From: Chryseobacterium scophthalmum
GTDB taxonomy: Bacteria; Bacteroidota; Bacteroidia; Flavobacteriales; Weeksellaceae
DNA: 64,000 bases
Direction: 5' to 3'
NCBI RefSeq assembly: GCF_900143185.1
Contig: NZ_FSRQ01000001.1
Coordinates: 186,001 to 250,000 of the forward strand
Position numbers and translations under genes: made by a program. Of the stretch, positions 1 to 64,000 are shown piece by piece. Positions within the stretch are counted from its first letter, which is position 1, and every line of letters starts with the position of its first letter. A model generated the notes under the pieces. That model made no database searches and had not been told where the DNA came from. It was given only the letters and a program-made list of their open reading frames with translations.

Positions 1-2994
1 AAGCTGTAGAGTAGGGACTTCTAATCTTGGCGAAAGATATTTCTGGTTGAAAATTTCAGTTACTTTTTCATTGTATTTTGAGGATAATGAAATATTGTTG
101 AACTGCCCTTGATTTTCAATTTCCCAATCTATGATTTCAATATTTTGTTTAATTCCATTATATTCAAGGTCAATAGAATTGGTTCCTTTACTTAAATAGT
201 TTAATGGAATTTCAATCAATGAGTTTTGATTTTTTTGAATACTAAAAGGTTTGTTTAAACCATTAACCGTCAGTTTTCCATTAATTGGATTAGATGATTT
301 TGATTGAATCTGCAATTTTTTATTCACCCATTTTGTTTCCAATGGAAAACGGATGTCGACATTTACAGGTTGCCACCAAGTTGTCCCGTTTTGCTCAACT
401 TGTACGAAAAAAGTTCCTTTGCTTTCTTCTTGGACTAAATTAAATTGATTCTTAACCACCCCGTCTTCTCCCTTTGGTCGAATCCACCCCTCCAGAGGAG
501 GGGAATTTTTAATCAGTCCTTGTGGGTCGTAAACTTGTTTTATTTTCTTTTTTGAATCGAAATTTAATTGAAGGTTTTCAGAAATATAATTGATATAATC
601 TGTCTGTTCGTTCTTCAATTCCTCTCCGGAATAATTGATTTCAATTTTAAAATCTTTTCCAGTTGGAGTTGTAAACTGAATTATTGGCTGTAAAATAGAA
701 TTGGGTTTAATTTTCCAATCCACATTTTTACCATTTACTTTTACCGATTTGATATTGGAATAATTCACAGGAATCTGCATTTCCAAAGCCACCTGATTTT
801 GATATTTTGAGTTGAAAAAATATTCCGTTTTCTTTGAATTTCTTTTAAACTGATAATCCCAATCCAGAAGTTTCAATTCGGCAGAATTCCAATCTTTTGG
901 GAATCCCGGCTTGATGCTGATTTTATTCTCCAACAAATTCGGATAAACTCCAAAAAGCCCCTCTGTTAAAGTTCTCGAAGCGACACCAATCGGGTCTGCA
1001 AAATCTCTGTACAATTCTCCACGAAAAGCATCATAATGAGAAAGCTGTTCAAAATTCCCCGGACTGATGCCATAATACATCGATTCAACCAAATTTCCTT
1101 TCCAAAGTTGGTACGCATCTTCGTTTCTTCCGGCTTGCCAATACGCCAAAGCGGTCTGTAAATTTTCTGCCAAAGCTACATTGTTAATCGACCAATCGTA
1201 AGGTTGCCAATTTGTAGTTGCTAACGTAAAATAGTCTTTATTGTCTGCACCTTTTATCGTAATCGGAATTTTAGGTGTATGATTATTAATGTATTGTAAG
1301 TTCTGATAATCCTCAAATTCATTTAAAATAAAAGCATCCGAAACGTGGTAAATCGACCAGATTCCCGGCTTATCGTGAACGATTTGATTACCTAAAGCAT
1401 CTTTGTATTCAGAAAAATACCCTTTGTTTTTAATCCAAAGTTCATTTTTCATTGCCTTTAAAATCGCATCGGCTTCCTGTTCGTAAGGTTGGGGATTTTC
1501 ACCAATTATCTTCGCCAGTTTAGACATTTCACGATTAGCTCTGTAATTATATGCCGAAGTATGCGTCACTTTTCCACCCGAATATTGCAGCGCATCACTC
1601 GCCCAAATCGCAGCATACGCATCGTATAAATCGCCACGTTTGAAATTCCGCTTTTCCCAATCCATGTGACGAACCATCGTTGGCCACATTTTTTTCAGAA
1701 ATTCTTTGTCTCCTGTGTAATTGAAATGCGAAAACATCTGGTCAAAAAATACCAGATTCATATCGTAATGATGCGGTTTTGAATTGTCGTTCGGGTTTCT
1801 GGAAATATACCCGCTTGAAAAAACAGAAGTTCCCATTTTTTCCGCACTTCTTGCCAAATGTAGTAAAGTATCCATTTCTACAGGTGCAGAATTGGGTTTT
1901 AAAACCTGTGAATTGGTGTAACTTTCAAAATGCTCTTTCGCTCGGTCGTGCCAACTCAAAGCATTGGCTGTGTAAGCTCCTCTCCAAGCATTCAGTCGCA
2001 TTCTCCAAGCAACCGCACCGTGAAGGAAGGTCGGACTTTCCCAAATTCCGTCTGCGGCAACGGCTAAATTGGCTCCGAAGTTATTTAAATCTGCATCCGG
2101 AGTTTTGAGCTGAATTCGATTCGTTAATGTTAAACGAGCTTTTTCAGCTTTATCAAATATGTTTTTCAACTCTTCATCCGAAAAGTTTTTAGCTGATTTT
2201 CCTTTCGAAACCTGTATATAACTCGGTTGTTTTTGCGAAGAATAAGTAGCGTAAATAATCGGTGATTTATCTATTTTGTTTTGAGTAAAAGAAGACAGGT
2301 TTTCTAATGTTTTTGCATCAGTCATCTGTAAAAAAGGAACATTTGAAAAGTTCCCATTGACGATTTGAATTTCTTTTTTCTTATTTAAATAATTCAACTG
2401 AAACTGATTCTTTAATGCCTGAAACTGATTGTTCAGACAATATTCAGGTAACAGATAAAATCCGGATTCCGGGTCTGCACCGATGTCGCCATTTCTGCTG
2501 AAAGTCGTTCCGCTTGCTCCGCCATAAATTGCATAGATCTTTGTGGAAGAATCTACATTTGCAGTTTCCATTTTTAAAACCAAACCTTCTTCTTTAGCCT
2601 GAGCCAAAACGGTTAGTTTTAAACTACCTGTTCCAAGAATCGGGTCTTTGATTTCATACAACATTGAACCGGGGCGATAACGAGTTTCAATTTTATCAGC
2701 CTCAATTAATTTTTTAGTTGAATTCCCTTTCTGAATAACGAACTGAAGATTTCCGCCCATTCCCGGAAGATATAATGCAAATTCCGGCAAATCTCCCGCT
2801 TCAACTCTCGATGCACGATTATCTCCGTACAACGCACGGTTGAAACGATATTTTCCATTGACTAATAAAAAATCGCCTTTGTCTTCTTTGTAATGCAATT
2901 CACGTTCTTTGTTCTGCCAATGTTTCGACTGGGCAAAAGAATGGGAGAGTGTAGACAATACAAGCAGTCCGGCAAGTAGGGTTGTTTTTCGCAT
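1..2994 (-). CDS. DUF4450-family secreted glycosidase-like protein, partial (C-terminus beyond window)
   Basis: The frame is open from the ATG at 2994 to the window edge, 998 codons without a stop, so the C-terminus is missing. The first 21 or so residues form a signal peptide ending SHSFAQ, so the product is exported. The middle part, roughly residues 320-700, is rich in Trp, Tyr and Asn-Ala motifs like the six-hairpin toroid glycosidases, and the whole resembles the DUF4450 family of Bacteroidetes carbohydrate-degrading loci. It lies about 210 bp downstream of a GH28 gene on the same strand, which suggests joint use of plant polysaccharide. A dispersed palindromic repeat (453-510) is embedded in the coding frame and adds a short peptide. 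The substrate is unknown; the family call is from memory of sequence character. Confidence 0.75.
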   Translation of the reverse strand, partial: MRKTTLLAGLLVLSTLSHSFAQSKHWQNKERELHYKEDKGDFLLVNGKYRFNRALYGDNRASRVEAGDLPEFALYLPGMGGNLQFVIQKGNSTKKLIEADKIETRYRPGSMLYEIKDPILGTGSLKLTVLAQAKEEGLVLKMETANVDSSTKIYAIYGGASGTTFSRNGDIGADPESGFYLLPEYCLNNQFQALKNQFQLNYLNKKKEIQIVNGNFSNVPFLQMTDAKTLENLSSFTQNKIDKSPIIYATYSSQKQPSYIQVSKGKSAKNFSDEELKNIFDKAEKARLTLTNRIQLKTPDADLNNFGANLAVAADGIWESPTFLHGAVAWRMRLNAWRGAYTANALSWHDRAKEHFESYTNSQVLKPNSAPVEMDTLLHLARSAEKMGTSVFSSGYISRNPNDNSKPHHYDMNLVFFDQMFSHFNYTGDKEFLKKMWPTMVRHMDWEKRNFKRGDLYDAYAAIWASDALQYSGGKVTHTSAYNYRANREMSKLAKIIGENPQPYEQEADAILKAMKNELWIKNKGYFSEYKDALGNQIVHDKPGIWSIYHVSDAFILNEFEDYQNLQYINNHTPKIPITIKGADNKDYFTLATTNWQPYDWSINNVALAENLQTALAYWQAGRNEDAYQLWKGNLVESMYYGISPGNFEQLSHYDAFRGELYRDFADPIGVASRTLTEGLFGVYPNLLENKISIKPGFPKDWNSAELKLLDWDYQFKRNSKKTEYFFNSKYQNQVALEMQIPVNYSNIKSVKVNGKNVDWKIKPNSILQPIIQFTTPTGKDFKIEINYSGEELKNEQTDYINYISENLQLNFDSKKKIKQVYDPQGLIKNSPPLEGWIRPKGEDGVVKNQFNLVQEESKGTFFVQVEQNGTTWWQPVNVDIRFPLETKWVNKKLQIQSKSSNPINGKLTVNGLNKPFSIQKNQNSLIEIPLNYLSKGTNSIDLEYNGIKQNIEIIDWEIENQGQFNNISLSSKYNEKVTEIFNQKYLSPRLEVPTLQL
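453..510. repeat. Dispersed palindromic repeat inside the DUF4450 gene
   Basis: The segment runs from AACCACCCCGTC to CACCCCTCC, AGGGG and a T-run. It matches, in reverse complement, the intergenic element at 59311-59370: both start with (T)TAACCACCCCGTC and end with the CCCCTCC/GGAGGGG palindrome, with a variable middle. Here it is translated in frame on the minus strand as a peptide containing SPPLEGW. Confidence 0.75.
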
Positions 2995-3064
2995 TTTATT
3001 TTTTGTAGTTGAGAACACTAAGTTCACGGAGTTTTTATCCTAATTATTCTAATAATTTTAGTCT

Positions 3065-3138
3065 CACAAAGCCGCTTCGCTTAAAAAAGCATTATAAGTT
3101 TTTACAAGTAATCTTAGTATAAGCGAAGCGGCTTTGTG
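3065..3138. repeat. 18-bp perfect inverted repeat between GH28 and DUF4450 genes
   Basis: CACAAAGCCGCTTCGCTT at 3065-3082 is the exact reverse complement of 3121-3138, with a 38-base AT-rich loop. The arms extend to about 23 bp with one mismatch. A degenerate relative lies at 53031-53060, so this is probably a dispersed palindromic element. It could also act as an RNA-stabilising hairpin between the two genes. Confidence 0.6.
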
Positions 3139-3204
3139 GACTTTTGAGCAATATAATTTAAAAACATTGTGCACTTTGTGTTCATTGATAGAGAATCTGA
3201 ATTA

Positions 3205-4608
3205 CTACGGCTTTAACTCGGTTAAAGGCTGTCCGTTAACGGTTACATTTTTCAATGTCACGTTTTTCAGATAATCTACTTTGTAAGGAATCTGAACGCC
3301 AACCATTTTAGCATTAATCATTGTGAAATCTGTTACAGGAGAAGATTCGTAAGCATCAGAAAATACGGCATATTTGCCGCCTTTATCAACGGTTAAATTT
3401 TCAACCCAGATATTTCTGATGGTCGGAATATGATTTCCCGGTTTTTCATAATGCATATTAAAACGCACAGCCGCTTCTTTATAAGCACCGACCTTAGTAT
3501 TGTAGAAAAATACATTTTCGATGGTTCCGCCACGGCTTGAACTGGTTTTAATTCTTAAAGCACGATCAAGATTTTTGCTGTCCATTACATTTCCGATAGC
3601 ATAAATATTTTTTGCGCCACCTGCAATTTCACTTCCGATGACTACACCGCCGTGACCATCTTTCATTTCGCAGTTTTCGATGATGTGATTTTCAGCTGGT
3701 CTTCCAATATCTCTTCCATCTTCATCTCTTCCTGATTTAATGGCAATACAATCGTCTCCTGTATCGAAATAAGAATCTTTAATCCATACATTTTTACACG
3801 CTTCCGGATCAAAACCGTCATTATTTGGTCCGTGACTGATTACTTTTACTCTTTCAATCAAAACATTTTCACACAAAACAGGATTCAAATTCCACATTGG
3901 AGAATTTTTTACCAAAACATCCGCCATATAAAAGTTTTTAGACTTGTAAGGCTGAACGAAATTAGGTCTCAAATAATAACCATCACCAAAAATTCTTTCT
4001 CTTGCAGGTTTTCTTTGTGCCATATATTCATGAAGTTTTGCTCGAGCTGGATTTTGTCTGCCTGGACGAGAGGTGTTGTAGCCATATTTTGTTGCGCCAC
4101 ACCAAAACCACCAATTGTCATTATCCGAATTTCCGTCTAAAGTACCTTTTCCAGTAACGGCGATATTTTCTTCTTCATAAGCATAAATTAAAGATGAATA
4201 ATTCATACATTCCATACCTTCCCAACGTGTGAAAACGATAGGGTAGTCGTTGCTGTCCTGACTGAATAAAATCGTAGAACCGTCACTTAAATGTAAATTG
4301 ACATTAGATTCTAAATAAATGGCTCCTGTTAAGAAAATTCCGTTTGGAACAACAACTCTTCCGCCACCTTCTGCACTGCATTTCTCAATCGCTTTTTTGA
4401 AAGCTTCTGTATTTTTTGTTTTTCCATCGCCAACTGCTCCGTAATCGGTAATCAGGTAATCAACTTTTCTGAACTCTGGTTTTTTGATCTGCTTTTTTAA
4501 AGCTTTAATTTCTTTTAAAGGTTGTTTTGCAGAAGTCCAAGGTTTATACTGAGCTGAAGTTTGAACCGATAATAGGAGTACAAAAAGGAGTAAAACATAT
4601 TTTTTCAT
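3205..4608 (-). CDS. Glycoside hydrolase family 28 (polygalacturonase-like), secreted
   Basis: This is a right-handed beta-helix glycosidase of the GH28 family, expected to hydrolyse galacturonans or related pectic sugars outside the cytoplasm. Counted from the upstream in-frame ATG at 4662, the family motifs are N-N-D at residues 280-282 (the NTD motif), G-D-D at 302-304 (the catalytic Asp pair), G-H-G-G at 336-339 and R-I-K at 370-372. I chose the ATG at 4608 because it begins a normal signal peptide (MKKYVLLLFVLLL, then TSAQ); the longer reading would put 18 charged residues before it. The gene precedes the DUF4450 gene on the same strand. Upstream lies a LacI-type palindrome at 4733-4746, which suggests sugar-responsive control. 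Confidence 0.9.
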   Translation of the reverse strand: MKKYVLLLFVLLLSVQTSAQYKPWTSAKQPLKEIKALKKQIKKPEFRKVDYLITDYGAVGDGKTKNTEAFKKAIEKCSAEGGGRVVVPNGIFLTGAIYLESNVNLHLSDGSTILFSQDSNDYPIVFTRWEGMECMNYSSLIYAYEEENIAVTGKGTLDGNSDNDNWWFWCGATKYGYNTSRPGRQNPARAKLHEYMAQRKPARERIFGDGYYLRPNFVQPYKSKNFYMADVLVKNSPMWNLNPVLCENVLIERVKVISHGPNNDGFDPEACKNVWIKDSYFDTGDDCIAIKSGRDEDGRDIGRPAENHIIENCEMKDGHGGVVIGSEIAGGAKNIYAIGNVMDSKNLDRALRIKTSSSRGGTIENVFFYNTKVGAYKEAAVRFNMHYEKPGNHIPTIRNIWVENLTVDKGGKYAVFSDAYESSPVTDFTMINAKMVGVQIPYKVDYLKNVTLKNVTVNGQPLTELKP

Positions 4609-4732
4609 AATTCTAAAGAATTGTAAGTTTTTAAGAAGGCTGGTTTTCTTTTCTAATCGCAATCTAAAATAATTGAATCTAAAAATTATCCTGCACTGTC
4701 CGTTTCTTTAATTTTTTTCAATCATTTTAGTA

Positions 4733-4746
4733 TGTAAACGATTGCA
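4733..4746. promoter_or_regulatory. LacI/GalR-type operator-like palindrome upstream of GH28
   Basis: TGTAAACGATTGCA is a quasi-palindrome centred on CG (5 of 7 half-site positions symmetric), the usual form of LacI-family operators. It lies about 125 bp upstream of the GH28 start. No regulator gene of that family is in the window, so this rests on motif shape only. Confidence 0.35.
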
Positions 4747-4892
4747 TATTGTCAATATTACAAATTATTTAAACATAAATAAGACAAATATTTATTTAAT
4801 AACGCCTTAGAATAAAATAAACAGAGACATTTAATTTCTTTTCGAAAAGCAAAAAATTGAAAATGAAAAAAGGGAAATTTTCTGAAAATTAG

Positions 4893-4929
4893 AAACAAAA
4901 AAAGAGAAATAAGCATATTATTTCTCTTT
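4893..4929 (-). terminator. Rho-independent terminator of the KAS III-like gene
   Basis: AAAGAGAAATAA (4901-4912) pairs perfectly with 4918-4929 across a five-base loop, and the minus-strand transcript continues into TTTTGTTTCT. It is 42 bases after the stop codon of the gene at 4971-6035. Confidence 0.75.
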
Positions 4930-4970
4930 ATATTTTAAAAATATTGTAAAGTTTAAAGTTGATTTACCTT

Positions 4971-6035
4971 TTAAAACTTATAAACAAATGCGTTAATATT
5001 CATTCCTGCACCCACCGATGCAAATAAAACGATGTCATCTTTTTTGATGGTATGTGAAGGCAACTCGTTATTTAAAATCATAGTTAATAGTGAAGGTATT
5101 GTTGCAACACTGCTGTTTCCGAGCTTACTGATTACCATCGGCATAATATCTGCTGGAGGAGGAGTGTCGTATAACTGATAGAATCGGTTGACAATTGCCT
5201 CATCCATCTTTTCGTTTGCCTGATGAATAATTATTTTATCTAGCTGATCTATTGAATACCCACTTTGATCGAGACATTTTTTCATTGCTTCTGGAACATT
5301 CACAAGGGCAAATTCGTAGATTTTTCTGCCATCCATTTTGATGTATCGAGTATCCTGACAATTATCGTTGTTGTAAGATTTACCGAAGTTCAGAAAATCT
5401 TTCTCTTTTAGTGTGAAAGAAGCTGATACATGAGATTTTATCCCCGAATCGTCATCATCTTCATTGGCTTCCAAAATTACCGCTCCTGCTCCGTCTGCAT
5501 AAATCATGCTGTCTCTGTCATGAGGATCTGTAACACGAGAAAGCGTTTCTGCTCCAATAACCAAGCATCTTTTAGCTATACCAGATTTGATAAATGCATT
5601 GGCCTGAATGACTCCTTCAATCCACCCCGGACATCCAAACAATAAATCGTAACCAACACAGAAATTATTTTTGATTTGCAATAAATGTTTTACTCTAGAC
5701 GCAAGACTAGGTACAGCATCTGACTGTATGGTGCCAGATTTTATATCGCCAAAATTATGAGCGAAAATAATATAATCTAAAGTTTCAGGATCGATCTTTG
5801 AGTTTTCTATTGCATTCTTAGCCGCAATAAATCCTAAATCAGAAGTTACCTGATCATTGCTTGCATATCTTCTTTCCTCAATTCCTGTGATTTTTTTTAA
5901 TTTACTGGTAATTACGGAATTTTCTTCCTTTAAATTTTCGCCCTGTTCATTAAGGAAAATATGCTTATCGAAAAACAGATTGGTAATGGTTTCTGATGGT
6001 ATGTAGTTTCCTACACCTATTATTTTACTTTTCAT
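4971..6035 (-). CDS. 3-oxoacyl-ACP synthase III family protein (FabH-like)
   Basis: The 354-residue product is a cytoplasmic thiolase-fold condensing enzyme. The catalytic triad of KAS III enzymes is visible: Cys135 in FGCPGW, His271 in IIHQAN and Asn307 in GNSSVA. The length is slightly above FabH (about 320-335), partly through an acidic insertion near residues 192-197. Enzymes of this group may prime fatty acid synthesis or make specialised products such as aryl polyenes or long-chain olefins. The gene is monocistronic here, without other fatty acid genes around it, so housekeeping FabH is less likely than a specialised paralogue. A perfect inverted repeat sits just upstream of its start (6043-6062). 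Confidence 0.85.
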   Translation of the reverse strand: MKSKIIGVGNYIPSETITNLFFDKHIFLNEQGENLKEENSVITSKLKKITGIEERRYASNDQVTSDLGFIAAKNAIENSKIDPETLDYIIFAHNFGDIKSGTIQSDAVPSLASRVKHLLQIKNNFCVGYDLLFGCPGWIEGVIQANAFIKSGIAKRCLVIGAETLSRVTDPHDRDSMIYADGAGAVILEANEDDDDSGIKSHVSASFTLKEKDFLNFGKSYNNDNCQDTRYIKMDGRKIYEFALVNVPEAMKKCLDQSGYSIDQLDKIIIHQANEKMDEAIVNRFYQLYDTPPPADIMPMVISKLGNSSVATIPSLLTMILNNELPSHTIKKDDIVLFASVGAGMNINAFVYKF

Positions 6036-6042
6036 ATTGCGG

Positions 6043-6062
6043 GAATCTCATTGTTGAGATTC
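6043..6062. promoter_or_regulatory. Perfect 8-bp inverted repeat in the leader of the KAS III-like gene
   Basis: GAATCTCA and TGAGATTC are separated by TTGT and end 8 bases before the ATG. It could be an operator or a hairpin occluding the start. A weak -7 box (TACCTTTA, minus strand, 6104-6097) lies upstream. The rest of the 6063-6439 gap is AT-rich and I see nothing else in it. Confidence 0.4.
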
Positions 6063-6439
6063 AATAAAATATTATGAATAATTAATATTTTTATACTAAA
6101 GGTAGTTTTTTTGTGGCGAAAGATACTATAAAAAATAATTTATTACAATGATTTAACATTCGATACATACAAAAATACGGAACCGAATAAAGTAATCTAT
6201 AACAATAGTTTAACCTTATAAACCTCATAAATAACTGGATGAAAATAAACTAAGCATTTCAAAAAGGTTTTCAATCTTTAAAATTGATGTTATTTTTTTT
6301 TATTTTAAAATATTTAATTTTAAGTAAATTTTATTTTTTTAATACTCGTGCAGCTTATTTTCTGCAAAATCTTAAAAAAAGTTTTTTCTCTTTTATTAAA
6401 AATGAAAAATTTAAATAAAGGATTTGGAAGAGTAAAATG

Positions 6440-9235
6440 TTAATTACTGAAAGTTTTTTTATTTATTTTTTTCTCTCTTACTTTAATAACGAAGTCAGGA
6501 ACAACCACAATTTCTCCAGCTTTTATATTAATATCAAAGCTTTTTGTTTCGCAATATGTATTGGCGGGAAGCGTAGATTCATCAATGATAATTGTATAGT
6601 TACCTGTTGGTAAAAATGAGTTGAATTTTCCTTCGTCGTCACTTCCGATTCTTTGGATAACATTGTTTTGCTTAATGATTTGAAATGCCACTGAAGATGC
6701 TCTGTGCTCGAAATCAACTGCTACTCTTGAGTTATAATCAAAAAATATTTTGCCCTGAAGTGTTCCGTTCTGATGAAGCGGAATATTTAAAGGGAATGAA
6801 TAAGAATCTACATTAAAATCATACTCATCATAATACCAACCTTGCTGAGTAAACTGTTTCAGTCTGTATTTTCCGAAAGGTACATTTTTGTAAGTTGCCC
6901 TTCCGTCTGCTGTAGTTTTAAGAGCTACATTATTGATATTTACAATATAATCGTTTGCGGTTTTCTCTCCTAAATCAAAAATGTTGTTGTTGTTTTCATC
7001 ATAAAAAGCAAGCACCTGAATTTTTCCCTTCTTGTCGGGACTTAATACAGCATTTCTTAAGTTTAAAGTTAAACCAAGTTCAAATGTCAGAATATTATTA
7101 GCCAAAACTCCTACCGAATAATTGTACCATGAAGAGTTCAGAAATATACCGAAATTTTTACTGTTATACTTTGCATTTACAAAGGCAGAAGGCGATTTTC
7201 CATAGATAATATCATCTACGTAAGATAATCCTGTACTCAGGTTGAATTTGTCTTTGATGAAGCTGTTGTTATAGAAAAGTGAAACTGTAAGTCTTTTATA
7301 ATCATTGTCTTCTGATGCTAAATGAGAGAATGCATATTCAGACAAGTAATAACTTCCGGATTGGTAAATCGCATTGATATTGAAGTTTTTAAAACTGTAA
7401 TTTCCATTCAGTTTCATTTGGAATTTTTGATCGTCAGAAAGCGGATATTTTACAATTCCTGTTTCAAATGCAAATACTGCAGATTGTCTTGTTTTGTAAT
7501 CTGACCATGAAATTTGTTCTACAATTCTATGTGCCGTAAGATCGCGCAATTCACTATCTTCCCAAGTTCCAAAGAAATTGTTGTAGCTGTTTGAGTTTTC
7601 ATTCTGAAACTGATAAAAAAGCCCAAAACTAATGTTTTTTACTCTCGGAAATTTAGTTCCCAACTCAATTCTTGTGTTTTCAGAAACCTGTGGTCGGTCC
7701 AAAAAGTAATATTTTGGCGAAAAATTAGAGAATATAGCGTTACCGAAAAAGTTGTAATTTTTGTAATTCTTTGAAATATTCTGCTGCAACTGTATACTTC
7801 CACGTCTATTTCCCGGATAATATCCTGAGCTGAAAAAGTAGTTTCCGCTAAGATTATAATCTTTAATAGCTCCAATATAATTAGATTCAGCAGAGAAGGA
7901 AGGTTTTATAAGATCCTGAGTTTCGTAAGAACTTAAACCTGCATTTACCTTTGCATTCATGCTCCATACTTTATCAAAAGCATAATTGGCTTCTGTTCCC
8001 AAAATACTGTGCTTACTTTTTTCAAAAGGATCGTAACGGTAAATATATGCTGCCGAAATATTTCTTGAACTGTTGTTGGCGTTAAGTGTTCCTTTTGTGA
8101 AGAAACCGTAACCGTTTTTTAAAAAGCTGTTTTTTTCAATAAGATTAAAATTCTGATCAATAAACCCGACCTCCAATTTTTTGTCTTTTCCGAAAGTATG
8201 GCTGTATTCTACACCTCTTCCTACCAAAGTCATTTCTAAAAGCTTATTAACGCTTCCAATGGTATATTGATCCTTACCTTGCTGAAGAACAATATTCGTA
8301 TTGGTTACCAAAGGTTGTGGCTGACTGTCGAGAAGTGCGATATTTCCTCTCATAAATAGAAACCCGGTAGGCAAATTGAAACCACCCGAACCAATTAGCT
8401 GATACATATCGATATTATCTCCTACCTTTCTGTAAGAAGCTGTAATCTGATTTTTTGTTTCTTCGGCAAAATTATTGAACTGCGGATCCTGATATTTCTG
8501 AACACTGGAAATATTCTGCACAAAAACAGTAGCGGAATTAAATATTTCTTTGTCAGGATTTCTAAAACCAGATACACTTATTGAAAAATTTGATAATCTG
8601 GATAAACCTTTTGAAGGCTGATAAGTAAATGTAAAAGTAGAATCTTTTTTTACATTAATGACAGCTTGTTGCTCCAAAAACTGATTTCCATTTTCAGGAT
8701 CAGGGATTTTGCAAACCAGGGTAATATCCTGAGAAATATTTCCCGAGTTGCTTACTCTCACTTTAACGGATATAGTTTCTTGGCTGGAAGATCTGTAAAT
8801 AGGAGCGTTTAAGACTGTTAAACTGAGGTCATTATTAATCTCAATAACATGTTCTTTGATTCTTTCTGCAATCAAAATTCCAAGCTGATCGAGTAAGCGG
8901 ACTTGTATAGGTGAAGATCCTGCTTTAGCATCAGACTCTATAATAACTCTTACAGGTAAATATTTTTTTTCGTTGGGCTTAAGTTCTATCACTGGTTCTT
9001 CACCAGAGATAATTTTAAATCCTTTCGGACATACAAACTGCAGTTTTCCGCTGAAATTATTAGAATTTAAATTTTGAATAACTACAACAAGATTTAAAAG
9101 TCTGGAACGTGATGGCGAACTTTCTTGTTCTATTTCCATCGTTATATTCGATTCAGTTTTTTGCGCATTTATAAAAATGCTACTGAATAAAACGATAAAA
9201 AGGGTGAACAAAAATCTTCTGCTTAAAAAAGGCAT
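6440..9235 (-). CDS. Usher-like outer-membrane protein of a divergent chaperone-usher cluster
   Basis: The 931-residue protein has a signal peptide (residues 1-24, ending IFINA). Residues 25 to about 250 look like Ig-like beta domains. Residues of about 260-735 are a long series of alternating amphipathic strands with aromatic ends, as in an outer-membrane beta barrel. Residues from about 735 hold a Ca-binding SdrD/prealbumin-like domain (FYDENNNNIFDLGE) followed by a second such domain. It is the last gene of an operon with a pilin-like protein, a PapD-like chaperone and a tip-like protein, 10 bases after the latter. I infer it is the export pore of this system. I do not see the sequence signature of a classical FimD/PapC usher, so homology to that family is not shown. 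It could instead be an unrelated barrel that anchors the surface fibre. Confidence 0.6.
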   Translation of the reverse strand: MPFLSRRFLFTLFIVLFSSIFINAQKTESNITMEIEQESSPSRSRLLNLVVVIQNLNSNNFSGKLQFVCPKGFKIISGEEPVIELKPNEKKYLPVRVIIESDAKAGSSPIQVRLLDQLGILIAERIKEHVIEINNDLSLTVLNAPIYRSSSQETISVKVRVSNSGNISQDITLVCKIPDPENGNQFLEQQAVINVKKDSTFTFTYQPSKGLSRLSNFSISVSGFRNPDKEIFNSATVFVQNISSVQKYQDPQFNNFAEETKNQITASYRKVGDNIDMYQLIGSGGFNLPTGFLFMRGNIALLDSQPQPLVTNTNIVLQQGKDQYTIGSVNKLLEMTLVGRGVEYSHTFGKDKKLEVGFIDQNFNLIEKNSFLKNGYGFFTKGTLNANNSSRNISAAYIYRYDPFEKSKHSILGTEANYAFDKVWSMNAKVNAGLSSYETQDLIKPSFSAESNYIGAIKDYNLSGNYFFSSGYYPGNRRGSIQLQQNISKNYKNYNFFGNAIFSNFSPKYYFLDRPQVSENTRIELGTKFPRVKNISFGLFYQFQNENSNSYNNFFGTWEDSELRDLTAHRIVEQISWSDYKTRQSAVFAFETGIVKYPLSDDQKFQMKLNGNYSFKNFNINAIYQSGSYYLSEYAFSHLASEDNDYKRLTVSLFYNNSFIKDKFNLSTGLSYVDDIIYGKSPSAFVNAKYNSKNFGIFLNSSWYNYSVGVLANNILTFELGLTLNLRNAVLSPDKKGKIQVLAFYDENNNNIFDLGEKTANDYIVNINNVALKTTADGRATYKNVPFGKYRLKQFTQQGWYYDEYDFNVDSYSFPLNIPLHQNGTLQGKIFFDYNSRVAVDFEHRASSVAFQIIKQNNVIQRIGSDDEGKFNSFLPTGNYTIIIDESTLPANTYCETKSFDINIKAGEIVVVPDFVIKVREKKINKKTFSN

Positions 9236-9245
9236 CTTCTAAATT

Positions 9246-10274
9246 TTATTGAGGAGTAATTTCGTACTGTAGCGTAGTAGAATACTCAGTAGGCTTAGCG
9301 TTAATTAATTGCTCATCTTGTGGCAATGTAAAATATTTGATGTCGTAATTGTAGATTGTAGTTTGAGATACATTTCCTTTGGCAAGAGTCTGGCTTGCTG
9401 TACTTAATGTGATCGGAAAAACAGTTTGATTACTCTGACCTAAAGGTTGCAAACTAAGATGTATTGTACCCACAGGAATAGAATAATTACCAATATTGGA
9501 TAACAAATGACTTTGTAGTGATCGCACTTTTATCTGAAAGTTGGTATTTGTGCTGATTTGCAAACCACTAGGATAAACAACACTGGTTCCGTTGTTGTAA
9601 TCCTGCATGCTATTAAATTCAAGCAAACCGTTTGCAGCATTCATGTTTACTTTTAAAGACATTTCCTGCGTTACAGGTGGCGTTCCCGTCAAATTAGCAA
9701 TATGAAATTCAAAAGTATGGCTTATTTTTCCAATCACATTGTTGTATTGATCGTAAGCTGTAAATTCTACGGGAGCTGCAAACCTTGTCCATGCCGGATA
9801 AGTTCCCAAATACGCGCCTCCCATGATGGTAATTCCGTATTTAAGCTGAAGATTATAATAGCCGTTTGGCGTTGCGGGCATATTGTACATTGGCGCATTT
9901 GATTGTGGAACCAAAAAAACTTCTGCATTTTCTTGTAAAAATACATTATGTGGAACTCCGATTTGCGCAAGTGATGGAGTAGGATTAGGATAAGCTTGCC
10001 CTGTTGAAGAAATAGGTTGAAAGGATATCTTATTTCCAGGGATAGTATATTGTCCGTCTGTAGAAGTGATTACTTGCTTAAGTTTTGCAGAAAGTTTCCA
10101 ATAAGGCATGTTTAAATTACCATTGGCTGCAAATGTTACGGTATATGCATCAGGATTATTATTTCCATTATAAGAATTTACCTGCATGTAGCTGTTTGTC
10201 CATGAAGTAAATGAAACCTGTGCATTAACTATCATGGATATTGTGATGAATAGAGCGACTAATACCTTACTCAT
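9246..10274 (-). CDS. Secreted two-domain pilin-like or tip adhesin-like protein
   Basis: The 342-residue product has a signal peptide (ending IVNAQ) and is otherwise Ser/Thr/Asn-rich beta protein. Its end, PTEYSTTLQYEI, matches the end of the upstream 173-residue pilin-like protein, PTLYTTKLIYTI, so the C-terminal half is probably a pilin domain and the N-terminal half an extra domain. That layout is the one expected for a tip adhesin. Its start overlaps the stop of the chaperone gene by 8 bases (ATGAGTAA), implying translational coupling. I do not recognise a named family. Confidence 0.6.
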   Translation of the reverse strand: MSKVLVALFITISMIVNAQVSFTSWTNSYMQVNSYNGNNNPDAYTVTFAANGNLNMPYWKLSAKLKQVITSTDGQYTIPGNKISFQPISSTGQAYPNPTPSLAQIGVPHNVFLQENAEVFLVPQSNAPMYNMPATPNGYYNLQLKYGITIMGGAYLGTYPAWTRFAAPVEFTAYDQYNNVIGKISHTFEFHIANLTGTPPVTQEMSLKVNMNAANGLLEFNSMQDYNNGTSVVYPSGLQISTNTNFQIKVRSLQSHLLSNIGNYSIPVGTIHLSLQPLGQSNQTVFPITLSTASQTLAKGNVSQTTIYNYDIKYFTLPQDEQLINAKPTEYSTTLQYEITPQ

Positions 10275-11058
10275 AATTAAAATTTAGTTCTCCCATTTCT
10301 AATGTCTCGTTATCTCCATAGTCAATCATAACCGACACGTTATATGAGCCCTTGTCTTTTAAATCCTCTACAGGAATGCTTATTTTTCTAATGTTTCTGG
10401 GTAACGTATAAAAAACAATAGGGTCTATCGTAATTTTTTTACCAGTACTGGTATTAATGATATCTGTGATGATTTTTCCATCTGTCCAAATATCTGATTG
10501 ATTTTCAAAGGTGATATTCAACAGTTTTTTTGAACTGTCAAATTTCAAATCTTTAATTTCAATCTTTCTTTTTACAACTTCTGGTGTTCTATGGAATATT
10601 TTAATTCCGGAACGAATACTTACTTTAATTTTTGCTCCTTTTTTGTCTACATCATCTACAGGATTCATTTGGCTAACAAATAATACAGCAGTATGCGCAG
10701 AAAGTTTATCCTGATTTACTGTAGGTGAAGTAAGGGTTACTTCCAGTTCTTTTCTTTCTCCGGGAGCCAGGCTGAAGTAATTATCGTTTTTTTTGATATT
10801 GATCCAGCTTGCACAAGAGTTTTTCAATGTACCGGCTGCATACATATTATTTTCACCTTTTTCATCATAATCCCAATCTCCCAAACTTACTGCAAGGTCT
10901 AATGTATTTTCTGCACTCACATTAGTAACCGTTATTTTTTGCGTGCTACTAGATCCTGCTGCAGACTCAAAATATACTCTCGGTGGAGAAACCGAAATAC
11001 CTGTCTGTGCACTGATTTGTATGATCAGAAAGACGAAAAATAAAGTGATTTTGTTCAT
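10267..11058 (-). CDS. Periplasmic PapD-like pilus assembly chaperone
   Basis: The 263-residue protein has a signal peptide (ending QISAQ) followed by an N-terminal domain of the PapD type: GISVSPPRVYFES, then the strand KITVTNVS, and SLAPGERKELEVTL, the conserved turn and G-strand region. The size and two-domain arrangement fit periplasmic fimbrial chaperones (about 230-250 residues). Such chaperones hold pilin subunits by donor-strand complementation and deliver them to an usher. The position between the pilin-like and tip-like genes supports this role. Sequence identity to characterised chaperones is probably low; related MSP-domain proteins of unknown role are the alternative. Confidence 0.7.
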   Translation of the reverse strand: MNKITLFFVFLIIQISAQTGISVSPPRVYFESAAGSSSTQKITVTNVSAENTLDLAVSLGDWDYDEKGENNMYAAGTLKNSCASWINIKKNDNYFSLAPGERKELEVTLTSPTVNQDKLSAHTAVLFVSQMNPVDDVDKKGAKIKVSIRSGIKIFHRTPEVVKRKIEIKDLKFDSSKKLLNITFENQSDIWTDGKIITDIINTSTGKKITIDPIVFYTLPRNIRKISIPVEDLKDKGSYNVSVMIDYGDNETLEMGELNFNYE

Positions 11059-11082
11059 GATGGTGTTTTAAATTACATGAAA

Positions 11083-11107
11083 AGTGTCACAAATAAATTG
11101 TGACACT
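11083..11107 (-). promoter_or_regulatory. Intercistronic hairpin between pilin-like and chaperone genes
   Basis: AGTGTCACAA (11083-11092) pairs perfectly with TTGTGACACT (11098-11107). It lies 24 bases after the pilin-like stop and about 25 bases before the chaperone start, with only a weak U-tail (TTTCATG). It is more likely a stabilising or attenuating element than a full terminator. Confidence 0.55.
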
Positions 11108-11131
11108 ATAATATGCTATAGTTATAGTTTG

Positions 11132-11653
11132 TTATTTACTAACAATCGTATAAATTAATTTTGTTGTATAAAGAGTAGGATCTTGATTTGCAATATAATT
11201 GTTAATGTAAGTATTTTGTCCAGCTCCTCTATATTCAATGCTAATCTTTTTGTTAGCTCCACCAGTCGTAGAAGTTACCAAAGTGCTTTCGGTTCCAGCT
11301 AACGCCACGTTTTGAGAGTATTGAGCTCCATTAACAGCATCTGAACCAGCTGTAGCTGTTAATCTAATAGTATTTGCTTGGATGCTTTTTCCTCCATTCT
11401 GCATTGCAGCGTTTTCACTTTTTACTTTTACTTCAAAACCTCCTGTACTGTAGATGTTTAAGTGATCTGCATTTGGTGATGATACACCATTTGCATAGTC
11501 ATCTGTTGTTTTGTACTCTAAGTTTACTTCTTCTTGAGATTTGTTTACTACTAGCGTTTGAATTGGTTTTAATTTCACGTTTAATGTTACGTTTTGAGCG
11601 CTAGCTGTTGCGAAAGCAAATAATCCTGCTGCCGCCAATAAAAATTGTTTCAT
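11132..11653 (-). CDS. Major pilin-like subunit
   Basis: The 173-residue product begins with a signal peptide (MKQFLLAAAGLFAFATASAQ). The mature part is small, Thr/Asn/Ala-rich and strongly beta, as expected for an Ig-like fimbrial subunit, and it ends in an alternating hydrophobic strand (TTKLIYTIVSK) that resembles the last strand of fimbrial proteins. It contains no cysteines. It is the first gene of the operon, has its own promoter (11706-11741) and is separated from the chaperone gene by a hairpin, the arrangement used to make the major subunit in excess. The role is inferred from form and neighbours; no named pilin family is recognised. Confidence 0.6.
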   Translation of the reverse strand: MKQFLLAAAGLFAFATASAQNVTLNVKLKPIQTLVVNKSQEEVNLEYKTTDDYANGVSSPNADHLNIYSTGGFEVKVKSENAAMQNGGKSIQANTIRLTATAGSDAVNGAQYSQNVALAGTESTLVTSTTGGANKKISIEYRGAGQNTYINNYIANQDPTLYTTKLIYTIVSK

Positions 11654-11705
11654 ATTATCAATCAGTTTTAATTTTAGATAAGTTATTATCTATTCTTTTC
11701 GGGTG

Positions 11706-11741
11706 CAAAGATATAGCGCATTTAGAGATTGGGATTTGCAA
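11706..11741 (-). promoter_or_regulatory. Bacteroidetes-type promoter of the pilin-like operon
   Basis: On the minus strand TTG (11741-11739) precedes TATCTTTG (11713-11706). The start-to-start distance is 28 bases, slightly long. The -7 box is a perfect TAnnTTTG and lies about 50 bases before the ATG at 11653. Confidence 0.6.
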
Positions 11742-11887
11742 AAACATGCTTATTTTTTGCAAATTTTTACACAGATGACTAAGATTGCAAGATAATCTGC
11801 AATAAAAAGCATTTTTAATGAGAATATTCAATTCAAATAACTGTTTAAATAGCTTTAGAAAGGGATTTTTACAAATTTTGCTTAGGA

Positions 11888-11940
11888 AAAAAAAATAAGG
11901 TAACTGGGTTCATTGATTTTATTCAATAAATCCAGTTACC
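11888..11940 (-). terminator. Strong orphan minus-strand terminator
   Basis: GGTAACTGG (11899-11907) pairs with CCAGTTACC (11932-11940), with an inner ATTGA/TCAAT stem, and the minus-strand transcript then runs into a U-rich stretch (TTATTTTTTTTTT). It lies about 300 bases beyond the AraC gene's own terminator, so it may end a short unannotated RNA. Confidence 0.6.
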
Positions 11941-12140
11941 ATTGAAAACTGATGATGAAAAGTTTATTAATATGATGAATGTATTGGTTGAAAAGAATAG
12001 ATTATAATACTAATAAAAACTTTGTGATTTGGTGTTCTTTCTTATTTTCTGATATAGATAATTTTTTATTGTCTTTAATTATTACTGCAAATCTAGTCAG
12101 TATATATACGTAATGCAATTTACTGTGGGTTTGATTTAAT

Positions 12141-12175
12141 AATTTTTACGTAAAAATTTATAAATTATTACGTAA
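12141..12175. promoter_or_regulatory. Two TTACGTAA palindromes 22 bp apart
   Basis: An 18-bp perfect palindrome (AATTTTTAC and its mirror, 12141-12158) and a second TTACGTAA (12168-12175) have centres 22 bp apart, two helical turns. A third ACGT core is at 12108-12111. They may be operator sites between the AraC gene and the pilin-like operon. The rest of 11742-12237 shows nothing else I can support. Confidence 0.4.
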
Positions 12176-12237
12176 AAATAAATTGTAAATATTTGATTTT
12201 AATGTTTTTATATTTTTATTATTAAGAATTGTACATA

Positions 12238-12265
12238 AATAAAAAATGCTCTATAAAATAGAGCA
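12238..12265 (-). terminator. Terminator of the AraC-family gene
   Basis: TGCTCTA and TAGAGCA (12247-12265) form a hairpin followed on the minus strand by TTTTTTATTT. It starts 44 bases after the stop codon at 12309. Confidence 0.75.
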
Positions 12266-12308
12266 AATATGAAGTGTAAAAATAAATTTATTGGAAATTA
12301 CAGGTGTT

Positions 12309-13154
12309 TTAGCCAATCATTTCTCTCATATCAGATGGTTTTTTTCCGCTGTGTTTTTTCACGAAATTAGTAAAGTTGCCTTCATCTTTAAATCCTAAAT
12401 CAAATGCAATTTCTGATAATGTCTTAGTTGAGAATTTAATTGCTTTCTCACATTCGAATCTTACTTTTTCTATAATCATTTGCTTGGCAGATTTGCCATA
12501 AACAAATTCAGTCATATCGGTTAACTTCCGGCTGGAGACTCTTAATTCGTCTGCGTAGTGAGAAACTTTTTTTTCAATCTTATAATCTCTCTGAAGAATT
12601 ACAGTAAAACGGTTGACTAAGCTTACAGATTCTAAATGTTCTTTGGGATCATTTTTATGATCAATATGCAAATGAGCATCAAGAATTAAACTTTCTATGG
12701 CGTTATGTGCTGCAGAAAAATAGATGTTTTTTTCATCAATGGCAGAAAATCTTTTAAGCCTTTCTATTAATATGATTTTGTTGTAATCATTATTACCAAA
12801 ATACGGAGCTACAAAAATGTGAGATTTACTGTTGAAAAAAATACTTGAATTGAGATATATACTGTCTTTTGATGTTTTGTCGAAAAATTCTTTAGTGAAA
12901 ACAATCGCATAAATTTCTTTACCCAATGCATTGCCAAATTCTACTTTCTTTTGTGGCCCAATAAAAACAGAATTTCCACCGGGGATATGATAAGGCTTAT
13001 GCTCAACAGTAATATTGAGATCTTCGGCAACCAAATAGATCGCAAAATATTCTAGTGTATTAAATTTTCTTGAGAAATTATTGCGTTCTATTATGTCAGA
13101 AACGAGAGTAATGCTGAAGCCGTTTTCTTTTAATTCATCGGATACTTGATGCAT
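12309..13154 (-). CDS. AraC-family transcriptional regulator
   Basis: The C-terminal hundred residues hold the two helix-turn-helix units of AraC/XylS proteins: VSHYADELRVSSRKLTDM, and SEIAFDLGFKDEGNFTNFVK with the conserved GF-x-x-x-x-F pattern. The N-terminal part is a cupin-like sensor domain (YHIPGGNSVFIGP). I place the start at the ATG at 13154 (281 residues), because the longer frame would begin with a TTG at 13193 that lies inside a perfect -7 box (TATTTTTG, 13198-13191). The gene is upstream of the pilin-like operon in the same orientation and may regulate it; this is inference from position. The ligand is unknown. Confidence 0.88.
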   Translation of the reverse strand: MHQVSDELKENGFSITLVSDIIERNNFSRKFNTLEYFAIYLVAEDLNITVEHKPYHIPGGNSVFIGPQKKVEFGNALGKEIYAIVFTKEFFDKTSKDSIYLNSSIFFNSKSHIFVAPYFGNNDYNKIILIERLKRFSAIDEKNIYFSAAHNAIESLILDAHLHIDHKNDPKEHLESVSLVNRFTVILQRDYKIEKKVSHYADELRVSSRKLTDMTEFVYGKSAKQMIIEKVRFECEKAIKFSTKTLSEIAFDLGFKDEGNFTNFVKKHSGKKPSDMREMIG

Positions 13155-13604
13155 TGTTGAAGTTTGTGTTTTAAAAATGGTTATATTCTTCAAAAATAGG
13201 CATTAATTGGCGATAATTGTTACTTTATTTTGATATTTTGTTGTAATTTTTCAAGAAATATCAAAAACAAGTTTGATTATGTCATTTTAGTTTTGTCGAA
13301 AACTTGATTTATCTAAATTTAATCATACATACAACTATTTTGAATCCATTAATTTCTTTGTTTGTTCTCGTCTTTTTTGTTAAAAATCTGATGTAATTAA
13401 GGGTGAAATGATGAAGAATTAGAAAATAAGAATAGTGAGATGATAGATTTTTTAGTTAAAATTGATTTTTCAGCTGAAATACTATCTTAAACCGTAGAAT
13501 GAGCTATTAAATTCATAATCAATGTATTTTTAAAATATCCTCTTATATTTTTAGCGTTTTGATATTTTATTTTAGATTCTATATATCAAAAAATGCCTCT
13601 ACAA

Positions 13605-13636
13605 TTAGGCTGGAATGGTCTTAAACCATATATTTG
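13605..13636 (+). promoter_or_regulatory. Promoter of the Hc1-like gene
   Basis: TATATTTG (13629-13636) is a perfect -7 box, with TTA exactly 24 bases upstream in place of TTG. It is 20 bases before the start codon. The preceding 13155-13604 stretch is AT-rich and otherwise empty. Confidence 0.6.
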
Positions 13637-13656
13637 CACCCTAAATTTTTATAGAC

Positions 13657-13833
13657 ATGAAAGAACTTATCGAAAAAATCAACGCAGAATTTGAAGCGTT
13701 CACAACTGAAGCTAACCAACAAGTTGAAAAAGGAAACAAAGCAGCTGGAACTAGAGCTCGTAAATCAGCTCTTGAACTAAGCAAATTGTTCAAAGACTTC
13801 AGAAAAGTTTCTGTTGAAGAATCAAAAAAATAA
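13657..13833 (+). CDS. Histone H1-like (Hc1-type) DNA-binding protein, 58 aa
   Basis: The short frame codes MKELIEKINAEFEAF and continues with a Lys/Arg/Ala-rich segment (KGNKAAGTRARKSALELSK) and FKDFRKVSVEESKK. Small proteins of exactly this kind in flavobacteria are annotated as histone H1-like and resemble chlamydial Hc1 at the N-terminus; they probably bind DNA in the nucleoid. The codons are the preferred ones of a highly expressed gene, in contrast to the AT-drift of the surrounding sequence. The gene has its own promoter and a strong terminator and stands alone. The family call rests on recognised sequence character. Confidence 0.85.
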   Translation: MKELIEKINAEFEAFTTEANQQVEKGNKAAGTRARKSALELSKLFKDFRKVSVEESKK

Positions 13834-13838
13834 AAAAT

Positions 13839-13868
13839 AAGCCGGCTGATTCAGTCGGCTTATTTTTT
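13839..13868 (+). terminator. Terminator of the Hc1-like gene
   Basis: AAGCCGGCTGA pairs with TCAGTCGGCTT over ten base pairs (one G-U) and is followed by ATTTTTTT. It lies 6 bases after the stop codon and may also serve the convergent AraC gene. Confidence 0.9.
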
Positions 13869-13878
13869 TAGGTTAAAA

Positions 13879-14685
13879 TTATATATTCTTACTTACTTTT
13901 GGCTTCGTATTCATTATCGCCTGATAAGATGATGTAAATGCTGAAAGACTTTTGTACCCCACTTTATAAGCAACCTCGCTTAATGTAAACTGATTGGAGT
14001 TAATCAATTCTATACTTTTCAAAATTTTAATCAATTGTGCATATTTCTTTATACTTATTCCAGTTTCCTGTTTGAAAATACGCTGAAGACTTCTTACAGA
14101 AAGATTTGCGGTTTCTGCTAATTCTTCAATACTGTAATCATTTTTGAAATTTAAATTAATAAATTGGCAGACTTCAAGCAATCTCAAATCCGAAGGTAAT
14201 GGAATTTGTAACGCCGTATTTTCTTTGCAAAAATTGGGAAGGCTAATCAATAATGCATTCATAAAAGCTTCCTGTTCATGGTTTTCAGCTATTTCTTTAT
14301 TCCATTTTTTAGCATAAAAAATCATTTCTTTTAAAATCGGAGGTGCAGGAAAAACATGTGTTGTTTTATAAAATTGGTGTTCCGGGATATTTTTAAATAA
14401 ACTTACCATCAATTTTACAGTTTCTGCTTCAGAAGTTATTTTATGTTTTTGCAATGACGGAATCCAGATGACATGATTTTGCGGAACAAGATAAACTTTA
14501 TTGTCAATGTGAAAATATTGGTAACCTTCTTTCACAAAAGTAAGTTGTGCTCGCTGATGAAGATGCTCGTCATCGTCATGTTGCCAATTTTCTTCGTACC
14601 AAATGTAAGCTTCATTCTCAATAGAATCATCCAGAAATCCGTTTTCATTTTCAATGAGACTACATTTTGACTTGGCGTTTTGCAT
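13879..14685 (-). CDS. AraC-family transcriptional regulator with cupin sensor
   Basis: Residues 1 to about 110 form an AraC-type cupin domain (HLHQRAQLTFVKEGYQYFHI, VWIPSLQKHKI). Residues of about 185-265 contain both helix-turn-helix units (IEELAETANLSVRSLQRIFK and LSEVAYKVGYKSLSAFTSSY), the latter with the family's GY-x-x-x-x-F pattern. The length of 268 is normal. It is divergently transcribed, 63 bp apart, from the exported flavodoxin-RidA fusion gene, the classic layout of a regulator and its target. I infer that it controls that gene. The inducer is unknown. Confidence 0.9.
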   Translation of the reverse strand: MQNAKSKCSLIENENGFLDDSIENEAYIWYEENWQHDDDEHLHQRAQLTFVKEGYQYFHIDNKVYLVPQNHVIWIPSLQKHKITSEAETVKLMVSLFKNIPEHQFYKTTHVFPAPPILKEMIFYAKKWNKEIAENHEQEAFMNALLISLPNFCKENTALQIPLPSDLRLLEVCQFINLNFKNDYSIEELAETANLSVRSLQRIFKQETGISIKKYAQLIKILKSIELINSNQFTLSEVAYKVGYKSLSAFTSSYQAIMNTKPKVSKNI

Positions 14686-14692
14686 AAAATTT

Positions 14693-14728
14693 TTGGCAAA
14701 ATTAATAAAAATGACAGCACTAAATTTG
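14693..14728 (+). promoter_or_regulatory. Promoter of the flavodoxin-RidA fusion gene
   Basis: TTG at 14693-14695 and a perfect TAAATTTG at 14721-14728 lie in the divergent region, 20 bases before the ATG at 14749. The 28-base start-to-start distance is longer than the usual 24. Confidence 0.55.
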
Positions 14729-14748
14729 CATTATCATAAATAATTTAC

Positions 14749-15891
14749 ATGAAAACACTCAATAGATTTTTAGCAGTTTTTATTTTAACAATAATTTCAA
14801 ATGCAATGATGGCTCAAAATAACAAAGCAAAAGTATTAGTACTGATTCATTCTGACAATGGCGGAACTTACGAATTGGCAAAGCAAATCTCTAAAGGAAT
14901 TGAAGCTAATGGAAATGTTCAAAGTATTATTAAACAGGTAAAATCATCCAATCATACAAGTTTAAAAGATATTCCGGTGGCTTCTGTGGAAGAATTATCT
15001 TCATACGATGGAATTGCTTTTGGTTCACCCGTTTATTTTGGAAATATCAGTACAGGAATGAGTGAATTTCTTTCTAAAACAGTGAATTTGTGGACCAATC
15101 ACGCATTGGAAGGAATGCCTGCAACCGTTTTTATGTCGGCTGGAAGCGGAGCGGGAAATGAATTGGCAGTTCAGGCCTTTTGGAACAGTCTTTCCGTTCA
15201 CGGGATGGTTTTAGTCTCAAACGGAATTCGTGGGGCTGAAAAAATAGATAAAAATATTCCGCAGGGAAATACGGTTTTGGGGGTAACAAGTCTTGCTTCT
15301 ATTAAAAATGTAGAGAGACCAAGCTCTGGTGAAAAGGAGATCGCTTTTGAACAAGGGAAAAACTTTGCAAAAGTTGTATTTGCTTTGAAAGGAACTTTTA
15401 ACAAAAATTCTGAAATTAAAATTTCACAAAACAAAAGCATTGAAAAAGTTTTGGCTGAGAAAAACATCGTTCTTCCTAATGTTCCGAAACCTGCCGGAAA
15501 TTATCAGCCTTTCGTAAGATCTGGAAATCTGATTTTCATCAATCAGGTTGCTCTGAAAGACGGAAAAATTTTATATCCCGGAAAATTGGGTGTTTCTATA
15601 GATGAGAATCAGGTAAAAGAAGCGACTAAACAGACGATGCTGAATGTTTTAGCAGTTTTAAAAGATGCAGTGAACGGAGATTTAGACAAGGTGAAAAAAG
15701 TGGTGCAACTTACCGGAATTTTCAATACGAAAGATAATTATACAAAGCACGCTGATTTGATGAATGTTGCTTCAGATCTTGCGGTAGAAGTTTTTGGTGA
15801 TAAAGGAAAACACGCAAGAGCTACATTTGGTGCTTCTTCTGTTCCAGTAAATTCTTCTGTAGAAATTCAGGCGATTTTTGAAGTAGATTAG
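14749..15891 (+). CDS. Exported flavodoxin/WrbA-like domain fused to a RidA-like domain
   Basis: The 380-residue protein starts with a signal peptide (residues 1-22, ending NAMMAQ). Residues 28 to about 210 are a flavodoxin-fold domain of the WrbA/NAD(P)H:quinone oxidoreductase type, with SDNGGTYELAK as the phosphate loop, FGSPVYFGN and AGSGAGNE. Residues of about 235-380 are a RidA/YjgF domain with Arg357 in HARATFG and Glu372 in VEIQAI at the positions of the substrate-binding residues. RidA proteins hydrolyse reactive enamines and imines in the cytoplasm, so an exported fusion to a flavoprotein is odd. A divergent AraC regulator is adjacent. The joint reaction is unknown. Confidence 0.85.
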   Translation: MKTLNRFLAVFILTIISNAMMAQNNKAKVLVLIHSDNGGTYELAKQISKGIEANGNVQSIIKQVKSSNHTSLKDIPVASVEELSSYDGIAFGSPVYFGNISTGMSEFLSKTVNLWTNHALEGMPATVFMSAGSGAGNELAVQAFWNSLSVHGMVLVSNGIRGAEKIDKNIPQGNTVLGVTSLASIKNVERPSSGEKEIAFEQGKNFAKVVFALKGTFNKNSEIKISQNKSIEKVLAEKNIVLPNVPKPAGNYQPFVRSGNLIFINQVALKDGKILYPGKLGVSIDENQVKEATKQTMLNVLAVLKDAVNGDLDKVKKVVQLTGIFNTKDNYTKHADLMNVASDLAVEVFGDKGKHARATFGASSVPVNSSVEIQAIFEVD

Positions 15892-15953
15892 TTTTAAAAT
15901 ATCGTTAAAGAAATTTAAATAATCACAAATAATATTAAATATATCAAACCTTA

Positions 15954-15985
15954 TTGAAATGTATTCTCATTTGAATATATATTTG
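15954..15985 (+). promoter_or_regulatory. Consensus flavobacterial promoter of the 16016 gene
   Basis: TTG (15954-15956) and TATATTTG (15978-15985) have the ideal 24-base start-to-start distance. The predicted start, near 15990, falls inside the inverted repeat at 15985-16010. Confidence 0.7.
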
Positions 15986-16010
15986 TTCCGCTAATAAACC
16001 ATAGCGGAAC
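15985..16010 (+). promoter_or_regulatory. GTTCCGCT inverted repeat over the predicted transcription start
   Basis: GTTCCGCT (15985-15992) and AGCGGAAC (16003-16010) are perfect mirrors, followed by TTTTT and directly by the ATG at 16016. It can be read as a terminator for the upstream gene, an operator across the start site, or a leader hairpin touching the start codon. Confidence 0.55.
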
Positions 16011-16015
16011 TTTTT

Positions 16016-17161
16016 ATGAAACATATTTCCTTTTTATTTGTTTTATTATCGGCATTTTTCTCGGCACAAAAATTACAGGTTGTAGATGCTGAAAACGGAA
16101 AACCTATTGCTAACGCCAGAATTATTTTATCAAACCAATTGCTCTATACTAATGAAGATGGTTTTGCGCCTGTAGATGAGAATTCTAAAGACTTTGAAGT
16201 TTCTGCGTCGGGCTTTAAGAAAGAAAATTTTAAAAACTTCAGCTCTGTCATTAAACTTGAACCTGTTTTTAAAAATATTGAAGAAGTGAAAATTATTAAT
16301 GTAGATATCAAGAAGATTATTGAAGATTTGCATAAGAATTATAATAAACGATATTTTGACAAGCCATCACTCTATGATATTACTTTTAAATCTAAAGGTT
16401 TTAATAATGATAGCCTGTTTTTTATGGTAATTGCAGAAGCTAAATTGTGGACTAAAAGCAATTCTTACAATTTTAGAGATGGATTTAAGAAGAATTATGA
16501 CGAAATATTACAGATACAGCTCAATAATGTAAAGTATAAAAAAAATAGTTCGAAAGGTGTTTTTAATGTGAAAACAAATGAGTTTGAACACGCAAGTATG
16601 GGTGATTATTTTTTTAGTTTTGAAATATATCGATTGTTAGCCAATATGAATAGTAAGAATTCAAAAATAACCGGTCGACTAATTTCAGAAGATAATGACA
16701 CCCAGGTTATTTATGTAAAAGTACAATCTGAAAGAGGAATAGATGTATCGGGTGAAATTACTTATAATAAAATAGATAAAGTAATAACGTTATATGATTT
16801 AAATTATCAGCAGGAAAATTTCCCTGTTTATAAAAGAACAAATAAAGACGGAGTAGAATTTGATTATCAGCTTGGAAATGCAAGGGTGATTTTTGATTTT
16901 TATAAAAAGAACGGAAGCTACATCCCTCCTTCTAAAAAAATTACCGGCGAAAAATTCTTTGTAAGCTATGATGGTAAAAAAGATGAGAGAAGCTTTACTA
17001 CAGAAATAGTCTACAATACTTTTACAAGATCTGATAAAAAGGGATTAGACACAAAAGTAGATTTCAATAAAAGTATCTGGGAAAATGTTCCGGTGAAAGA
17101 AGATAAAGAAGCGACTATTTTACTTTCAAAAGAAGAACAAGAATTTATCAATCAGAAATAA
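16016..17161 (+). CDS. Secreted protein with carboxypeptidase-regulatory-like domain
   Basis: A signal peptide (MKHISFLFVLLSAFFSAQ) precedes a short CarboxypepD_reg-like beta domain at about residues 19-90 (VVDAENGKPIANARIILSN, then TNEDG). The remaining 290 residues are a beta-rich region of unknown function. Proteins of this plan are common in Bacteroidetes, act at the outer membrane or surface, and often neighbour GLPGLI proteins, as here: the GLPGLI gene starts 6 bases after this stop. The two are almost certainly cotranscribed. The start codon directly follows a hairpin with a U-tract. No enzymatic motif is visible and no specific function can be given. Confidence 0.75.
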   Translation: MKHISFLFVLLSAFFSAQKLQVVDAENGKPIANARIILSNQLLYTNEDGFAPVDENSKDFEVSASGFKKENFKNFSSVIKLEPVFKNIEEVKIINVDIKKIIEDLHKNYNKRYFDKPSLYDITFKSKGFNNDSLFFMVIAEAKLWTKSNSYNFRDGFKKNYDEILQIQLNNVKYKKNSSKGVFNVKTNEFEHASMGDYFFSFEIYRLLANMNSKNSKITGRLISEDNDTQVIYVKVQSERGIDVSGEITYNKIDKVITLYDLNYQQENFPVYKRTNKDGVEFDYQLGNARVIFDFYKKNGSYIPPSKKITGEKFFVSYDGKKDERSFTTEIVYNTFTRSDKKGLDTKVDFNKSIWENVPVKEDKEATILLSKEEQEFINQK

Positions 17162-17167
17162 TTTACC

Positions 17168-18001
17168 ATGAAAAATATACTTTTAACAACAGTTTTACTA
17201 GCAGGTTTTACTGGAAAAGCGCAGACTCACCGTTTTATTTATGATGTAGAATACAAAAAAGATTCTACACAAAATGTCACCACTAAAGAAAATTATCATC
17301 TCGATATTGAATCTAAAATAATTAAATATTACCCGCGCGATTTTTTTGTTGGAGATTCTTTGGTAACTAGAAATTTACCAATTACTGACGGTTCAAAATT
17401 TAATACGTCTCATATTATTACTCATAAATCTGGTACGGCAGACTATGATTATTATGATGTTTTGGAAAATGTTGTTTTAAAACTTTCTTCTAAAAATACC
17501 CAAAACTGGAAGCTTACTAATGAAAAAAAGAAAGTGAAGGATTTGAATATGCAAAAAGCGACTACAAATTGGGGCGGTAGAAATTGGACAGCATGGTTTA
17601 CAACTGATATTCCTTTTCAGGAAGGCCCTTACAAATTTCACGGACTTCCCGGTTTAATTACAGAATTGTACGATGATAAAAACAATTACAAATTTGAATT
17701 GGTAAAAACCCAGAAAATTGCTAATCCTAAAGGAAATATGTTCATCGATTATATGTTGGGAAACAGTATTGCTGTAGATGAGACAAAATATAAAGATTCT
17801 AAGCTAAAATATTACGATTCCCCTGTCAATTATTTAAGAAATGCAACCCAACAAACCCGTTCAAATGAAGAATTTTTTCTAAATGATGGAACTAAAGTCG
17901 GGCAAAACAATTCCCGTGAAGTCAATGAAAGATTAAAGGAAAAAATCAGGAAATATAATAATCCGATAGAGTTGGATAAAGCGATAAAATATTCATTATA
18001 A
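17168..18001 (+). CDS. GLPGLI family secreted protein
   Basis: The 277-residue protein carries a signal peptide (ending TGKAQ) and the family signature HGLPGLITEL at about residues 158-167, preceded by AWFTTDIPFQEGPYKF, which is also typical. GLPGLI proteins are confined to Bacteroidetes, are secreted or periplasmic, and have no established biochemical role. It follows the CarboxypepD_reg-like gene by 6 bases, a frequent pairing. Confidence 0.92.
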   Translation: MKNILLTTVLLAGFTGKAQTHRFIYDVEYKKDSTQNVTTKENYHLDIESKIIKYYPRDFFVGDSLVTRNLPITDGSKFNTSHIITHKSGTADYDYYDVLENVVLKLSSKNTQNWKLTNEKKKVKDLNMQKATTNWGGRNWTAWFTTDIPFQEGPYKFHGLPGLITELYDDKNNYKFELVKTQKIANPKGNMFIDYMLGNSIAVDETKYKDSKLKYYDSPVNYLRNATQQTRSNEEFFLNDGTKVGQNNSREVNERLKEKIRKYNNPIELDKAIKYSL

Positions 18002-18005
18002 AAGT

Positions 18006-18110
18006 AAAAATTAAAAATTAAAAATTAAAAATTAAAAAGTTTGCCTTAAATTCTAATAAAAGTAATTTATAATTTTAGATCTGTGCAAATCTGTGTAATC
18101 TGTGGGAGAA
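18006..18110. repeat. Short tandem TAAAAAT repeat and TCTGTG-rich repeat
   Basis: Four tandem copies of TAAAAAT (about 18008-18037) are followed at 18079-18110 by AATCTGTG-type repeats (three TCTGTG within 30 bases), a motif I associate with intergenic repeats of Chryseobacterium-like genomes. No gene is seen in 18002-18205. Confidence 0.45.
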
Positions 18111-18230
18111 AATAAAAATTCATTTTCCGCTGATCATACGTGTTTGCATAGATTTTTTATTTTTAATAGAAGGTTTTAAGAATTTTAATTTTCGCTAAAT
18201 AACTTTATCTTTATGCCAATCAATAAAAGT

Positions 18231-19793
18231 ATGAAGATAAACACCTTTTTTGCAGTTCCTGCAGTAGTTTTGGCGAGTCAGTTTGTCAATGCACAATCAA
18301 CCACTCAGAAATTAAATCCGATTGTTGAAAGTTTTGTCAACGAAACCAATAATCATTCTCAGTTAGAAGATATGGCGTTCGAGCTATTAGACGGTATCGG
18401 TCCGCGTTTGGTGGGAACTCCGGAAATGCTGAAATCTAATGAATGGACTGCCAATAAATTAAAATCTTGGGGAATTGAAGCCAATTTACAACAATTTGGA
18501 ATCTGGAAAGGTTGGCAAAGAGGAACTACACATGTTGATATGGTTTATCCACGTGTAAGATCTCTTTCTGCAACACAATTAGCTTGGAGCCCTTCAACGA
18601 AAAAAGCAGTTGAGGCGGAAGTGATAGTTCTTCCTAAAGTTTCTTCTAAAGCAGAATTTGATCAATGGCTTCCTTCTGCAAAAGGAAAAATAGTTTTGAT
18701 GGCTCAATATCAGAAAATCGGTCGTTCAGATGAGCAGATCAAAGAATTTGCAACTCCTGAATTGTACGAAAAACTGAAAGCTGAAAAAGAGCAGGCTTCA
18801 AAAGACTTCCGCGATTATGTAAAAAATATCGGATATGATAACAATACACTTCCCGAAGCTTTAGAAAAAGCAGGTGCAGCCGGAATTGCAATTTCAAACT
18901 GGACAGGAATTATGGGAGCTAACCGTATTTTCGGAGCCAAAACTTCAAAAATTCCAATGTTTGATATCGACGTAGAAGATTACGGAATGTTGTACAGGAT
19001 GGCTGAAAAAGGAAGCAAACCAAGAATTAAAATTGACGCTCAATCAAAAATCCTTCCTGATGCGAAAACATTCAACACCGTTGGAATGATCAAAGGTTCA
19101 GAAAAACCTAATGAATATGTAATTCTTTCTGCGCATTTAGATTCTTGGGACGGCGCTCAAGGAGCTACAGATAACGGAACGGGTGTTTTGACCATGCTTG
19201 AAACGATGAGAATTCTTAAAAAATATTATCCCAATCCTAAAAGAACCATCGTTGTCGGACTTTGGGGAAGTGAGGAGCAAGGTTTGAACGGATCAAGAGG
19301 TTTTGTTGCCGATAATCCTGAAATTATTAAAGGAACTCAGGCAGTTTTTAACCAAGATAACGGAACCGGAAGAGTTGTAAATATTGCAGGACAAGGTTTT
19401 GTAAAATCATATGATTATATCGGGAAATGGCTGAATGCAGTTCCAAAAAATGTGAGAGATCACATCAAAACAGATTTTCCGGGAATGCCGGGTGGAGGAG
19501 GATCTGATCACGCTTCATTTGTTGCAGCAGGAGTTCCAGGATTTTCTTTAAGCTCGCTAAACTGGGGCTATTTTGGTTACACATGGCACACTACGAAAGA
19601 CACTTATGATAAAATTGTTTTTGATGAAGTAAAAAATAATGTGATTCTTACTGCAACGTTAGCGTATATGGCATCGGAAGATCCTGAATTTACAAGCAGA
19701 GAGCGCAGAACAATGCCTGAAAATGATAAAGGAGAAGTAGCAAAATGGCCGGAATTAAAAGAGCCAAGAAGAGATTCTAAAGATTACAAATAA
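18231..19793 (+). CDS. Secreted M28-family zinc aminopeptidase
   Basis: The product is a cocatalytic zinc exopeptidase of family M28. Counting from the in-frame ATG at 18213, the metal ligands are His308 (SAHLDSW), Asp320 (GATDNG), Glu354-Glu355 (GSEEQG, catalytic Glu and ligand), Asp382 (NQDNG) and His459 (TWHTTKD). A PA-like insertion occupies roughly residues 130-280. I place the start at the ATG at 18231, giving 520 residues and a clean signal peptide (MKINTFFAVPAVVLASQFVNAQ), because the ATG at 18213 overlaps a likely -7 box (TATCTTTA, 18206-18213). The protein should release amino acids from peptides outside the inner membrane. It is monocistronic and has its own terminator. Confidence 0.92.
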   Translation: MKINTFFAVPAVVLASQFVNAQSTTQKLNPIVESFVNETNNHSQLEDMAFELLDGIGPRLVGTPEMLKSNEWTANKLKSWGIEANLQQFGIWKGWQRGTTHVDMVYPRVRSLSATQLAWSPSTKKAVEAEVIVLPKVSSKAEFDQWLPSAKGKIVLMAQYQKIGRSDEQIKEFATPELYEKLKAEKEQASKDFRDYVKNIGYDNNTLPEALEKAGAAGIAISNWTGIMGANRIFGAKTSKIPMFDIDVEDYGMLYRMAEKGSKPRIKIDAQSKILPDAKTFNTVGMIKGSEKPNEYVILSAHLDSWDGAQGATDNGTGVLTMLETMRILKKYYPNPKRTIVVGLWGSEEQGLNGSRGFVADNPEIIKGTQAVFNQDNGTGRVVNIAGQGFVKSYDYIGKWLNAVPKNVRDHIKTDFPGMPGGGGSDHASFVAAGVPGFSLSSLNWGYFGYTWHTTKDTYDKIVFDEVKNNVILTATLAYMASEDPEFTSRERRTMPENDKGEVAKWPELKEPRRDSKDYK

Positions 19794-19838
19794 ATAAAAA
19801 CTATCATTTAAGTAACAACTTATTTCTGGATGAAAAAT

Positions 19839-19871
19839 CGGGTTGAGACCATATCTTAACCCGTTTTTTTT
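19839..19871 (+). terminator. Terminator of the M28 peptidase gene
   Basis: CGGGTTGAGA pairs with TCTTAACCCG and is followed by TTTTTTTT, 46 bases after the stop codon. Confidence 0.88.
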
Positions 19872-19891
19872 ATTTAAAAATGAAAAAATCT

Positions 19892-20290
19892 TTATTTTAC
19901 ACGAACAAAAACCTGATTATCAAAATCCGGATACGTTCTAATGAGTGTATCTTGGTTTTTAAAACCTATAAAATTCTTATTTAAAGTGGTATTTTCATAT
20001 AGAAATTCTTTAAAGGGAAATATATTGTATTCTTCAGATTTTACAAATTTATAATTGAACTGTTTATTATTAATTTCACGTTCACGCTGAGCTTTTTGAG
20101 GTTCAGAAATTTTAACAGTATATCTGTCTTCAATTATTTTATTTTCATCTGTTTTCTGTTTTATCTCTAATTGTATGTTCAATGAATCATTGGTTTTCCA
20201 AGAACCGATGAAATCTTTACCGTTATTTGTTTTAGATTTTGGTTTACAGCTTATAATAAGTGCAAAAAATAGGAAATATAGATATTTCAT
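19892..20290 (-). CDS. Small lipoprotein of unknown function
   Basis: The 132-residue product has a lipoprotein signal (MKYLYFLFFALIISCKPKS, lipobox LIISC), so it is probably anchored to a membrane facing the periplasm. The mature part is charged with a DFIGSWKTNDS segment reminiscent of small lipocalin-like lipoproteins. Its ATG overlaps the stop of the RDD gene by one base (TAATG), so the two are translationally coupled. No family is recognised with confidence. Confidence 0.75.
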   Translation of the reverse strand: MKYLYFLFFALIISCKPKSKTNNGKDFIGSWKTNDSLNIQLEIKQKTDENKIIEDRYTVKISEPQKAQREREINNKQFNYKFVKSEEYNIFPFKEFLYENTTLNKNFIGFKNQDTLIRTYPDFDNQVFVRVK

Positions 20291-20850
20291 TAATTTAGTG
20301 TTTTAAAATTGAGCAGTTTTCTAATTTCCGGAATTTGATTTTCTTTTACAATATAAGTTTTACATAATTTATTATTCATGTGCATACTTAAATCTGTTCT
20401 AAAAAATGTCTGAGTTCCAAATGCTACATTTTTGGTTGTGTACTCTGAAAAGGAAGGGTAGAAGTTTGCTAGACACAAAAAATTCCTTTTTAAAGATGTA
20501 GAAAAATCAGGAAAGTTTCCGAAGTCATCTATAGCTATCATCTTAAAAAACTTTTTTCCTAAAGTTGTCCCCCAAAGAGTTTCTGTAATACTTCCAATAA
20601 TTATTACAGATGGTATTGAAAACAAAAATGAGAGAAAAAGATTTTGTTTAAAAACGAAAAGGAAAATCAAAAATAAAGGAATTATATCTAATATTTTTGC
20701 ACATTCTCTTTGCTTCTCACTACGTGGAAAATCAGCTTTGTAAGGTAAATCATATTCAAATTCATCATAAATACGTCTGCCTTCCGAATCAAAATTTCGG
20801 GTTGCTCTGCGAGTTGTTTTTCTTTCTTTAAGCTCTGATATTCTTTTCAT
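20290..20850 (-). CDS. RDD-family membrane protein
   Basis: The 186-residue protein has a charged N-terminus (residues 1-45), two close membrane segments at about residues 52-90, and the RDD-type signature GTTLGKKFFKMIAIDDFGN followed by LKRNFL. RDD proteins are small inner-membrane proteins; some are ion exchangers, most have no known role. It forms a two-gene unit with the downstream lipoprotein, whose start overlaps its stop by one base. Confidence 0.75.
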   Translation of the reverse strand: MKRISELKERKTTRRATRNFDSEGRRIYDEFEYDLPYKADFPRSEKQRECAKILDIIPLFLIFLFVFKQNLFLSFLFSIPSVIIIGSITETLWGTTLGKKFFKMIAIDDFGNFPDFSTSLKRNFLCLANFYPSFSEYTTKNVAFGTQTFFRTDLSMHMNNKLCKTYIVKENQIPEIRKLLNFKTLN

Positions 20851-20933
20851 CTATAATCAAAATTAAATATTTTTCATAAATTATCAATAGAGTTTGAATT
20901 AAAATCATTCAACGGAGCTATTATTTTCAAACT

Positions 20934-20964
20934 AAAAAAGCAAGAACATAAATGCTCTTGCTTT
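20934..20964 (-). terminator. Terminator of the HAD hydrolase gene
   Basis: AAAGCAAGA (20937-20945) pairs with TCTTGCTTT (20956-20964), and the minus-strand tail is TTTAGTTTG. It lies 35 bases after the stop codon. Confidence 0.7.
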
Positions 20965-20998
20965 ACTTTTTATCTCAGATCACCAAAGTTAATAGGAT

Positions 20999-21646
<648 letters not shown>

Positions 21647-21689
21647 TTAGGTTGATTTATATAATTGAAGAGTTTTTGCAAAGGATAAT

Positions 21690-23813
21690 TTACAAAACCA
21701 TGCTGAGCTGAATTCTCTTCCTCGCTTCATCCACTTCAGTAACTCTTACCTGAACGTGTTGATGTAGTTTTACCACTTCATTTACATCAGAAACGAAACC
21801 GTCTTTCAATTGAGAAATATGTACCAGTCCGCTTTCTTTAATTCCTAAATCTACAAAACACCCGAAAGCGGTAATATTGTTGACAATTCCTGGAAGAATC
21901 ATTCCGGTTTTTAAGTCGGTAATCTTTTTTACATTTGGATCAAATTCAAAAACTTTTGCTGCTTTTCTAGGATCTAATCCCGGCTTTTCCAGTTCTTTCA
22001 AAATATCTTTTATTCCTAAAATCCCGATGTCTTCCGTTATATATTTTTCAGGTTGAATTAAATTGATTTTCTCTTTATTGGCAACTAATTCATTGGTTTT
22101 AATGCCTAAATCTTTCGCCATTTTTTCGATAATCCCATACGCCTCAGGATGAACTGCCGAATTGTCTAAAGGATTTTCTCCATTGGTAATCCTGATGAAA
22201 GCTGCAGCTTGTTGAAATGCTTTTTCGCCCAGTCTCGGAACTTTTTTCAATTGTTTTCTGTTTTCAAAAGCTCCGTTTTCAGCACGGTAATTCACAATAT
22301 TTTCCGCCATCTTTTCTCCGATTCCGGAAACGTAGCTTAAGAGTGATTTGCTTGCGGTATTCAAATTAATTCCGATAGAATTTACACATTTCATTACCGT
22401 AGAATCCAATTCGTTTTTCAATTGAGTCTGGTCTACATCGTGCTGATATTGACCGACACCAATTGATTTAGCATCAATTTTCACCAATTCAGCCAACGGA
22501 TCAGAAAGTCTTCGTCCGATTGAAACCGCGCCACGAACGGTTACATCAAAACTAGGAAACTCATCTCTTGCGATTTTACTTGCAGAATACACCGAAGCTC
22601 CTGCTTCCGAAACAACAAAGACCTGCAATGGTTTATCAAAACCGATTTTTTTAATGAAAAATTCAGTTTCACGGCTTGCAGTTCCGTTTCCGATAGAAAT
22701 TGCCTGAATATTATAAGCATTTACCATCGAACGTATTTTTTTCATCGCCATTCCGCTTTCGTTTTGTGGAGCATGCGGATAAATGGTTTCGTTGTGCAGT
22801 AGATCTCCTTTTTCATCCAAACAAACCACTTTACAACCACTTTTGAAACCAGGATCGATCGCTAAAATTCTCTTTTCACCTAAAGGCGGAGCTAATAAAA
22901 GCTGACTTAAATTTTCAGAAAATATTTCGATGGCTTTTTTATCGGCTTTTTCTTTTGCTTCCTGAAGAGTTTCGTTGGAAATTGCTGGTTCTAAAAGTCT
23001 TTTATAAGAATCTTTGATGGCTAAAGCGATTTGCTCTGAACTTTCATTTTTAGATTTAATAATCGCATTTTCAATAAAATCAACAGCTTCTTCTTTGTCG
23101 ATTTCGATATTGATTTTTACGAAGCCTTCGGCTTCAGCTCTAAGCATTGCCAAAAGTCTGTGAGAAGGAGTTCGGTTGAGGCTTTCTCCCCATTCAAAAT
23201 ATTGTGAAAATTTTTGTGCTGCTTCATCATCTTTTTTAGCTTTAACAACTTTCGAAGTAACAATGGTTTTTCTTTGAAAAAGACGGCGAAGATTTTTTCG
23301 GACGTACATATTTTCATTGATCCATTCTGCCATGATATCTCTTGCACCTTGCAGAGCTTCTTCCTCAGAAGAAACCTGATCATTCAGATATTTTGAAGCC
23401 AAAAACTGAATATCCTGAGCTTTTTGGCTCATAATAATTTTAGCTAAAGGCTCAAGCCCTTTTTCTTTGGCAGTATCGGCTTTGGTTTTTCTGCGTTTTT
23501 TGAAAGGTAAATACAAATCTTCCAACTCCTGAATATCAAAACTTTCTTCAATTCTTTGTTTTAATTCAGGATTTAAAGCATCTTGTTCTTCTATAGATTT
23601 TAAAATACTTTCCTTACGTTTTACTAGGTCTTCAAACTGTTTGTTGAGTTTTGAGATTTGCTCAATTTGTGTTTCATCTAAATTTCCTGTAGCATCTTTT
23701 CGATAACGAGAAATGAAAGGAATTGTACAGTCTTCAGATAATAGTTTTAAAGTAGCATTAATGCTTTTATCGGATATGTTAAGTGTTTTATGTATAAATT
23801 CTGTTACAATCAT
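21690..23813 (-). CDS. tex: Tex-family S1 RNA-binding protein
   Basis: The 707-residue protein matches Tex from end to end: the helical N-terminus with PFISRYRKDATGNLDE, a YqgF/RuvC-like domain from about residue 315 (ILAIDPGFKSGC), helix-hairpin-helix motifs near 490-560 (VSGIGEKMAENIVNYR, then KVPRLGEKAF), and a C-terminal S1 domain from about 635 (GIVNNITAFGCFVDLG). Tex binds nucleic acid in the cytoplasm and affects transcription and stress tolerance; in some bacteria it aids toxin gene expression. The length is slightly under that of the E. coli protein (773). It appears monocistronic. Confidence 0.95.
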   Translation of the reverse strand: MIVTEFIHKTLNISDKSINATLKLLSEDCTIPFISRYRKDATGNLDETQIEQISKLNKQFEDLVKRKESILKSIEEQDALNPELKQRIEESFDIQELEDLYLPFKKRRKTKADTAKEKGLEPLAKIIMSQKAQDIQFLASKYLNDQVSSEEEALQGARDIMAEWINENMYVRKNLRRLFQRKTIVTSKVVKAKKDDEAAQKFSQYFEWGESLNRTPSHRLLAMLRAEAEGFVKINIEIDKEEAVDFIENAIIKSKNESSEQIALAIKDSYKRLLEPAISNETLQEAKEKADKKAIEIFSENLSQLLLAPPLGEKRILAIDPGFKSGCKVVCLDEKGDLLHNETIYPHAPQNESGMAMKKIRSMVNAYNIQAISIGNGTASRETEFFIKKIGFDKPLQVFVVSEAGASVYSASKIARDEFPSFDVTVRGAVSIGRRLSDPLAELVKIDAKSIGVGQYQHDVDQTQLKNELDSTVMKCVNSIGINLNTASKSLLSYVSGIGEKMAENIVNYRAENGAFENRKQLKKVPRLGEKAFQQAAAFIRITNGENPLDNSAVHPEAYGIIEKMAKDLGIKTNELVANKEKINLIQPEKYITEDIGILGIKDILKELEKPGLDPRKAAKVFEFDPNVKKITDLKTGMILPGIVNNITAFGCFVDLGIKESGLVHISQLKDGFVSDVNEVVKLHQHVQVRVTEVDEARKRIQLSMVL

Positions 23814-23961
23814 GAGGCTTTTTTAGAATGGCTAAAATACTGACTTTTTTAGAGGAATAAAATATCTGTGAATGGCAATTTATACTTTGCAGAATTAATA
23901 GGCAAACATATTTAAAAAACCGTGTAATGAACAAAATATATTAATTTATTAAAAAAGATAA

Positions 23962-23986
23962 ATAATCTACATTTTTAGTAGATTAT
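23962..23986. promoter_or_regulatory. Perfect 9-bp inverted repeat in the tex-adhesin divergent region
   Basis: ATAATCTAC and GTAGATTAT are separated by seven bases, about 25 bases upstream of the adhesin -33 box. It may be an operator. Nothing else is apparent in 23814-24008. Confidence 0.4.
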
Positions 23987-24008
23987 ACGATTGTTTTAGA
24001 TAATTATG

Positions 24009-24037
24009 TTGTGGTATGAATAAAAATACTATATTTG
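24009..24037 (+). promoter_or_regulatory. Promoter of the leader ORF and adhesin
   Basis: TTG (24009-24011) precedes a perfect TATATTTG (24030-24037), with 21 bases start to start. The predicted start lies just before the leader ORF at 24057. Confidence 0.6.
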
Positions 24038-24056
24038 TGCAACATCACAAAATAAT

Positions 24057-24167
24057 ATGCCTATGAGGAAATTTTCTACTTCTTCTATTCCTTTTGTATT
24101 TACAAACTCAGATGTTTCTCTAATCCAAAAAAACATCTTAATTACTAATCCATATTCTATATTATGA
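24057..24167 (+). CDS. 36-aa leader ORF overlapping the adhesin start
   Basis: The frame codes MPMRKFSTSSIPFVFTNSD and ends NPYSIL; its TGA overlaps the adhesin ATG as ATGA. It is preceded by a good promoter and could couple translation of the large gene. No homology is recognised, so it may equally be a chance frame in the leader. Confidence 0.4.
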   Translation: MPMRKFSTSSIPFVFTNSDVSLIQKNILITNPYSIL

Positions 24168-27100
24168 ACAGATTTTTAACAATTCTGGGGATTTTGCTGT
24201 GCTTTCAGCTCAAAGTCTCCGCACAATGTACGGCTATGCCCGTCCCTTTCTTACAATCTTTCAGCGCGGGAGTATTACCTCCCTGCTGGACAAGTCAGAA
24301 CCCTACAAGTACATCAACAAGTTTATATGTTAAATGGAGATTTAACACATCTGCTGGTTATGGGGTAACCGGAAACGGAGGAAAACCTGCAGGAACTTTT
24401 GCCTGGGTTGATGCAACTTCACCATATGATAACGTGCATACGGTCGAACTTATCAGTCCACAGATTAATCTGACCGGATTGACCAATCCTTATGTAAAAT
24501 TTGAATGGTTAAAAAACCATCTTACCTCAGCAACAGGAACGGTTCCTCCTTACGAAAATAATAGCATGAAGCTTGAGGTAAATAACGGAAGCGGATGGGT
24601 TGAAATTTAGTCTGATAATAGTAATGCCGCAGAATGGAGAACGGTAGGAGTTCCTCTTGCCGCAAGCTATGTAGGAGCGACCATTCAGCTTAAGTTTACT
24701 GTTGACAAAGATGTTGCTAACAACGGAAATTTTTATGACGATATACTTCTTGATGAGGTTCAAGTAATACAGGCACCGACTTGTTTTGAACCTGTTATTG
24801 CACCCGCAACAAATATTACTCCCAACTCTGCAACTCTGAATTGGGCAGCACCATTAGCTCCGTCTCCGACACCTGCAGGTGGATATGAATATTATTACAG
24901 TACTTCAAATACTCCTCCAACTGCTGCAACAGTAGGAAGCATTGTTCCCGGAATTTCTGCTAATATCACTCCTTTGGTTGGGGGAACAACCTATTATTGG
25001 TGGGTTCGTTCGGTATGTTCTGCTTCAGATAAATCATTATGGGTAGCAGGAGAACCTTTTACTCCTGGACAGATTGGTGGCGGAACAGCAACACATGCAT
25101 TTTTACCGGTGTATTCTTGCTCAGGATATAATTATTCTCAACAAATCTATACGGCAACAGAAATTGCAACAGCGGTTGGAACAAATAATATGATTACAGC
25201 TATAAAGTTTTTTGTATCTACTACTGCAGCAAATCAGGCAAATTACAATCAATGGGTGGTTTATATGGGGAATACAGCTCAAAATGATTTTGCTACAACG
25301 ACAAGCTGGATTCCTGCTGGAACAATGACTCAGGTTTATACCGGAACATTACCATCAATGACTGCAGGAACATGGATTGAAATTCCTCTTGCGACACCAT
25401 TCCTTTGGGATGGAACGAGTAATGTTGTGATTGCAGTAGACGAAAATGCTACAAGCACATCTTGTACAGCTAACTGGGGAAGCTACTCTGCAGGACCCAA
25501 CAGAGGAATGCTTTATTATAATACGACCACTAATCCGGATCCATTGAATCCTCCAACAGCAACAAGCAGATATGCAGTTTTGCCAAGGCTTCAACTTATC
25601 GGTACAGTTTTACCTTCGTGTACGAATGTGCCACCATCTAATATTATAGTCAATAATATCATGGCCACTTCTGCTTCGGTATCATGGACTGCAACTCAGA
25701 ATGCAACCTATGTCGTAAGATACAGAGTTTTACCATCCGGAGCATGGCAAACGATTAATATTACTACACCATTTACAAATAATGTTCTGCTTTCGGGTCT
25801 TATTGAGCAAACTCAGTATGAAGTAGAGGTTGCTACAATCTGTGGAACTCAGGGAACTTTCTCTGCATCAATTCCTTTTACCACTCCAGCTCTTATTTAC
25901 TGTGGTTCAGGAACTGCTACAGTGACCAATGGTTTTATTAATAACATTACAATGATAGGAACCAATGTTCCAACGGTAACTAATAATTCCGGATCAAGTA
26001 CTTATACAGATTATTCTACTGATCCATCCAAGACAATTACTTTATTAAGGAATTCTGTTAACAATACACTGTCAGTAGGAAGAACTATTGCTTCGAGTAC
26101 TTATACTACTTATGCATGGATTGATTTTAATGGTGATGGACTTTTCAATAATAATCCCGTAGGAACTGCAGGAGGGGAACGAATTATGAATCTCGGGTAT
26201 TCTAATACAACACCTGTAACTGCAAATTTTGATGTACCAGCCAATGCTTATGTTGGCAACAGTAAAATCAAAATGCGTGTTATCGTCTATTCAGGCACTC
26301 CAACAGATCCTTGTATGAACCTTACGGGTAACGGAGAAGTTGAAGATTATCAGATTAAATTTATTGATCTTCAACCATGTACTACAGCACCTCCAACAAG
26401 TATTTCTGTAGGAAATCTTACTCATAATTCAGCATATGTATCTTGGATGCCAACAGCAAATGCGACTTATGTTATCAGGTGGAGGCAAGGTACTACGGGA
26501 GCATGGTTGCCAAGTGCAGCTGGATTGACTCTTCCTGCAGGTCAAAGCTTTCATACTATTACTGGTCTTATTGAGCAAACTGCTTATCAGGTACAAATAG
26601 CTACAGTATGCGGTGGAAATCAGGGAACTTTCTCGTCATTGATAGACTTTACGACTCCACCGGTTACTTATTGTAATATGAATGGAAGCGGGACGAATGA
26701 TTACATTTCAAATGTAAAAGTAACGCCTATAAATTTCCCGGTTATGGAGAATATTTCACTTCAAACCAATTATATTAGTTATACAACGCCTGCAACATTA
26801 ATTAACCTGGAAGTAGGTTCGGTGGGTAATCAAATTTCAGTATCAAAAGCTTGGGTAGGAACTACCTATGGAGACTCGGTACATGCTTGGATTGACTGGG
26901 ATAGAGATGGAATATTTACGGATAGTGAAAAAATAATGACTACTCCTTCCAATACTACAACTCCTCTTACAATTACATTTAATGTTCCGGCAACAGGAGT
27001 TTATACAGGAAATAATACAACGACAATGAGAGTTGTATTGAAGCGAGGAAGTGCACCATTGATGTGTCAGGATGCAGTTAACGGAGAAGTGGAAGACTAC

Positions 27101-28680
27101 GCAGTAAGATTAAAACCCTGTAACAATGCTACTCCAGGAGCACCAACTTTTACTACAATTACTCATAATTCGGTTATTGTCAACTGGACTCCTGCAGCAA
27201 ATAATAATGCATTTGTTTTAGAATACAGACCGGTAACCAATCCAGCTTCTGCATGGACAACGATGAACCTTTCGGTTTTAGGAGGGAATCCACCAGTGAG
27301 TATTACAGGATTAACACCGGCAACAATGTATGAAGTTAGGGTTGCCGCAGTATGTGGTAGTGGAGGAGCAGGTGCTTTTACTCCCGCAGAAACATTTACA
27401 ACAAGATGCGATCCTACACCACCGAACGCTGTGATATCTAATATTACATCAAATTCAGCAATGGTAACATGGAATCCGATTGTACCAAATGCTACTTATG
27501 TTTTAAGATGGAGAGAGGTTGGGACTACAGTATGGAATATGCCAACATTGCCTCCTCCACCAATAAATACTTATGTAATACCGAATCTTGAATCTTATAA
27601 AACTTATGAAGTGCAAGTAGCAAGTATTTGTAATGGGGAAACAAATCCTAATCCATGGTCGATTACACAGATATTTACCACTGTAAGAGTGTGTGAAGTA
27701 CCTCCTCCAGGATTTACGATTACTCAATTAACTCCTACAACTGCAGAAGTGGTTTGGGATGCTTATACGGGTACCGGAGCTACCAATAATTACACATTAA
27801 AATACAGAAAAGTAGGAATACCAAGCTGGACGACTATTAATGTGAGTAATAATACCTATACAATAACAGGATTATTAGAACTAACTAAATACGAAATGCA
27901 GATTGCAAATGTTTGTAGTGGAGGAGCAGGGAATTATACACCTCCTTACTATTTTACAACACCTACAGTGATTTATTGCCAAATATGCATTCAACTAACT
28001 TTGCTTCTGAATATATTTCAAAAGTTACTGCTACACCGAATGGTAAGCCTGAAATGATTAATGTTTCAACAGGAGCTGCTTATTCTGATTTTACAGGAGA
28101 TTCAACTAAATTTATTGAATTGATTCAGGGATCAACAGGAAATCAAATTACTATTGATAAAACTCAGGGAGCAGATTCCGGAGTTGCGGTTTGGATTGAC
28201 TTCGACAGAAACGGAACTTTTGATCTTAATGAGAGAATTCTTGCAGACGGACCTAATTCAAATTCTACTGCAAATGCAATATTTACTGTACCATCTGATG
28301 CTTTTATCAGTATGACCAGTTCTAAATATGTTGTGATGAGAGTAGCGATGGCTAAAGGAGCAATTCCTGTTAACTGTACCAGTTTTGACGATGGGGAAGT
28401 AGAAGATTATACAGTAAGAATATCAAAATTACCAATTGTCAATTCAGTTAATCAGACAGATATTTTGATTTATCCAAATCCTGTTAAATCAGTCTTGAAC
28501 GTTAAAAATATTAGTGAGAAAGCAAATTATAAGATTTATAGTGCTGCTGGAAGGCTAGTTTCTAGCGGATTAATCGTGAACAATAAAATTGATGTAAGCG
28601 CACTTCTTAGCGGAGTATACGTTATTGATATTGAAGATAAGAAAGGAAATGTGCAGAAAAAATTCATTAAAGAAGAATAA
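24164..28680 (+). pseudogene. Large T9SS-secreted adhesin, broken by a TAG stop and a frameshift
   Basis: The intact protein would be about 1505 residues. It has a signal peptide (ending KVSAQ), a MAM/choice-of-anchor-like N-domain, at least five fibronectin type III-like repeats (each with a pattern such as LIEQTQYEVEVATICG), three GEVEDY domains (ending near 26350, 27105 and 28410) and a type A sorting domain (ILIYPNPVKSVLNV to the end). Such proteins are exported by the type IX system and attached to the surface. An in-frame TAG at 24608-24610 follows VEI, and homologous sequence (SDNSNAAEWRTVGVPL) continues in the same frame. Near 27979 the frame shifts: a missing base in TGCCAAAT would restore TVIYCPNMHST, and 4517+1 bases is divisible by three. 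The lesions may be real or sequencing errors. Confidence 0.85.
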
Positions 28681-28701
28681 CTGATTTAATTTCCGTCTAT
28701 A

Positions 28702-28735
28702 AAAATAAGCTCTCAATTTTGAGAGCTTATTTTGT
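28702..28735. terminator. Bidirectional terminator between adhesin and TonB-plug gene
   Basis: ATAAGCTCTCAA (28705-28716) pairs perfectly with TTGAGAGCTTAT (28719-28730), flanked by AAAA on the left and TTTTGTTTT on the right. It serves convergent genes ending at 28680 and 28762. Confidence 0.88.
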
Positions 28736-28761
28736 TTTATTAAAGATATATTGATAAAATT

Positions 28762-31200
28762 TTATATTAAAACCTCATTGTAATATAGTAAATCATTATT
28801 TTCGTCAAAACCAATAATCATCACACGGAAATTTTTTGCATCATCGTTATTATACCATTGTACAATAGTCGGTTCTCCCGATTTACTTTCTAAATAAGGA
28901 TTCCAATACAAAATGCTTCTTTTATCTTCGGGCACAGATTTTGCGCTTTCTTCATCGTAAATTCCATTATTAAAAGGCACTTCTTTATCATATCCATTGA
29001 GTTTGACCTCTGTAAGATTAGAGGATAGAGTAGTGTCTACCCCAGAACCGGTAGTTCCGCCACGGCGGGTATAGATTGCAACTGCTCCATTTCCTCCTCC
29101 AAAGCTTCCTGCAAAATTTCCTTTAATTACTTTTACCATTGCAATGTTTGAGACAGGAATATTAGAAATCTGGTTTGCGTCAACTCTCATTTCATCCAAG
29201 AAAAACTCCATAGGTCCACCACGATTTGTTGCAGTATAACTACCACCCTGCATCTGAATCTGAAGACCTGCAACTCTACCCTGCAGATATTGTAAAATAT
29301 TTTGAGAGCCTTGTGCATTTTGGTTTTCATTCACCAAATCAAAAACAGTTTCGTTTCCACTTCTAAAAAGGGGACTGCTGAGTTCATTATTAAGTTTTTT
29401 GGTTAAATCTTTCTTTTGTGCTTTAATTTTAACCTCTTCAATAAGCGTTTCTTTTTCTCGTAAATTTGTCTGTGAACTCTTATTCGCTACAGCACGTTCT
29501 ATTTCGATAGGTATTGTATCTGTTGAATTGCGCTGTACAAGTGTATAATTGTTAGATGGTAGATTGTTTCTAAAAGGTAAGAATGAAAATGAGGGTTGGA
29601 AATAAACCCGTACCGAATTTTTGTTTGTTTTCTCACCATTAAGTTGATAAGAAAATGCCATTGAATCTTCGAAAACCAAACCATTCAAAGTGAACATTCC
29701 CTCTTTATCTGTTTTAATTAAATTGTATTTAATTCCCTGGTCCGGCATTTTGAAAATTAAATTAATCTCTGCTTCCGATGCCGGTTTTCCCAGTTTTGTA
29801 GCTTTTCCTTTGTAAGAAAGAAAGTTTTCGGGTTTATATTTTATAGCAGGAAAATTTCCGGACATGATGGTCTGCCAATTAAATCTTGACCATTTTTCTG
29901 AAATCAGTAATGCATCCAATGCATCAATATTTCTGTTTTTACTGAAATATTGGGCAGGATTATAAAGTTTTGAAGTAATATCTCCAGTAAGCCAAAGTGT
30001 ACTCAATAAACTGTTTTCATTCTCAGGATTTTCACTTTCATTATCTGTTACGCTTACAAGATAAGTCGACATAGATGAGTCATTACCGATGTTAAAAGAA
30101 TTGCTGTCTCTAGGCTTTAAACTAAATGAAGTACCTTTTAAAGAAGGTTGTTTAAGTTTAAGGGATTGAGGTTGTACAAAACAAAGTCGCTGAGCAACAA
30201 TATTCTCAGATTCGTCAAAAATAGTGAGATTAAGAATCCCGTTCACCAATTGACTGGTTGGAATTGAATAAACCCGATCTGAAATATTAGAAACATTAGC
30301 TTTATAAACCAACTGACTGTTAATGGTTGCTATAATTTTATATTTTGAGTTTTGATCAATATTTTTACCCTTTAAAACAAACTTTATGGCATCAGATTGG
30401 CTTTGAACCTGTAAATTCACTCCTGAAGAAACGACTTCGGGTAAATTAATAGTCAGTTTGATTCCTTTATCGTCTTCTACAATAAGCTGATATTTTTTCC
30501 CGCTGATAGGCGTGAAATTAAAAGAGCCAATATTCTGATCAAAACCCTTAAAAGTAACTAATTTAGTTTGTAGATTCTGAGCTTCTGTAATAAAGCCATT
30601 CCAATTTATTGGTGTTTCTCCTTTTGATTGTAACCTAACTGCAAATTTTGTATTGATACCATCAATAAAAGTTCCGCTCTCCGGAAAAATAGCGGCAGTC
30701 CATGGAGCAGATGTATTTTTTACTAGCTTTTCAGGCGATGAAGGATTGTATACTGTGATCGGTATGATTTCATTAAAATCATCACTGAAATTCCCCATCC
30801 ATGTGGTATAAGCTCTGATGTAATAAACATCTTCTTTCAAATTAGCAGGCAAACTAATACTTCCGCTGCCTTTACCATTAATTAGAGGATATATTTTTTT
30901 GCTGATCTGTTTTTTATTTTGGTCATACAGCTCTAGAAAAACATTGGTGGAAATTGTAGAAGGACTGTATCCGTCAAATACAAAAGAAGTAAACCACAGA
31001 TTTTCGCCTGCAACATAATTTTTTTTACTTAAAAGGAGGTGTATTTTTTCCTGAGGATAATTTTCTTCAAACTTTTTAAGCGCTTCTTCTGCTTTGTTCT
31101 GGGAAAAATAAAATGGAGCAACAATTAATGATAATGCAATAAGTGGTTTTTGCGAGAAAGATATATTCATATGCGGATTCGTGTTTTTATTGTATTTCAA
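28762..31200 (-). CDS. MG2-like / TonB-plug domain protein (paralogue 1, CRISPR-flanking)
   Basis: The 812-residue protein (782 if it starts at the ATG at 31170, which gives the better signal peptide) has an N-terminal macroglobulin-like beta domain (KIHLLLSKKNYVAGENLWF), further Ig-like domains, and near residues 620-720 a TonB-receptor plug-like domain (NILQYLQGRVAGLQI, FLDEMRV, VKVIKGNFAGSFGGGNGAVAIYTRRGG). No C-terminal beta barrel follows, so it is not a complete TonB-dependent receptor. Proteins of this plan are common in Chryseobacterium, are predicted to be envelope proteins, and have no established function. It is closely related to the 804-residue protein at 41418-43832 on the other side of the CRISPR locus. 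Confidence 0.8.
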   Translation of the reverse strand: MKYNKNTNPHMNISFSQKPLIALSLIVAPFYFSQNKAEEALKKFEENYPQEKIHLLLSKKNYVAGENLWFTSFVFDGYSPSTISTNVFLELYDQNKKQISKKIYPLINGKGSGSISLPANLKEDVYYIRAYTTWMGNFSDDFNEIIPITVYNPSSPEKLVKNTSAPWTAAIFPESGTFIDGINTKFAVRLQSKGETPINWNGFITEAQNLQTKLVTFKGFDQNIGSFNFTPISGKKYQLIVEDDKGIKLTINLPEVVSSGVNLQVQSQSDAIKFVLKGKNIDQNSKYKIIATINSQLVYKANVSNISDRVYSIPTSQLVNGILNLTIFDESENIVAQRLCFVQPQSLKLKQPSLKGTSFSLKPRDSNSFNIGNDSSMSTYLVSVTDNESENPENENSLLSTLWLTGDITSKLYNPAQYFSKNRNIDALDALLISEKWSRFNWQTIMSGNFPAIKYKPENFLSYKGKATKLGKPASEAEINLIFKMPDQGIKYNLIKTDKEGMFTLNGLVFEDSMAFSYQLNGEKTNKNSVRVYFQPSFSFLPFRNNLPSNNYTLVQRNSTDTIPIEIERAVANKSSQTNLREKETLIEEVKIKAQKKDLTKKLNNELSSPLFRSGNETVFDLVNENQNAQGSQNILQYLQGRVAGLQIQMQGGSYTATNRGGPMEFFLDEMRVDANQISNIPVSNIAMVKVIKGNFAGSFGGGNGAVAIYTRRGGTTGSGVDTTLSSNLTEVKLNGYDKEVPFNNGIYDEESAKSVPEDKRSILYWNPYLESKSGEPTIVQWYNNDDAKNFRVMIIGFDENNDLLYYNEVLI

Positions 31201-31321
31201 AAATACATTTTTTCTTTTATCAGAGAAATAATTGAAAGTTTTTTTATGAAATTAATATTAAAAGATGTGTTTTTATACCTTAAATCTTAATTTACATAGA
31301 CATTAACGGAATATTCAGACA

Positions 31322-31396
31322 TAAAAAATGCCCCGCAGATAGGCGAGGCGCTAAATGTTTTCACAACGGAATAATCCTTATTGTGAATTGCTTTCG
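31322..31396 (-). ncRNA. tracrRNA of the type II-C CRISPR-Cas system
   Basis: Read on the minus strand, GAAAGCAATTCACAA (31395-31381) is fully complementary to bases 2-16 of the crRNA-sense repeat. It is followed by TAAGGATTATTCCG, like the short nexus hairpin seen after the anti-repeat in other II-C tracrRNAs, then a hairpin (GCCTCGC at 31349-31343 with GCGGGGC at 31336-31330) and a U-run. A -7 box TAGATTTG (31408-31401) would start transcription at the first base or so of the anti-repeat. The RNA would be about 75 nt and base-pairs with crRNA to load Cas9. It points away from cas9. Boundaries are predicted. Confidence 0.85.
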
Positions 31397-31400
31397 GATA

Positions 31401-31408
31401 CAAATCTA
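31401..31408 (-). promoter_or_regulatory. -7 box of the tracrRNA promoter
   Basis: TAGATTTG on the minus strand fits TAnnTTTG exactly and ends five bases before the anti-repeat. No clear TTG lies 24 bases upstream, so the -33 box is weak. Confidence 0.55.
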
Positions 31409-31563
31409 AAAATAATATTTTTAATCAGTTTACGGTTTTCCACATTTTTAGCTTTATAAAGTTAAATAAAAAAAATAAATATTTAAAATGTATTGTGATT
31501 TATAAAATATATAATCTATATTTGTATTGTCAAAAATAAAGTCATCTAAGATAACTTTATTTA

Positions 31564-31635
31564 GGGGGTATAGCATAACGGCTAATGCGGCGGCCTGAAA
31601 ATTCGTACATACGGGTTCGATTCCCGTTACCTCCA
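31564..31635 (+). tRNA. tRNA-like gene, anticodon GAA (Phe), with a weak anticodon stem
   Basis: The acceptor GGGGGTA pairs with TACCTCC (one G-U), the D stem GCAT pairs with ATGC, and the T arm ACGGG-TTCGATT-CCCGT is canonical. The anticodon loop CTGAAAA reads GAA for Phe. The anticodon stem GCGGC/TTCGT has a C-U mismatch next to the loop and two G-U pairs, and the variable loop is only four bases. CCA is not encoded. It may be a genuine tRNA-Phe, a degenerate copy or a mobile-element tRNA. Confidence 0.55.
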
Positions 31636-31688
31636 CGACAAAATTAATGATTTATTTTCTTATAACGATTATATATTTAAATAAATCA

Positions 31689-31742
31689 GTTGTGAATTGC
31701 TTTCACATTTAGAGAGATTGCGAAAGTAATCTCTCTTTTTAA
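31689..31742 (+). ncRNA. Orphan crRNA-like element: 17-nt repeat fragment plus terminator
   Basis: GTTGTGAATTGCTTTCA (31689-31705) is identical to the first 17 bases of the crRNA-sense repeat, which include the whole tracrRNA-pairing part, and similarity stops there. Five bases later AGAGAGATT (31711-31719) pairs perfectly with 31728-31736, followed by a T-run: a plus-strand terminator. A possible -7 box TATATTTA is at 31672-31679; alternatively the RNA is the 3' trailer of the tRNA-like gene. It ends about 100 bases before cas9. It could act as a crRNA-like guide RNA, or be a decayed repeat. Confidence 0.55.
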
Positions 31743-31768
31743 TTGGTTGTTGTTGTGTTTTCTATGAA

Positions 31769-31784
31769 ATACGGGAATCCGTAT
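31769..31784. promoter_or_regulatory. ATACGG inverted repeat upstream of cas9
   Basis: ATACGG and CCGTAT flank GAAT, about 55 bases before the cas9 start. The right arm overlaps an eight-base match (ATAAATCA, 31783-31790) to the sequence directly upstream of the orphan repeat. I see no clear TTG/TAnnTTTG promoter for cas9. Confidence 0.4.
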
Positions 31785-31839
31785 AAATCATATATCAAAA
31801 TATTTTATTTTTATACTTTCTTGAAAAAAACTTTTTGTT

Positions 31840-34800
31840 ATGGTGAAAAATATTTTAGGATTAGATTTAGGTGTTACTTCTATTGGATTTGCACATATTC
31901 TCGAAGGTAAAAATCCCGAACAATCTTCTATTAAAAAAATAGGAGTTCGTGTAAATCCTTTAACGACCGATGAACAAACCAATTTTGAAAAAGGAAAACC
32001 TGTTTCTGTAAATGCAGACAGAACTTTGAAACGTGGCGCAAGACGAAATCTCGACCGTTATCAAGATCGGAGAAAAAATCTTATTGATGCTTTATTGAAA
32101 GCTAATATTATTACAAATGAAACTATTTTAGCCGAGAACGGAAAAGACACAACTCATTCCACTTATCTTATTAGAGCAAAATCTGCGGTTGAAAAAATAG
32201 AGAAAGAAGAATTGGCTAGAGTTTTTTTAGCTATTAATAAAAAAAGAGGATATAAAAGCAGTAGAAAAGCAAAAAACGAGGATGAAGGTCAAATCATCGA
32301 CGGAATGGAAATCGCGAAAAAACTATACGAAGAAAACCTTACTCCAGGCCAATTGGCTTATCGGTTATTAAAAGAAGAGAAAAAGTATCTGCCTGATTTT
32401 TACCGTTCAGATTTGCAGTCGGAATTTGATAGAATCTGGAATTTTCAGAAACAATTTTACCCTGAAATTTTGACTGATGAATTTTATAAAGAACTAAAAG
32501 GAAAAGGGCAACGTGCGACCTCTGCCATGTTTTGGACAAAGTATGGGTTTAATACAGCAGACAATAAAGCGAAAACGAGAGAAGAGAAAAAACTGCAAGC
32601 TTATTTGTGGAGAAGCGAAGCGCTTAATAAGCAATTGGGAAAAGAAGAAGTTGCTTTTGTGGTTACTGAAATCAATAATAATCTTAATAATTCCAGCGGA
32701 TATTTAGGTGAAATCAGTGATAGAAGCAAAGAGTTATATTTTAACAATCAAACGGTTGGTCAATATTTGTATGAAAAGTTAAAAACAAATCCTCATACGA
32801 GATTGAAAAATCAGGTATTTTACCGTCAGGATTATTTAGATGAATTTGAGAGAATTTGGGAAATTCAGGCAAAATTTCATCCAGAATTAACGGAAAAATG
32901 GAAAACGGAAATTCGGGATATTATCATTTTCTATCAACGAAAACTAAAGTCGCAAAAAGGTTTGGTAAGTTTTTGTGAATTTGAAAGTCAGAAAAAAATC
33001 ATCAACGGACATAAGAAAACGATAGGCTTAAAAGTAGCTCCGAAATCTTCGCCTTTGTTTCAGGAATTTAAAATCTGGCAGGTTTTAAATAATGTTTTAG
33101 TCAGAAAAAAAGGAAGTAGAAAAAGAGTTGCAAAAGCAGATGCTCCAACTTTATTTGATGAAGAAAAGGAAATTTTTATTTTCGATTTGGAAACCAAGCA
33201 GAAATTATTTGATGAATTAAATAGTAAAGGAAATTTAAAATCTGCAAAAATCCTTGAACTTTTAGGTTATAAATCGACCGATTGGGAAATGAATTATTCC
33301 GAATTGGAAGGTAACAGAACGAATAAAATTTTATTTGATGCATATCTGAGAATTTTAGAATTGGAAGGGTATGACGAAGATCTATTGAAACTTCAAGGGA
33401 AAGACGACATTGATATTTCTGAGCTGAAAGCATCAGTTTGGGAAATAAAAGATATGGTAAAACGTGTTTTTGAAATATTGAATATCAATACAGAAATTTT
33501 AGAGTTTGATGCTGAGCTGGATGGAAAAGATTTCGAAAAACAAGCTTCTTATCAACTTTGGCATTTGCTGTATTCTTATCAGGAAGATAATTCTAAAACC
33601 GGAAATGATACTTTGTTTAGGCTTTTAGAAGAAAAATTTGGGTTCAAAAAAGAACATTCTCAGATTTTGGCAAACGTTGCTTTTTCGGATGATTATGGTA
33701 ACCTAAGTACGAAGGCAATGCGGAAAATTTATCCGCATATTAAAGAATTGACTTATGATAAAGCTTGCTTACAGGCGGGTTATAAACATTCTGCTTTATC
33801 TTTAACCAAAGAAGAAATTGCAAATCGTCCTTTGAAAAATCAATTAGAATTACTCAAAAAAAATAGTTTACGAAATCCTGTTGTTGAAAAAATATTGAAT
33901 CAATTGGTAAATGTTATCAACACTATCATTGAAACCAACAGCAAAAAAGACGAAGAAGGAAATATTACTGAATATTTCAAATTTGATGAAATACGTGTAG
34001 AACTGTCTCGTGATTTAAAGAAAAACGCAAAAGAAAGAGCAGAATTAACGACCAATATCAACGCTTCAAAAATTGCCCACGAAAAGATTTTTAAATTGCT
34101 TCAAAATGAATTTCATATTAAGAATCCAACTAGAAATGATATTATCCGTTACCGTTTGTATGAAGAGTTGAAAAATAATGGTTACAAAGATTTATATTCC
34201 AATACTTATATTTCAAGGGAAATTTTGTTCAGTAAACAGATTGATATCGACCATCTTATTCCTCAATCTAAAATGTTTGATGATAGTTTTTCAAACAAAA
34301 CTGTAGTTTTTAGAAAAGATAATTTAGACAAAGGAAACAGGACAGCCTTTGATTATATTTCAGAAAAATTTGGAGAAAACGGAATTGAAGATTTCAAATC
34401 AAGAATTGAAATGCTTTTCGAGCAAGGAAAGAAAAATAAAGAGGAAGGAATTTCTAAAGCCAAATATCAAAAATTATTAAAACAAGAAGCTGAAATTGGT
34501 GATGGTTTTATTGACAGAGATTTGCGCGACAGTCAATATATTGCTAAAAAAGCAAGGAATCTTTTATATGAAATCTGTAGAGTGGTAACGCCAACTACTG
34601 GAAGTGTTACTGCAAGATTGCGTGAAGATTGGGATTTAGTCAACATTATGCAGGAGCTTAATTTTGAAAAATTTAAAGCTTTGGGGTTAATTGAAAAAGT
34701 TGAGAAAAAAGATGGAAGCTTCAAAGAACGTATTGTAGATTGGAGCAAAAGAAACGACCATCGTCATCATGCAATGGATGCTTTGACGGTAGCTTTTACC

Positions 34801-36126
34801 AAACATAATCATATTCATTATCTAAATTTTTTAAATGCAAGAAAAAGCGAAAATCATAAAGAGCATAATGCAATTATCGGTATTGAAGATAAAGAAACGA
34901 CTTGGAAATATGATGATGAAGGAAATAAAAAAAGAGTTTTCAATTTGCCGATTCCAAATTTCAGAAAACAAGCTAAAGAACATTTAGAAAACGTTTTAGT
35001 TTCACATAAAGCTAAGAATAAAGTTGTAACCAGAAATAAAAACAAAATCAAATCTAAAAACGGCGAAAGAACTAAAGTTGAATTTACACCAAGAGGACAA
35101 TTGCACAAAGAAACTGTTTACGGGAAATATCAATATTACGTCAATAAAGAAGAAAAAATAAGTGCAAAATTTGATGAAGTAACCATTAATAAAGTGGCAA
35201 ATCCGACTTATAAGAAACTCTTACTTCAAAGGCTTTCCGAAAATGAAAACGATCCTAAAAAAGCATTTTCCGGGAAAAATGTTATGAGTAAAAATCCAAT
35301 TTATTTGAATGAAGAAAAAACTGAACTTTTCCCGGAAACTGTAAAATTAACTTGGCTGGAAGAAGATTATTCAATTAGAAAAGAGATCACGCCAGAGAAT
35401 TTTAAAGATATAAAAATCATTGAAAAAATTTTAGATGAAGGCATAAAACGAATTTTATTCAATCGCCTGAAGGAATTTGGAAATGACCCTAAAAAGGCAT
35501 TTTCAGATTTAGATAAAAATCCAATTTGGCTCAATGAAGCAAAAGGAATTTCTGTCAAAAGAGTGACTATTTCCGGAGTGAAAAATGCAGAATTTTTACA
35601 TTACAAAAAAGATCATTTAGGGAACGAAATTTTAGATGATAATGGTAAGAAAATTCCGGTAGATTTTGTGAGTACAGGGAATAATCATCATGTTGCTATT
35701 TACCGAGACGAAAAAGGAAATCTTCAGGAAAGAGTAGTGTCGTTGTTTGACGCGGTTCAGTTGGTCAATGCAGGAGAGTCTGTTATCGATAAAAACTATA
35801 ACCATGGTTTAGGTTGGCAATTTTTGTTCACAATGAAGCAAAATGAATACTTTATTTTCCCTAATGAAAAAACAGGGTTCAATCCTAACGAATTGGATTT
35901 ATTAGACCCTAAAAATAAAAATGTGATAAGTCCTAATTTGTTTAGAGTACAAAAATTAGCAACTAAGAATTATATGTTTAGGCATCATTTGGAAACTGCT
36001 GTTGAAGAAATGCAACAATTAAAAGATGTTGCTTATATAAGTATAAGAAGTACAAATCCTTTAGGGAATATTGTGAAAGTACGTCTCAATAATCTCGGAG
36101 ATATTGTAAAAATAGGAGAATATTAA
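31840..36126 (+). CDS. cas9: Type II-C CRISPR RNA-guided endonuclease Cas9
   Basis: The 1428-residue protein carries all nuclease motifs: RuvC-I ILGLDLGVTSIGFA (Asp9), an Arg-rich bridge helix (RTLKRGARRNLDRYQDRRK), RuvC-II IRVELSRDL (Glu721), HNH QIDIDHLIPQS (His805) and RuvC-III NDHRHHAMDALTVA (His977, Asp980). Both nuclease sites therefore look active. The order cas9-cas1-cas2 without csn2 or cas4 defines subtype II-C; the size fits the long Bacteroidetes branch. The C-terminal region contains a repeated unit around residues 1128-1155 and 1204-1232 (NDPKKAFS, then NPIYLNE or NPIWLNE). With tracrRNA and crRNA it cleaves DNA carrying a PAM, which cannot be read from the sequence. Confidence 0.98.
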   Translation: MVKNILGLDLGVTSIGFAHILEGKNPEQSSIKKIGVRVNPLTTDEQTNFEKGKPVSVNADRTLKRGARRNLDRYQDRRKNLIDALLKANIITNETILAENGKDTTHSTYLIRAKSAVEKIEKEELARVFLAINKKRGYKSSRKAKNEDEGQIIDGMEIAKKLYEENLTPGQLAYRLLKEEKKYLPDFYRSDLQSEFDRIWNFQKQFYPEILTDEFYKELKGKGQRATSAMFWTKYGFNTADNKAKTREEKKLQAYLWRSEALNKQLGKEEVAFVVTEINNNLNNSSGYLGEISDRSKELYFNNQTVGQYLYEKLKTNPHTRLKNQVFYRQDYLDEFERIWEIQAKFHPELTEKWKTEIRDIIIFYQRKLKSQKGLVSFCEFESQKKIINGHKKTIGLKVAPKSSPLFQEFKIWQVLNNVLVRKKGSRKRVAKADAPTLFDEEKEIFIFDLETKQKLFDELNSKGNLKSAKILELLGYKSTDWEMNYSELEGNRTNKILFDAYLRILELEGYDEDLLKLQGKDDIDISELKASVWEIKDMVKRVFEILNINTEILEFDAELDGKDFEKQASYQLWHLLYSYQEDNSKTGNDTLFRLLEEKFGFKKEHSQILANVAFSDDYGNLSTKAMRKIYPHIKELTYDKACLQAGYKHSALSLTKEEIANRPLKNQLELLKKNSLRNPVVEKILNQLVNVINTIIETNSKKDEEGNITEYFKFDEIRVELSRDLKKNAKERAELTTNINASKIAHEKIFKLLQNEFHIKNPTRNDIIRYRLYEELKNNGYKDLYSNTYISREILFSKQIDIDHLIPQSKMFDDSFSNKTVVFRKDNLDKGNRTAFDYISEKFGENGIEDFKSRIEMLFEQGKKNKEEGISKAKYQKLLKQEAEIGDGFIDRDLRDSQYIAKKARNLLYEICRVVTPTTGSVTARLREDWDLVNIMQELNFEKFKALGLIEKVEKKDGSFKERIVDWSKRNDHRHHAMDALTVAFTKHNHIHYLNFLNARKSENHKEHNAIIGIEDKETTWKYDDEGNKKRVFNLPIPNFRKQAKEHLENVLVSHKAKNKVVTRNKNKIKSKNGERTKVEFTPRGQLHKETVYGKYQYYVNKEEKISAKFDEVTINKVANPTYKKLLLQRLSENENDPKKAFSGKNVMSKNPIYLNEEKTELFPETVKLTWLEEDYSIRKEITPENFKDIKIIEKILDEGIKRILFNRLKEFGNDPKKAFSDLDKNPIWLNEAKGISVKRVTISGVKNAEFLHYKKDHLGNEILDDNGKKIPVDFVSTGNNHHVAIYRDEKGNLQERVVSLFDAVQLVNAGESVIDKNYNHGLGWQFLFTMKQNEYFIFPNEKTGFNPNELDLLDPKNKNVISPNLFRVQKLATKNYMFRHHLETAVEEMQQLKDVAYISIRSTNPLGNIVKVRLNNLGDIVKIGEY

Positions 36127-36129
36127 CCC

Positions 36130-37023
36130 ATGATCACCCGCTCCATCTACATCGGTAATCCCACCTATCTGAAACTAAAAGACAATCAGATGAAAATACT
36201 ATGTCCGGAAACAAAAGCAGAAAAAGGGAGTGTTCCGGTAGAAGATTTGGGCTTGTTGATGTTGGATCATTTTCAAATTACCATTTCACATCAGCTCATT
36301 CAGAAAATGATGGGCAATAATGTGGTGGTTGTGAGCTGTGATGCGCAACATTTACCCCACGGAATTATGTTACCACTTTATGGACATACCGAACATTCGG
36401 ACCGAATCAAAGACCAGTTGGAAGCCAGCGAACCGCTCAAAAAGCAACTTTGGAAACAAACTATCGAATGTAAAATTGAAAATCAGAAAGAAGTTCTATG
36501 GCGTTTGGGAAATTATTACGAACCGATGCTCGAGTATCAAAAAAATGTGAAAAGTGGTGATATTACCAATATGGAAGGCATTGCAGCTCAACATTATTGG
36601 AAACACCTCATCAGTCTGGATTTCCTCAGGCAACGCTTTGGCGACTCGCCAAATCAGTTTTTCAACTTCGGATATTCTGTGCTTAGAAGCATTGTGGCGC
36701 GTGCGATTGTAGAAACAGGTTTGCTTCCTGTCCTCGGAATTTTCCATAAAAACAAATACAACCCTTACTGTCTCGCTGATGATTTAATGGAGCCTTATCG
36801 CCCGTTCGTAGACCAACTGGTCATGATTTGGCTTACCAAAAATCCCGACTCAGATGAGCTGACAAAAGAATTCAAAGCACACATCCTCCAGATTGCCACC
36901 AAAGACGTAAGGATAGATCAAGTCACAAGACCCTTATTAATCGCTGTAAAAATGACGACTTCCTCACTCCACAAATGTTATACAGGCGAAAAACGTCAGA
37001 TTTCTTATCCCGAATTCGTATGA
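36130..37023 (+). CDS. cas1: CRISPR-associated endonuclease Cas1
   Basis: The 297-residue protein is the integrase subunit that, with Cas2, inserts new spacers at the leader end of the array. Metal-binding residues are Glu149 (NMEGIAAQHYW), His206 (GIFHKN) and Glu221 (DDLMEPYRP), the standard E/H/D-E set. It starts 3 bases after the cas9 stop. Its codons are clearly richer in G and C than those of cas9 (an internal 60-base line has 29 G/C against 18 in a cas9 line), suggesting a different history or constraint for the adaptation genes. Confidence 0.97.
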   Translation: MITRSIYIGNPTYLKLKDNQMKILCPETKAEKGSVPVEDLGLLMLDHFQITISHQLIQKMMGNNVVVVSCDAQHLPHGIMLPLYGHTEHSDRIKDQLEASEPLKKQLWKQTIECKIENQKEVLWRLGNYYEPMLEYQKNVKSGDITNMEGIAAQHYWKHLISLDFLRQRFGDSPNQFFNFGYSVLRSIVARAIVETGLLPVLGIFHKNKYNPYCLADDLMEPYRPFVDQLVMIWLTKNPDSDELTKEFKAHILQIATKDVRIDQVTRPLLIAVKMTTSSLHKCYTGEKRQISYPEFV

Positions 37024-37035
37024 AAATGCAAATTA

Positions 37036-37569
<534 letters not shown>

Positions 37570-37845
37570 GGCTTGATATTTTTTAAGTGCACTAGTTGTT
37601 ATTTTTAATTATGTCCAATTTTTCTTTTGGCTTTAGTTTATCTTATGACTTTTATAGTTGAAATATTAAGCTTGGTAATAATGTAAGTTTTGTGGTTGCC
37701 GCTAGAATTACTTTAGTTTTAATATTGGTATTCTTACGAATCAAAAAATGACAGAAATTAATTTTAAACTCCATCTAAAAACGCAAAATTTGAAATTCTA
37801 AAAACAAATAAAACCTACTGATAAACAGTAGGTTTAGCTTTTGAG
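37570..37845. other. Probable CRISPR leader, cas2-proximal
   Basis: This 276-bp AT-rich stretch lies between cas2 and the first perfect repeat. The far end of the array has a decayed repeat, so new spacers are most likely added here. No gene is visible. It contains the terminator at 37800-37835. Confidence 0.55.
37800..37835 (-). terminator. Terminator for minus-strand array transcription
   Basis: AAACCTACTG (37811-37820) pairs perfectly with CAGTAGGTTT (37826-37835), and the minus-strand tail is TTTATTTGTTTT. It ends transcription leaving the array on the minus strand, 10 bases after the last repeat in that direction. Confidence 0.7.
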
Positions 37846-40800
37846 GTTGTGTTATATCTCAAAGATACTCAAAAATGAAAGCAATTCACAACACTAATGG
37901 TGGTGCTGGGTACCCATCGTATGTTGTGTTATATCTCAAAGATACTCAAAAATGAAAGCAATTCACAACGCTAAGGCCCTGCAAGGGCTTGCGCCTGGAG
38001 TTGTGTTATATCTCAAAGATACTCAAAAATGAAAGCAATTCACAACCGGTCGGCAGGTAGTAGCACCAGCGTAAGTGTTGTGTTATATCTCAAAGATACT
38101 CAAAAATGAAAGCAATTCACAACGCAGCGGCGAACTTTTGTACTTCTTCCTTAGTTGTGTTATATCTCAAAGATACTCAAAAATGAAAGCAATTCACAAC
38201 TGTTAATTTACAAGCCATTGTATTTATATTGTTGTGTTATATCTCAAAGATACTCAAAAATGAAAGCAATTCACAACAGGGGGTCGAGTGATATTTATTT
38301 ATACATTGTTGTGTTATATCTCAAAGATACTCAAAAATGAAAGCAATTCACAACCTTGATCTTATTGGAAAGTTGAAAGCAGAAGTTGTGTTATATCTCA
38401 AAGATACTCAAAAATGAAAGCAATTCACAACATAGTGGAAGCTCTCTTATAAATTTGAATAGTTGTGTTATATCTCAAAGATACTCAAAAATGAAAGCAA
38501 TTCACAACCCATACGTCGGAAACACCTACTCGCCCTTTGTTGTGTTATATCTCAAAGATACTCAAAAATGAAAGCAATTCACAACTTTGACCTTTTCTTT
38601 AGGAAGATCGATTTTGTTGTGTTATATCTCAAAGATACTCAAAAATGAAAGCAATTCACAACATAATCTTCAACCTAAACAACCAGAATTATGTTGTGTT
38701 ATATCTCAAAGATACTCAAAAATGAAAGCAATTCACAACACATCAGGACAAGTAGTTGTGATGGGTAGAGTTGTGTTATATCTCAAAGATACTCAAAAAT
38801 GAAAGCAATTCACAACTGGATGATAAAGGAGTCGAACCTTCGAAGCGTTGTGTTATATCTCAAAGATACTCAAAAATGAAAGCAATTCACAACTATCGGA
38901 AGTTTTGGGAATTACAGTAACTGGTTGTGTTATATCTCAAAGATACTCAAAAATGAAAGCAATTCACAACCCGTCATGATGTCTACCGGATAATCTTTCG
39001 GTTGTGTTATATCTCAAAGATACTCAAAAATGAAAGCAATTCACAACGCAGTCACAGATGAGCCACATGTCCTTTGGGTTGTGTTATATCTCAAAGATAC
39101 TCAAAAATGAAAGCAATTCACAACGATGATAAAAATCGTTTAGCCTTTTATGATGTTGTGTTATATCTCAAAGATACTCAAAAATGAAAGCAATTCACAA
39201 CCCTGAATCCCATAGAATAACATATTTATTTGTTGTGTTATATCTCAAAGATACTCAAAAATGAAAGCAATTCACAACTGAAGAATACACTCAGTTAGCG
39301 GAAGCAATGTTGTGTTATATCTCAAAGATACTCAAAAATGAAAGCAATTCACAACATTAAACTTATGACACATTCAATTGGTTGGGTTGTGTTATATCTC
39401 AAAGATACTCAAAAATGAAAGCAATTCACAACGTATTGCCAATCAGGGATAAATTGATTAACGTTGTGTTATATCTCAAAGATACTCAAAAATGAAAGCA
39501 ATTCACAACCGGCTAATAAACTCAATACACCTCCCATAAGTTGTGTTATATCTCAAAGATACTCAAAAATGAAAGCAATTCACAACATGCCATCTGTCAG
39601 TAAATATGGTAGCTCGGTTGTGTTATATCTCAAAGATACTCAAAAATGAAAGCAATTCACAACATGCCATCTGTCAGTAAATATGGTAGCTCGGTTGTGT
39701 TATATCTCAAAGATACTCAAAAATGAAAGCAATTCACAACGTTCTGAATTTACCAAGAAATCACCTTCCAGTTGTGTTATATCTCAAAGATACTCAAAAA
39801 TGAAAGCAATTCACAACCAGCTACTCAATTAGCTACAATGGCTCAGGGTTGTGTTATATCTCAAAGATACTCAAAAATGAAAGCAATTCACAACACAGTA
39901 CAAAAACGGGACTTGAACTTGTTGTTGTGTTATATCTCAAAGATACTCAAAAATGAAAGCAATTCACAACACAGTACAAAAACGGGACTTGAACTTGTTG
40001 TTGTGTTATATCTCAAAGATACTCAAAAATGAAAGCAATTCACAACACAGTACAAAAACGGGACTTGAACTTGTTGTTGTGTTATATCTCAAAGATACTC
40101 AAAAATGAAAGCAATTCACAACACCCTTGTGGGGCGGCTGTTAGAGATTGTTGTTGTGTTATATCTCAAAGATACTCAAAAATGAAAGCAATTCACAACG
40201 CAAGGGCGAAAACTGACAATGACAGGTGAGTTGTGTTATATCTCAAAGATACTCAAAAATGAAAGCAATTCACAACTCAATGAGAGGTGGATCGAGATTC
40301 AGAGAAGTTGTGTTATATCTCAAAGATACTCAAAAATGAAAGCAATTCACAACTATCATTTCTGCAGTTAAGTAATTAAGTCCGTTGTGTTATATCTCAA
40401 AGATACTCAAAAATGAAAGCAATTCACAACAAAGAAGTATTCCGTTATCAATGACCAGTGGTTGTGTTATATCTCAAAGATACTCAAAAATGAAAGCAAT
40501 TCACAACATACGATTGAACCTTCCAGAACTTCAGATTGTTGTGTTATATCTCAAAGATACTCAAAAATGAAAGCAATTCACAACACGAGATGCAGTTGCT
40601 ATTGCTTTGAACAAGTTGTGTTATATCTCAAAGATACTCAAAAATGAAAGCAATTCACAACCCAACGCCAAACGAGCAAACAACATTTAACGTTGTGTTA
40701 TATCTCAAAGATACTCAAAAATGAAAGCAATTCACAACTAACAAATGTTCTTGAAACTCTTTTTCAAAGTTGTGTTATATCTCAAAGATACTCAAAAATG

Positions 40801-41348
40801 AAAGCAATTCACAACAACGGTTTAAATCAATTAAAAAACTTAGAAGTTGTGTTATATCTCAAAGATACTCAAAAATGAAAGCAATTCACAACATAATACA
40901 ATATTCGCATTTGGTTTTGTGAGGTGTGTTATATCTCAAAGATACTCAAAAATGAAAGCAATTCACAACAGACTAAGCAAATGACTGAGATTAAGATGTG
41001 TTGTGTTATATCTCAAAGATACTCAAAAATGAAAGCAATTCACAACACTGTGGCAAATGTAATAAGAAGATGTAGGGTTGTGTTATATCTCAAAGATACT
41101 CAAAAATGAAAGCAATTCACAACCCGTTTTCAATGTTGAAGATTTCAAGTGGTGTTGTGTTATATCTCAAAGATACTCAAAAATGAAAGCAATTCACAAC
41201 AGATCTCACATGGTCGGCAATATCATTTCTGTTGTGTTATATCTCAAAGATACTCAAAAATGAAAGCAATTCACAACACGACCTTTCAAGTTGTCCTTAA
41301 TAGCATCGTTGTGTTATATCTCAAAGATACTCAAAAATGAAAGCAATT
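37846..41348 (-). CRISPR. Type II-C CRISPR array, 46 repeats of 47 nt, 45 spacers
   Basis: The plus-strand repeat begins GTTGTGTTATATCTC and ends GAAAGCAATTCACAAC, with GTTGTG/CACAAC inverted ends. Spacers are 30 nt (period 77) except three of 29 nt near 39895-40075. The repeat at 40923 has one substitution (GGTGTG), and the last one (41308) loses its final six bases, marking the old end. Complementarity to tracrRNA shows that crRNAs come from the minus strand, where each repeat contains TTG and TATCTTTG 24 bases apart. Spacers at 39587 and 39664 are identical, as are those at 39895, 39971 and 40047. Short reading frames across the array are not genes. Confidence 0.98.
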
Positions 41349-41353
41349 TTAAA

Positions 41354-41386
41354 AATAAAAAAGTTCCCAAAATAATTTCAGGAACT
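41354..41386 (-). terminator. Terminator of the paralogue 2 gene
   Basis: AGTTCC (41362-41367) pairs with GGAACT (41381-41386), and the minus-strand tail is TTTTTTATTTTT, running up to the decayed last repeat. It lies 32 bases after the stop codon at 41418. Confidence 0.7.
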
Positions 41387-41417
41387 GCAAGTTTAAATTT
41401 TATATACTTAAAAATTA

Positions 41418-43832
41418 TTAAGGCAACAACTTTTCATAGTAAACAGGAGTGTATTTTTCAGCATCAAATCCCATAATCATAAAACGGAATTTTTTTGCAG
41501 TATCATTATTGTAAAAATCAACTTTTGCGGGAGTATCCGGATCTATCTCCATATTAGGATTCCAGTAGAGTACGGGTCTGTAATCGCTAGTTATTTTAGA
41601 TAATTCAGAATTTTCATAATCAGAATCGGGATATCCTTCAGATTCATTATAACCTTCCATCACAAAAAAGTTGAGGTTAACCATTTCTGAAAGTGTATTT
41701 GCTTTGGCTACAGGTTTCATATCTCCTCTTTTGGTATAAATCAGTACACCACCACTACCACCGCCACTCATACCAATTGCACCGTCTTTGATAATTTTTA
41801 CCATAGCGATATTATCTGCCGATAAGCCGGTAAGAGTACTTGCATCAGTTAGCATTTCATCCAGATAAACATTCGCTTTTGCTTGCCGGATGTATGGGGT
41901 TGGAATTCCATTTTCGTAATTAATTGTTAATCCGGCAGCGCGACCTTGTAGCCATTGTAATATATTTTGTGAACCCGCAGCAGATTGGTTCTCATTGACA
42001 AAATCAAAAACAATCTCACTCATGCTTCTGTAAAGAGAGCTACTCAGTTTGTTGTTAAGTTCATCTTTGAGGTTTTTCTTTTTCGCTTTTATTTTTACCT
42101 CTTCAATTAAAGCAACTTTTTCGTTGTATTCCTTTTTATATCTTCTTGCATCAATAGTTTTTGTTAATTCTGCCGGCTGACTGCTTTCTACAGTAGAATT
42201 TCTATCAACAAGTTTATATCCTTCAATTGTCGGTAGTTCTTTTTTTAATGGGATAAAAGTATTGGCGGGATGCACATACACATTGGTTCTGCTTTTTAAA
42301 GCGGCATTAGCTCCATTAACCTGATAAGTAATTTTAATAGGTTTTTCAAAAATCATATTATCAAAAAGGAATTCTCCGTTACTATCCGTTTCAACCTGAA
42401 AAACCTGATTTCCGGATTTGTCTCCCTCAACAAACATGATGAGGTTTTGCTGAGGAGCAGGTTTAGCGTTTACCGTTAATTTTCCTTTATAGGAAATATA
42501 TTTTGAGGCATTATTAATTATTTCCGGATGTTTTCCAGAAATAATTTCTTTCCAGTCAAACATTTTCCATTGTTCCGAAATGAGAAGAGCATCCAATGCA
42601 TCGGTATTTCTTTTTTCACTAAAATATTGGGCAGGACGATCTATTTTAGACTTAATAACACTTGAAAGCCATAATGAGCTTAAAAGATTTTCGTTCAGCA
42701 AAGATTTTTTATCTTCAGGATCAAATACTGCAATAGAATAACTCGGAATATCTTTAATAGCTTTCACATTAAAAGAATTAAACCCTCTTTTTTCCGTACT
42801 TAAAGTTTCAGATTTTACTTCCGGAACAGAAATATTTAAGTTTTGTGGCATCACAAAACACATTCTGCTCACCAATACATTTTCTTTATCATCAAATACA
42901 GTAAGCTGTAAAATACCGTTGATAAGTTGATTGGTTGGTATTGCCTGGAATGAATCTTTTAACTGATTAACTTTCGCTTTGTAAACCAACTGATCACCAA
43001 TATTGGCTATAACAGTGTAATAAGGGATGTTTTCTCCGGTATTTTTTATTTTATATTTAATATTGTCTTTTTCACTGATCACTTGCAGACTTACTCCTTT
43101 TTCAGAAGCATTCGGAAGGGCTACAGATTTTTGTAAACCATTATTGTCTGTAATCACCGCTTCGTAAATTTTATCTTTCTCAGGAGTTAATGAGAAAACT
43201 CCAACATTTTCGTCTAAACCTTTAAAAGTTGTGATTTTCTTTTCAGGATGGTCTTTTTCAATGATATATCCTTCCCATTGCGAGGGAGGTATTCCGATAT
43301 TATGAAGACGTATAGCTATTTTAGACTGATTTCCAACAATAAAAGAATTTCCTTCCGGATGTACTGTCGCAGACCATGAAGAAGACTTATCTGTAACTAG
43401 TTTTTTAGGTGAAGAAGGGTTGTAGATAGGGATTTGCTTAATGTATTGGAAATCCTCACTCAGATTGCTCATCATCGGAGTATAGGCTCTGACGAAATAA
43501 ATATCTTCACTCAAGCTTTCAGGAATCTGAAAACTTCCCTGAACTACCCCGTTAAAAATAGGAAATCTTTTTCTCAGAATCTGTTTTTTATTTTTATCAT
43601 AGAGCTCAATAAAAAAGTTGGTTGAAAGATCTGATATGGTGAAGTTTCTGAAAACCATTGCATTAAACCACAGCGTTTCTCCCGAAAGATACAAATCTTT
43701 ATCTGTAAGGATATAAAGATTTTCCTGTGAAAGATTTTCGTTAATATATTGAAGAGCCTTGTCGGCAGATTGTTGTGAGTGAATGTGGCTGAAAGATGCC
43801 AAAAGAAAACAGAATGTAATTATTCTTTTCAT
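41418..43832 (-). CDS. MG2-like / TonB-plug domain protein (paralogue 2, CRISPR-flanking)
   Basis: The 804-residue protein has a signal peptide (ending FSHIHSQQ) and the same plan as the protein at 28762-31200: macroglobulin-like N-domain (LYILTDKDLYLSGETLWFNA), central Ig-like domains and a plug-like domain (NILQWLQGRAAGLTI, VYLDEMLTD, VKIIKDGAIGMSGGGSGGVLIYTKRG) without a barrel. Shared stretches include DALDALLISE, YNPSSP-KLV and the C-terminal ELYDKNKKQI-type and FMIMGFDAE motifs. The two genes have the same orientation and are separated only by the tRNA-like gene and the CRISPR-Cas locus. Function is unknown; an envelope location is likely. Confidence 0.8.
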   Translation of the reverse strand: MKRIITFCFLLASFSHIHSQQSADKALQYINENLSQENLYILTDKDLYLSGETLWFNAMVFRNFTISDLSTNFFIELYDKNKKQILRKRFPIFNGVVQGSFQIPESLSEDIYFVRAYTPMMSNLSEDFQYIKQIPIYNPSSPKKLVTDKSSSWSATVHPEGNSFIVGNQSKIAIRLHNIGIPPSQWEGYIIEKDHPEKKITTFKGLDENVGVFSLTPEKDKIYEAVITDNNGLQKSVALPNASEKGVSLQVISEKDNIKYKIKNTGENIPYYTVIANIGDQLVYKAKVNQLKDSFQAIPTNQLINGILQLTVFDDKENVLVSRMCFVMPQNLNISVPEVKSETLSTEKRGFNSFNVKAIKDIPSYSIAVFDPEDKKSLLNENLLSSLWLSSVIKSKIDRPAQYFSEKRNTDALDALLISEQWKMFDWKEIISGKHPEIINNASKYISYKGKLTVNAKPAPQQNLIMFVEGDKSGNQVFQVETDSNGEFLFDNMIFEKPIKITYQVNGANAALKSRTNVYVHPANTFIPLKKELPTIEGYKLVDRNSTVESSQPAELTKTIDARRYKKEYNEKVALIEEVKIKAKKKNLKDELNNKLSSSLYRSMSEIVFDFVNENQSAAGSQNILQWLQGRAAGLTINYENGIPTPYIRQAKANVYLDEMLTDASTLTGLSADNIAMVKIIKDGAIGMSGGGSGGVLIYTKRGDMKPVAKANTLSEMVNLNFFVMEGYNESEGYPDSDYENSELSKITSDYRPVLYWNPNMEIDPDTPAKVDFYNNDTAKKFRFMIMGFDAEKYTPVYYEKLLP

Positions 43833-44190
43833 ATTCTATACTACATTAAGAGTATACAAATAAAGTGAAAACTGTTTGTCTGATAAAATATTTAATATAC
43901 TTTATGATTTAATAATTTATTAGAGATGTTTTCAAGCAATTTTATAATTGATAAAATTATTCATACGGAATGTTTTAGGTCATTTATTTTGATTTAATCC
44001 CTCTTTTTCAGCTATTTTAAAACTGTTTAATCTCTTAATTTGCTGTAAAGTAGTTTGTTGTTAACTGATGAATTGTTGATTAAAATTGTCTGTAAAATGG
44101 AATTCGCTCATTATGAATTTGTTAATAAATAAATATTGATAGTGGTTAATTCATTAAAAATCACTAATTTCGCACCCGTAAAAATCATTC

Positions 44191-45999
44191 ATGCAAAACA
44201 TTAGAAATATTGCGATTATCGCACACGTTGACCACGGTAAGACTACTTTGGTTGATAAGATTATTCATGCTACAAACATTTTCAGAGAAAATCAGGAAAG
44301 TGGAGAATTAATAATGGATAACAACGATCTTGAAAGAGAAAGAGGAATTACCATTTTATCAAAAAATATTTCTGTTACTTATAAAGATACAAAAATTAAC
44401 GTTATCGATACTCCTGGTCACGCCGATTTTGGTGGTGAGGTAGAAAGAGTATTGAAAATGGCAGACGGTGTTATCTTGTTGGTAGATGCGTTCGAAGGAC
44501 CAATGCCTCAAACAAGATTCGTATTGCAGAAAGCTCTAGAATTAGGTCTTAGACCTTTAGTTGTTATCAACAAAGTTGACAAACCAAACTGTCGTCCGGA
44601 TGAGGTTCACGATCAGGTATTTGATCTATTCTTCAATCTTGAAGCTACTGAAGAGCAGTTGGATTTCCCAACATTCTACGGTTCATCTAAACAAGGATGG
44701 TTCAACACTTCATTAGAGCAAACTGACAATATTTTCCCATTACTAGATGGTATTTTGCAATATGTTCCTGAGCCTAAAGTAGAGGAAGGTACCTTGCAAA
44801 TGCAGATTGTTTCTCTAGATTTCTCTTCTTTCTTAGGAAGAATTGCAATCGGAAAAGTAATCAGAGGAGAAATTAAAGAATCTCAATGGATTGGTTTAGC
44901 GCAAGCTGACGGAAAAGTTGTAAAAGGAAAAGTAAAAGAACTTTACGTTTTCGAAGGTCTTGGAAAGAAAAAAGTAACTGAAGTAAAAGCTGGAGATATC
45001 TGTGCTGTAGTAGGTTTCGACGCTTTCCAGATTGGAGATTCTTTCGTAGATCTTGAAAACCCTGAACCATTGCCAAGAACTGCAATTGATGAGCCTACAT
45101 TGAACATGACGTTCTCAATCAACAATTCACCTTTCTTCGGTAAAGATGGTAAATATGTAACTTCTAATCACTTAAAAGAAAGATTAACTAAAGAATTAGA
45201 GAAAAACCTTGCGTTAAGAGTTCAGCAGACTGATGATGCAAACACATTCTTGGTATTCGGTAGAGGTATTCTTCACTTATCAGTTTTAATTGAAACAATG
45301 AGAAGAGAAGGTTACGAAATGACGATTGGTCAGCCACAGGTAATCTTGAGAGAAGGTGAAAATGGTGAGAAATTGGAGCCTTATGAATCTTTGGTAGTAG
45401 ACGTTCCTGAAGAATTTGCTTCAAGAGTAATCGACTTAGCGACTCAGAGAAAAGGTGACCTTCACATTATGGAAACTAAAGGTGAAATGCAGCACATGGA
45501 ATTCGAAATTCCTTCAAGAGGTTTGATCGGATTACGTTCTCAAATGTTGACAGCTACTGCAGGTGAAGCTATTATGGCACACCGTTTCACAGAATACAAG
45601 CCTTTCAAAGGAGCTATTCCTGGAAGAAGTAATGGTGTATTGATTTCTAAAACTCAAGGTCCTGCAACTGAATATTCTATTGCTAAACTTCAGGATAGAG
45701 GTAAGTTCTATGTTGATCCGGGTGAGGAGATTTATGCAGGTATGGTTATCGGTGAGCAAAACAAGCCGGGTGACTTAGTTGTAAACATCGTTGAAGCAAA
45801 ACAATTGAACAACATGCGTGCTTCTGGAAAAGATAAAGATACTGGTGTTGCACCAAAAATCTTATTCTCTCTTGAAGAATGTATGGAATATATCCAAGCT
45901 GATGAAGCAATCGAGGTAACTCCTAACTTCATCCGTATGAGAAAGAAAATCCTTTCTGAAGAAGAAAGAAAAAGAATTGAAAGAGGAGCGAAAGCATAA
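44191..45999 (+). CDS. typA: Translational GTPase TypA/BipA
   Basis: The 602-residue protein has the GTPase motifs AHVDHGKTT (residues 11-19), the switch RERGITI, DTPGHADFGGEV and NKVDKPNCRP, followed by EF-G-like domains II, III and V and the BipA-specific C-terminal domain (PSRGLIGLRSQMLTATAGEAIM, then GDLVVNIVEAKQLNNMRASG). It binds ribosomes and assists large-subunit assembly, notably under cold or stress. Length is normal. Upstream (43833-44190) I see only a weak -7 box TAATTTCG at 44165-44172. A terminator follows. Confidence 0.97.
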   Translation: MQNIRNIAIIAHVDHGKTTLVDKIIHATNIFRENQESGELIMDNNDLERERGITILSKNISVTYKDTKINVIDTPGHADFGGEVERVLKMADGVILLVDAFEGPMPQTRFVLQKALELGLRPLVVINKVDKPNCRPDEVHDQVFDLFFNLEATEEQLDFPTFYGSSKQGWFNTSLEQTDNIFPLLDGILQYVPEPKVEEGTLQMQIVSLDFSSFLGRIAIGKVIRGEIKESQWIGLAQADGKVVKGKVKELYVFEGLGKKKVTEVKAGDICAVVGFDAFQIGDSFVDLENPEPLPRTAIDEPTLNMTFSINNSPFFGKDGKYVTSNHLKERLTKELEKNLALRVQQTDDANTFLVFGRGILHLSVLIETMRREGYEMTIGQPQVILREGENGEKLEPYESLVVDVPEEFASRVIDLATQRKGDLHIMETKGEMQHMEFEIPSRGLIGLRSQMLTATAGEAIMAHRFTEYKPFKGAIPGRSNGVLISKTQGPATEYSIAKLQDRGKFYVDPGEEIYAGMVIGEQNKPGDLVVNIVEAKQLNNMRASGKDKDTGVAPKILFSLEECMEYIQADEAIEVTPNFIRMRKKILSEEERKRIERGAKA

Positions 46000-46022
46000 C
46001 CCTAAATTCTCAAATATATTTA

Positions 46023-46050
46023 AAGCCTCGATTTTTCGGGGCTTCTTTTA
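46023..46050 (+). terminator. Terminator of typA
   Basis: AAGCCTCGA pairs with TCGGGGCTT (one G-U) around TTTT, followed by CTTTTATTT, 24 bases after the stop. Confidence 0.85.
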
Positions 46051-46191
46051 TTTCATTAATGAAATCATAGTAAAGAGTTTTTTATTCTTTTCTGTTTTAA
46101 CTAAATTTTACAGTCTGAGATTTCTCAAATTATCTTTATATCATTAGTTTTGTGTTTTTAACAATTCAGAAATCCTTTCTTGGAATCATAT

Positions 46192-47784
46192 ATGAAAATC
46201 TCTAAAATAAAATTAGTCTGCATATTAGGTATGTTTGCTTCTTTCAGTACTTCATGTGCTGTAAGAGAAAATACTCCGAAAGTAAAAAATAAAGTCTCCA
46301 GTAATACTACTAAAACTCCAAATCCTAAATTAGTTCCGCCAATCGTAGCGATTCCTGTTAATGAAGAATTTAGAGTGAATCTTCCTGCAATAAAAAGAGA
46401 ATTCCGTGGCGTATGGATTGCAAGTGTAGCTAATATTAACTGGCCTTCAAGAAATAATCTTTCTGTAGATCAACAAAAAGCTGAAGCCATCAATATGTTG
46501 AATATGCTTCAGGAAAATAATTTTAATGCAGTGATTTTTCAGGCACGTCCGTCTGCAGATGCTTTATACACAAGCGAATTAGAGCCATGGTCTTATTTTT
46601 TGACTGGAAAAACTGGAGAGCCACCATATCCAAATTATGATCCTTTACAGTTTTGGATTGAAGAAGCTCATAAAAGAGGAATGGAACTTCATGTTTGGCT
46701 GAATCCTTACAGAGCACATCATTCGAATGGGGGAGCGGTTTCCAACCAGTCGATGGTGAATAAACTTTCAGATATTACCATTAAACTGAAAAACGGAATG
46801 TATTGGTTTGACCCCGCAAATCCGAAAACTCAGGGACATGTTTCTAATGTTGTGAAAGATTTGGTGAAAAGATATGATCTCGATGCGATACATTTCGACG
46901 ATTATTTTTATCCGTATGCAACCTACAACAGAGGGATTGATTTTCCGGATCATGAAAGCTGGAGAGCCTATCAAAGTTCTGGAGGAACACTTTCCAGACC
47001 AGATTGGAGAAGAGATCAGGTGAATCAATTTGTAGAAAGGATTTACAAAGAAATTCACGCTGAGAAAAATTACGTAAAATTTGGAATCAGTCCGTTTGGA
47101 ATCTGGAAACCAGGTTATCCGGAAGGAATTGTTGGTTCTTCGCAATATGATGAACTGTTTGCAGATGCTAAATTATGGTTGAATAAAGGTTGGGTAGATT
47201 ATTTTTCGCCACAATTGTATTGGCCGATCGATTCAAAAGGACAAGCTTTTGCTTCTCTGTTAAATTGGTGGAAATCTGAAAATACCATGAACCGTCATCT
47301 TTGGCCAGGCTTAAATACGGTTGAAATAAAAGTTTCCGACAGACCGGGCGAAATTAAAAATCAGGTGGAATTGTCAAGACAGATTTTGAAAGATGATGCA
47401 GGAGAAGTACATTGGAGTATTGCCGGTTTAACGAAAAGTTCAAACATGCTTCCTACTTTAAAAAACGGTCCCTATAAAGAAAAAGCTTTAACTCCGAAAA
47501 GTCCTTGGTTAAAAGCCATTCCTTTAGAAAAACCAACTTTATTCATCAATGATAATGGAAACTCTATACAAACAAGCTGGAGTTCTAAAAATATAGGAAA
47601 TGTTTTTCAATGGGTTCTTTTTACACAATACAACGGAGTTTGGGAAACCGAAATTCTTACATTAGAGAATCTTTCAAAAGAAATTCCTAAGTTTAAAGAC
47701 GGCAAAAATTTGAATGCCATTGCAATAAAAGCAATTGACCGTTTAGGAAATGAAAGCGATTATATGGCGAAGAAAGTAAGATGA
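46192..47784 (+). CDS. Family 10-like glycosyl hydrolase lipoprotein (GHL10/DUF187 type)
   Basis: The product has a lipoprotein signal (lipobox FSTSC), so it is probably membrane-anchored outside the cytoplasm. The catalytic domain starts near residue 70 with REFRGVWIASVANINWPS, followed by FNAVIFQARPSADALY, GMELHVWLNPYRAHH, LDAIHFDDYFYPY and DYFSPQLYWPI, all typical of the GHL10 (DUF187/YngK) family, a TIM-barrel group related to GH10. A C-terminal Fn3-like domain is likely. I use the ATG at 46192 rather than the in-frame TTG at 46180. A -7 box TAGTTTTG is at 46145-46152. The natural substrate is uncertain, possibly peptidoglycan-derived or cell-wall glycans. Confidence 0.9.
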   Translation: MKISKIKLVCILGMFASFSTSCAVRENTPKVKNKVSSNTTKTPNPKLVPPIVAIPVNEEFRVNLPAIKREFRGVWIASVANINWPSRNNLSVDQQKAEAINMLNMLQENNFNAVIFQARPSADALYTSELEPWSYFLTGKTGEPPYPNYDPLQFWIEEAHKRGMELHVWLNPYRAHHSNGGAVSNQSMVNKLSDITIKLKNGMYWFDPANPKTQGHVSNVVKDLVKRYDLDAIHFDDYFYPYATYNRGIDFPDHESWRAYQSSGGTLSRPDWRRDQVNQFVERIYKEIHAEKNYVKFGISPFGIWKPGYPEGIVGSSQYDELFADAKLWLNKGWVDYFSPQLYWPIDSKGQAFASLLNWWKSENTMNRHLWPGLNTVEIKVSDRPGEIKNQVELSRQILKDDAGEVHWSIAGLTKSSNMLPTLKNGPYKEKALTPKSPWLKAIPLEKPTLFINDNGNSIQTSWSSKNIGNVFQWVLFTQYNGVWETEILTLENLSKEIPKFKDGKNLNAIAIKAIDRLGNESDYMAKKVR

Positions 47785-47802
47785 TTTTCTTACATTTAAA
47801 AT

Positions 47803-47846
47803 AAAAAAAAGAGAGGCTAATAAAATATTTAACCCCTCTTTTTTTG
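47803..47846. terminator. Imperfect bidirectional terminator
   Basis: AAAAGAGAGGCTAA pairs with TTAACCCCTCTTTT with two mismatches, flanked by A- and T-runs, between convergent genes ending at 47784 and 47848. Confidence 0.6.
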
Positions 47847-47847
47847 T

Positions 47848-48408
47848 TTAAAATACCTGTACGATTGTAAATTTTTCAGAACCTGAAGTGATGGTAAACC
47901 ATTCTCCTATTACATAATTTCTATCTTGATAGGTCTCAGAAACGCTGTTACAAGCATCATAAGAAGGATCTCCTAATTCAAGTTCAGCTCCATAAACGAA
48001 GTTTGCATCTCTTGTTACCATTAAACAGTCTGTCCAATCTGTACTGGTTGTAACAACACTTGTATTGGAGAGTTGAGCATGACCAGCAAGCCTCCATATT
48101 GCAGGATTAGTTGCCGAGGTTTGTACAAGCCACTGATTAATTGCCGGATTAGAAGCGGGTCCCTGATTGTATTTTGGATATTTAGCAATGAAAGGACTTC
48201 CACCACTTGCAGGGGGAAATGTTATGTTGTAATTGCTGTAATCATTACTCGAAATTCTTGGATAGCAGCTTCCGTTAAGACCATTAGCTTCTATTCTTGC
48301 CTCCAAGAAATAAGGCGAATAATTATAAACCATTAATGTTGACTGTTGAGCATTGGCATAAATTCCAAATAATAGTACTGTGAATATAGTTAAGATACTT
48401 TTTTTCAT
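47848..48408 (-). CDS. Small secreted beta-rich protein, module copy A
   Basis: The 186-residue protein has a signal peptide (ending IYANAQ). The mature part starts QSTLMVYNYSPYFLEARI and ends GEWFTITSGSEKFTIVQVF, and contains four cysteines. The same beginning and end occur in the proteins at 49692-50255 and 50265-50792, so the three form a family that I do not recognise. It lies 38 bases downstream of a lipoprotein gene whose relative also precedes the other copies. The conserved end with alternating hydrophobic residues suggests a final beta strand used in assembly or export. The role is unknown. Confidence 0.7.
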   Translation of the reverse strand: MKKSILTIFTVLLFGIYANAQQSTLMVYNYSPYFLEARIEANGLNGSCYPRISSNDYSNYNITFPPASGGSPFIAKYPKYNQGPASNPAINQWLVQTSATNPAIWRLAGHAQLSNTSVVTTSTDWTDCLMVTRDANFVYGAELELGDPSYDACNSVSETYQDRNYVIGEWFTITSGSEKFTIVQVF

Positions 48409-48446
48409 AATCTATTTAATATTAGTTTTTTGTTAGGCTAAAAGTT

Positions 48447-48827
48447 TTAATTTTCTGACTGTACTTTGTTTTTAATCTCACTGGTTTTATTGTTGTTGAT
48501 CTGAATAGCCCATACAATAATTGCACTCATATCGCCTCTTGTTTTCTGTGCTATTTCCTGATCTGTTACACCTGTAGATTTTATTAATTCTAATGATGCC
48601 GGAATAAGTGTTTTCTTTCTTCTGTCACTTAGTTCTGTACTTCCATTTTTTCGTTCCTCTTCATTAGGTTTGTTTTCCGGATTGTTTAAGTTTTTAAAAG
48701 CTTTTGCGAAATTTTCCATTTCCGGGGATTTAAATGTTTCCGGATTTGTTACTACTGCATTTTCAGAAGTACATGAGTTAAAGATTGCTAACGATGCCAA
48801 TAATAGACATAAGATTGGTTTTTTCAT
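48447..48827 (-). CDS. Small lipoprotein, module copy A
   Basis: The 126-residue product starts at the ATG at 48827, which gives a lipoprotein signal (lipobox IFNSC). The mature part carries KSPEMENFAKAFKNL, GSTELSDRRKKTLIPAS, LIKSTGVTDQEI and GDMSAIIVWAIQIN, all repeated nearly unchanged in the lipoprotein at 49309-49680. The helical charged body and the invariant GSTELSDRRK segment suggest a conserved binding surface. It is the first gene of a two-gene unit with the secreted protein at 47848. No known family is recognised. Confidence 0.75.
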   Translation of the reverse strand: MKKPILCLLLASLAIFNSCTSENAVVTNPETFKSPEMENFAKAFKNLNNPENKPNEEERKNGSTELSDRRKKTLIPASLELIKSTGVTDQEIAQKTRGDMSAIIVWAIQINNNKTSEIKNKVQSEN

Positions 48828-49308
48828 GTTTGTTTGAGTTATTAAATTTTTGACCAAACTAATCATAGAAAATCTGATGTGCAAACAGTAGATGTAGCAA
48901 TTTATCAATTAATACTCTAAACAAAAGTCAGGAATTATTGTGTTTAAAGCATTTTTCAAAGTTTTTTCAAAAAAAAATATTTTAACTATAGTGTGAATTA
49001 TATACAGTTGTGATTTGCCTGATTTCACCTTGTTATGATAATTATTAATGCTGTTTTGAATTTGTAGTTTTAGTATTTTTAAAAATAATTGATTATGAAT
49101 AAGTTAAATATTTAAATATGTATAAATTTATAAATAATTCCTGCTTATTTTAAATATTTATTTGTAATAATTCAATGTGTTTATTTTTATTTTTAAATTG
49201 CTGACATTTTTAAATCATTCATTTTTGAAATAAAATTATTATTTACCCAATCTAAACCTATCAATTATAATATAACAACAGGTTTTTAACAACAAAAAAT
49301 TATTTACT
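48828..49308. promoter_or_regulatory. AT-rich divergent intergenic region between module copies
   Basis: This 481-bp region must hold the promoters of both divergent modules. It is extremely AT-rich and I find no perfect TAnnTTTG box, RNA gene or repeat in it that I can support. Confidence 0.4.
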
Positions 49309-49680
49309 ATGAAAAAAATTCTTTTTACACTTAGCTTTTCAATTTTGGTGCTAAGTTCATGTTCTAACGAAAACATGGCAGTCAACAATGTAGAATCTAT
49401 GAAAAGCCCAGAAATGGAAAAGTTTGATAGAGCAATGAAAAGTTTAGGTGATCCCGGCAATAGACCAACCGAAGAAGAAAGAAAAAGCGGGAGTACAGAA
49501 CTAAGCGACAGAAGAAAAAGAGTACTTCTTCCTTCTGCGATGGATCTTATTAAATCAACGGGAGTTACAGATACTCAGATTCAGCAAAAGACGAATGGCG
49601 ATATGTCTGCAATTTTGGTTTGGGCAATTCAGATCAATCAGGAAAAAGTGGCACAAATAAGAAGTAATGCAAAACTATAA
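49309..49680 (+). CDS. Small lipoprotein, module copy B
   Basis: The 123-residue product has the lipobox VLSSC and the same conserved segments as the lipoprotein at 48447-48827: KSPEMEKFDRAMKSL, EEERKSGSTELSDRRKR, LIKSTGVTDTQIQQKT and GDMSAILVWAIQIN. It is followed after 11 bases by a secreted protein of the copy A type. The two modules diverge from a common intergenic region. Function is unknown. Confidence 0.78.
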   Translation: MKKILFTLSFSILVLSSCSNENMAVNNVESMKSPEMEKFDRAMKSLGDPGNRPTEEERKSGSTELSDRRKRVLLPSAMDLIKSTGVTDTQIQQKTNGDMSAILVWAIQINQEKVAQIRSNAKL

Positions 49681-49691
49681 GAGATATTATT

Positions 49692-50255
49692 ATGAAAAAA
49701 CAACTTTTAATATTATGTTGCGCTTTAGGAGGAATGATCTCTGCACAACAAAGTACTCTTATTATCAATAATTATTCATCATACGATTATCATGGTCAAT
49801 TGATGGCAACACCTTTAGGATCGTGTTATCCGATGGTGAGTATTGGGTATCCTGCAGTTCCTAATCAGCTTATTGTACCGGCATTATCCGATTATGAACT
49901 TCCATCTTATTCTGATGGGTTAGCGAATGGTATTAGTACTTTTTTGGTGCAGACTTCAGGAACTAATACTGCTATGCCAAGAATTCCAAGTCATCCTACA
50001 TTATCACCAACTGGAGTTATTTCTCTAAATACTAATTGGAGACATACAAAATTCCAGATGTATTTTGCAGGAACGAATACACCGGTGTCATCAGGCGGAA
50101 CAAGCGTACCTGAAACTTATTTTAATGCAAATCTTGGAGATGGAACGAATAGTTGTTTTTCTGGACCAAGTAATATTTCTACTATATATGGAGATGCTGA
50201 ATGGTTTACGATTTCATCAGGCGGAACACAATATACTTATATCCAAATTTTTTAA
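49692..50255 (+). CDS. Small secreted beta-rich protein, module copy B1
   Basis: The 187-residue protein has a signal peptide (ending GMISAQ), begins QSTLIINNYSSYDYHGQL and ends AEWFTISSGGTQYTYIQIF, as do its relatives at 47848 and 50265. It contains cysteines at equivalent places (GSCYP also in copy A). It lies between a lipoprotein gene and a second family member, 9 bases from the latter. Secretion is clear; function is not. Confidence 0.72.
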   Translation: MKKQLLILCCALGGMISAQQSTLIINNYSSYDYHGQLMATPLGSCYPMVSIGYPAVPNQLIVPALSDYELPSYSDGLANGISTFLVQTSGTNTAMPRIPSHPTLSPTGVISLNTNWRHTKFQMYFAGTNTPVSSGGTSVPETYFNANLGDGTNSCFSGPSNISTIYGDAEWFTISSGGTQYTYIQIF

Positions 50256-50264
50256 ACTGATAAC

Positions 50265-50792
50265 ATGAAAAAAATACTTTTGCTCTTAAGCTTATCTTTA
50301 AGTGCGGTTGCATTTTCTCAGGTAAGTACATTGGTCATCAACAATTATTCGGCTTATACGCTTACAGGGAGACTTCGCGCTACAGATTTAACGAATTGCG
50401 TTCCTGAGATTTATATGGGAAATACTTTGGCGAGCGGTAATTTTACAATTCCGCCAACTACAACTACAGATTATCCCAAATATTATACTGCCAATACAGC
50501 ACCAATACCTGTAAATGATTTTCTGGTTAGACTATCTTATACATCACCTGCAACTGTGCTTGCTTATAATGATCCCAATATGTATGCAATTTCTCCTACC
50601 ACAGATTGGTCTTTCTTTGCATTCGATGTAAGAGATCCTGCAAGTATCAATACGGTTTATGATCATTATGATATAGGTGTTGCACCATGTGCAGCTACTT
50701 ATCCCACAAATGGTATCGGGACGGTATCAGAAACCGAGTGGTTTACAATTACATCTGGTGGAACAATCTTCAGTTATATAAATATTTATTAA
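50265..50792 (+). CDS. Small secreted beta-rich protein, module copy B2
   Basis: The 175-residue protein has a signal peptide (ending VAFSQ), begins VSTLVINNYSAYTLTGRL and ends TEWFTITSGGTIFSYINIY. It is the third member of the family and a tandem partner of the gene just upstream. Its middle part differs most from the others. Function is unknown. Confidence 0.72.
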   Translation: MKKILLLLSLSLSAVAFSQVSTLVINNYSAYTLTGRLRATDLTNCVPEIYMGNTLASGNFTIPPTTTTDYPKYYTANTAPIPVNDFLVRLSYTSPATVLAYNDPNMYAISPTTDWSFFAFDVRDPASINTVYDHYDIGVAPCAATYPTNGIGTVSETEWFTITSGGTIFSYINIY

Positions 50793-50825
50793 TTACAGTT
50801 ATACTTTGAGATTGTAACTTTAAAC

Positions 50826-50866
50826 AAAAAAAATAGCTCCTTGTAAATTCAGGGAGCTATTTTAAA
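50826..50866. terminator. Terminator between module B and metG
   Basis: AAATAGCTCC (50831-50840) pairs perfectly with GGAGCTATTT (50853-50862). The minus-strand tail TTTTTTGTTT is strong, so it ends metG and probably also the convergent module. Confidence 0.82.
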
Positions 50867-50882
50867 TTATTTAGAAAACGAA

Positions 50883-52919
50883 TTATCCAATCTCAATACC
50901 GTTCTCAACATTGCTGTCGTCCGGTGTTACAAAAGATAATTTTCCGTCTGGTTTTGTCGTTAATAGCAACATTCCCTGAGATTCAATTCCTCTGATCTTT
51001 CTTGGAGCAAGATTTAATAGAATCATAACCTGTTTTCCAATCACTTCTTCTGCGGTAAAGCTTTCTGCAATCCCTGAAACTACAGTTCTTACATCAACTC
51101 CTGTATCAACAGTTAGTTTTAATAATTTATCTGCTTTTTCTACTTTTTCAGCTTCAATGATCGTTGCTGTTCTCAAGTCGATCTTTGTAAAATCATCAAA
51201 CTGTATTTCCTCTTTCATTGGGTTGGCGTTAGGATTTGTTTTTTTATTACTTTGTTTTGTATTTTCTAATTTCTGGATCTGAGCTTCGATAACATCGTCT
51301 TCAATTTTCGAGAAAAGAAGAGATGTTTCGTTGATTTGATGACCCGTTTCAATTAAAACAGTTTTTGTTTCAACAGTATTCCAATCTGATTTTTGAACGT
51401 TAAACATATTCAATAATTTCTCAGAACTGAAAGGCATAAACGGTTCACACAATTGCGCTAAAGCAACTGCAATCTGAGCTCCGACAAATAATGAGTGTGC
51501 CGCCTTTTCAGGATTATCTTTAATGGTTTTCCAAGGCTCTTCAGCTTGAAGATATTGGTTTCCGAAACGAGCCAAATTCATTAAAGCTGTTAAAGAATTT
51601 CTGAATTCGTAATTTTCCAAGAATCCTGAAATTTCTTTCGCTGATTTATTGATTTCCGCTAGTTCAGGAGCATTTACATCACCTTGAGGAACGATTCCAT
51701 CATAATATTTATGAATTAAAACCGCAACTCTGTTAATGAAATTTCCAAAAATTCCAACTAATTCAGAATTATTTTTTGTCTGGAAATCTTTCCACGTAAA
51801 GTTATTATCTTTCGTTTCCGGAGCTGAAGAAAGCAATGCATAACGCAAAACATCTTGCTGTCCAGGGAAGTCTTCAACATATTCGTGTGCCCAAACTGCC
51901 CAGTTTCTTGAAGTTGAAATTTTATCGTTTTCAAGATTTAAAAACTCAAACGCAGGAACGTTTTTCGGCATTTTGTAATCTCCATGAGCCTTCATCATTG
52001 CAGGGAAAATAATACAGTGGAATACAATATTATCTTTTCCGATAAAGTGAACTAAATCGCTTTCTTCACTTTGCCAGTAATCTTTCCAGTCTTTTCCGTT
52101 TTTTGCAGCCCATTCTTTGGTGAAAGAAATATATCCGATCGGTGCATCAAACCAAACATACAATACTTTTCCGTCTGCTCCGGGAAGTGGAACCGGGACA
52201 CCCCAGTTCAGATCTCTGGTCATCGCACGAGGTTTTAAACCATCATTCAACCAAGATTTCACCTGTCCGTAAACGTTTGGTTTCCAGTCGTCTTTATGAC
52301 CTTCGATAATCCATTCGTTCAGGAAGTCTTCGTATTCATTTAATGGTAAATACCAGTTTTTTGTCTCTTTTAAAATAGGAACGTTTCCGCTCAACATCGA
52401 TTTTGGATTAATCAATTCTGATGGCGAAAGGGTAGAACCACACTTCTCACACTGATCTCCGTAAGCGTTTTCGTTACCACAGTTCGGGCAAGTTCCAACG
52501 ATATATCGGTCAGCTAAAAATTCATTAGCTTGTTCGTCGAAATATTGCTCAGACATTTCTTCCGAAAATTTCCCTTTTTCATAAAGAACTTTAAAGAAAT
52601 CTTGGCTTGTTTCACGATGATTAGCTGATGTTGTTCTAGAATATTCATCAAAAGAAATTCCCAAGTCTGAGAACGATTTTTTGATGATCTCGTGATATTT
52701 ATCAACAATATCTTGTGGCGTAACACCTTCTTTCTTAGCTCTTATGGTGATAGGAATTCCGTGCTCATCGCTTCCGCAGATAAAAGCAACATCTTTTCCT
52801 GATCTTCTCTGAAATCTAGCATAAACATCTGCAGGAATGTAAACTCCAGCCAAATGCCCAATATGAACCGGTCCGTTTGCATATGGCAAAGCCGCCGTAA
52901 TCATCTTTCTGTTTGACAT
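50883..52919 (-). CDS. metG: Methionyl-tRNA synthetase
   Basis: The 678-residue enzyme charges tRNA-Met with methionine in the cytoplasm. It shows the class I HIGH motif at residues 19-22, the variant KMSKS motif DKISTS near residue 332, a zinc knuckle CPNC-CEKC near 143-160, and a C-terminal EMAP/tRNA-binding domain from about residue 570 (FTKIDLRTATIIEAEKVEKADKLL). Length and domain order are those of the E. coli enzyme. It appears monocistronic. Confidence 0.98.
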   Translation of the reverse strand: MSNRKMITAALPYANGPVHIGHLAGVYIPADVYARFQRRSGKDVAFICGSDEHGIPITIRAKKEGVTPQDIVDKYHEIIKKSFSDLGISFDEYSRTTSANHRETSQDFFKVLYEKGKFSEEMSEQYFDEQANEFLADRYIVGTCPNCGNENAYGDQCEKCGSTLSPSELINPKSMLSGNVPILKETKNWYLPLNEYEDFLNEWIIEGHKDDWKPNVYGQVKSWLNDGLKPRAMTRDLNWGVPVPLPGADGKVLYVWFDAPIGYISFTKEWAAKNGKDWKDYWQSEESDLVHFIGKDNIVFHCIIFPAMMKAHGDYKMPKNVPAFEFLNLENDKISTSRNWAVWAHEYVEDFPGQQDVLRYALLSSAPETKDNNFTWKDFQTKNNSELVGIFGNFINRVAVLIHKYYDGIVPQGDVNAPELAEINKSAKEISGFLENYEFRNSLTALMNLARFGNQYLQAEEPWKTIKDNPEKAAHSLFVGAQIAVALAQLCEPFMPFSSEKLLNMFNVQKSDWNTVETKTVLIETGHQINETSLLFSKIEDDVIEAQIQKLENTKQSNKKTNPNANPMKEEIQFDDFTKIDLRTATIIEAEKVEKADKLLKLTVDTGVDVRTVVSGIAESFTAEEVIGKQVMILLNLAPRKIRGIESQGMLLLTTKPDGKLSFVTPDDSNVENGIEIG

Positions 52920-53030
52920 TTATAGTATAGTTTTAAGTCTGCAAAGATAAAGATAATCTGCCAAAATTCCCGAATAACCTTAGTATAATGTCTTTAATAT
53001 GTTTTTTAATATATTTTATTTACAACTAAA

Positions 53031-53060
53031 GCCTTTGTATTTCTTTATTAAACGAAGTGG
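53031..53060. repeat. Degenerate copy of the 3065-3138 palindromic element
   Basis: The segment AAACGAAGTGGCTTTGTTTA (minus-strand form ACAAAGCCACTTCG) matches the arm CACAAAGCCGCTTCG of the element at 3065-3138, and an opposing AAAGCC lies just before it. The match is imperfect. Confidence 0.4.
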
Positions 53061-53178
53061 CTTTGTTTATCTAAAAAATTTAAAGCATAGTCAACTCTTT
53101 GTTTCACCTTGCGATAGTCATCAAGAGCAATTTAAAATAAAATTTTAGTAGATAACAAAAAACTTAAAATATCTTCTT

Positions 53179-53319
53179 AACCGCAAAAGGATCAAAAGAA
53201 ATGATTGAAAAAAGAGAAATTCAAAAGTTTTCAAAATGTAAATTTTTCATTTAATAGTTTATTTTGCTAGCTTTTGAATAACTTATTTACTCGTAAAATC
53301 TTTTGATCCTTTTGCGGTT
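53179..53319. repeat. 141-bp element with perfect 21-bp terminal inverted repeats
   Basis: AACCGCAAAAGGATCAAAAGA at 53179 (without its last base, 20 shown here as AACCGCAAAAGGATCAAAAG) is mirrored exactly at 53299-53319 around a 99-bp AT-rich core. The form is that of a MITE or a large cruciform. It lies about 120 bp upstream of the GH97 gene. No coding frame is in the core. Confidence 0.6.
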
Positions 53320-53441
53320 GAAACATATCATTTACTAAAAAAACTATGGAGTAAACTCGATTTGAAAAGAATCTTTATCTGAATTAATATCAATTGTTGG
53401 TTCTAATTTTTTATTTTTAAAGTTTATAAATATTCAATAAA

Positions 53442-55595
53442 ATGAAAATTACAGTTGCTGCGGTTTTATTATCGATGATGTTTGCAGGTGCAAATGCACA
53501 ATCTCTGAGATCTCCGGACGGAAAATTTGAAATGAATTTCCAACTGAAAAACGGAGTTCCTTTTTACAATTTAAAATACAACGGATCTACTGTTGTTGAA
53601 GATTCAAAATTAGGTTTAAGGCTTTTTAAAGATACTTCGGTAACATTTGCCTCAGAAATTACAAAAACTGAAGATGCAAAATTTGATTTGAATAATGATT
53701 TCGTTAAAGTTTCTGAGAAAAGGGATTCAAAAAACGAAACCTGGCAACCTGTTTTAGGGGAAAAGAAAAATTACATCAATCATTATAATGAATTAGCGGT
53801 TACGCTGAACCAAAATTCTACAGACAGAAGTATTGTCGTAAAGTTTAGGCTGTTCAATGATGGTTTAGGTTTTAGATATGAATTTCCACAACAGAAAAAT
53901 TTGAATTATTTTATCATCAAAGAAGAAGATACAGAGTTTGATTTTCCAACCGATATGAAAGCTTGGTGGATGGTTGCCGATTACGATTCTCAGGAATACA
54001 GATATCAGGAAACCAATATCTCTGAAATTCCGGCAAGATGGGACAAAGCTTTTGATTCTAATGCTTCGCAGAAATTAATTAAAAATGCAGTTCAGTCGCC
54101 GTTGATGCTAAAAAAGAACGGAAAAGAACCATTATATATCAATATTGCAGAAGCAGCAGTTTTGAATTATGCAGCTTCACATCTTGAGGTTGATGCTCAA
54201 AATTTTAAATTTAAAACGCATCTTACAGCTGACCGACAAGGTGCAAAAGGTTACATTCAGACTCCTTCTGTAACGCCTTGGAGAACGATTATTGTTTCGC
54301 CAAAAGCGGAAGATTTAATGGACTCAAAAATGTTATTTAATCTAAACGAACCGACAAAATATACCGATACTTCTTACATAAAACCCACAAAATACATGGG
54401 AGTTTGGTGGGAAATGATTATCGGAAAAGCACAATGGGCGTATTCTACAGCAGATAACGTTCATCTTGGAGTAACCGATTTTTCTAAATTAACACCTAAC
54501 GGAAAACACGCAGCAAATACTACAAGAGTTAAAGAATATATTGATTTTGCCGCTGCAAACGGTTTCGACGGTTTGTTGATCGAAGGTTGGAATATCGGTT
54601 GGGAAGACTGGTTCGGTCATTCCAAAGAATATGTTTTTGATTTTTTGACTCCTTATCCGGATTTTGATATTAAAATACTGAATGAATACGCACATTCAAA
54701 AGGTATTAAACTGATTATGCATCACGAAACTTCTGGTTCGGCAACGAATTACGAAAGATGGGCAGATCAGGCTTTTCAATTAATGAATAAATATGGTTAT
54801 ACGTCTGTGAAAACGGGCTATGTAGGCGATATAATCCCGAGAGGAGAACATCATTATTCACAATGGACGATCAATCATTATTACAGAATTGTAGAAAAAG
54901 CGAATGACTATAAAATCATGGTGAATTCTCACGAATCAGTTCGTCCGGGTGGAGAAAGCCGTACCTATCCGAATTATATTTCAGCAGAAGCCGCTCGTGG
55001 AACAGAATATGAAGCTTTTGCAGGAAACAATCCCGACCATCAGACAATTCTTCCGTTTACACGATGGATGGGTGGTTCGATGGATTACACACCGGGAATT
55101 TTCCAAACCAAATTAGACTATTATTTTCCCGGAGATAAACGTTTTGTGAAAACTACTTTAGCAAAACAATTGGGGCTGTATGTAACGATGTATATGCCTT
55201 TGCAAATGGCTGCAGATTTGCCGGAAAATTACGCAAAACACATGGATGCTTTCCAGTTTATCAAAGATGTTGCAGCAGATTGGGATGATACAAAAATTCT
55301 TTCAGCAGAACCCGGAGATTATGTAATCACCGCGAGAAAAGCAAAAGGCACAGAAAACTGGTTTGTTGGTGGAATTACTGACGAAAATAAAAGAGAATAT
55401 ACCGTAGATTTTTCATTTTTAGATAAAGGAAAAAAATACGAAGCAACCATTTATGAAGATGGAAAAGACGCTGATTATATTGATAATCCTCAAAGTTATA
55501 ACATCTACAAAAAGCAGATTACGAGTAAATCTAAAATAAATTTTAAAATGGCTCGAAGCGGTGGTTTTGCTGTTTCCATAAAGCCTGTAAAATAA
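53442..55595 (+). CDS. Glycoside hydrolase family 97 (alpha-glucosidase-like, inverting type)
   Basis: The 717-residue exported enzyme (signal peptide ending GANAQ) has the GH97 layout: N-terminal beta-sandwich, TIM barrel from about residue 300, and C-terminal beta domain. Glu429 (MHHETSG), Glu498 (NSHESVRPGGESRTYPN) and Glu522 (EAARGTEYE) are spaced exactly like Glu439, Glu508 and Glu532 of the Bacteroides SusB enzyme, which points to the inverting alpha-glucosidase subgroup rather than the retaining alpha-galactosidase one. It should release glucose from alpha-glucosides in the periplasm. No susC/susD pair is adjacent, so it is not in a typical starch-utilisation locus. Confidence 0.95.
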   Translation: MKITVAAVLLSMMFAGANAQSLRSPDGKFEMNFQLKNGVPFYNLKYNGSTVVEDSKLGLRLFKDTSVTFASEITKTEDAKFDLNNDFVKVSEKRDSKNETWQPVLGEKKNYINHYNELAVTLNQNSTDRSIVVKFRLFNDGLGFRYEFPQQKNLNYFIIKEEDTEFDFPTDMKAWWMVADYDSQEYRYQETNISEIPARWDKAFDSNASQKLIKNAVQSPLMLKKNGKEPLYINIAEAAVLNYAASHLEVDAQNFKFKTHLTADRQGAKGYIQTPSVTPWRTIIVSPKAEDLMDSKMLFNLNEPTKYTDTSYIKPTKYMGVWWEMIIGKAQWAYSTADNVHLGVTDFSKLTPNGKHAANTTRVKEYIDFAAANGFDGLLIEGWNIGWEDWFGHSKEYVFDFLTPYPDFDIKILNEYAHSKGIKLIMHHETSGSATNYERWADQAFQLMNKYGYTSVKTGYVGDIIPRGEHHYSQWTINHYYRIVEKANDYKIMVNSHESVRPGGESRTYPNYISAEAARGTEYEAFAGNNPDHQTILPFTRWMGGSMDYTPGIFQTKLDYYFPGDKRFVKTTLAKQLGLYVTMYMPLQMAADLPENYAKHMDAFQFIKDVAADWDDTKILSAEPGDYVITARKAKGTENWFVGGITDENKREYTVDFSFLDKGKKYEATIYEDGKDADYIDNPQSYNIYKKQITSKSKINFKMARSGGFAVSIKPVK

Positions 55596-55661
55596 ATAAT
55601 TTGTAATTTTAGAGTCCTTAAAGTTTTTGGCTTTAAGGATTTTTATTTTAAATGATATTGA

Positions 55662-56658
55662 ATGAAGCTGATTACTAAAATTTTTACCAAGCAAAATACT
55701 TTTCTTTTTTTATTGGTTGCGATGGTTTTAATGGCGAAACTGATTCCCTTTAAAGAATCTTACAACCAGTTTTTTAATCTTTCAGGATTTATCGATTGGG
55801 GAATTGCCGGAATTTTTCTTTTGTATGGTTTAAAATTAAATCTGAAAGAAGTCGTAAAAAGACGTTTCCAATTGGAAATTACATTTGCTGATTCAGTCAG
55901 GAACTTTTATTATTTTTCCTTTATTGGTCTTAATTTTTTATCCACTCGTAAAAGATTCTGAATATTATAACATTTGGCTTTCCGTATTTTTTCTTGCAAG
56001 TTTACCTTCAACGGTTTCTTCATCGGTTGTGATGGTTTCTATTGCAAAAGGGAACGTTACTTCAGCGATTTTTAATGCTTCTATCTCAGGAATTATCGGG
56101 ATTGTGATGACTCCGCTTTTGATGAGTTTTTTCCTGACTTCGAATGGAGAAGGTGGAAATCAAATTGAAATTATCGAACAGTTATTACTGAAAGTCTTGT
56201 TACCGATTATTTTAGGGATTTTACTGAATCCTGTTTTCAAAAAGTGGATGACAAAATATTCAAGTATCATTGCAGAATTTGACCGACTGATTATTTTATT
56301 GATCGTGTATGAAAGTTTTTCGAGTGCATTTATTGAAAATATTTTTGCTTCAGTTCCTTCACTGGTGTTTGTGATTTTGGCTTTGAGCGTGGTTTTTCTA
56401 TTCTTTTCAGTATATGAGATTCTTAAATTTTTAGCTAAAAAAATGAATTTTAAACCTAAAGAAATTATCACCACAACTTTTTGCGGATCAAAAAAATCTT
56501 TGGTTCACGGAAGTTTGTTCCTGCTTGTTTTGGGAATTCCGGATGAGCAAAAAGTTTTATTTTTACTTCCTGTAATGGTTTATCACAGTTTTCAGTTGTT
56601 CTACGTAAGTTGGTTGGCCAATAGAATTGCAAAACGAATGGAAATTACAGCATCTTAA
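55662..56658 (+). pseudogene. BASS-type (bile acid:sodium symporter-like) transporter, frameshifted
   Basis: The first part (from ATG 55662) codes a membrane segment and LYGLKLNLKEVVK. At the A5 run 55856-55860 the frame is lost; one A fewer would continue as KDVSNWKLHLLIQSGTFIIF into the frame ending at 56658, giving a 331-residue protein of about ten membrane segments (996 bases is divisible by three). The GL-L-L-EV pattern and length fit the SBF-like/YfeH branch of BASS transporters. The extra A may be a real mutation, a slippery phase-variable site or a base-calling error. The substrate is unknown. Confidence 0.8.
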
Positions 56659-56676
56659 ATTTAATGATATTTAAAA

Positions 56677-57726
56677 ATGATAAAATTGATCTTCAAAACG
56701 ATTGTGTTATCAGCTTTTGTTTCTTTTACAATGTTGAAATCTCAATCAGTAAAGGAAATTTTAAAGCAAAATGGTTCTTTCAGAAAAGACACAATATTTT
56801 CTGTTAAAAGTGATTCAAAAGAAACTTATTTACCGGTTACGATTATTAAAGGAAAAGAAAAAGGTCCGGTTTTCACTATTGTTGCAGGAATTCATGGTTA
56901 CGAATATCCACCAATTATTGCCGTTCAGGAATTATTAAACGAAATAAAACCCGAAAATATAAAAGGAAGTTTAATTATTATCCCGATTGCCAATGTTGAA
57001 TCTTTTCAAAAAAGAACTCCTTTTGTAAATCCATTTGATGGTAAAAATTTGAACACCGCTTTTCCGGGCTTGTTAAACGGTACTCCGACCGACCAGATCG
57101 CTTATTTAATTACGAAAGAAATTATTCCGAATTCAACAATTTTTTTAGATATTCATGGTGGTGATGCTAATGAAGATCTATTGCCTTTTGTTTGCTATTA
57201 CGACAGAAAAGATACGCCAGAAAACACCAAAAAAGCTCATGAATTATCGGTGAGATCAGAAATTCAATATATTGTTTCTTATCCTTACACTTTAACTGCG
57301 ACTGAACCTGCGAAATATGCTTTCAAAGAAGCTACACAGCAGGGAATTACAGCTTTGAGTATTGAAGCCGGAAAGCTGGGAACTGTACAGAAAGATAATG
57401 TTGATTTGATTAAAACTGCAGTTTACAACATGCTTGAAAATTCTGGAAATTATGTAATGAGAAAATCAAAAATTGTCAATCAAAAATCAACCGTTATTTT
57501 AAACCAGCAAGATTATATAAGAGTTCCGGAAGATGGAATTTTTTATAGCGAACTGAAAAGTGGAGATAAGGTAAAAAAGAATCAGATTTTAGGCTATATT
57601 ACAGACAAATTTGGAAATAAAAGACACGATATCGTTTCGCAAACCACCGGAATTATTTTGTACAAAGTAGGAACTCCGCCCGTCAATAAAGGCGAAACTC
57701 TTTTTTGTATCGGATATAATGAATAA
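56677..57726 (+). CDS. Exported succinylglutamate desuccinylase/aspartoacylase-family zinc hydrolase
   Basis: The 349-residue protein has a signal peptide (residues 1-23) and the AstE/ASPA signature GIHGYEYPP, giving zinc ligands His73 and Glu76, and a third ligand His160 in FLDIHGGD. A C-terminal lipoyl-like beta barrel (GIFYSELKSGDKVKKNQILGYITD) is common in this branch of M14-like deacylases. It probably removes an acyl or amino-acid group from a small substrate in the periplasm. It starts 18 bases after the BASS-type transporter gene, which suggests an uptake-and-cleavage pair. Confidence 0.85.
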   Translation: MIKLIFKTIVLSAFVSFTMLKSQSVKEILKQNGSFRKDTIFSVKSDSKETYLPVTIIKGKEKGPVFTIVAGIHGYEYPPIIAVQELLNEIKPENIKGSLIIIPIANVESFQKRTPFVNPFDGKNLNTAFPGLLNGTPTDQIAYLITKEIIPNSTIFLDIHGGDANEDLLPFVCYYDRKDTPENTKKAHELSVRSEIQYIVSYPYTLTATEPAKYAFKEATQQGITALSIEAGKLGTVQKDNVDLIKTAVYNMLENSGNYVMRKSKIVNQKSTVILNQQDYIRVPEDGIFYSELKSGDKVKKNQILGYITDKFGNKRHDIVSQTTGIILYKVGTPPVNKGETLFCIGYNE

Positions 57727-57744
57727 AATATTAAATCTATTATA

Positions 57745-58275
57745 ATGAAAAAAACAAAACTTTTCTTTGCTTTAGCAATCTTCCTATTTGCTTTTTCAGG
57801 CTTTTCAGCGCAATCTAAAGATGCGAAATTTGAAAAAGAAAAAACTGAAATTTCAAGAATGCTTGATGATTTCAACGTTGCTGCAGCTAATGCAGAATTT
57901 GAAAAATACTTCAGTTTTTTTGCTGATGAATCTACATTTATCGGAACCGACGCAACAGAAATCTGGAATAAGCAAGAATTTAAAACTTGGGCAAAACCCC
58001 ATTTCGAAAAGAAAAAAACATGGAATTTCACTTCCGTTAAAAGAAATATCTATTTCAGTAAAGACGGAAAGTTGGCTTGGTTTGACGAATTATTAGATAC
58101 TCAAATGAAAATCTGCCGCGGTTCCGGAGTTTTAGAAAAAATAAACGGAGCCTGGAAAGTAAAACAATACGTGCTTTCAATGACAGTTCCTAACGATGTT
58201 GTTGATAAAGTGGTTGCTGAAAAATCTGCAATGGAAGACGATATTTTAACGGAACTAAAAAACAATAAAAAATAA
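57745..58275 (+). CDS. Secreted SnoaL/NTF2-like protein
   Basis: The 176-residue product has a signal peptide (ending GFSAQ) and an NTF2-like fold of the DUF4440/SnoaL type: ISRMLDDFNVAAANAEFEKYFSFFADESTFIGTD, then WFDELLDTQ and INGAWKVKQYVLSMTVPND. Such domains bind or transform small hydrophobic molecules. It is 18 bases downstream of the deacylase gene and probably cotranscribed. No catalytic residues can be assigned. Confidence 0.82.
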   Translation: MKKTKLFFALAIFLFAFSGFSAQSKDAKFEKEKTEISRMLDDFNVAAANAEFEKYFSFFADESTFIGTDATEIWNKQEFKTWAKPHFEKKKTWNFTSVKRNIYFSKDGKLAWFDELLDTQMKICRGSGVLEKINGAWKVKQYVLSMTVPNDVVDKVVAEKSAMEDDILTELKNNKK

Positions 58276-58314
58276 ATTATTTGAAGATATAAAATCAATA
58301 ATTACATCAATAGG

Positions 58315-58337
58315 AGCGGACTTTAGTCCGCTTTTTA
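58315..58337 (+). terminator. Terminator after the SnoaL-like gene
   Basis: AGCGGACT and AGTCCGCT form a perfect 8-bp stem followed by TTTTT, 39 bases after the stop. The remaining 58338-58560 gap holds a TGGCTTTAGCCA palindrome and a -7 box TACATTTG (58480-58487) that may serve the pirin gene. Confidence 0.88.
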
Positions 58338-58560
58338 TGTTTTTTAAAAATGGCTTTAGCCAAAACTTATGATAAATGTGTAGCAGTAAAATTCACTTTG
58401 AAGAAAATTTACAATTCATCATTCACAACAAAAAAATCCTTTCTTACCTTACATCAATATTTTCCCAATTCACACGCTGTACATTTGTATCATCATTAAA
58501 CAATGAAAAAGATTGCTGAAAAGCAGCTTTATTATAGAGTAACAAATAAATAATAAAAAT

Positions 58561-59289
58561 ATGAAAACAGTTTATCACAAAGCAGATTCAAGAGGTCACG
58601 CCAATCATGGATGGTTAAATTCTTATCACACATTCAGTTTCGCAGGTTATCAAAATCCTGAAAGAACCCATTTCGGAGTTTTAAGAGTGTTGAATGACGA
58701 CACCGTTTCTCAGGGAATGGGTTTCGGAACACATCCACACAAAGACATGGAAATTATTTCTATTCCTTTGGAAGGAGATTTGGAACATAAAGATTCTATG
58801 GGAACAACTGCAGTGATCAAAAAAGGAGAAATTCAGGTAATGAGCGCAGGAACGGGAGTTCAACACAGCGAATACAACAAAAATAAAGACGAGGCCGTAA
58901 AATTTTTACAGATTTGGATTTTCCCCAGAGAAGTTGGTGTTGAGCCAAGATACGATCAGATAAGTATTGCAGACGGAGAAAAAAATAACGGATTCCAACA
59001 GATTTTATCACCGAATAAAAACGATGCCGGAGTTTGGATTCACCAGGATGCATGGTTCAATTTGGCTAAGTTTTCCAAAGGAAACGGTAAAAACTATATG
59101 CTCAATAAAAAAGGAAATGGTGTTTACGCTTTTGTTTTAAAAGGAAGTGCGAAAGTGGGCGATAGAGTTTTAGGTGAAAGAGACGGATTGGGAATTTGGG
59201 ATACCCAAAGTTTCAACATCGAAGCAACAGAAGACACTGAAATCCTTTTAATGGAAGTTCCTATGGAATTACCTTCTTATTTAAAATAA
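58561..59289 (+). CDS. Pirin-family protein (quercetin 2,3-dioxygenase-like bicupin)
   Basis: The 242-residue bicupin matches the YhhW-type pirins. Metal ligands are His58 and His60 in THPHKDMEI, His102 in GVQHSE and Glu104. The N-terminal GHANHGWLNSYHTFSFAGY is diagnostic. Members oxidise flavonols in vitro or act as redox-linked regulators; the physiological substrate in flavobacteria is not known. An NADPH-dependent FMN reductase follows in the same direction, a frequent neighbour. The two are separated by a dispersed palindromic repeat. Confidence 0.93.
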   Translation: MKTVYHKADSRGHANHGWLNSYHTFSFAGYQNPERTHFGVLRVLNDDTVSQGMGFGTHPHKDMEIISIPLEGDLEHKDSMGTTAVIKKGEIQVMSAGTGVQHSEYNKNKDEAVKFLQIWIFPREVGVEPRYDQISIADGEKNNGFQQILSPNKNDAGVWIHQDAWFNLAKFSKGNGKNYMLNKKGNGVYAFVLKGSAKVGDRVLGERDGLGIWDTQSFNIEATEDTEILLMEVPMELPSYLK

Positions 59290-59310
59290 TTAAAATATTT
59301 TTGCCAAATA

Positions 59311-59370
59311 AAAACTCCCCTCCCTTGGAGGGGTGGCGAAAATTCGAAAGAATTTTTGACGGGGTGGTTT
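59311..59370. repeat. Dispersed palindromic repeat, intergenic copy
   Basis: The segment begins AAAACTCCCCTCCC, contains the GGAGGGG palindrome and ends GACGGGGTGGTTT. Its reverse complement matches 453-510 inside the DUF4450 gene at both ends while the middle differs. Confidence 0.75.
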
Positions 59371-59422
59371 AAGTACTACTTCAACAATAATACATTAAAA
59401 CTTAGACAAATTTAAATATACA

Positions 59423-59974
59423 ATGAAAATCTTAGCAGTAGCAGGAAGTAATTCCGAAACATCAATCAATAAATTATTAGTTTCTTACGCAGCTTCATTA
59501 ATCGAAAATGCAGAAGTGGAAATCGTAGATATGAATGATTTTGAAATGCCGATCTACAAACATCAACGTGAAGTAGAAAGTGGAGTTCCTCAGGAAGCAA
59601 AAAACTTTGCAGAAAAAATTGATGCTGCAGATATTCTTTTAGTTTCTTTGTCGGAGCACAACGGAACATATTCCACTGCATTTAAAAATGTTTTCGATTG
59701 GACTTCAAGAATTAAAGACAGAGCGGTTTGGAACGAAAAACCAATGTTGTTAATGGCTACAGCTCCTGGAGGAAGAGGTGGTTTGGGAGTTTTGGAAGCT
59801 GCAGAAAAGCGTTTTCCGTTACATGGAGGGAATATTATTGATACTTTTACACTTCCATTCTTTAATGATAACTTCGATAAAGAAAATAAAAAAGTTTCTA
59901 ACATCGATAAAAACAGTGAGTTACAAGAGAAATTAAATAAGATTTCTGCTGTTGAAATAATCTTAGAAAAATAG
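59423..59974 (+). CDS. NADPH-dependent FMN reductase family protein
   Basis: The 183-residue flavodoxin-fold protein shows the family's phosphate loop AGSNSETSIN (residues 7-16), SLSEHNGTYSTAFKNVFDW with the conserved E-(H/Y)-N-G motif that contacts flavin, and APGGRGG. It reduces FMN or quinones with NAD(P)H in the cytoplasm. It lies downstream of the pirin gene. The length is normal. Confidence 0.92.
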   Translation: MKILAVAGSNSETSINKLLVSYAASLIENAEVEIVDMNDFEMPIYKHQREVESGVPQEAKNFAEKIDAADILLVSLSEHNGTYSTAFKNVFDWTSRIKDRAVWNEKPMLLMATAPGGRGGLGVLEAAEKRFPLHGGNIIDTFTLPFFNDNFDKENKKVSNIDKNSELQEKLNKISAVEIILEK

Positions 59975-59977
59975 CAT

Positions 59978-60007
59978 TTGAAAATTAATATAAAATTAAT
60001 ATCTTTG
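59978..60007 (+). promoter_or_regulatory. Promoter of the leader ORF upstream of purM
   Basis: TTG (59978-59980) and a perfect TATCTTTG (60000-60007) are 22 bases apart start to start, 15 bases before the ATG at 60023. Confidence 0.6.
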
Positions 60008-60022
60008 CAAAAAGAAAAAGTA

Positions 60023-60097
60023 ATGAAAATTCAGACCACTTTTAAAGAATGTTTCTCCGAAAAAGGGAAAATTGTGGACTCTGAAATTCTGAGATAA
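60023..60097 (+). CDS. 24-aa leader ORF followed by a terminator
   Basis: The frame codes MKIQTTFKECFSEKGKIVDS and ends EILR. It has a good promoter 15 bases upstream and a strong terminator 7 bases after its stop. It may be an independent small protein or the leader of a purM attenuator. No homologue is recognised. Confidence 0.4.
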   Translation: MKIQTTFKECFSEKGKIVDSEILR

Positions 60098-60104
60098 AAT
60101 AACG

Positions 60105-60140
60105 GCCGATAATCTACCAAGATTGTCGGCTTTTTTGTTT
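60105..60140 (+). terminator. Terminator upstream of purM
   Basis: GCCGATAATC pairs with GATTGTCGGC (one G-U), followed by TTTTTTGTTTT. It ends the short transcript that begins near 60013. Confidence 0.88.
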
Positions 60141-60170
60141 TCTAAATTTGAATAAAAAGTAAAAATAAAA

Positions 60171-60246
60171 TGTACCAATTTATCAATGTAACAGTTTACC
60201 AATTTTAAACCATTGTTACATTATTACATTGATACATTGCTAAATT
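60171..60246. repeat. TGTACCAAT palindromic element, copy 1 (before purM)
   Basis: The left arm TGTACCAATTTATCAATGTA and the right arm (ending ATTGATACATTGCTAAA) are imperfect inverted repeats. Related copies follow purM (61247) and purN (61887). Confidence 0.65.
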
Positions 60247-60253
60247 ATTAAAC

Positions 60254-61246
60254 ATGAGCAACACGTACAAATCTGCAGGAGTAGACAAAGAAGAAGGTTA
60301 CAAAACCGTTGACAAGATCAAAAAAGCGGTGGGTGAAACTCACAATTCCAATGTTTTGAATCATTTGGGAAGTTTTGGAGCTTTCTACGAAATCGGAGGT
60401 TACAAAAATCCTGTGTTGGTTTCTGGAACAGATGGAGTAGGAACGAAGCTTAAAGTGGCTTTAGACTCAAAAAAATACGATTCTATCGGGGTTGACTGTT
60501 TCGCAATGTGTGCCAATGATATTCTTTGTCACGGTGCAAAACCATTGTTTTTCCTTGATTATTTAGCTTGCGGAAAATTAGATTCCGAAATCGCTGCAGA
60601 GATCGTTTTAGGAATGGTAGAAGCGTGTAAAGACAACAACTGTGCGCTTATCGGTGGTGAAACTGCTGAAATGCCGGGAATGTACAAGCCGGGAGACTAC
60701 GATGTTGCAGGATTTTGCGTAGGAATTGTTGAAAAAGACCAGATTATTGACGGTTCAAAAATCAAAACTGGTGACAAAATCATTGCTTTGCCAAGTTCAG
60801 GTTTCCATTCAAACGGATTTTCTTTGGTAAGAAAAGTTTTCCCGGATTTCAATGAAGAATTCGAAGGAAAACCTTTGTACGAAACACTTTTGGTTCCTAC
60901 AAGACTGTATTATAAAGACATTCACAAGGTAATCGAAGAAGTAAAAGTTGCAGGTATCGCTCATATTACAGGTGGTGGTTTGTACGAAAATATCCCAAGA
61001 ATTATTGGTGATGGTTTGTGTGCTTCTATCGATGCTTCAAAAATTCAGATTCCAAGCGTTATGTTGGAATTAGAAAAAAGAGGTGGTGTAGCTCGCGAAG
61101 AAATGTTCGGAACTTTCAACATGGGAGTTGGGATGATTATCGTTGTTGATGCAGACCATGCTGAGAAAGTTTTACACCTTCTTGATGACGCTTACGAAAT
61201 CGGAGAAATTACTGCAGGAAGCGAAAAGATAAATCTATCATTTTAA
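60254..61246 (+). CDS. purM: Phosphoribosylformylglycinamidine cyclo-ligase (AIR synthetase)
   Basis: The 330-residue enzyme carries the PurM landmarks: the N-terminal SAGVD, VSGTDGVGTKLKVA, MCANDILCHGAKPLFFLDY, ALIGGETAEMPGMY and HITGGGLYENIPRI. It closes FGAM to AIR with ATP, the fifth step of purine synthesis, in the cytoplasm. Genes purN and purH follow in the same direction and purD after them. Its stop codon directly abuts a palindromic repeat, so transcription of the pur group may be modulated between genes. Confidence 0.98.
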   Translation: MSNTYKSAGVDKEEGYKTVDKIKKAVGETHNSNVLNHLGSFGAFYEIGGYKNPVLVSGTDGVGTKLKVALDSKKYDSIGVDCFAMCANDILCHGAKPLFFLDYLACGKLDSEIAAEIVLGMVEACKDNNCALIGGETAEMPGMYKPGDYDVAGFCVGIVEKDQIIDGSKIKTGDKIIALPSSGFHSNGFSLVRKVFPDFNEEFEGKPLYETLLVPTRLYYKDIHKVIEEVKVAGIAHITGGGLYENIPRIIGDGLCASIDASKIQIPSVMLELEKRGGVAREEMFGTFNMGVGMIIVVDADHAEKVLHLLDDAYEIGEITAGSEKINLSF

Positions 61247-61320
61247 TGTACCAATATAACAACGTAACAATTTACCAATTTGAAGACATTGTTACATTGT
61301 TAACTGATACATTGTTACAT
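61247..61320. repeat. TGTACCAAT palindromic element, copy 2 (purM-purN)
   Basis: The element starts at the base after the purM stop (TGTACCAATATAACAACG) and ends in ATTGTTACAT, filling almost the whole 80-bp gap. Confidence 0.65.
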
Positions 61321-61326
61321 TAATTT

Positions 61327-61899
61327 ATGAAAAACTTAGTTATACTCGTTTCAGGTTCAGGAACCAATCTTCAGCGAATTATCGACACTATTGATAGCGG
61401 AGAAATCCAAAATGCAAAAGTATCTTTAGTAGTTGCCGACAGAGAATGTTTTGGATTGGAAAGGGCAAAAAATCATAACATAGAAAACGTTCTGATTCCG
61501 AGAGGAAAAAACTTCAGCAGCGAATTGAGTAAAATCATTCCGGAAAATACAGATCTTATTGTATTGGCTGGGTTTTTATCAATTTTAAAACCAGAGTTTT
61601 GTGAAAATTGGAGCGGTAAGATAATCAATATTCATCCTGCTTTGCTTCCAAAATTTGGAGGAAAAGGAATGTGGGGACATCATGTTCATAATGCGGTGAT
61701 TGAAGCTAAAGAAAAAGAAAGCGGAGCAACCGTTCATTTTGTTACCTCAGGAATCGATGAAGGAGAAGCTATTCTTCAAAAATCATTCGAAGTCACAGAA
61801 AATGATACTCCGGAAACCGTTGCTGAGAAAGTACATATTATTGAATATGAAATTTTCCCCAAAGCAATAAACAAAGTACTAAATAATGTACCAATCTAA
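61327..61899 (+). CDS. purN: Phosphoribosylglycinamide formyltransferase
   Basis: The 190-residue enzyme transfers a formyl group from 10-formyl-THF to GAR. The active-site residues Asn101 and His103 (NIHPALLP) and Asp144 (GIDEGEAI) are present, with the phosphate-binding SGSGTNLQ at residues 9-16. The last codons (for Val-Pro-Ile and the stop) lie inside the third palindromic element, so the C-terminus seems to have been set by that insertion. Confidence 0.97.
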   Translation: MKNLVILVSGSGTNLQRIIDTIDSGEIQNAKVSLVVADRECFGLERAKNHNIENVLIPRGKNFSSELSKIIPENTDLIVLAGFLSILKPEFCENWSGKIINIHPALLPKFGGKGMWGHHVHNAVIEAKEKESGATVHFVTSGIDEGEAILQKSFEVTENDTPETVAEKVHIIEYEIFPKAINKVLNNVPI

Positions 61900-61962
61900 T
61901 AATCTACCAATTTACCAATTAAAAGGAATTGTTACATTGCTAAACTGATACATTGTTATATT
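61887..61962. repeat. TGTACCAAT palindromic element, copy 3 (purN end)
   Basis: TGTACCAATCTAATAATCTA begins within the purN reading frame and the element ends GATACATTGTTATATTA. The arms are imperfect inverted repeats like those of copies 1 and 2. Confidence 0.65.
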
Positions 61963-62019
61963 AAATATAAAAGACACACTTAGATTGATAAAAAAATATT
62001 TCGAAAAAGTAAAAAATCT

Positions 62020-62206
62020 AAGTAAAAGTAAGATCGGAGGTGAAAGAACCGGTCTACAGTTTGAAATAACTGTAAAAAGTAAAAATTGAAAAGTCCCGAA
62101 AAGGATGATTTAACCAAGTATAGGACAAAATCCTGTGCTAAAAATGAAAGTAAAAATGAGTGAAAATCGCAGTCTTGCGGTTTTCGCTTGCAAAAATGAA
62201 AAATCT
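62020..62206 (+). ncRNA. Candidate structured leader RNA of purH
   Basis: Several hairpins follow each other: GATCGG/CCGGTC (about 62032-62055), ACAGTT/AACTGT (62056-62073), GTCC/AGGAC and AGGAC/TCCTGT around 62093-62135, then AAATCGCA/TGCGGTTT (62164-62183) followed by TTCGC shortly before the ATG at 62207. Density of helices above the AT-rich background suggests a regulatory leader. It does not match the ZTP, purine or THF riboswitch consensus that I know. Confidence 0.4.
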
Positions 62207-63721
62207 ATGAGCAAGAGAGTTTTGATCAGTGTTTCTGACAAAAGCGGATTAACAGAATTCGCACAGTTTTTGGAATCCCAAAATTATGAATTGATTTCTA
62301 CTGGCGGGACATTCAAACATTTGAAAGAGGCTGGTTTAAATCCAATTCAGATTGATGAAGTAACCGATTTTCCTGAAATGTTGGATGGAAGAGTGAAAAC
62401 TTTACACCCAAAAGTTCACGGTGGTTTATTGGCGGTTCGTTCAAACGAAGAACACATGAAAACCGTTCAAGAGCACGGAATTGGCTTGATCGACATGGTA
62501 ATCGTGAATCTTTACCCTTTCTTTGAGAATGTAAATAAAGACATTGCTCTTCACGAAAAAGTAGAATTTATCGACATCGGAGGTCCTTCAATGCTTCGTT
62601 CTGCAGCTAAAAATTTTGATTCTGTAACAGTACTTACTGACGTTGAAGATTACGCAAAAGTAAGAATCGAGATGGAACAAAACGGTGATACGTATATTGA
62701 AACTCGTAAAAAATTAGCAGGAAAAGTATTCAATTTGACTTCAGCTTATGATGCAGCAATTTCAAGAATGCTTTTAGATGAAGAATATCCAACTTATTTA
62801 AGCGCTTCTTATAAAAAAGTTGCTGACCTTAGATATGGTGAAAACCCTCATCAAACTGCTGCTTATTATGCTTCTACTTTCGAAAATGGAGCAATGAAAG
62901 ATTTCGAACAATTGGGAGGTAAAGAATTGTCTTTCAACAATCTTCGTGATATGGATCTTTGCTGGAAAGTAGTTACAGAGTTCAAAGAAGAAATGGCTTG
63001 TTGTGCTGTAAAGCATTCTACACCTTGTGGAGTTGCGATCGGAACTTCGGCTTTAGAAACTTATGCAAAAACTTTCGAATGTGATCCTGTTTCTATCTTT
63101 GGCGGAATTGTTGCAATGAACTACAAAATCGACGCAGCAACAGCTGAAGAATTAAACAAAACATTCCTTGAGATTGTAATGGCTCCGGATTTTGATGAAG
63201 AAGCTTTGGAAGTTTTAAGAAAAAAGAAAAATTTAAGAATTATAAAAATCGTAAACCCTGTTTCTGACAAACAAACTTGGGTGAAGGTTGATGGTGGAAT
63301 TTTAGTTCAGGACAACGACAGTATTTTCTCTGATGATATTAAAGTAGTTACTGAAACCCAGCCTACAGAAGAACAGAAAAAAGCATTATTATTCTCTCAG
63401 AGAGTGGTAAAATATGTGAAATCTAACGCGATTGTAGTTTCTAACGGAATTCAGGCTTTCGGAATCGGAGGCGGACAAGTGAACAGAATCTGGGCAACTC
63501 AACAAGCAATTGAAAGAGCAAAAGAAAAATTCTCAGGAGATTTAGTTTTAGCTTCTGATGCGTTTTTCCCTTTCCGTGATGTGGTAGATTTCTGCGCTCA
63601 GGAAGGTATTACTGCAATTATTCAGCCGGGTGGAAGTGTTAAAGACCAAGACAGCATCGAAGCGGCAAATGAGCACAAGATTCCGATGATGTTTACTGGA
63701 ATTAGACATTTTTTCCATTAA
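62207..63721 (+). CDS. purH: Bifunctional AICAR transformylase / IMP cyclohydrolase
   Basis: I start the protein at [14 protein letters not shown] (ATG 62207, 504 residues); an in-frame GTG 24 codons earlier would add a non-conserved tail coded by the leader. The N-terminal IMP cyclohydrolase domain shows [27 protein letters not shown] and [14 protein letters not shown]. The AICAR transformylase domain has the catalytic Lys269-His270 pair in [11 protein letters not shown]. It performs the last two steps of IMP synthesis. The structured leader upstream may control it. Confidence 0.98.
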
Positions 63722-63750
63722 TTAAAATAGAATTAAAAAATAATTTGAGA

Positions 63751-63782
63751 TTGTATTTATAGCATTCAAAATTATATATTTG
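63751..63782 (+). promoter_or_regulatory. Consensus flavobacterial promoter of purD
   Basis: TTG (63751-63753) and TATATTTG (63775-63782) have the ideal 24-base start-to-start distance, ending 27 bases before the ATG at 63810. Confidence 0.75.
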
Positions 63783-63809
63783 TACAATAGACTAGATAAT
63801 AAATAAAGT

Positions 63810-64000
63810 ATGAGAATATTAATCATAGGTGAAGGTGGAAGAGAATCTGCTTTGGCAGCAAAACTTCAGAAGGATTCTAGAGTGAGTCATATGTTTTTCG
63901 CCAACGGAAATGCAACTACTGGTGCGATAGGAAAAAATGTTCATTTATCAGAGATTAAAGAACTTAGAGATTTTGCAATTAAAGAGAAAGTAGATCTTAC
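63810..64000 (+). CDS. purD: Phosphoribosylamine-glycine ligase, partial (N-terminus only)
   Basis: The first 63 codons are in the window. MRILIIGEGGRESALAAKLQ is the N-domain start of GAR synthetase, which joins glycine to phosphoribosylamine in the second step of purine synthesis. It has its own promoter, so it can be expressed apart from purH. Confidence 0.92.
   Translation, partial: MRILIIGEGGRESALAAKLQKDSRVSHMFFANGNATTGAIGKNVHLSEIKELRDFAIKEKVDL

What the first reader, a model, noticed from the sequence alone, without database searches (positions are those of the whole stretch)
31689..31742. Orphan crRNA-like RNA just upstream of cas9: exact tracrRNA-pairing half of the repeat plus its own terminator
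The 17 bases at 31689-31705 equal bases 1-17 of the crRNA-sense repeat, and the tracrRNA pairs with bases 2-16. Similarity stops right after, and a perfect 9-bp terminator follows in the plus direction. What is kept is the part needed to load onto tracrRNA-Cas9. The sequence directly before it would act as the guide; its last eight bases (ATAAATCA) recur at 31783-31790 in the cas9 upstream region, over an inverted repeat. Repressive crRNA-like RNAs and long tracrRNAs that make Cas9 control its own promoter are known in other systems. This could be such a regulator in a flavobacterial II-C locus, perhaps freed from the tRNA trailer. An 8-base match in AT-rich DNA can be chance, and a decayed repeat is the plain alternative.
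Basis: partly seen in the sequence, partly recalled or inferred. Interest (0 to 1): 0.85.

Follow-up and report, generated by a model that had tools for sequence, protein, structure and literature searches.

The report
Self-repressing Cas9 guide RNA candidate
Next to its cas9 gene this Chryseobacterium-like bacterium carries a small predicted RNA, a tRNA look-alike fused to half a CRISPR repeat, whose guide part matches the RNA's own promoter, as similar RNAs do in a number of relatives, so Cas9 may well use it to switch that promoter off rather than to fight viruses.

Summary
The orphan half repeat is real and is probably no decayed repeat. It ends a predicted transcript: promoter, hairpin, tRNA-like domain, guide hairpin, half repeat, terminator. 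The guide instead matches its own promoter, on the opposite strand between the -33 and -7 boxes: 8-nt seed, bulge, 12 more matches (0 of 500 shuffles). The flank CAATAC fits NNATNC, a PAM read from this locus's own spacers (5 of 6 protospacer rows with at most 2 mismatches). Among 274 tracrRNA loci, 27 orphan half repeats passed a strict filter; 20 have a 9-13 nt guide match within 600 nt (0.68 expected; 16 under a harsher mask, 0.60 expected). In 24 of 27 the best match (the window: joint best) is upstream on the opposite strand. In divergent loci that site lies before cas9. Best reading: crRNA-like RNAs that make type II-C Cas9 bind, without cutting, and repress their own promoter. They work like CreA/CreR or scaRNA, with II-C Cas9 and, here, a tRNA-like leader. 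All evidence is sequence; expression and repression are untested.

The parts
31490..31516 (-). Predicted Cas9 target: protospacer GATTATATATTTTATAAATCA (31516 down to 31496) plus PAM CAATAC (31495 down to 31490)
   Evidence: Guide matches 8-nt seed + 12 distal nt around a bulge, 0 of 500 shuffles; PAM NNATNC from own spacers; same kind of site and flank CAATAC in L001
31493..31524 (+). Predicted promoter of the element: -33 TTG (31493-31495), 21 nt, -7 TATATTTG (31517-31524)
   Evidence: Sequence; the Bacteroidota consensus TTG/TAnnTTTG is recalled, from no call; TAnnTTTG starts 18-40 nt from the target in 22 of 24 elements, against about 5% of upstream positions
31534..31562 (+). 5' hairpin AAATAAAGT...ACTTTATTT next to the tRNA-like domain
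   Evidence: Fold; similar hairpins in L001, L050, L024, L253, none seen in L283
31564..31635 (+). tRNA-like domain (ARAGORN: tRNA-Phe GAA, 31564-31636), anticodon arm degenerate
   Evidence: 60.2 bits; acceptor 7/7, T stem 5/5, D stem 4/4 (G-U allowed) in six loci, anticodon region not kept; canonical tRNA-Phe genes elsewhere in the genome
31648..31688 (+). Hairpin TGATTTATTT (31648-31657) / AAATAAATCA (31679-31688) that encloses the guide seed
   Evidence: Folds; L050 covaries (TGATTTATAT/ATATAAATCA)
31667..31688 (+). Guide GATTATATATTTAAATAAATCA; seed ATAAATCA 31681-31688
31689..31705 (+). Orphan half repeat, identical to repeat bases 1-17; bases 31690-31704 can pair with the tracrRNA
31711..31741 (+). 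Intrinsic-terminator-like stem-loop (31711-31736) and T run
31330..31408 (-). tracrRNA: anti-repeat 31395-31381, terminator 31349-31330, predicted -7 box 31408-31401 (by eye)
   Evidence: tracr core found in 274 distinct loci
31770..31783 (.). Palindrome TACGGGAATCCGTA upstream of the cas9 promoter; role unknown
   Evidence: similar palindromes in several relatives
31783..31790 (+).
31840..36126 (+). cas9, type II-C, 1428 aa (by tracrRNA/cas9 locus and homologues; type assignment recalled)
37770..41345 (-). CRISPR array, 47-nt repeats, 29-30-nt spacers (45 exact copies of the 16-nt repeat start)

Best explanation
The site is the 3' part of a roughly 210-nt predicted RNA that makes Cas9 repress the RNA's own promoter. 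Shown by sequence: a promoter-like box, a 5' hairpin, a tRNA-like domain, a hairpin holding a guide, the tracrRNA-pairing half repeat and a terminator-like stem; a guide match with a fitting PAM at the element's own promoter; the same design with other guide/target pairs in relatives. Inferred: RNase P / tRNase Z cut at the tRNA-like domain and free the crRNA-like part; tracrRNA pairs with the half repeat and opens the seed hairpin; Cas9 binds the promoter through the 8-nt seed; the bulge after the seed stops a full R-loop, so Cas9 blocks RNA polymerase at the -33 region instead of cutting. Output then falls when free Cas9-tracrRNA is plentiful and rises when crRNAs occupy Cas9 or Cas9 is lost or inhibited. 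In divergent relatives the site also lies in the stretch before cas9. In the window any effect on cas9 would have to come from read-through or competition and is the least certain step.
For: (1) 20 of 27 strictly filtered orphans have a 9-13 nt 3'-anchored guide match within 600 nt, against 0.68 expected and at most 3 in 200 dinucleotide shuffles; with a 75-nt instead of 50-nt mask 16 of 27 (0.60 expected); with all 49 matches of at most 2 mismatches 23 of 49 (1.79 expected, max 5). (2) In 24 of 27 the best match (window: joint best) is upstream on the opposite strand; 22 of those 24 have TAnnTTTG starting 18-40 nt away, where about 5% of upstream positions would. (3) Guides and targets change together: AGATTAGTAT in L005, ATATTAGTAT in L012, TGAGTAGTAT in L019, AGATTATAGT in L020; also L064 against L074. 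(4) Window: 8 + 12 matches with a bulge, 0 of 500 shuffles, best shuffle 15; L001 the same with one covarying base; L024 p 0.002. (5) PAM NNATNC from own spacers: 5 of 6 protospacer rows with at most 2 mismatches, 4 of 5 spacers; the own-promoter flank CAATAC fits. (6) A net one extra guide base just after the seed, followed by 5-12 more matches, in 8 of 22 elements examined (window, L001, L024, L064, L074, L090, L096, L283).
Against: No expression or repression data; the sigma-70-type promoter scan found no excess (5 against 4.9), though it does not model Bacteroidota promoters. The window's 8-nt seed alone is not significant (p 0.22) and ties with the 31783 site; the case needs the bulged match, the PAM and the relatives. 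I had seen the CAATAC flank before reading the PAM from the spacers. One row with 1 mismatch (spacer 28, CATAAT) does not fit the PAM; of two rows with 3 mismatches one fits; none of nine rows with 4-6 mismatches fits. L001 is closely related to the window, class C loci and part of class D are related to each other, leaving about a dozen independent guide families (my count). 3 of 27 orphans show no such target; orphans with 2 mismatches show little excess (3 of 22 with 9 or more nt, 1.16 expected). The seed is base-paired in the predicted free RNA. In L024 and L283 the element does not lie between tracrRNA and cas9. In the window the target is not the cas9 promoter, so the benefit of the loop is unexplained.
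Confidence: 0.75

Rival explanations
1. CreTA-like addiction module for Cas9: the tRNA-like part (or the 5' domain in other classes) is a harmful RNA kept off by its co-transcribed guide, so losing Cas9 would harm the cell.
For: The promoter that the guide matches would drive the tRNA-like domain and the guide together; the tRNA-like domain keeps acceptor, T and D stems but no consistent anticodon arm in six loci; known CreT toxins sequester tRNAs (PMC8501985, abstract and passages).
Against: No toxicity evidence; acceptor and T-stem conservation is equally expected of a processing signal; close relatives lack the element.
Confidence: 0.2
2. CreR-like regulator that represses cas9 through the 8-base site at 31783-31790.
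For: Exact 8-mer 21 nt upstream of the predicted cas9 -7 box (31812-31819, by eye); in several class B/D relatives the target does lie in the stretch before cas9.
Against: Flank TATATC does not fit NNATNC; L001 lacks the site; 8 nt is within chance.
Confidence: 0.06
3. tracrRNA/Cas9 sponge: the half repeat only occupies tracrRNA-Cas9 and the guide has no target role.
For: Half repeat and terminator would suffice for pairing; the seed is sequestered in a predicted hairpin.
Against: Does not predict guide-promoter matches, PAM fit or one orientation.
Confidence: 0.08
4. A protein operator duplicated as an inverted copy near the promoter and before the half repeat; Cas9 is not involved.
For: Promoter site, hairpin arm and seed are copies of one short sequence; inverted repeats are common operators.
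Against: Matches are anchored at the repeat junction in about a dozen unrelated sequences, each beside a half repeat, with a flank fitting the spacer-derived PAM in the window.
Confidence: 0.06
5. Decayed repeat behind a tRNA gene.
For: Only half a repeat is present; accessory distribution; in most loci the half repeat equals the commonest tracr type, so its match says little.
Against: Exact 17-nt match in window and L001, own-variant half repeats in L053, L124 and L186 and near-match in L050, terminator-like stems downstream in the loci viewed, guide-target matches.
Confidence: 0.03

Closest known systems
CreA of CreTA modules (type I CRISPR-Cas)
   Same: crRNA-like RNA from degenerate ectopic repeats; guides the Cas effector to repress a neighbouring RNA gene by partial match (PMC9458426 and PMC8501985: abstracts and passages; review PMC12737573, passages)
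   Different: Effector here is II-C Cas9 with tracrRNA; the guide lies in the transcript whose promoter it matches; toxicity of the tRNA-like domain is untested
CreR (review: type I and V-A)
   Same: Cas-guided autoregulation by a crRNA-like RNA; divergent relatives (class B/D) have the target in the stretch before cas9
   Different: Type II-C; in the window the target is the element's own promoter, not the cas promoter (PMC12737573, passages)
scaRNA of Francisella novicida (II-B)
   Same: Small RNA outside the array with a repeat part that uses Cas9 for transcriptional repression (PMC9458426 passage; PMC6199352 abstract)
   Different: That scaRNA has 15 bp to a lipoprotein 5' UTR (same passage); here 8-13 nt seeds to the element's own promoter. 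The predicted II-C scaRNAs of PMC6199352 (sections 16-17 read) are in Neisseria and Pasteurella
tracr-L of S. pyogenes (II-A)
   Same: Cas9 held at a promoter by a short match; 11 complementary nt were used in a test guide (PMC11417352, passages)
   Different: tracr-L is one RNA holding guide and tracr; here a separate half repeat would pair with the ordinary tracrRNA
Engineered tRNA-gRNA fusions
   Same: A tRNA is used with a guide RNA so that tRNA processing frees it (titles and abstract starts only)
   Different: This would be a natural tRNA-like/guide fusion; processing is untested

Membership tests
CreR | Repeat-derived RNA able to load the Cas effector | tested here: inconclusive
   17-nt half repeat, 15 nt complementary to the tracrRNA; loading itself not tested
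CreR | Partial guide match with PAM in the cas promoter | tested here: not met
   Window: the 31783 site lacks the PAM and is absent in L001. Relatives L005, L012, L019, L020, L101, L102 and others have the match in the stretch before cas9
CreA / CreTA | Guide partially matches the promoter of a neighbouring RNA gene, with PAM | tested here: met
   Own promoter, 8 + 12 nt, CAATAC
CreA / CreTA | Repressed RNA is toxic | not testable with these tools
   tRNA-like domain described only
CreA / CreTA | Type I effector | tested here: not met
   The locus is a cas9/tracrRNA locus
scaRNA | Own promoter and terminator, repeat homology, outside the array | tested here: met
   promoter by recalled consensus only
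scaRNA | Cas9-dependent repression of an endogenous gene | not testable with these tools
   Needs RNA and reporter experiments
tracr-L | Guide and tracrRNA in one molecule | tested here: not met
   tracrRNA is a separate - strand gene at 31408-31330
Functional tRNA-Phe gene | Intact anticodon arm with conserved anticodon | tested here: not met
   ARAGORN anticodons GAA, UAU, GAA, UAU, AUU, UCU in window, L001, L050, L024, L253, L283; arm not kept

The most novel reading that the evidence does not exclude
Bacteroidota II-C CRISPR loci repeatedly evolved autonomous self-repressing guide genes, in which a processing or toxic RNA domain (tRNA-like in the window's class, another structured domain in class D) is fused to a short-seed, often bulged guide that turns catalytically active Cas9 into a binding-only repressor of that same gene: a type II counterpart of CreTA/CreR and a natural tRNA-guide fusion.
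Probability: 0.35. Interest if true: 0.9.

Novelty: new variant of a known kind. Interest (0 to 1): 0.78.

Why it matters
The review read here (passages) places CreR-type cas autoregulation in types I and V-A; II-A has tracr-L and II-B has scaRNA. A set of guide/target pairs that change together would extend RNA-guided self-control to the II-C Cas9s of Bacteroidota and offer ready test points (seed, PAM, bulge) for how Cas9 binds without cutting. An extra guide base just after the seed, recurring in unrelated guides, could be a natural design rule for cleavage-proof guides. A tRNA-like domain ahead of a guide would be a natural version of an engineered trick; whether it is a processing signal or a toxin is directly testable.

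Tried and rejected
Rejected: the 31783 cas9-promoter target (no PAM, not in L001). Rejected: decayed repeat. Rejected: the tRNA as the genome's needed tRNA-Phe. Three pattern searches failed to find another; then 66 tRNA matches and ARAGORN on the 64 loci taken (30, 34) showed canonical tRNA-Phe at C1:1862785 and C1:1862974 and a third tRNA-Phe in a tRNA cluster on C4. PAM from phage and plasmid records failed (no usable protospacer). A PAM check on a second group (L074/L064 spacers) gave one protospacer with 2 mismatches, flank AAAAGT, fitting NNAAA but n = 1. Genome-wide 10-nt seed + PAM sites: 2, against 0 in the reversed control, neither convincing. Rfam gave nothing for the class D domain in six loci. 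No structure prediction, homologous-protein search or RNA model was run.

Rows dropped and choices made late: one search gave 49 half-repeat matches with at most 2 mismatches and set 6 more aside as tracr-like. The cut at 1 mismatch (27 kept, 22 not) and the 50-nt mask were chosen, whose 75-nt mask hid the class B targets; therefore repeats the count for both masks and all 49. Among the 22, L346 (10 nt, upstream, opposite strand) fits the pattern; L338 (10 nt) and L119 (9 nt) are in the other orientation. L165 (11 nt) and L206 (7 nt) start GCTGTG and fall outside the later filter. One search examined 22 of the 24 elements (not L053, L186). 29 duplicate loci and 6 without a tracr core were left out. 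One search used a faulty pattern that could not match the TTGTGATTT variant; one search replaces it.

Full report
Observation. The 17 bases at 31689-31705 equal bases 1-17 of the 47-nt repeat. The 16-mer is found once on the + strand of the whole genome and 45 times on the - strand, in the array. The terminator-like stem at 31711-31736 was called independently. The window lies on a 2.2-Mb contig. The genus appears to be Chryseobacterium: L084, from the same genus, has the same element sequence as L001, which is named C. luquanense.

Relatives. I took 80 cas9 loci from named genomes, the best of 397, a genus-wide cas9 search (88 of 173 genomes with any match) and tracr-core searches of family (147 of 320 genomes), class (54 of 395) and order (54 of 395), then fetched stretches. 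After removing duplicates by a 135-nt signature, 274 loci with a tracr core remained; stretches differ in length, so counts of elements are lower bounds. A scan for half repeats outside arrays, using each locus's own tracr half, gave 49 matches with at most 2 mismatches in 13, plus 6 set aside as tracr-like. That scan favours own-variant matches by design. A degenerate scan gave 35 rows: 20 with 0, 5 with 1 and 10 with 2-5 mismatches to the own tracr half; only 10 rows lie in loci with an uncommon tracr half, and 3 of these (L053, L124, L186) match it exactly. So the half repeat's own-variant match is suggestive, not strong.

Guide targets. For the 27 orphans with at most 1 mismatch I looked for the longest exact match of the guide's 3' end within 600 nt, leaving out the element and 50 nt upstream. 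Twenty have 9-13 nt; 0.68 are expected from 200 dinucleotide shuffles, with at most 3 in any shuffle. A repeat gave 20 against 0.63; a 75-nt mask gave 16 against 0.60; all 49 matches gave 23 against 1.79 (at most 5); the 22 with 2 mismatches alone gave 3 against 1.16. The window, L001, L024 and L053 have 8 nt. One L005 orphan and L237 have no match of 8 or more, and L129 an unconvincing one. In 24 of 27 the best match (in the window tied with the 31783 site) is upstream and on the opposite strand. In 22 of those 24 a TAnnTTTG box starts 18-40 nt downstream of the site on the element's strand; a box within a like distance is present for about 5% of upstream positions. Guides differ while targets follow: AGATTAGTAT in L005, ATATTAGTAT in L012, TGAGTAGTAT in L019, AGATTATAGT in L020, ATTGAATCG in L064, GATTAAATCG in L074.

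Classes (my grouping). A: + strand with a tRNA-like domain (window, L001, L050, L253 between tracrRNA and cas9; L024, L283 on the other side of the tracrRNA). B: - strand, divergent from cas9 (L005, L012, L019, L020). C: + strand, on the other side of the tracrRNA (L064, L074, L090, L096, L100). D: - strand between tracrRNA and cas9 (L101, L102, L124, L130, L176, L186, L209, L212), seven of which I read in full, with a looser common 5' domain. L053 is unplaced. In B and in the D loci that I read the target lies in the stretch before cas9, near promoter-like boxes on both strands; L124 and L186 have two copies of the target.

The window's target. The 8-nt seed alone is not significant (p 0.22) and fits two places. 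Allowing one small bulge, the guide GATTATATATTTAAATAAATCA matches the - strand at 31516-31496 (GATTATATATTTTATAAATCA) with 8 + 12 bases; 0 of 500 shuffles reach this, the best having 15. L001 has GATTATATGTTT in both guide and target (0 of 500). L024 has GTATTATAAT in both with the same AA-to-T difference (p 0.002). Of 22 elements examined, 8 show a net one extra guide base after the seed followed by 5-12 more matches; in the other 14 little matches beyond the seed.

PAM. Forty-one unique spacers of the window array were searched in 171 genomes of the genus. With at most 2 mismatches there are 6 protospacer rows outside arrays: flanks CAATTC, CAATCC (two rows, one spacer), TTATTC, TGATAC and CATAAT. 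Five rows and 4 of 5 spacers fit NNATNC; the spacer-28 row, a tRNA-like match, does not. Of two rows with 3 mismatches AGATAC fits and CGACAC does not; none of nine rows with 4-6 mismatches fits. The own-promoter flank is CAATAC in the window and in L001 and fits; I had seen it before I read the PAM. The 31783 flank TATATC does not fit. In other loci the flanks look consistent by group, NNGTT (L005, L012, L019, L020, L024, L053) or NNAAA (L064, L074, L090, L096, L100, L101, L102, L124, L130, L186, L209, L212, L253); L050, L176 and L283 fit neither group cleanly. This was not tested with spacers except one row.

Anatomy. The site fills the interval between the -33 TTG (31493-31495, inside the PAM) and the -7 TATATTTG (31517-31524). 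Folds of the window, L001, L050, L024 and L253 show, with differences, a 5' hairpin, a tRNA-like part, a hairpin that pairs the seed (TGATTTATTT/AAATAAATCA in the window) and a terminator stem; L283 folds differently. In six loci the tRNA-like domain has 7/7 acceptor, 5/5 T-stem and 4/4 D-stem pairs (G-U allowed, found by a search for the best pairing) with partly different sequences, but the anticodon arm and anticodon are not kept. Canonical tRNA-Phe genes exist elsewhere. The element is missing in L002, L086 and L109; in L001 what looks like the original palindromic cas9 promoter still lies on the tracr side of the insertion.

How it probably works. By sequence the RNA can pair with tracrRNA and reach its own promoter with a fitting PAM. 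The rest (transcription, processing at the tRNA-like domain, loading, binding without cutting, repression) is inferred. A short match is in the range used with tracr-L, where a guide with 11 complementary nt was directed at the cas promoter (PMC11417352, passages). In divergent loci cas9 would be co-repressed. In the window the effect on cas9 is open, and an addiction role for the tRNA-like domain is possible.

Known systems. CreR is described for types I and V-A (PMC12737573, passages). CreA represses a toxic RNA through type I Cascade (PMC9458426 passages; PMC8501985 abstract and passages). scaRNAs were predicted in II-C Neisseria and Pasteurella (PMC6199352, abstract and sections 16-17). 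A 2026 paper on a Neisseria II-C scaRNA was seen only in listings with the start of its abstract (PMC13431127). I found no report of such elements in Bacteroidota II-C loci in the listings, which cover only open-licence PMC papers; one likely relevant survey, known to me from a reference list and recall (PMC10450183), was not held, so it may already mention some of these repeats.

Noticed in passing
Riemerella phage RAP44 HQ396194.1 31593-31701 (L446) and CRP19 OR089151.1 29241-29490 (L447): Phage genomes hold an intergenic II-C-type mini CRISPR array (one spacer in RAP44, several units in CRP19) followed by a terminator-like stem (by eye), next to a gene annotated DNA-damage-inducible protein D.
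   Followed up: partly
L124, L209, L212; looser in L130, L176, L101, L102; between tracrRNA and cas9: A - strand class of element carries a common 5' domain around TGACGAG...AAGGTCCAAACTT (by eye); no Rfam match for it up to E = 1 in the six loci searched (L209, L212, L102, L101, L130, L176).
   Followed up: partly
31770-31783 and several relatives: Palindrome TACGGnnnnCCGTA between the tracrRNA and cas9 promoters recurs in several loci, also where the element is absent; no role known to me.
   Followed up: no
37770-41345: One spacer is present three times in a row and another twice; two spacers (the triplicated one and GCTTCGAAGG...) look like tRNA 3' ends.
   Followed up: no
own genome C2:378217-378232: A 10-nt seed match of the guide plus PAM lies at the start of a Bcp-type peroxiredoxin-like ORF (name by eye); I estimate about one such site by chance, the reversed control had none.
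   Followed up: partly
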